Shown: positions 1-21,814 of the stretch, piece after piece
Layout of the letters: each line of letters starts with the position of its first letter
Position numbering within the stretch: the first letter of the stretch is position 1
Assembly: GCA_007120055.1 (NCBI GenBank)
Contig: SKOL01000770.1
Coordinates: forward strand, 1 to 21,814
Reading direction: 5' to 3'
Source: Anaerobacillus sp.
GTDB lineage: Bacteria; Bacillota; Bacilli; Bacillales_H; Anaerobacillaceae
Length of the DNA stretch: 21,814 nt
The notes under the pieces: generated by a model
The model's input: only the letters and a program-made list of their open reading frames with translations
The model's database searches: none
Told to the model about the DNA's origin: nothing
Position numbers and translations under genes: made by a program

Positions 1-90
1 ACTTATTTTTACCTATAAATAACGATGTATGTTAAATTCTACAAAATTAGAGCTCCTGCTAATCTGAGATTCCTTTGGTAACGCTATACT

Positions 91-137
91 AAAAAACGAC
101 ACAGTTCTCTCGCATACCGCGAAAGAACTGTGTCGTT
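91..137 (-). terminator. Intrinsic terminator after the first aldo/keto reductase
   Basis: A 14-bp perfect stem (95-108 with 124-137) can be extended inward past one mismatch by a further four pairs. On the minus strand it is followed by a run of six T (the A run at 91-96). It lies about 105 bp past the stop codon of the gene ending at 244, so it should end that transcription unit. The T run makes this the clearest intrinsic terminator in the window. Confidence 0.88.
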
Positions 138-243
138 ATGTGTGTGAGTTTGTGGAGACTAGTAGGCCCCGTCCGCTGACCTTTTTATGCCAAATGATAA
201 CTGATGTACGAAACGTACGTTTAAGACTCTATTTCCTTTTCTT

Positions 244-1239
244 TTATTGGCTCTTTAAAATATGATCAATCAACTGTAGCTCTTCTGAACTAAATTCTAG
301 GTTGTTGAGGGCTGCTACATTTTCTTCTAATTGACTAACTTTACTGGCGCCAATTAAACAAGAAGTGACCTTTTGCTCACGAAGCACCCACGCAATTGCC
401 ATTTGTGCAAGAGATTGACTTCGTTCTCGCGCTAATTCGTTTAATTTTTGTACTTTTTGAATCACTTCTTCTGTAATATCGCCACTATTTAAAAAGCTAT
501 TTACTTTAGATGCACGAGAATCTGTAGGAAAACCGTTTAAGTATCGGTTTGTTAACAATCCTTGTGCAAGCGGAACAAAAGCGATAGATCCTACTCCTTC
601 TTCTTGCAAGAGTGATGTTAACCCATCCTCAACCCAGCGGTTAAACATTGAATACGCTGGTTGATGAATAAGTAACGGAGTTCCTAACTTTCTTAAAATA
701 TCCATTGCCTGTTTCGTTTCCTCTACCCCATAATTAGATATCCCGACGTAAAGGGCTTTCCCTTGTTTAACGATATGATCAAGGGCCATCATTGTTTCTT
801 CAAGAGGTGTTTCTGGATCTGGTCTATGATGATAAAAAATATCAACATAATCCAATCCCATTCTGTTTAAACTTTGATCAAGACTCGAAACTAAGTACTT
901 CCTTGATCCCCAATCACCATATGGTCCTGGCCACATTCCGTAACCAGCTTTTGTAGAAATGACCATTTCATCTCTATATCGAGCAAAATCTTGATTTAGA
1001 ATTTTCCCGAAATTCTCCTCTGCTGACCCAGGAGGCGGACCATAATTATTAGCAAGATCATAGTGAGTAATACCTAAATCAAATGCTTTTTTAATAAGAG
1101 CACGTCCATTCTCAAAAACATCTTCACCACCAAAGTTATGCCATAACCCTAGAGAAAGAGCCGGCAGTTTAATACCGGACTTACCACATCGATTGTAAAC
1201 CATTGATTCATATCTTTGCTCATTCGGTTGATAACCCAT
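244..1239 (-). CDS. Aldo/keto reductase, YghZ-like (AKR14 type)
   Basis: This 331-residue protein is an NADPH-dependent aldo/keto reductase of the (beta/alpha)8 fold. The N-terminal half shows THYDLANNYGPPPGSAEENF, typical of YghZ-like enzymes, which reduce L-glyceraldehyde 3-phosphate and other aldehydes. The expected tetrad is visible: Asp and Tyr in that stretch, Lys in STKAGYG and His in FYHHRPDP. The length fits the family. The ATG start is preceded by GAGGAGG at good spacing. A degenerate copy of the locus operator (1288-1303) overlaps the likely -35 region of a TATAGT promoter (1275-1280), so it may be co-regulated with the glucan genes. The physiological substrate is unknown; detoxifying a sugar-derived aldehyde is a guess. 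Cytoplasmic. Confidence 0.9.
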   Translation of the reverse strand: MGYQPNEQRYESMVYNRCGKSGIKLPALSLGLWHNFGGEDVFENGRALIKKAFDLGITHYDLANNYGPPPGSAEENFGKILNQDFARYRDEMVISTKAGYGMWPGPYGDWGSRKYLVSSLDQSLNRMGLDYVDIFYHHRPDPETPLEETMMALDHIVKQGKALYVGISNYGVEETKQAMDILRKLGTPLLIHQPAYSMFNRWVEDGLTSLLQEEGVGSIAFVPLAQGLLTNRYLNGFPTDSRASKVNSFLNSGDITEEVIQKVQKLNELARERSQSLAQMAIAWVLREQKVTSCLIGASKVSQLEENVAALNNLEFSSEELQLIDHILKSQ

Positions 1240-1274
1240 TTTTATTCCTCCTCAAAGTTAAAATTCTAATTTTC

Positions 1275-1303
1275 ACTATAAAATAAAGCCAAAGTGCTTT
1301 CGA
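1275..1303 (-). promoter_or_regulatory. Candidate promoter and degenerate operator before the YghZ-like gene
   Basis: A -10-like TATAGT (minus strand, 1275-1280) lies downstream of GCCAAAGTGCTTTCGA (1288-1303), which differs from the locus operator at one core base (GCGC to GTGC) and at the flanks. The operator covers where the -35 would sit, the same layout as the solute-binding-protein promoter. It could equally be a CcpA cre site. The T run on the minus strand just beyond (1302-1310) might also help end transcription from the upstream reductase gene. Confidence 0.45.
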
Positions 1304-1362
1304 AAAAAAAAGAGACTTCGATTATTTATCTCGATGATTAATTATATCTATCTTGTGAAAAG

Positions 1363-2298
1363 TCACCAAGGAAGGTTATTATCTTTCAATTGATTTTCCC
1401 ACATTGAACCTAGTTGTTCTAATGTTTTTAAATCCATATTCCCTTGAGTTGCTGAGACATTTTCTTCTAACTGGCGAATGTTTTTAGCACCAGGTATTAC
1501 TGTTGAAACTTCTGGGTGAGCTAGGATAAATTGTAGAGCGCTTTTTGCAAGATTTTGAGTAGGGTCTACAATATTTTTAACCTTCTCTAACATCGCTGTT
1601 CTTCTATTGATAATGTCTGGACTCCATCGATTTCTAATATCTGTAAAACTGCTCTCGGCATTATATTTACCTGATAACCAACCAGAATCTAATGGAACTT
1701 TGATAATAAGAGCTATCTCCTTCTTCTGAGCGGCTTTAAAAGCATTGGCTGGATCTTGATGAAAGATATTAAACATCACTTCGATTACTTGACTATTCGT
1801 TTTCTCGATTAACTCAAACATTTCTTCACTTGAGTCTACAGAGGCTCCATAAGCACCGATTTTTCCTTCTTTTTTCAATTTTTCTAGCTCTTCAAAATGC
1901 TGGCTATTGCCATTCAAGTATTGAAAGGGTGGATTATGCAAAAGGATCGAGTCAAGATAATCCGTTTGGAGTCGTTTTAGACTTTTATCCACGGATTTTT
2001 GTATCTCATTTGGGTCAAAGTTGATCTCACCATTATCGTGATGACCAAATTTACTACTTATGATCACCTTCTCTCTCTTCCCTCTCAACGCCTTACCGAG
2101 GATTTCTTCACTCTTTCCTAAAGCATAATTTGGAGCTGTATCGAAGAAGTTGCATCCTAATTCTAAAGCTTTATCAACAATTTTAATCCCTTCACTTTCA
2201 GTCATTGAACCCCATTCTTTTTCATTACCTAGCTGCCATGAACCTAATCCAATCTCAGAAACCAATTTACCAGTACTTCCAAATGGTCGTTGTTTCAT
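1363..2298 (-). CDS. Aldo/keto reductase
   Basis: This 311-residue cytoplasmic NAD(P)H-dependent oxidoreductase belongs to the aldo/keto reductase superfamily and is distinct from its downstream neighbour. The start MKQRPFGSTGKLVSEIGLG is a typical N-terminal strand and loop. FFDTAPNYALGKSEE carries the active-site Asp and Tyr, IISSKFGH the Lys, and SILLHNPP the His position. VIPGAKNIRQLEENV near the C-terminus is the usual cofactor-phosphate-binding region. The ATG start follows GAGGAG. It lies 172 bp after the DUF624 gene and 123 bp before the second reductase. I see no operator palindrome in its own upstream gap. Substrate unknown; the general class is secure. Confidence 0.88.
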   Translation of the reverse strand: MKQRPFGSTGKLVSEIGLGSWQLGNEKEWGSMTESEGIKIVDKALELGCNFFDTAPNYALGKSEEILGKALRGKREKVIISSKFGHHDNGEINFDPNEIQKSVDKSLKRLQTDYLDSILLHNPPFQYLNGNSQHFEELEKLKKEGKIGAYGASVDSSEEMFELIEKTNSQVIEVMFNIFHQDPANAFKAAQKKEIALIIKVPLDSGWLSGKYNAESSFTDIRNRWSPDIINRRTAMLEKVKNIVDPTQNLAKSALQFILAHPEVSTVIPGAKNIRQLEENVSATQGNMDLKTLEQLGSMWENQLKDNNLPW

Positions 2299-2470
2299 TT
2301 TTTCTCTCTCCTCTTTAAATATAGAGATTCATTGTAATTTACTACTCACAACAGCGCCTCCACTTAATTTGGATCGGTAGTTGAATTACCCTCTCCGTCA
2401 AACTCATCACGAATGGAACAACAACTTTATCTGTATGTGTTTGAAATCTTAAATCTCTAAGAATTAATAA

Positions 2471-3088
2471 TCATTTTCTTCTATCTAATTTATTAAAAGA
2501 AATAAGCGTCACTGCCATAATTGGTATCCCAACCAAAATCGGAAGAAATAGTCCTACATAACCGGGAGAATAAATAAAGAAAGAATAAATTACAAACAAA
2601 CATATAAGGATAACTAATACAAAATGTATACTGATCATTCCTAATAGAAAAGCACGTTTGAAGTGATCAAATAATTTCAGATCATAATGGACGTATACTG
2701 GAAAGAAGTAAATGATTGTTACTAAGAAAAACATTCCATTAATAATAAAACCTATCGTTAGAATAACTTGAAGTAAACCACCTACTAATGGAATATAACT
2801 AAAATGAATATACAAAATGATAAATACTAACAAGAAAAAGAACCCAGCAATATTGGATTTAATAAATTCATTTTTGTACACTCGAAAAAAGGTCGATAGG
2901 ATAGGTATATCAGTATCTTTCATTAGCCATTTTCTAATAATCGTTAGCAATGCAACTGATGCTGGTGCGACTCCGAAAATAACTAATCCGATGACTGTGA
3001 ATATAATCCATAATAAATTGACATAAGCAATTTTCATAAACAAATCTAGCCCATAATAAACCTTTCCAATAAATCCTTCCGGTTTCAT
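2471..3088 (-). CDS. DUF624 / YesL-like membrane protein
   Basis: This 205-residue integral membrane protein has about five hydrophobic segments, roughly at residues 20-45, 80-100, 105-130, 145-170 and 175-197. The N-terminus has amphipathic character and the C-terminus ends in KLDRRK. The pattern and the segment GVAPASVALLTIIRKWLMKD match the DUF624 family, whose B. subtilis member YesL lies in a rhamnogalacturonan cluster. Members are commonly found beside MalF/MalG-type ABC sugar importers, but their function is not established. The ATG start is preceded by GAGGTG at about 5 nt. It follows the laminarinase gene after a terminator-like stem-loop, so it probably has its own promoter; a TATAAT lies in the upstream gap, without a convincing -35. 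Confidence 0.8.
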   Translation of the reverse strand: MKPEGFIGKVYYGLDLFMKIAYVNLLWIIFTVIGLVIFGVAPASVALLTIIRKWLMKDTDIPILSTFFRVYKNEFIKSNIAGFFFLLVFIILYIHFSYIPLVGGLLQVILTIGFIINGMFFLVTIIYFFPVYVHYDLKLFDHFKRAFLLGMISIHFVLVILICLFVIYSFFIYSPGYVGLFLPILVGIPIMAVTLISFNKLDRRK

Positions 3089-3282
3089 CTAATCACCTCA
3101 TATTCCGCCATTTATATGTGTGTCTCCACACCCGCAGATTAATTATATATTTTTTTTATTGACGCTTATAACGAAAGTAGGTTTTGAAATTAACCGTATG
3201 AAAGGTACGGACCGATTATCGTCTTCATTATTTTTTTACAACCATCAAACACATTAAACATTTTAGATTGCCCCATATAGGT

Positions 3283-3322
3283 GTAAAAATGTCTGACTCA
3301 TATCGAGATCAGACATTTTTAC
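3283..3322 (-). terminator. Terminator stem-loop after the laminarinase gene
   Basis: A perfect 14-bp stem (3283-3296 with 3309-3322) closes a 12-nt loop about 20 bp beyond the laminarinase stop codon. The outer part of the stem is A/T with five T on the descending arm, so it could work in either direction, but no separate T run follows on the minus strand. It is the only strong hairpin between the laminarinase and DUF624 genes. Confidence 0.72.
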
Positions 3323-3341
3323 TTTTAATACTGAAGAATAC

Positions 3342-6300
3342 TTAAGCTAATATTCTTCTACGTTTCACAATGAAAGCGATTCCGCTTAGTATAATTAACA
3401 TTAAACCTACAAATAACAAATTAAAACTATTTGTCGCTGTATCTGGTAATTTCTTATTCATATCTTCTTCATCAGTTTCTGTTCCATTACGTGATTGATC
3501 TGATCCCGGCGCCTCACCTGATTGATCTTCTCCTGGCTTTTCGCCTGATTGATCTTCTCCTGGCTCTTCGCCTGATTGATCATCTCCTGGATCTTCACCT
3601 GATTGATCATCTCCTGGATCTTCACCTGATTGATCTTCTCCTGGATCTTCACTAAATTCAAATACTCCATAAGTAGAGAAATGAGTAACTGTTGCAGTTA
3701 TCGTTTTAGTTTCAGTATCCATAACTCCACCAATTAATTCCCATTCGTTTGTTGTTTCATTGTAGTAGTATATAGCTACCTCTTCGAAACCTTCTTCATA
3801 TCCTAACGTTAACTCAAATTCTCCATCAAATTCTTCACCTAACTGAAGATCCACTTTAATAACTTCTCCAGCCTTATTACGACCTTGAGGAGTATTTGTT
3901 ACTTCTTCGACTAACTCAATTGCAATGGTTGTATTTACTGGTAAGTTCGCTGGCATCTTAATTGAAGCGTTACTTCCACTTAAATTAACTCGGTTATTCT
4001 TTGCTACTGTAGTTGGAACATTCGGTAATACAGTTTCTTCACCTTCTTGATCAGCTGGTTCAGTTGATGCTACTTCCTCAACTTCTACCAATCTTACATT
4101 GTCGATTAGAATTGTGTATGGCACAGCCAATTCTTCATCTGTACCATCTCTACCTAATCCAAACAGGAAGTTATAATTACCAGTTTCAGTCACTTCAATG
4201 ATAAGTTCATATGTTTCCATAGTATCACCAACAGCAAATTCCTGAATACCTGTTCCTGAATCCGTTAATTCTACTTTTACATTACGTTCGTGGTCTGATT
4301 TCATATCAAAGGTAATTTTATATGTTCCACTTGGCACTTCAACATTTTGTGATAATTGAATTTGCCACCAAGCCCAACCGCCTTGTTTAATCTCAGCATT
4401 TAATACACCATCAATAACAGAGAAGTCAGCAAGACCTGCCCAAGCTTCAAAATCTCCTTGGTTATGAATATTCCAAAGTAATGGATTATCCGCATTACCA
4501 AATTCATTTGTGGTCTCGAAAGAACCATCAATGATCAAGTTTCGCCCTATTTCTTTCCACTCTTTTTCAGATGGATCAGATGGATCAGATGGTTCTGTTG
4601 GATCAGTTGGTTGTTGACTATCTTCATTACCAATTAGAACTTCCCTTGCACCTTTTACTTCTAATCTAACATTATCAATATAGATATCGTGAGTATCCGA
4701 GATAACGCCGCCTACTGAACCTAGTAAGAATTTCAAAGCATTTACGTCAGTTGTATCGATATTAAATTCATATTTAAATGTTTGTGTCTCATTAGTTAAA
4801 GCAATTTCTTCTGAGAAATAACGGTGGTAACTTGCATTTTCGACAATTAGTTCAATCTTTCTGTCAATAGAAGCACTTGCATCAAATTCAACTACGTATG
4901 TTAATCCTTCTTCTAATGTAAGATCTTCTTGGAAAAACTGAACATGCCATGTATCATTTCCAGTATGTTCTACAGAAATTTTAGCTTCTCCATTTTCTTC
5001 AGCAAAAGATGCACTTGACTGTCCTTCCCAAACACCTTGGACATGATTATGCCATCCTTCTAATCCTTTTGCAAAATCTCCGTTAGTTAATGGGAAATAT
5101 CTTTCCCTTTCACCTTTCACTTCTAGTTTTACATTATCAATAAACACTTCATGACTGCCAATGTCTTCTGAACCAGCAATTTTTCCTAATAAATACTTTA
5201 GGTCAACTGTATCATCAGCATTCATTTCAAATTCGAACGTGAATGTTTCCATCGTATTTGTAAGCTCAACAATATCTGAAAAATACCGATTATATGATGC
5301 GTTTTCTACAACTACTTCTACATTTCTATCTACTGTAGATTTAGCGTCAAACTCTAATACATATGTTTGGTTCTCTGAAAACCTCATACCATTTTGCATT
5401 AATAGTACATGCCACGGCTCCCAGCCTTCAGTTGTAATAGAAGCTTTTAGTTCGCCCCCAACTACTTCAATGGTAGCACCTGACGTACCTGGCTCATGGT
5501 CTCCTTGAATATGTTTTTCCCAAGCTTCTAACCCTTTTGAGAAGTCACCGTTTTTAAGTGGAAATGCTTGTTCGAGAGTTACTCCTGCATTATTATTAGT
5601 GGTTCGAACCATTTTTACATTATCAATGACTACATCATTATTGTTTCCTCCTAAGAAAAAGACTAGTTGTCCCTCGATGTCTTCTACATTCGGCATAACA
5701 AATGACATTTCTTTTTCTTCCATTGATGTCGATAATGAAATCACTTGATTGTCGGAATAATTTACGTCCCCATTTTTGCTTAGCAAAGCAACTTCGATAT
5801 CTCTGTCTGCTGTTGCTTTCGCATCAAACGTTAACTTATACTCATCATTCTGAAGAAGGTTCATTCCTTTTTGTACTAGTTTAATAGATTCAACACTAGA
5901 ACCACCATCAGTGATTGATACTTCAAGTTCTCTTACTTCTGGATCAACAGAAGCGGTTGCGTCTGCACCGTCAGTTATTAAATTCCAGAATGTCATCCGA
6001 TCCATATCACCTTGATCAAATGTTCCATTATATACATGATTACCATTTCGCAATGGACGTTTCGGAGCATCTTCGTTATAAGGGTCTACTGCATCAACCT
6101 CTTCAACTACGACATTACCAATCCATACAGGGTTTGAGTTCAGCCCTAAGTTAAACTCAAGACGTGCACGTGGATCTGTATCATGTTGCATTTGGAAGAT
6201 CATTTCATATGTTTCGACTTCATTCGTTAATTGATAGTCCATATTTGGTGAATAAGCCGTCCAACCAAGATCTGCTCCACCGCCAATTTTCACATTCATA

Positions 6301-7541
6301 CCACGGTTAGTATTGGACTTAGCATCAAAACTTAATTTGTACCATCTACCTGTCCCCATCGTGACGTTTTGAATTAATTGGATTGAGTATGTTTGGTTTC
6401 CAGCTTGTGAAATGTCAACCTTCGCAAATAGTGTATCATTTAACATATCGACTGAAACTGAACCTGTTCCATTAAACTCTTCTAAGTTTAAAAAATTCCA
6501 ATAATCATAGTCCCAGTTATTAGCGACATCATCGTTCGTTCTTAAAACTGTGAAACCATTATCATAGTTTGTATCATATACATGATTGCCATCAATTGCT
6601 TCTTTTGCATCAGCAGGTAATTCTACTGGCTCAAACACTGGTTCTACAGGTTCTTTATAGTCTCTACCAGTTAATTCATAAACGCGAACATAATCTACAA
6701 CCATTTTTCCGGGGAATGGTGTTGTATCATCAGGATTTCCACCATACCAGCCACCAATAGCTAGATTTAAAATTAAGTAAAACTCTTGATCAAATGGAGC
6801 TGGATAAGCAAACTTTGCAGGGTTACCAGTACTAGTCGTTGACCAATTGTTTAACGTTTGATACAAATCATCATTGACATACCAACGAATTTCACCTGGC
6901 TCCCACTCAACTGCGTAAACATTCATATCAGTTACGTCACGGCCTTCCGGGAAGTAATAATCTTTCGCTGTGTACGTATTATTTGGCCATTGCCCACCGT
7001 AGTGAATCGCACCACCAATATGATCTGGAGTTCCTCCAGCGTTTTCCATAATATCGATTTCACCAGAAGCTGCCCAACCACCATAAACATCATCCTCTGG
7101 CATCATCCAAAATGCAGGCCAATATCCTTGCCCTTCAGGTAGGGACATTCTCGCTTCGAAACGACCATACTTTTGGCTAAACTTTCCTTGGGTATGAACC
7201 TTTCCGGAAGTATAATGATATGTTCCTGTACTATCAGTAACCGTTTCCTCACGGCCTTCAAGGATTAACTTTCCATTCTCAACTCTCACATTATCTTCTT
7301 GATAAGACTGTAATTCCTCATTGCCCCATCCAGGGATAAATGTGCCATCCTCTTGAAAAAAACCATTTCCTATATCACGTGACCATTTAGATTCGTCTAA
7401 ATCTTCGCCTTCAAACTCATCCGACCAAACTAGCGTCCATTCATCATTCACGTTAGAGCTATCCTCCGCTTTAACAATCATACTGAAGTTGGAAAAAACT
7501 AACAGAAAAACTAATAACATTTTTAACCTTTTTTTTACCAT
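3342..7541 (-). CDS. Cell-wall-anchored multimodular GH16 laminarinase
   Basis: An extracellular endo-beta-1,3-glucanase of about 1399 residues. I chose the ATG for MVKKRLKMLLVFLL because GGAGGG lies 9 nt upstream; an in-frame TTG at 7577 would add 12 residues but overlaps that site. Residues 1-25 are a signal peptide. GH16 spans about 34-290, with SGEIDIMENAG carrying the catalytic Glu161 and Glu166, the laminarinase-type motif. Five CBM4/9-like beta-sandwich modules follow (about 318-482, 496-646, 660-810, 816-964, 1000-1155), each ending near IDNVRL or similar. Modules three and four are close duplicates. A ZU5-like beta domain (about 1172-1296), six acidic 9-residue repeats, a sorting signal LPDTA (1365-1369), a membrane segment and KRRR complete it. 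LPDTA matches the motif reported for B. subtilis sortase YhcS substrates. Module boundaries are estimates. It has its own operator upstream (7666-7681). Confidence 0.93.
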   Translation of the reverse strand: MVKKRLKMLLVFLLVFSNFSMIVKAEDSSNVNDEWTLVWSDEFEGEDLDESKWSRDIGNGFFQEDGTFIPGWGNEELQSYQEDNVRVENGKLILEGREETVTDSTGTYHYTSGKVHTQGKFSQKYGRFEARMSLPEGQGYWPAFWMMPEDDVYGGWAASGEIDIMENAGGTPDHIGGAIHYGGQWPNNTYTAKDYYFPEGRDVTDMNVYAVEWEPGEIRWYVNDDLYQTLNNWSTTSTGNPAKFAYPAPFDQEFYLILNLAIGGWYGGNPDDTTPFPGKMVVDYVRVYELTGRDYKEPVEPVFEPVELPADAKEAIDGNHVYDTNYDNGFTVLRTNDDVANNWDYDYWNFLNLEEFNGTGSVSVDMLNDTLFAKVDISQAGNQTYSIQLIQNVTMGTGRWYKLSFDAKSNTNRGMNVKIGGGADLGWTAYSPNMDYQLTNEVETYEMIFQMQHDTDPRARLEFNLGLNSNPVWIGNVVVEEVDAVDPYNEDAPKRPLRNGNHVYNGTFDQGDMDRMTFWNLITDGADATASVDPEVRELEVSITDGGSSVESIKLVQKGMNLLQNDEYKLTFDAKATADRDIEVALLSKNGDVNYSDNQVISLSTSMEEKEMSFVMPNVEDIEGQLVFFLGGNNNDVVIDNVKMVRTTNNNAGVTLEQAFPLKNGDFSKGLEAWEKHIQGDHEPGTSGATIEVVGGELKASITTEGWEPWHVLLMQNGMRFSENQTYVLEFDAKSTVDRNVEVVVENASYNRYFSDIVELTNTMETFTFEFEMNADDTVDLKYLLGKIAGSEDIGSHEVFIDNVKLEVKGERERYFPLTNGDFAKGLEGWHNHVQGVWEGQSSASFAEENGEAKISVEHTGNDTWHVQFFQEDLTLEEGLTYVVEFDASASIDRKIELIVENASYHRYFSEEIALTNETQTFKYEFNIDTTDVNALKFLLGSVGGVISDTHDIYIDNVRLEVKGAREVLIGNEDSQQPTDPTEPSDPSDPSEKEWKEIGRNLIIDGSFETTNEFGNADNPLLWNIHNQGDFEAWAGLADFSVIDGVLNAEIKQGGWAWWQIQLSQNVEVPSGTYKITFDMKSDHERNVKVELTDSGTGIQEFAVGDTMETYELIIEVTETGNYNFLFGLGRDGTDEELAVPYTILIDNVRLVEVEEVASTEPADQEGEETVLPNVPTTVAKNNRVNLSGSNASIKMPANLPVNTTIAIELVEEVTNTPQGRNKAGEVIKVDLQLGEEFDGEFELTLGYEEGFEEVAIYYYNETTNEWELIGGVMDTETKTITATVTHFSTYGVFEFSEDPGEDQSGEDPGDDQSGEDPGDDQSGEEPGEDQSGEKPGEDQSGEAPGSDQSRNGTETDEEDMNKKLPDTATNSFNLLFVGLMLIILSGIAFIVKRRRILA
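3486..3647 (-). repeat. Six 27-bp repeats encoding an acidic cell-wall linker
   Basis: Six consecutive 27-bp units encode DPGEDQSGE, DPGDDQSGE (twice), EPGEDQSGE, KPGEDQSGE and a diverged APGSDQSRN. They sit between the last folded domain of the laminarinase and its LPDTA sorting signal, where wall-spanning spacers are normally found. The close DNA identity between units suggests copy number can change by slippage. Confidence 0.9.
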
Positions 7542-7665
7542 TATTAACATCCCTCCATATTTTAAAAATATAAGCAAGGTCTAAATTAAGAATGATTGTT
7601 CTAAATCACCCCCTTAACTAAACTCTCTAAATCGTTATGTGAGTGAGCATCATAGATGTTAAAAA

Positions 7666-7681
7666 CCGAAAGCGCTTTCGG
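7666..7681. promoter_or_regulatory. Operator upstream of the laminarinase gene
   Basis: A perfect 16-bp palindrome CCGAAAGCGCTTTCGG, extended by AA/TT to 20 bp (7664-7683), lies about 125 bp before the laminarinase start. On the minus strand a TATGAT follows about 10 bp later and a weak TACATA precedes it, so the true promoter is unclear. It separates control of the laminarinase from the upstream operon. Predicted target of the local LacI-family protein; CcpA is the alternative. Confidence 0.75.
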
Positions 7682-7697
7682 TTTATGTAAGATATGA

Positions 7698-7720
7698 GGT
7701 AGGTATCGTTACTACCTACC
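7698..7720 (-). terminator. Possible terminator after the phosphorylase
   Basis: An 8-bp inverted repeat GGTAGGTA/TACCTACC (7698-7705 and 7713-7720) with a 7-nt loop lies 24-46 bp beyond the phosphorylase stop. No T run follows on the minus strand, so termination would be weak or factor-dependent. It sits just before the laminarinase operator, consistent with a boundary between transcription units. Confidence 0.4.
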
Positions 7721-7743
7721 CCATGTCATCCAGTTTAAAAAAG

Positions 7744-9612
7744 CTAATCCAATTTAACTGTCATTTTTGTTACTTTCCCATTTCTAATATCCTCAACATG
7801 CGTACCTTTAATTGTTTCACCATAAAGAACCAAAGATTCTCCATCGCTATAGGTTAGTGTGTACTCTACAGGTAAGACTGCATCATCTCCGTATGTGTTT
7901 AACCTTTTTGGATTAAGATACTTTATTTCACAAGTTCCTAAAAACGTACATGTTACTTCACCATTTTCTGCAAACATCCAGCTTGGAAGGGATGGAGATA
8001 GTTGACAAACAAGCTCTCCTTTTTCCAACTTAAATGGTTTTCCACCTGTCATCATGACAAACCACATATTCATAAACTCAATCGTTGAACCACTTAACCT
8101 GGATACGAATCCGCGTCCATGTAACTTTGAATTAGGATTAGCACTACTTGCAATGAAAGAGCTATTCTCTAACGTACTTCTTCCATACACTTGTGGATCT
8201 AAAAATGGGATTAACGCATTTTTCATATCATCATAAAATTCTTCTGCTAACCCTGCTTTCAGTGTCGCTAATAAATACTTATATTCCATATGCAAGAAGA
8301 TTGATTCGTTTTCTAACCATCCAGGTGTGAAGGCGTTAGCACGTCCAAGTTCATTAGGCTCTTCTTGAATCGACATAGATGTCTTGTACATACCAAGCTT
8401 GCTATCATAAATATCAGAAGCACGAACAGCATCATAAATCTTTTTCGCTTCTTGCCCGTCTTCTGTCAATTTCAATGATTTAACAATCCCCTCAAGAAAC
8501 GGTGTTACTGCTTTCGATGTCCACTCTAGCTCTGAAATCGCTGGTACTCCATTATCTAAACAGTTCTTCGGCTCAAAGTAGAAGTAAGTCGGTACAAGTT
8601 CTCCATTATACGAACGAACTCGCTCAATCCCCTTTTCTACTCTTTTCTTTAGGGGGACGCATATTTCTTTTATTTGAACTAACGTGTAGTGTACTTCTTC
8701 ACCACTAATCCCTTCGTAGATCGAATCGCGGTAGTTCTCTCTTAGGCTAGAAACCTCATTCCAATACTCGTCTTCACTAATTGTTAAAGCTTGGACTTTC
8801 TTGATTGCGTTAACTACACCCAGTAGAAAATCAGCGGCTTCGATTGGTAGTGAAACTTGTTCTTCTCCATCTACCCCTAAAAGAATGTCAAATAGACGTT
8901 TCACTTCAAACAGCTCAGAGGTACTAGCGCCAATCATCCCTGGCAAACCATTTAGAGAATCGTTCCATCCTGGTTTATCTGCTTCCATTTCGATACCTAA
9001 TCCCATGGGGGCTAGTGTCGAGGTTTTCACAAGACCGAGAAGGAATAGCTTAGAATAAAGTGTTGTTTTATAAACATCACCTTGTCCGCGCTTCTCTTTT
9101 ACCCACATTACGCCATTATTTTGGGCAGCTTCATGCTCTTTTTGTTTATCTTCATAAATCGCACCGTACTGACGTAACTTCCCATTGTTAATGACGTATT
9201 TATCCACACGTTTCTTCACTCTAGCTGGGCTCTCAAAGTATTGATAATCTTTGTTGAAAAATAATTCTTCCTTTTTATCTGGATAGATCGCTAAGTAACT
9301 TTCGATTAAATCAAGATTATATGTCCAATGGTCCATCCAGTATCCTTCACCGAACTCCGCTTGGAACAAATGCTCTGAAACACTCAAGACTGCCGTTAAA
9401 AACTCATCGAAAGAGGTCGACAATGTTACTGTTTCATCCTCTAAGAAGTGCTTAAGCTCTCCTGGTGTATAAGAGGATTTGAAGAAGTTACTTACTTTTT
9501 CTTCAGATTCTTTTGTCACGTATAGTGTGAAATCAAACGAATTAGCATCGAGTGAGAACCTAACACCTTTGACTCCAAGTGGATTGTATCCATCTAATTG
9601 AATCAAGTTCAT
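7744..9612 (-). CDS. Phosphorylase C-terminal part (downstream of the TAA)
   Basis: This open stretch of 622 codons from the first ATG after the stop carries YWMDHWTYNLDL and GWNDSLNGLPG, so it holds most of the (alpha/alpha)6 catalytic domain and the C-terminal beta domain. I see no ribosome binding site at useful distance before this ATG (the preceding bases are AAAACTATTT), so efficient independent translation is unlikely. The frame is undamaged throughout, so little time has passed since the stop arose, if it is real. Confidence 0.6.
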   Translation of the reverse strand: MNLIQLDGYNPLGVKGVRFSLDANSFDFTLYVTKESEEKVSNFFKSSYTPGELKHFLEDETVTLSTSFDEFLTAVLSVSEHLFQAEFGEGYWMDHWTYNLDLIESYLAIYPDKKEELFFNKDYQYFESPARVKKRVDKYVINNGKLRQYGAIYEDKQKEHEAAQNNGVMWVKEKRGQGDVYKTTLYSKLFLLGLVKTSTLAPMGLGIEMEADKPGWNDSLNGLPGMIGASTSELFEVKRLFDILLGVDGEEQVSLPIEAADFLLGVVNAIKKVQALTISEDEYWNEVSSLRENYRDSIYEGISGEEVHYTLVQIKEICVPLKKRVEKGIERVRSYNGELVPTYFYFEPKNCLDNGVPAISELEWTSKAVTPFLEGIVKSLKLTEDGQEAKKIYDAVRASDIYDSKLGMYKTSMSIQEEPNELGRANAFTPGWLENESIFLHMEYKYLLATLKAGLAEEFYDDMKNALIPFLDPQVYGRSTLENSSFIASSANPNSKLHGRGFVSRLSGSTIEFMNMWFVMMTGGKPFKLEKGELVCQLSPSLPSWMFAENGEVTCTFLGTCEIKYLNPKRLNTYGDDAVLPVEYTLTYSDGESLVLYGETIKGTHVEDIRNGKVTKMTVKLD

Positions 9613-9687
9613 AAATAGTTTTACATTGTAGTCCTTTACTCGTGGCTCAAAAAAGACATCACACCGTCGATTTTGGTTTATATCTCG

Positions 9688-10911
9688 TTAGTTACCGTTC
9701 CCTTGAGAATAATAAGTAGGACTAAGTGAGAAGAAGTTGTAATCTCTTTCTAAGTCACCATGCTTACGTGAATAGAGATAATATAAACTTTGTTTATCTT
9801 CTTTCTCGAATACAAACGGGAATCCACCACGTAAGCCATTGTCTAAATAACTTTGGCGACTATAGGCATCAAAGAGAGGTTGTCCCGTTTCACATTTAAT
9901 TGGTGCCGTAATTTGATCCGTAATCGTTGCTGCGATTTCTTGCATCGTTCGTAAACGAGGAAGGGTTATTTGCTCTTTCACGTAAGAATTGACGGTTGCA
10001 AGATTACTTGCATGACCAACGACCGTGTACAATTCTAATTCTTCATTTGGTGCTAGTGCCACTTTCGTTGCAGTAAAACCACATGACACTTTATTCGTTG
10101 TTTGTGCTTCTTCTGCGACTAACGTTTCGATACTTTCATTGATGAAGTTTTGAGGCAACTGTAGCGTTGTATCTGTTCCAAAAATGATATCACGATCAAC
10201 AATGGGTTTTGCTAACTTTTCCTCACCACGGTACGAGATCAGACTCATAAAGAAGTTTCCTTGAGGTACCTCCTTCACTTCAGCCGTATCTTCCATACTT
10301 CCTCTCAACTTATAATAAGGAATGTTATTTTCTAGATTATAGACATCAAACCAACTCTTAATCGTATTTCCTAATTCCTTATAGGCCGCATTTGGAACAC
10401 CACTAGGAAAGACAGATGGTAGTCCATCTAACAACTCAATATGCTTTGGCTTATCAGAAATGTTTTTGAACTTCACATGGCGAACGAGACCAGCTACAGG
10501 TGACTCAGGGAGAATAAAATACTCTACTGTCATTTTAATGCCATTCTCTTGATTGACATATTCCAGAGCAAGTTTATTTTCTGAAATCTCCATTGTTTCC
10601 ATATGGTTGGCGTTATGTTGTGATGAGAATGGTTCTAAAAATGTCGTCTCGCCATTCTCAGTAATCTTAATAAATGTTCGAAACCCTTGAACTTGTACAA
10701 GTTGATACGATTTATCTGCAGGTAAAAATTCCATAATCGCATGGTCTTTATCTTGAACGCCGAAGCTCGCAATTCCTTGGCCGCGGTTCACATAAAAAAC
10801 CCACATTGGAATTCCATCTACCCCAGCAATTCCTGGTAAAAAACTAGAGAAGGTAGGGCGTTGTTGAAAATTTTGAATTTGAAAGTTTTGATTTTCTTTT
10901 AGTAAATACAT
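9688..10911 (-). CDS. Phosphorylase N-terminal part (upstream of the TAA)
   Basis: This 407-residue piece holds the N-terminal beta-sandwich region, including GIAGVDGIPMWVFYVNRGQG and a linker, and ends at YYSQGNGN just before the catalytic domain. It has a good GGAGG site before its ATG and is 24 bp after the GH30 gene, so it is surely translated. On its own it lacks the catalytic Asp and should be inactive. Confidence 0.65.
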   Translation of the reverse strand: MYLLKENQNFQIQNFQQRPTFSSFLPGIAGVDGIPMWVFYVNRGQGIASFGVQDKDHAIMEFLPADKSYQLVQVQGFRTFIKITENGETTFLEPFSSQHNANHMETMEISENKLALEYVNQENGIKMTVEYFILPESPVAGLVRHVKFKNISDKPKHIELLDGLPSVFPSGVPNAAYKELGNTIKSWFDVYNLENNIPYYKLRGSMEDTAEVKEVPQGNFFMSLISYRGEEKLAKPIVDRDIIFGTDTTLQLPQNFINESIETLVAEEAQTTNKVSCGFTATKVALAPNEELELYTVVGHASNLATVNSYVKEQITLPRLRTMQEIAATITDQITAPIKCETGQPLFDAYSRQSYLDNGLRGGFPFVFEKEDKQSLYYLYSRKHGDLERDYNFFSLSPTYYSQGNGN

Positions 10912-10934
10912 GTTAGTCCTCCAAATTTTCTTGA

Positions 10935-12275
10935 TTATATGATCAATGTTGCAATTGCGCGTCGATCTACCTCAATTTCAACATAGTTATCTTCAATTTG
11001 AATGGTAAAAGATTTCATTTCTTCCGTTTCATTTAATACGACTAATACAATCTCACCATTTTCGTTTTTAAACGCTGTCGCAGAGAGATCCTTATTACTC
11101 GTTTCAAGCCCTATTCTTTTTGCTCTTGGCTTAATGAATTTACTAAAATGACCAATATAATAATAAGAACTATTAAAATGAATTTCATCTGTTTTTGTAT
11201 CCGCGATGATAGGTGCATCACAATAATTACCGACATGATTCGGTCCACCGTTCTCATCCAACACTAAGTTCCAATCAAGAAACCCTTCTAACCAGTTGTT
11301 CATGTCACCAATGATATTTCTTGCATATCTTTCACCTGTATGCCAAGCACCCAATTGTACGCCACCTTCAATACAGCCTTCTGTAAAAATGAGATGTTTA
11401 TCTGGAAATGCTTCATGAACCATTGAAAGATTTTCAAAGTCTTCAGAGACATACCAATGGTTACCTGTGCCCCAAACATATTTTGCTGCTTCCGGGTCTG
11501 AAAGAATTGTTGTCGCTCGCTCAACAATCACATCACGATTATGATCCCAAATCACGATCTTTTTATCGCTAAGTCCCCTCTTATCAAAAATAGGTCCTAA
11601 ATGATTTTTAATAAAGTCACGTTCTTCTTCTGCTGTGTATCGACAAGAATCCCACGTCTGCGTTGCTTCAGGTTCGTTTTGGATCGTTACACCCCAAATC
11701 GGAATCTCTTCCTTTTCCATAGCCTCAATGTATTTCACATAATACATTGCCCAAAGATCACGATACTCTTCCTTTAGCTTTCCACCATTATTCATTTCAC
11801 CATTCGTCTTCATCCAAGCTGGTGGACTCCAAGGCGACGATAAAATCGTTAATGCTTCCCCTGCTTCTTCCACAGCAGCCTTAATAAATGGAATGACATA
11901 TTTCGTTTCTCTTTTAATAGAAAATGAAGCTAGTTCTGTGTCTTCCTCTTCAACATAAGTATAGTTTTCGAGTGAAAAATCACAGCTATTAATATGCGTT
12001 CTTCCAAGTGTATAACCCAATCCACTGTCTTTATTGTAGTACGCACGTATTACATTGCTTCGATGCTTGGAAGATACTTTTGAAAGAGTATACGTTGCAG
12101 CCTCGGTAAACGCACCGCCAAACCCCATCCATTGTTGATATTCTAATTCCGGATCAACCCGTAGAATATTATTACTAGTAGCAGTACCTTTTTTAAAACT
12201 AAAGGAACCTTTATCCTGCCACTTTTCTTGATCATATTTAGAAGTTTGAATAAGTCGAATGCATCTCTCCATCAT
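10935..12275 (-). CDS. GH30 glycoside hydrolase, intracellular
   Basis: A 446-residue GH30 enzyme related to glucosylceramidases and beta-1,6-glucanases. WMGFGGAFTEAA near residue 50 is the family's first barrel strand; SSPWSPPAWMKT lies near 147; TIQNEPEA gives the acid/base Glu201; HLIFTEGC gives the nucleophile Glu299. The C-terminal stretch (about 385-446) is the expected beta-sandwich. There is no signal peptide, so it acts on imported oligosaccharides. With a laminarinase and GH1 enzyme beside it, removing beta-1,6-linked glucose from laminarin fragments is a reasonable inference; beta-glucosidase or beta-xylosidase activity cannot be ruled out. The ATG pair follows AGAGGGGGA. It is 44 bp after the GH1 gene in the same operon. 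Confidence 0.88.
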   Translation of the reverse strand: MMERCIRLIQTSKYDQEKWQDKGSFSFKKGTATSNNILRVDPELEYQQWMGFGGAFTEAATYTLSKVSSKHRSNVIRAYYNKDSGLGYTLGRTHINSCDFSLENYTYVEEEDTELASFSIKRETKYVIPFIKAAVEEAGEALTILSSPWSPPAWMKTNGEMNNGGKLKEEYRDLWAMYYVKYIEAMEKEEIPIWGVTIQNEPEATQTWDSCRYTAEEERDFIKNHLGPIFDKRGLSDKKIVIWDHNRDVIVERATTILSDPEAAKYVWGTGNHWYVSEDFENLSMVHEAFPDKHLIFTEGCIEGGVQLGAWHTGERYARNIIGDMNNWLEGFLDWNLVLDENGGPNHVGNYCDAPIIADTKTDEIHFNSSYYYIGHFSKFIKPRAKRIGLETSNKDLSATAFKNENGEIVLVVLNETEEMKSFTIQIEDNYVEIEVDRRAIATLII

Positions 12276-12319
12276 AGTAATCCCCCTCTAATTCTTTGAA
12301 AAACTAACGACTTTGTCGT

Positions 12320-13654
12320 TTATAATTTTCTAGCTTTCACGATTTCTTGATATCGTTTTGCACTATCTTTCCAATATCTTTCTTGAGTCTCGAAATCAAC
12401 ATAGATCATACCAAAGCGCTTCTCATATCCGAATGCCCATTCAAAGTTATCAAAAAGCGACCACAAGAAGTACCCAGCGACATTCATTCCTTCTTCATTT
12501 AACTCTTGAACTGCTGCAATATGTTTTTCAATATAGTCTGTGCGTTCTTTGTCATGAACAGATCCATCAGCTTCTAGAACATCATCATAAGCTGCACCAT
12601 TTTCAGTAATATAAATTGGTAAATCTGTATAATCACGTCTTAAGCGACGAATTAATTCTTTAAACTCATTTGGCGATACATCCCAACCCATCGCTGTTTT
12701 CGGATAATCTGAATGAGCACCCGTATATAGTGCATAATCTGTACTTGTAAATTCAACAAGCGCTCGATTATAGTAGTTTATTCCAAAGAAATCACAATCA
12801 ACTGAAATTGTTTCTAAGTCGCCTGACTTGATGAAGCTAAAATCGTGAACTTGTTTTGAGAAAAGATTCACCATATCGATAGGATAGCTTCCTTTAAAAA
12901 TTGGATCTAGGAACCAACGATTTGTATATCCGTCAAAATTATTATGAGCAATTTGATCGTTAAACGAATTAGTAGCTGCATAAGCAGGGGATAAGTTTAA
13001 CGTAATTCCGATAGGTGTCTTAGAATTTAATTTACCTTTTAACAGTTTTACAGCTTCTCCATGAGAAAGTAGAATATGATGCGCTGCTTTTAATCCTTCT
13101 TCAATATTTTTATGTCCTGGTGCATGGTGACCAGCATGGTAACTCAAGAAACTAGCACACCACGGCTCATTTTGAGTAATCCAAGAATAAACATGTTCAT
13201 CTAATTCTTCAAAGCACTTTTCGGCAAATTGTAGAAACCACGAAACAGAGTCTCGATTAACCCATCCACCTTTTTCTTGAGCCCACATTGGTAAATCCCA
13301 GTGATAAAGAGTAGCCATCGGTTTTATACCACACTCTACCAATCTAGCGATTAGTGCTTTGTAAAACTTCATACCCTCTTCGTTATATACACCTTGTTCA
13401 GGAAAAATCCTTGGCCATGCAATTGAAAAACGGTATGAGTCCACACCTAGCTCTTTAATAATCTGAACATCTTCTTCAAATCTATGATAATGGTCACAAG
13501 CAACATCTCCTGTGTCACCATTAACTACTTTGCCAGGGGTTCTAGAAAATGTATCCCATATTGATAAAGAACGTCCACCTTCGTTATAAGCCCCTTCAAT
13601 TTGATACGATGATGTGGCTGTTCCGAAAATAAAATCTTTTGTAAACTGCGACAT
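12320..13654 (-). CDS. GH1 family beta-glucosidase
   Basis: A 444-residue cytoplasmic beta-glucosidase of the BglA type, likely cleaving laminaribiose and longer beta-1,3-gluco-oligosaccharides from the non-reducing end. It starts FIFGTATSSYQIEGA, the GH1 N-terminal signature. TQNEPWC gives acid/base Glu163 and YITENGAAYD the nucleophile Glu351. FLWSLFDNFEWAFGYEKRFG near the C-terminus forms the aglycone and glucose site. I chose the ATG at 13654 because GAGGTG lies 8 nt before it; the GTG at 13663 overlaps that site. The absence of a phospho-binding pattern and the ABC importer context favour a non-phosphorylated substrate rather than 6-phospho-glucoside. It is 19 bp from the permease gene. 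Confidence 0.9.
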   Translation of the reverse strand: MSQFTKDFIFGTATSSYQIEGAYNEGGRSLSIWDTFSRTPGKVVNGDTGDVACDHYHRFEEDVQIIKELGVDSYRFSIAWPRIFPEQGVYNEEGMKFYKALIARLVECGIKPMATLYHWDLPMWAQEKGGWVNRDSVSWFLQFAEKCFEELDEHVYSWITQNEPWCASFLSYHAGHHAPGHKNIEEGLKAAHHILLSHGEAVKLLKGKLNSKTPIGITLNLSPAYAATNSFNDQIAHNNFDGYTNRWFLDPIFKGSYPIDMVNLFSKQVHDFSFIKSGDLETISVDCDFFGINYYNRALVEFTSTDYALYTGAHSDYPKTAMGWDVSPNEFKELIRRLRRDYTDLPIYITENGAAYDDVLEADGSVHDKERTDYIEKHIAAVQELNEEGMNVAGYFLWSLFDNFEWAFGYEKRFGMIYVDFETQERYWKDSAKRYQEIVKARKL

Positions 13655-13673
13655 TAATAACACACCTCTTCTT

Positions 13674-14513
13674 TTATTCTTTAACTGCTCCTGCTGAAAT
13701 ACTGCTGATAATATATTTAGATAGGAATAAAAATGCTATCATAATTGGTACTACCGAAATCGCAATCCCTAAATACATTGCACCTAGGTTTTGAGCTACT
13801 TGTGATCCTCTCAAAGCCCCCATCATGACTGGTAATGTGTATTTTTCTGGACTAAATAACACAACTAGTGGCAAAATATAGTTATTCCACGAGCCAATAA
13901 ATGTAAAGATCGACATCGTTGCAACTGCTGGCATCATAATCGGAAAGCCAATTTTGTGAAAAATCTTTATTTCTCCTGCACCGTCAATTCTCGCTGCTTC
14001 TAATAATGAACTATGCAACGTTGAAGAAAGGAATTGTCGTAAGAAAAACACAATAAATGGTGATGCGATTGGCGGAATAATTAATGGGATATAAGTATCA
14101 AGAAAACCAAAGGTTCTGATCAGATCATAAAAACCAATCAATCCTAATTGTCCTGGTACCATCATTAATACTAAAACTGAAACAAATAAGAAGTTACTGC
14201 CTTTAAACTTATACACAGAAAATCCATAAGCCGTTAGCGCTGAGAAATATGAACTTAATAAAGTTACACATACCGCAATAAATAAACTATTAGCGAAACC
14301 TCTCCATAAATTCATATAACTGATCAAGACCTGATAGTTATCTATTAAAGCTTGACCTGGGAATAACGTAAAACCATGCCTTAAGATATCTGCATTCGAT
14401 CGAGTTGCATTAATGATCATCATATAAAATGGTATAAAGCTAATAATTACAAGTAGAATTAATAAGGCGTAAAGGATCGCCTTTACTATTTTAGTTTTAT
14501 TCAAAACCCTCAC
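13674..14513 (-). CDS. ABC sugar importer permease, MalG type
   Basis: A 279-residue inner permease subunit with about six membrane helices. The EAA loop that contacts the ATPase is visible as EAARIDGAGEIKIFHKIGFP near residue 190. The sequence begins with a GTG that overlaps the TGA of the preceding permease gene, so the two are probably translationally coupled. With its MalF-type partner and the upstream lipoprotein it forms a CUT1-type oligosaccharide importer. No ATPase gene occurs in the window. The ending SSISAGAVKE is typical of MalG proteins. Confidence 0.92.
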   Translation of the reverse strand: MRVLNKTKIVKAILYALLILLVIISFIPFYMMIINATRSNADILRHGFTLFPGQALIDNYQVLISYMNLWRGFANSLFIAVCVTLLSSYFSALTAYGFSVYKFKGSNFLFVSVLVLMMVPGQLGLIGFYDLIRTFGFLDTYIPLIIPPIASPFIVFFLRQFLSSTLHSSLLEAARIDGAGEIKIFHKIGFPIMMPAVATMSIFTFIGSWNNYILPLVVLFSPEKYTLPVMMGALRGSQVAQNLGAMYLGIAISVVPIMIAFLFLSKYIISSISAGAVKE

Positions 14514-15400
14514 CCCTCTTTTACACTTTTTCGATACATGGCTTTAAAGGTTATTAAAGAGAAAATAACTGTAATCACAAATAACCCATAGGCAACAGCT
14601 GCAGCATACCCGTAGTTGTTAAAACGAAATGCCTGATTGTATAAATATAAAACCATTGTATTTAAAGAACCTTGCGGAGACCCCGTTCCATCTGTAATCA
14701 ACATAGGAAGGTCAAAAATTTGCAAACCTCCGATTAGAGAAGTAATTAATACATACAATAAAATTGGTTTCAACAATGGAATTGTTACTCTAGTAAACAT
14801 TTGAAAACGATTGGCACCATCGATAAGTGCCGCTTCAAAATAGTCCTTAGAAATTCCTGAGATACCGGCCATTAAAATAATGAACGTATGTCCAAACCAC
14901 ATCCAAGCACCAATTAAGGCAACTGACCAACGCGCTGTTGTTGGACTATTCAACCAATTTATAGGTTGAGAGATCAAACCAAGGTCGAGTAATAAATGGT
15001 TAATGGTTCCATGATGCCAACCTAGTAAAATGCTAAATAATAAAGCGACCGAGGCAATCGTAATCAAATTAGGTAAATAAAATAAGGCCCTAAAAAATCC
15101 TAACCCTTTCATATTCAAACGGATATCAGAGAATAAAATAGCTAATAAAAGAGCTATACCAAGTTGAAAGAAAAAGTTAATTCCCCAAATATACATCGTA
15201 TTAAAAAAGGCTTGCAAAAAGTAGGTATCAGTAATAAGCCTTGAATAGTTTGCTAAACCTATAAATTCCGGACTACCCATGCCAGAATAACTAGTAAAGC
15301 TATAATAAAATGTTAAAAGAATTGGGTAGATAGTAAAAGTAATGAAAACGATAAAGAAAGGTAAAATAAATAAGTAGCCATAATTATCAAGTTTTTTCAT
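14510..15400 (-). CDS. ABC sugar importer permease, MalF type
   Basis: A 296-residue membrane subunit of a CUT1-family importer with six predicted helices, the first at about residues 8-30 (LFILPFFIVFITFTIYPILL). The coupling loop EAALIDGANRFQMFTRVTIP is near residue 195. The ATG follows GGAAGG. It is 80 bp after the solute-binding-protein gene, with an inverted repeat in the gap that could lower its expression relative to the binding protein. Its stop overlaps the next permease start. Confidence 0.92.
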   Translation of the reverse strand: MKKLDNYGYLFILPFFIVFITFTIYPILLTFYYSFTSYSGMGSPEFIGLANYSRLITDTYFLQAFFNTMYIWGINFFFQLGIALLLAILFSDIRLNMKGLGFFRALFYLPNLITIASVALLFSILLGWHHGTINHLLLDLGLISQPINWLNSPTTARWSVALIGAWMWFGHTFIILMAGISGISKDYFEAALIDGANRFQMFTRVTIPLLKPILLYVLITSLIGGLQIFDLPMLITDGTGSPQGSLNTMVLYLYNQAFRFNNYGYAAAVAYGLFVITVIFSLITFKAMYRKSVKEG

Positions 15401-15426
15401 AATAAACCTTCCTTCTCCCTTCTTAA

Positions 15427-15467
15427 TTAATAAGAGGAGATAGCAAAAGAGCTTCCCCTCTTATTAA
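15427..15467 (-). promoter_or_regulatory. Stem-loop between binding-protein and permease genes
   Basis: TTAATAAGAGG (15427-15437) pairs with CCTCTTATTAA (15457-15467) across a 19-nt loop. It has no T run on the minus strand, so it is more likely a partial terminator or an RNA 3'-end protecting element than a full terminator. Such hairpins after binding-protein genes are known to give more binding protein than permease. Confidence 0.6.
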
Positions 15468-15480
15468 TAATAGTTAATCT

Positions 15481-16809
15481 TTATTGTTGATCTGGTGTTT
15501 TAATTTGTGGATAAGCGTTTCTAACTAAATTATAAAACTCTTGGATTGCTTCTTCTTTCGTTCTCGCACCTTCAATATACTCTTCGACCATGTTGCCAAA
15601 CATCCCATCAATTTGCTGATCATATCTTGTGACAAGACCAGGATTAATTGATTGAGCTTCTTCTAAAAAGAACGTGTAATTATTTTGCCCACCTAAGAAC
15701 GAGTCACTAAAATCATCTTTAATTTTATCCGTTACAGGAAGGTACGATAAAACATCTCCAGTATCTAGCGCCCAATCAGTTAAAAATTCTTCGTCATGAG
15801 TCATCATTTTTACGAATTCCCACGCTAATTCTTTTTTATCAGAATTACTATAGATACCTAACCATGTACCACCCCAGAAATAAGGGTTCGGTCCATTTGT
15901 CACAGCCCAATCTCCTACTGTTTCTTCAGTGTTTAACTTTAACACGCTGTGTAGACCCCAAGTCGGTAAAGCATAAGCAAATACTTCAACTTCGTTTGAA
16001 GCGTTCTCATCAACTGCATCCCAACCTGCATTATAATTAATTGGAGCATCCATAGCAGCAAACCATGCTGGAGACCACTCAGGTGCAAATGCTGTTAAAT
16101 CTTTTTCACGAAGCTCTTTTGCATAATCAAAATGATTGATACGTCCTTCAGACATGATTAATTCATTGTTTTCATTTACCCATGGTTGCGGATCTTCACC
16201 TTGTGCAAACCAACGAACAGCACCTTCATCAGGGAATAGACGATATCCAGCTGCCTTTAATTTCTCACCAACTTCAAATAATCCTTCCATAGTAGAAAGC
16301 ATTTCACCGATCGTATCAGGATCATCAGTACCTAATACTTCTTCTGCAATACTTCTACGATAAAAAATACCACCTGGTGTTGTTTGCCATGATAAAGCTT
16401 TCACTTCATCTTTAGAGTTACGACCTAATTCAAAAACATAATCTACAAAGTCACCTTTTATATCTTCAACATTGTACGGATCTTGTGAAAGTGTTTCCCA
16501 ATATTCTTGTTCAATCCAATCTTTAATGAATACTAACTCACCTGTAAAAATATCAGGTGCACCTTGTCCACTTTCTAATACTGGTCTTAAACGGGTAGGA
16601 TAGTCTTCGATTGGTACAATCGTTAACTCCACTTCAACATCGTGTCTTTCTTCAAAAACATCAATCGCACCTTGAAGTTCATCTGTAAATGACCAAATCG
16701 TTAATTTTTCTTTCTTGCTCGATGTTGACCCTTCCTCTGAATTGCCACCACATGCTACTAAACTAAAACTTAAAACAGAGACAAACAAAAACATTAACAT
16801 TTTTTTCAT
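15481..16809 (-). CDS. Lipoprotein sugar-binding protein of an ABC importer
   Basis: A 442-residue extracellular solute-binding protein of the MalE-like family 1. The start is the ATG at 16809, preceded by GGGGGA; the longest reading frame begins at 16893 but that part covers the promoter and operator. The signal peptide MKKMLMFLFVSVLSFSLVAC ends in a lipobox with Cys20, so it is anchored to the membrane lipid. The mature domain starts KEKLTIWSFTDELQG, typical of these proteins. It should bind beta-gluco-oligosaccharides, an inference from the neighbouring laminarinase, GH1 and GH30 genes. It is the first gene of the operon and sits directly behind the large operator array. Confidence 0.9.
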   Translation of the reverse strand: MKKMLMFLFVSVLSFSLVACGGNSEEGSTSSKKEKLTIWSFTDELQGAIDVFEERHDVEVELTIVPIEDYPTRLRPVLESGQGAPDIFTGELVFIKDWIEQEYWETLSQDPYNVEDIKGDFVDYVFELGRNSKDEVKALSWQTTPGGIFYRRSIAEEVLGTDDPDTIGEMLSTMEGLFEVGEKLKAAGYRLFPDEGAVRWFAQGEDPQPWVNENNELIMSEGRINHFDYAKELREKDLTAFAPEWSPAWFAAMDAPINYNAGWDAVDENASNEVEVFAYALPTWGLHSVLKLNTEETVGDWAVTNGPNPYFWGGTWLGIYSNSDKKELAWEFVKMMTHDEEFLTDWALDTGDVLSYLPVTDKIKDDFSDSFLGGQNNYTFFLEEAQSINPGLVTRYDQQIDGMFGNMVEEYIEGARTKEEAIQEFYNLVRNAYPQIKTPDQQ

Positions 16810-16855
16810 TTTCTTTCCCCCATCTCGTTTATTAATATTTGGCTTCATATATAAG

Positions 16856-16889
16856 ATTATACAGAAACCTTTATCCAAAGCGCTTTCGG
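16856..16889 (-). promoter_or_regulatory. Promoter and proximal operator of the transport operon
   Basis: A consensus -10 TATAAT (minus strand, 16856-16861) lies about 50 bp before the binding-protein start. The operator TCCAAAGCGCTTTCGG (16874-16889) covers the position of the -35, and no good -35 hexamer is visible there. Binding would block RNA polymerase directly. The weak -35 may mean an activator or the upstream sites matter. Confidence 0.7.
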
Positions 16890-17210
16890 ACATGTGATAA
16901 AAATACGTTAATTACCTTTACCACTAATCCAAAATGCTTTTGAATCCTTATTATTTTTTTCTAAAGCGCTTTCGGAAAGTTATATAAAAACTATTCAACT
17001 CTATTAACTTTCCACAATCGACTTTAGTACCCCAACGCCATTTCACCAAAGCGCTTTCGGAGTGTGCAAAAAAAACATTTACTCTATCAACTTTCCGTAT
17101 TCAACTTCAGTTCTAAAATCAATTTTACCAAAGCGCTTTCGGAAACGCAATATTTTTTTAATGTACTTAAACGTACATCACGAAAACCTAACTTCTCAAA
17201 GTACTTTCAG
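16874..17210. repeat. Tandem array of operators upstream of the transport operon
   Basis: Four strong copies of an AAAGCGCTTT-core palindrome lie at 16874-16889, 16960-16975, 17045-17060 and 17127-17142, plus a degenerate one at 17195-17210 (core AAAGTACTTT). Centre spacings are 86, 85, 82 and 68 bp. The second and third intervals also share sequence between operators: CTCTATTAACTTTCC (16999-17013) and CTCTATCAACTTTCC (17082-17096), so at least part arose by tandem duplication. A weaker look-alike (AAAATGCTTT core) is at 16928-16943. Most of the 428-bp gap between the regulator and binding-protein genes is filled by this array. Confidence 0.85.
17161..17178. promoter_or_regulatory. Inverted repeat ATGTAC-N6-GTACAT
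   Basis: A 6-bp inverted repeat with a 6-nt spacer lies between the fourth operator and the end of the regulator gene. It is a different sequence from the operator palindrome. A related string, GTACGAAACGTAC, occurs at 206-218 near the left end. It may be a second binding site or chance. Confidence 0.25.
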
Positions 17211-17241
17211 ATAAAGAGATAGCTGCTTCGTATCTCTTTAT
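17211..17241 (-). terminator. Inverted repeat overlapping the regulator stop codon
   Basis: A perfect 11-bp repeat (ATAAAGAGATA with TATCTCTTTAT, 9-nt loop) spans the TAA of the LacI-family gene. It is A/T-rich and not followed by T residues on the minus strand, so it is a poor intrinsic terminator; some readthrough from the regulator into the transport operon is possible. Confidence 0.4.
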
Positions 17242-18254
17242 CCAATTAAATTTTCTCTAGTTGATCCTCTAATAATTAATTCAACCGGGATTGTTATAGC
17301 TGAAAACACCTTATTGTTTTCATTAATTTGGCTTAAAAGTACTTTTGCAGCATTTTCACCTATTAAATCGGTATCTTGTCTAACTGTTGTTAATTTTGGA
17401 GTCATAAACCTAGCTAACTCAATATCATCAAATCCAATGATTGAAAAATCGTCTGGAACATTCAGTCCATAATCTTCAATGGCATTTATCGCACCAATTG
17501 CCATCATATCACCGCCAGCAAAAACAGCAGTTGGTCTCTCATTTAACTCTAGTAATCGTTTCATGCCTTTATATCCACCTTCGTAGGAGAAAAATCCCCC
17601 TTCAACGATATAAGAAGATGGTATATTTAACTCAAGTTTCTCTATAGCATGTTTAAAGCCTCTTAACCTCTCAATTCCAGCAAATGTACTTTTGTGTCCA
17701 CTAATATGGGCTATTTTTTGATGACCAAGAGAATGTAAATACTCTACTGCTTTTTCACTCCCGGAAAAATTATCACTGTACACGACACTTGACTTATTAC
17801 TGTGTAAGTCAATGACGACACTTGGAATTTTAGAGTCCATTAACTTCACAACTTCTTGATCATCATAATTCGAACAAACAATGATAATTCCATCAACACC
17901 ACGGTGTATAGCATGATCTAGGTAACTTTTCTTTTCTGAACCAATATTTTGACTTAAAAAGATAAGATCATAACCAATTTTTTCTACGCGCTGTTTAAAA
18001 CTTTGTATAACAGCACTAAAGAACGGGTGCTTGATCCCTACACCGAGATCCTCAATAAAGATAACTCCTAAAGTCCATGATTTCTTTGTCGTGAGCGAAC
18101 GTGCGATAGAGTTTGGGTAATACCCCATTTCCTCTACAGCTTCTAAAATGATTTTTTTCGTTTTTGCACTCACATCATGATAATCATTTAAAGCTCTAGA
18201 TACTGTCGTTATTGAAAAACCAGTTTTTTTCGCTATATCATAAATAGTAGCCAC
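17238..18254 (-). CDS. LacI/GalR-family transcriptional regulator
   Basis: A 338-residue DNA-binding regulator. The N-terminus ATIYDIAKKTGFSITTVSRA is the classical helix-turn-helix, followed by the hinge region around NSIARSLTT, then a two-lobed periplasmic-binding-like effector domain (about 60-332). It starts with GTG, behind GGAGG at 8 nt. There is no C-terminal heptad extension like that of E. coli LacI, so a dimer is expected. It is very probably the protein that binds the AAAGCGCTTT palindromes in this window, since two lie in its own promoter region. The effector is unknown; a laminari-oligosaccharide is the obvious candidate. It could repress the transport operon, laminarinase and chemoreceptor genes. 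Confidence 0.92.
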   Translation of the reverse strand: MATIYDIAKKTGFSITTVSRALNDYHDVSAKTKKIILEAVEEMGYYPNSIARSLTTKKSWTLGVIFIEDLGVGIKHPFFSAVIQSFKQRVEKIGYDLIFLSQNIGSEKKSYLDHAIHRGVDGIIIVCSNYDDQEVVKLMDSKIPSVVIDLHSNKSSVVYSDNFSGSEKAVEYLHSLGHQKIAHISGHKSTFAGIERLRGFKHAIEKLELNIPSSYIVEGGFFSYEGGYKGMKRLLELNERPTAVFAGGDMMAIGAINAIEDYGLNVPDDFSIIGFDDIELARFMTPKLTTVRQDTDLIGENAAKVLLSQINENNKVFSAITIPVELIIRGSTRENLIG

Positions 18255-18267
18255 TCATCATTCCTCC

Positions 18268-18320
18268 ATAGTCGAAAGCGCTTTCGACTATATAATATAA
18301 TCTTAACCTTAAAAAGTCAA
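18268..18320 (-). promoter_or_regulatory. Regulator promoter with operator at the start site
   Basis: On the minus strand TTGACT (18315-18320), a 17-nt spacer and TATTAT (18292-18297) form a good sigma-A promoter. A perfect 24-bp palindrome (18268-18291, core AAAGCGCTTT with arms ATAGTCG/CGACTAT) directly abuts the -10 and covers the expected transcription start. It lies just before the GGAGG of the regulator gene. This is a strong layout for autorepression. Confidence 0.8.
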
Positions 18321-18403
18321 GTTATTATAAATTAAAAATTATGACTTTATACTATGTTTGAGTATAAGTTAGTAATAACGTCTACTCAATGTATTAGTAT
18401 AAA

Positions 18404-18452
18404 CCGAAAGCGCTTTCGATCTCATGTTACAACTTTTACTATACTAAGTCAA
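18404..18452 (-). promoter_or_regulatory. Second candidate promoter and operator upstream of the regulator
   Basis: TTGACT (18447-18452), 17 nt and TAACAT (18424-18429) resemble a weaker sigma-A promoter, with the operator CCGAAAGCGCTTTCGA (18404-18419) again just downstream. It is 132 bp (centre to centre) from the promoter-proximal operator. The operator is convincing; the promoter is less so. Confidence 0.55.
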
Positions 18453-18492
18453 GAGTCTCCAAACAAAAAGCTTTGCAATTTATTAAATTGTT

Positions 18493-20532
18493 TTACTTAA
18501 TTTTAAAAGAATCTATTTTTTCCGACAAAGTGTCTGCCAATTCATTTAAACTCTTGGAGGATGATACAATCTTCTCAGTTCCTTGCCTTTGAATATTTAA
18601 ATGGGTTGCAATAGACGCTACTGAATCCTTATTTTTATGCGAAAGATTTTCAACATCTATAACAGAAGAATTCACCTCTTCAATAGTTGCTGAAATTTCC
18701 TCGGATGTCCCTAATAAACGATCGGCTTGATTTAATAGCTCTTTTACTGAGTGTTCAATCGTTTCAAAAGAGGAAACTGTCTTTGTGATTAACTCTTTCC
18801 CTTCAACAACTCCCACTTCATTTCTATTAAGAGCATCAATAGAACTTTTCGAACTTTCACTGATACCTATAACAATTCTATTAATGTCATCAGAGGCCTT
18901 TGAACTTTGATTCGCAAGTTCACGGATCTCTTTTGCAACCACTGCAAAACCACTGCCATTGTGTCCCGCACGAGCCGCTTCTATACTTGCATTTAATGAA
19001 AGTAAATTAGTCTGTGACGCAATATCTTTAATAGTAGTTACAAATTCCCCAATTTGATCGAGTGAAGAAACTAGTCTTGAAACCGTTGACTTTATCTCAT
19101 TAGAACTTAGGCTAATTTCATCAAACTTTTCTACACTATTTTTAATCAATGTTGTTCCAGAATTAGTTTGTTTATCTACACTCTCAATTTCTCTTACAAA
19201 ATCATTGACCGTATTAACAACCCCAGACACACTAGCGGCAACAGTATCTAGTGCTACTGAACTTTCTTTTAAGTTAATGTGTTCCATTTCAACACTTTTG
19301 TTTATTTGCCCCAACAGTACTGTAACTTCCTCAATTGAGCTTAAATTTTCTTCCGTCAAAGTCAACAAGCCTGAAGCAGAGCTCGTTAGATCGGATGAAG
19401 ATTTCTGAATCCCTTCAATCAATAAGATCGTATTTTCATGCATAGATGATAAACTCTTTGAAATCTCACCTATTTCATCATTTTTCTTTAAAAACTTTTG
19501 ATCAACAATAGAACGATAATCATAACCAGCAAACTTGGAAACGGTCTGTGATAACCTAGATATTGGATATAATTTAAGGTGTAAGTACATTAATGTTGCA
19601 CTACCTACGCCAATAAGTAAAACTATAAAAATAATAGCCGAAATAATAGCATCGTCTAACTGTTGTTTTTTAAATTCATCTATTGATGAGCCTACAAATA
19701 ATATACCTTCAGTCTCACCAGTTGTTGATTTAATTGGGTAGTAGCCGCCCTGAATATTCCTACCGTTCTCTAAAGTTAATTGTTTTATTAAAACTTCACC
19801 ATTCTCTATGACTGTTTTTACGATTTCTTGATCTTCTATCTCTACATCTACAAGTCTAACCTCTGGTGTATTGCTAACGTCAACATTTGTATCAAATATC
19901 GTTGATACGACACTCTTGTTTCTATCAAAGATGGTTACTTCTGTTCCAGTTGCATGGACAAGATAATCAAAATATGAATTATCTAGGTATTTCGATATTT
20001 CTACAAAGCCAACTAGATTTTTATTTTCATTGTAAATCGGTCCAATTGACCGCAATACCATTCCATGCTGATTTACAGATTGATTTTCCAAACGCTTTTC
20101 CTCTTGTAAAACATCAAATAAAAACGGGTCCGCTTCCCACCCTTGCCGATTATTGTTTGAATAATATATTTCACTCATATCAGGTGAAAATATAGTAAGT
20201 ACATTCGTGTCAAAGTTTGTTGCAAAATTTAGATGGTACTTATAGGATTCATCTTTTATTATTTCTTTCATTTCTTCAATATCATTACCAGAAAGTTGTT
20301 CCTGAAAAAAGCTTGAAGTTGCAATTGCCTCGACGAGTGCTGCTAATCTTGAATTTTCTTGCTTCATAATTGTGTTAAAAATTAAATAGTTTTTATCATT
20401 GCTATCGTACATCACTTGATTTGTATAATTATAGCTACGGTACATCAGTGTCCCGGAAACTATAACTAAAGAAAGGAATAATGAAATAATAACAAATAAT
20501 GTTACTTTTGCCTTAAGCGATATTTTCAGCAT
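18493..20532 (-). CDS. Methyl-accepting chemotaxis protein with extracellular Cache-type sensor
   Basis: A 679-residue transmembrane chemoreceptor. I chose the ATG at 20532 because GGAGGT lies directly upstream; the ATG at 20544 overlaps it. One membrane helix (about 10-32) leads to an extracellular sensor (about 33-292) with [11 protein letters not shown] and [17 protein letters not shown], a pattern I associate with double-Cache (Cache_3-Cache_2) sensors. A second helix (about 295-317), a HAMP domain and a long coiled-coil signalling domain follow. The conserved hairpin tip is about 503-537 ([32 protein letters not shown]). No terminal methylesterase-binding pentapeptide is seen. Two operators upstream put it in the glucan regulon, suggesting taxis toward a glucan product or by-product. 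The ligand cannot be read from the sequence. Confidence 0.93.
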
Positions 20533-20563
20533 TTTTACCTCCATTATTATTATTGCTCAGGTC

Positions 20564-20579
20564 CCCAAAGCGCTTTCGG
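20564..20579. promoter_or_regulatory. Proximal operator before the chemoreceptor gene
   Basis: CCCAAAGCGCTTTCGG lies about 32 bp before the chosen start, within the probable 5' leader. With the site at 20649-20664 it forms a pair with centres 85 bp apart, the same spacing as in the transport-operon array. Confidence 0.72.
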
Positions 20580-20648
20580 TTTTAAAATAAAAATTGGTAT
20601 ATCCCCTCCCTTTCAGATTTCGCTATTTTTATGGTTTGTTCCACTCTA

Positions 20649-20703
20649 CCGAAAGCGCTTTCGATTTAAGTTTAAGTTTATATTTATTAATTTTAGTTGT
20701 CAA
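20649..20703 (-). promoter_or_regulatory. Chemoreceptor promoter with operator
   Basis: A perfect -35 TTGACA (minus strand, 20698-20703) is followed at 15 nt by TATAAA (20677-20682) or at 17 nt by TAAACT. The operator CCGAAAGCGCTTTCGA (20649-20664) lies just past the expected start site, as at the regulator gene. The spacing of the -10 is not certain. No sigma-D-type motility promoter was convincing. Confidence 0.6.
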
Positions 20704-20955
20704 TGCTATTTACCGATAAAGTGATTGAAAATTTAGAATTATAAATAAGAGGTGCCTGTCACTCCCCGGTTTTTGTAAGTTTTTGTCGAAAACAAAACTA
20801 CGTGTTGGAAATACTGGCGTTTCACTAATAAAAAGTATTTTAAAATAAAAATAATTGATCTTTAGGCTAATAAAACGTTCTAGGATAAGATGTCTCGCGA
20901 GTAAATATATAGTATGAAGTGTATCAATCGATAAAGTAAAAAAATAACCACAATA

Positions 20956-21004
20956 AAGGCTATTCCATGAGTATTGAACGTAAATAATACTTTGGAATAG
21001 CCTT
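20956..21004. terminator. Long hairpin, possible terminator
   Basis: A 12-bp perfect stem AAGGCTATTCCA/TGGAATAGCCTT (20956-20967 and 20993-21004) continues inward with six more pairs (20970-20975 with 20986-20991). T content after the stem is modest on either strand. It may end transcription of the decarboxylase-like gene or shield the chemoreceptor promoter from upstream readthrough. Confidence 0.5.
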
Positions 21005-21045
21005 AATTTATCTTATATTGTTCAACGTAGCAACTTCTCCGCTTT

Positions 21046-21192
21046 TTAAAGCTTTGTCAACTCAATAACCGTGGTTGAGTTTTCATCACTACATGTACCG
21101 TACAATTCATTCATTAAAAAGGTAACTTTTTTTGGTGTTCCACAAAAGTATGGCAAAAGATATAATCCGTGACAGCCTAAGTCTAAGTACAC
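21046..21192 (-). CDS. Possible small protein or gene remnant, 48 codons
   Basis: An open frame from GTG reads VYLDLGCHGLYLLPYFCGTP and continues to TVIELTKL before a TAA. GGAGG overlaps the GTG rather than lying upstream of it, so the start is doubtful; the frame stays open a few codons further upstream (RPERLVE) until a TGA. Three Cys and mixed composition look protein-like, but I recognise no family. It could be a remnant of a larger gene or chance. Confidence 0.2.
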   Translation of the reverse strand: MYLDLGCHGLYLLPYFCGTPKKVTFLMNELYGTCSDENSTTVIELTKL

Positions 21193-21228
21193 CTCCACCA
21201 GTCTTTCGGGGCGTCACAGTGACGGATT
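21164..21228 (-). other. Complex inverted repeat after the decarboxylase-like gene
   Basis: AATCCGT (21164-21170) and ACGGATT (21222-21228) are complementary, and further short pairings (GTGAC 21169-21173 with GTCAC 21213-21217) allow alternative folds. A separate CGTCAC-A-GTGACG palindrome is nested at 21212-21224. It directly follows the gene stop and lacks a T run. A 3'-end RNA structure is possible. Confidence 0.35.
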
Positions 21229-21814
21229 CAACCAATAATTTCTCCCCAACCGTTTTTTTCAGTAGCATAGAAGTCTCCTACTATATACTGGCCACCAAGA
21301 ATATTTAATGGGGTAAAGTCTCCTAGTGGGTCCTGATCTGTTCCTCGAATTTCTACGTCTACTCTACTATTATAGATTTCTTTAAGCTTAAAATCAGGTG
21401 AGGTATCTCTTTTTATAATTTGAGTTAGTTCCATACCTCGCCCTTTTGCCTTTGGTACGCACTTCATGTTGAGATGAGGAGTAACACAAGGCTTTTTAAA
21501 ACTATTACATTTATTTTCTAAATGACAGCTTAGTTTTACGATTTCAACACCATTTCGTTGTGCCACTGCTACAATCGTTGAATCGTTTTCCTCTAATGAA
21601 ATGTTCGCATACTTTTTTGGATATCCCCAAAGCTCTCTTCCGGCCGCAATCGCTGAATCGTTATTTTCATATTCAAAGATATAGTACCCCCCTAACAACC
21701 CCTGATAATTCACGGGAACAACAATAGCACAATCCATGAAAGGGACTTTATCACAGTTTGTAAAATCGGTGATGGAGATAATCATTTTATTATCCACATA
21801 TTCAAAAGGAGTCG
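21228..21814 (-). CDS. Acetoacetate decarboxylase-like protein, 5' end outside the window
   Basis: This frame is open to the right edge, so the N-terminus is missing; the GTG at 21797 is not a likely start because the upstream codons (TPFEY) continue the family pattern. The visible 189 residues plus a few match acetoacetate decarboxylase-fold proteins, usually about 245-260 residues. GRELWGYPKKYANI contains the Lys-Lys pair where the second Lys forms the Schiff base in acetoacetate decarboxylase. LGGYYIFEYENNDSAIAAGR precedes it as expected. True acetoacetate decarboxylation to acetone and CO2, or action on another beta-keto acid, cannot be distinguished. It has no operator of the glucan type in view and is separated by about 700 bp from the chemoreceptor gene, so it is probably a separate unit. 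Cytoplasmic. Confidence 0.82.
   Translation of the reverse strand, partial: TPFEYVDNKMIISITDFTNCDKVPFMDCAIVVPVNYQGLLGGYYIFEYENNDSAIAAGRELWGYPKKYANISLEENDSTIVAVAQRNGVEIVKLSCHLENKCNSFKKPCVTPHLNMKCVPKAKGRGMELTQIIKRDTSPDFKLKEIYNSRVDVEIRGTDQDPLGDFTPLNILGGQYIVGDFYATEKNGWGEIIG

Follow-up and report, generated by a model that had tools for sequence, protein, structure and literature searches.

An in-frame TAA codon in a predicted GH161 beta-1,3-glucan phosphorylase gene of a laminarin-type locus related to Anaerobacillus

Organization of the locus and position of the stop codon

The stretch of DNA analyzed here (the window, 21,814 nucleotides) belongs to a contig that has its closest named relatives in Anaerobacillus. 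The window contains a locus with genes for an MCP, a LacI-type regulator, a substrate-binding protein, two permeases, GH1, GH30, GH161 and GH16 proteins, and the order of these genes is largely kept in relatives. The genes at 13674..18254 are taken here to encode the ABC permeases, the substrate-binding protein and the LacI-type regulator, and the MCP of the locus is likewise a presumed identity. The GH16 protein matched laminarinase structures and gave an LPXTG anchor score of 19.8 bits, just under the cut-off of 20, and the TTG start listed for its gene is probably not the true one. Shine-Dalgarno-like sequences were seen by eye at the starts of AKR1, AKR2, GH30, the first permease, LacI and GH161, and none was seen by eye at the start of the MCP gene. 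A laminarin locus described from Bacillus weihaiensis (PMC6484121) likewise has GH1, GH30, GH16 and an ABC transporter around GH161. Among open-licence papers, none was found on the GH161 gene of the window or on Anaerobacillus together with laminarin. The features of the locus are listed in Table 1.

Table 1. Positions of the GH161 gene segments, motifs and neighboring genes in the window
Feature	Position	Strand	Basis
GH16 laminarinase-type endoglucanase with CBM modules; next gene downstream	3342..7577	-	PF00722 and PF02018 over cut-off
Downstream open stretch, 647 codons plus TAG: remaining (alpha/alpha)6 barrel, C-terminal domain, catalytic residues	7744..9687	-	
622-aa ORF starting at the first ATG beyond the TAA	7744..9612	-	
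GWNDSLNG motif with putative catalytic Asp651 (codon 8961-8959)	8947..8970	-	Aligned to DWNDGL of 6ggy
RDINQNRR motif directly behind the stop	9664..9687	-	Arg-Asp matched by motif to sugar-binding residues in GH94-type phosphorylases; invariant in 40 sequences
TAA stop, codon 408 of the GH161 frame	9688..9690	-	Codon reading; column Tyr 76 / Phe 42 in 118 covering homologues
Upstream piece, 407 aa: beta-supersandwich, linker helices and probably the first catalytic-barrel helix	9691..10911	-	
GH30 glycosidase, intact; next gene upstream	10935..12275	-	Aligns with G010 over residues 2-446 of 446
GH1 beta-glucosidase, intact	12320..13663	-	TIGR03356 over cut-off
Two ABC permeases, substrate-binding protein and LacI-type regulator (presumed)	13674..18254	-	ORFs; same order in relatives

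The GH161 frame lies on the minus strand and consists of 407 open codons from an ATG at 10911, a TAA at 9690-9688 and 647 codons reaching to a TAG at 7746-7744. Around the stop the codons read GGG AAC GGT AAC TAA CGA GAT ATA AAC. Positions 9613-9690 hold the TAA plus exactly 25 codons ahead of the next ATG (9612), and none of these 25 codons is a start codon (ATG, GTG or TTG). The sequence-only reading had described two frames in phase with 25 open codons between them and more than 600 undamaged codons beyond the stop; the codon reading and the alignment with PDB 9h8v (below) agree with the former, and the 647 open codons bear out the latter. That the frame stays open while matching the family over more than 1000 codons is not a matter of chance. 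Among the 1055 codons counted in the frame, 399 are one base from a stop, so that a lone stop is cheap by chance. The ATG at 10911 is preceded by GGAGG. At the ATG at 9612 no ribosome-binding sequence occurs at the usual distance, the sequence AAGGA sitting 19 nt before it.

Family assignment and the residues beyond the stop

When the two pieces were searched separately, the upstream piece aligned to residues 2-387 of 9h8v (E 2.7e-98) and the downstream piece to residues 389-1033 (E 2.7e-154); thus the pieces stay in phase and leave out a single residue. The 9h8v entry was deposited as a cellobiose phosphorylase and is near-identical, over the aligned part, to 9qqk, a GH161 phosphorylase with beta-1,3-glucooligosaccharide. 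End-to-end matches of both pieces to 9qqk gave the same picture. A structure was predicted for the protein P0004, an intact relative from Anaerobacillus alkalilacustris (mean pLDDT 84.5). Its top structural matches were 9gy9, a bacterial beta-1,3-glucan phosphorylase of family GH161, and 9qqk (TM 0.89), followed by GH149 and GH94 enzymes. Profile searches found PF06165 in the upstream piece at 24.8 bits (cut-off 23) and PF17167 in the downstream stretch at 19.7 bits, under its cut-off of 27, and the GH149 equivalog model gave 64.5 and 65.6 bits against a cut-off of 1150. From the three families originally proposed (GH161, GH149 or GH94), the end-to-end alignments with solved structures single out GH161, and GH149 falls away with scores far below its cut-off. 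Judged by sequence, then, the interrupted gene is that of a GH161 beta-1,3-glucan phosphorylase.

GH94, GH149 and GH161 belong to one clan (PMC6484121). The GH94 and GH149 phosphorylases share the fold, and the catalytic Asp aligns with that of GH94, but their identity is far lower in the structural matches of the P0004 model (11-17% at ranks 3-31). The GH161 gene resembles PapP of Paenibacillus polymyxa, as described in PMC6484121, and the proteins of 9gy9, 9qqk and 9h8v in full-length sequence, fold and the motifs of the catalytic and sugar sites. It differs from these in that its frame, which would otherwise run continuously for about 1050 aa, is broken by the TAA at residue 408.

The column of the stop was examined in an alignment of the best 120 of 5881 homologues found, for which only the 7995 candidates with the most shared words had been scored. 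The 118 homologues covering it carry Tyr (76) or Phe (42), and the other two (P0001 and P0033) are C-terminal-only proteins. The codon was also surveyed in 36 loci, some of which represent the same genome twice. The motif was found in 35 of them, L025 being off pattern, and all 35 have a sense codon at that column (TAC in 16, TTC in 12 and TAT in 7). Tyr had been named as the expected residue, and this holds for most of the homologues, with Phe accepted as well. The column is aromatic in 118 of 118.

Three sets of functional residues, namely the putative catalytic Asp (D651), the Arg-Asp sugar pair (R409-D410) and the phosphate-site His (H874), were invariant in 40 sequences and are all encoded after the stop. 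Their roles were transferred, by motif and spacing, from the descriptions in PMC5501786 and PMC6484121, and Asp651 was aligned with the DWNDGL motif of the laminaribiose phosphorylase 6ggy. In THA_1941, a distant phosphorylase, PMC5501786 describes Arg393-Asp394 as potential sugar-binding sites and Asp625 as a potential catalytic residue, and places the beginning of the barrel at residue 328; by our mapping, R409-D410 and D651 would correspond to these residues. In the P0004 model the part equivalent to the upstream piece spans the beta-sandwich, the linker helices and apparently the first barrel helix (345-362), with low confidence in the loop just ahead of the stop column. The catalytic Asp thus lies beyond the stop, as the sequence-only reading had placed it, and because the stop precedes the catalytic residues the 407-aa product should be inactive, which was also anticipated there.

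Distribution, age and origin of the stop

In-frame stops were searched for in relatives at three levels, and none turned up. The order yielded 58 GH161 matches, spread over 57 of the 397 genomes surveyed; the class yielded 24 matching stretches in 22 of 398 genomes, of which 4 are shared with the order survey; and 7 genomes of the genus yielded 4 matches, all of them also part of the order survey. Intact GH161 orthologues occur in four of the seven genomes of the nearest genus, and the stop is specific to this lineage across the surveyed homologues, loci and genomes, as is typical of a nonsense pseudogene.

Selection was assessed from Nei-Gojobori distances with 300 bootstraps for four sequences, that of the window and those of the intact relatives L027, L031 and L032. 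For the half after the stop, the branch dN/dS was 0.110 for the window (95% bootstrap 0.078-0.154) and 0.091, 0.132 and 0.140 for the intact relatives; for the half before the stop, it was 0.055 for the window and 0.065, 0.084 and 0.076 for the relatives. Relaxed selection beyond the stop was therefore not seen in the branch dN/dS of the window against the three intact relatives. Under a simple two-rate mixture of constrained and neutral evolution, the neutral share of the window branch is at most about 7%, a rough bound because synonymous sites are strongly diverged (pairwise distances of about 0.6-1.6 among the four). As the downstream dN/dS is normal, either the stop arose recently compared with the divergence of the species or translation still sometimes reaches the downstream part.

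A protein close to the downstream part is known from a second contig. P0001, from a 21,826-nt ENA contig, has 622 aa and is identical to the window ORF from the ATG at 9612 except for Asn in place of Ser at residue 77; its cluster has two member sequences, and it carries no mark as the protein of the window itself. An intact gene on that contig should have been called as a protein of about 1055 aa, and we infer from the protein that the contig bears the same lesion. It may stem from the same sample as the window or from a linked one. The 407-aa N-terminal piece itself was not among the best 120 of 815 matches; with 92% identity to P0004 and 91% to P0003, it has probably been absorbed into a full-length 90% cluster hidden by the length limit.

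On this evidence, the most likely explanation by a good distance in our judgment is a recent nonsense substitution in a conserved aromatic codon of the GH161 gene, the enzyme being most likely lost. An error of assembly or sequencing, the organism itself having an unbroken gene with a sense codon there, is unlikely. A single wrong base would be enough to create the TAA, the remainder of the gene is intact, and the window, whose nearest record is an ENA contig, probably derives from a metagenome. Against this, the permeases, GH1, GH30, the substrate-binding protein and LacI each align, near full length and without a change of frame, to one or more relatives, and the contig of P0001 yields a 622-aa protein that begins at the same ATG and differs at residue 77, which makes a one-off assembly error less likely. 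The normal dN/dS beyond the stop would also be expected if the TAA were read through at some rate, by a programmed or leaky process giving a little full-length enzyme, and in-frame stops are described as widespread in bacteria and often under purifying selection (PMC7918605). Readthrough is nevertheless very improbable here. A stop at this column was found in none of the 118 covering homologues (from the best 120 of 5881) and in none of the 35 loci; RNA folding in three stretches that follow or span the stop did not depart from shuffled sequences (z 0.32, 0.52 and -0.41); no Rfam family reached its gathering score within 7700-13700; 8 of the 13 window genes end in TAA; and most in-frame stops are short-lived according to PMC7918605 itself. 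An altered genetic code was rejected on the same use of TAA as a terminator. Of the three origins that had been offered for the stop, a fresh nonsense mutation is thus the best supported, assembly error has lost ground to P0001, and programmed readthrough has gained no support, as the surveyed relatives do not share the stop, predicted RNA folding matches that of shuffles and no Rfam element was found.

Two further readings would give the stop a function. The two pieces might be made separately and assemble as an active phosphorylase, for both are intact, they jointly cover the enzyme minus one residue, and the C-terminal piece occurs on another contig (that of P0001) with one change. We regard this as scarcely credible. 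According to the P0004 model and the domain limits described for a relative in PMC5501786, the break falls within the barrel past the first helix and not at a domain border; the ATG at 9612 lies 75 nt beyond the stop and has no Shine-Dalgarno-like sequence at the usual distance; and a C-terminal piece started there would lack R409, D410, N412 to R416 and D418, which are invariant in 40 sequences. Promoter-like sites, moreover, occur in 7500-13700 at the rate of shuffled sequence (19 against 18.7). An internal promoter was rejected on this count, and two promoter-like sites shortly before the stop on the minus strand are no evidence at the shuffled rate. It is very unlikely, too, that the stop is a tolerated population-level allele, present in at least two contigs, in which rare readthrough or spontaneous reversion of the TAA lowers the output of GH161 and switches cells from phosphorolysis of imported laminarin oligosaccharides to their hydrolysis and back.

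The nonsense substitution has the look of a commonplace, recent loss of function and not of a new mechanism, and it fits the known pattern of short-lived bacterial in-frame stops as described in PMC7918605, with which it shares a single in-frame stop, an open frame downstream, visible purifying selection and restriction to one lineage. That study retained stops that two or more species have in common; the split described here, by contrast, appeared in the window alone and, as a protein, in the one close contig of P0001.

Probable consequences and gene breaks in related sequences

Translation of the interrupted gene would end after 407 residues, giving a product with the beta-sandwich domain, the linker and roughly one helix of the barrel. 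This product would lack the catalytic residues, and the cell most likely has no active enzyme. The GH1 beta-glucosidase, encoded intact in the same locus, would then act on imported beta-1,3-glucooligosaccharides, and a reliance on GH1 hydrolysis with loss of the energy saving of phosphorolysis, as originally suggested, is plausible. The case illustrates cleanly how a locus for glucan use can carry a young loss-of-function allele, and it cautions that a gene caller will report a phosphorylase truncated at its N terminus at this place. Its importance would be greater only if readthrough or population switching were demonstrated.

Several homologous fragments and genes showed breaks of their own. 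A breakage hotspot at the stop motif was considered, since L009 (below) seems to break close by and a number of N-terminal database fragments stop in this region, and was rejected, as the fragment ends had no peak at 408 in two tabulations. In the first 120 (BLAST), 17 ends fell at reference residues 400-439, 18 at 440-479 and 20 at 480-519, with a mild rise at 420-459 (28 of 120); in the multiple alignment of 166 fragments, the corresponding numbers were 19, 12 and 30. P0169 (407 aa) ends at the residue just ahead of the stop column, which a contig edge explains as well as a stop does. The N-terminal GH161 proteins P0271, P0273 and P0274 (from 3, 9 and 7 contigs, respectively) have frameshifted-looking tails soon after QNRRCD, as if one broken allele recurred across samples. 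Five other fragments (P0130, P0146, P0157, P0198 and P0213) end in peptides such as IGRA.., SLIHI and CLLYTSDAADE, which we take to be sequencing-adapter read-through.

Frameshifts were observed in two GH161 genes. In G042, one of the 58 matches of the order survey, a frameshift near residue 328 (L044 2771-2805) leaves ORFs of 331 aa and 755 aa overlapping by 35 nt. In L009, a Bacillus metagenome assembly with about 6-fold coverage according to its title, an apparent extra T in a run of seven T (5000-5006) shifts the frame about thirteen codons past the stop column. Both look the same as sequencing error would, and may be no different from it. Two more GH161 genes (G606:C51:4211-7663 and G716:C88:248220-251603) each matched in two stretches that lie within a single open frame, and have additional sequence near model position 683.

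Neighboring genes were broken in some relatives as well. The GH30 gene was present in two of the seven genus genomes, whole in G010 and as a remnant in A. alkalilacustris, where the copy beside GH161 (L001 3225-3750; G001:C1:525954-526491) has residues 1-267 unmatched and a frame change near 371. The substrate-binding protein gene of G009 (L045 2237-3518) carries two one-base deletions about 500 nt apart, which may be sequencing errors. No such break was found in the genes aligned from the G005 and G010 loci. The breaks, few as they are, are consistent with a locus that cells can at times do without. Outside the GH161 gene, two of the seven genus genomes have a GH94-type domain that scores over the Pfam cut-off, and some relatives thus possess other phosphorylases.
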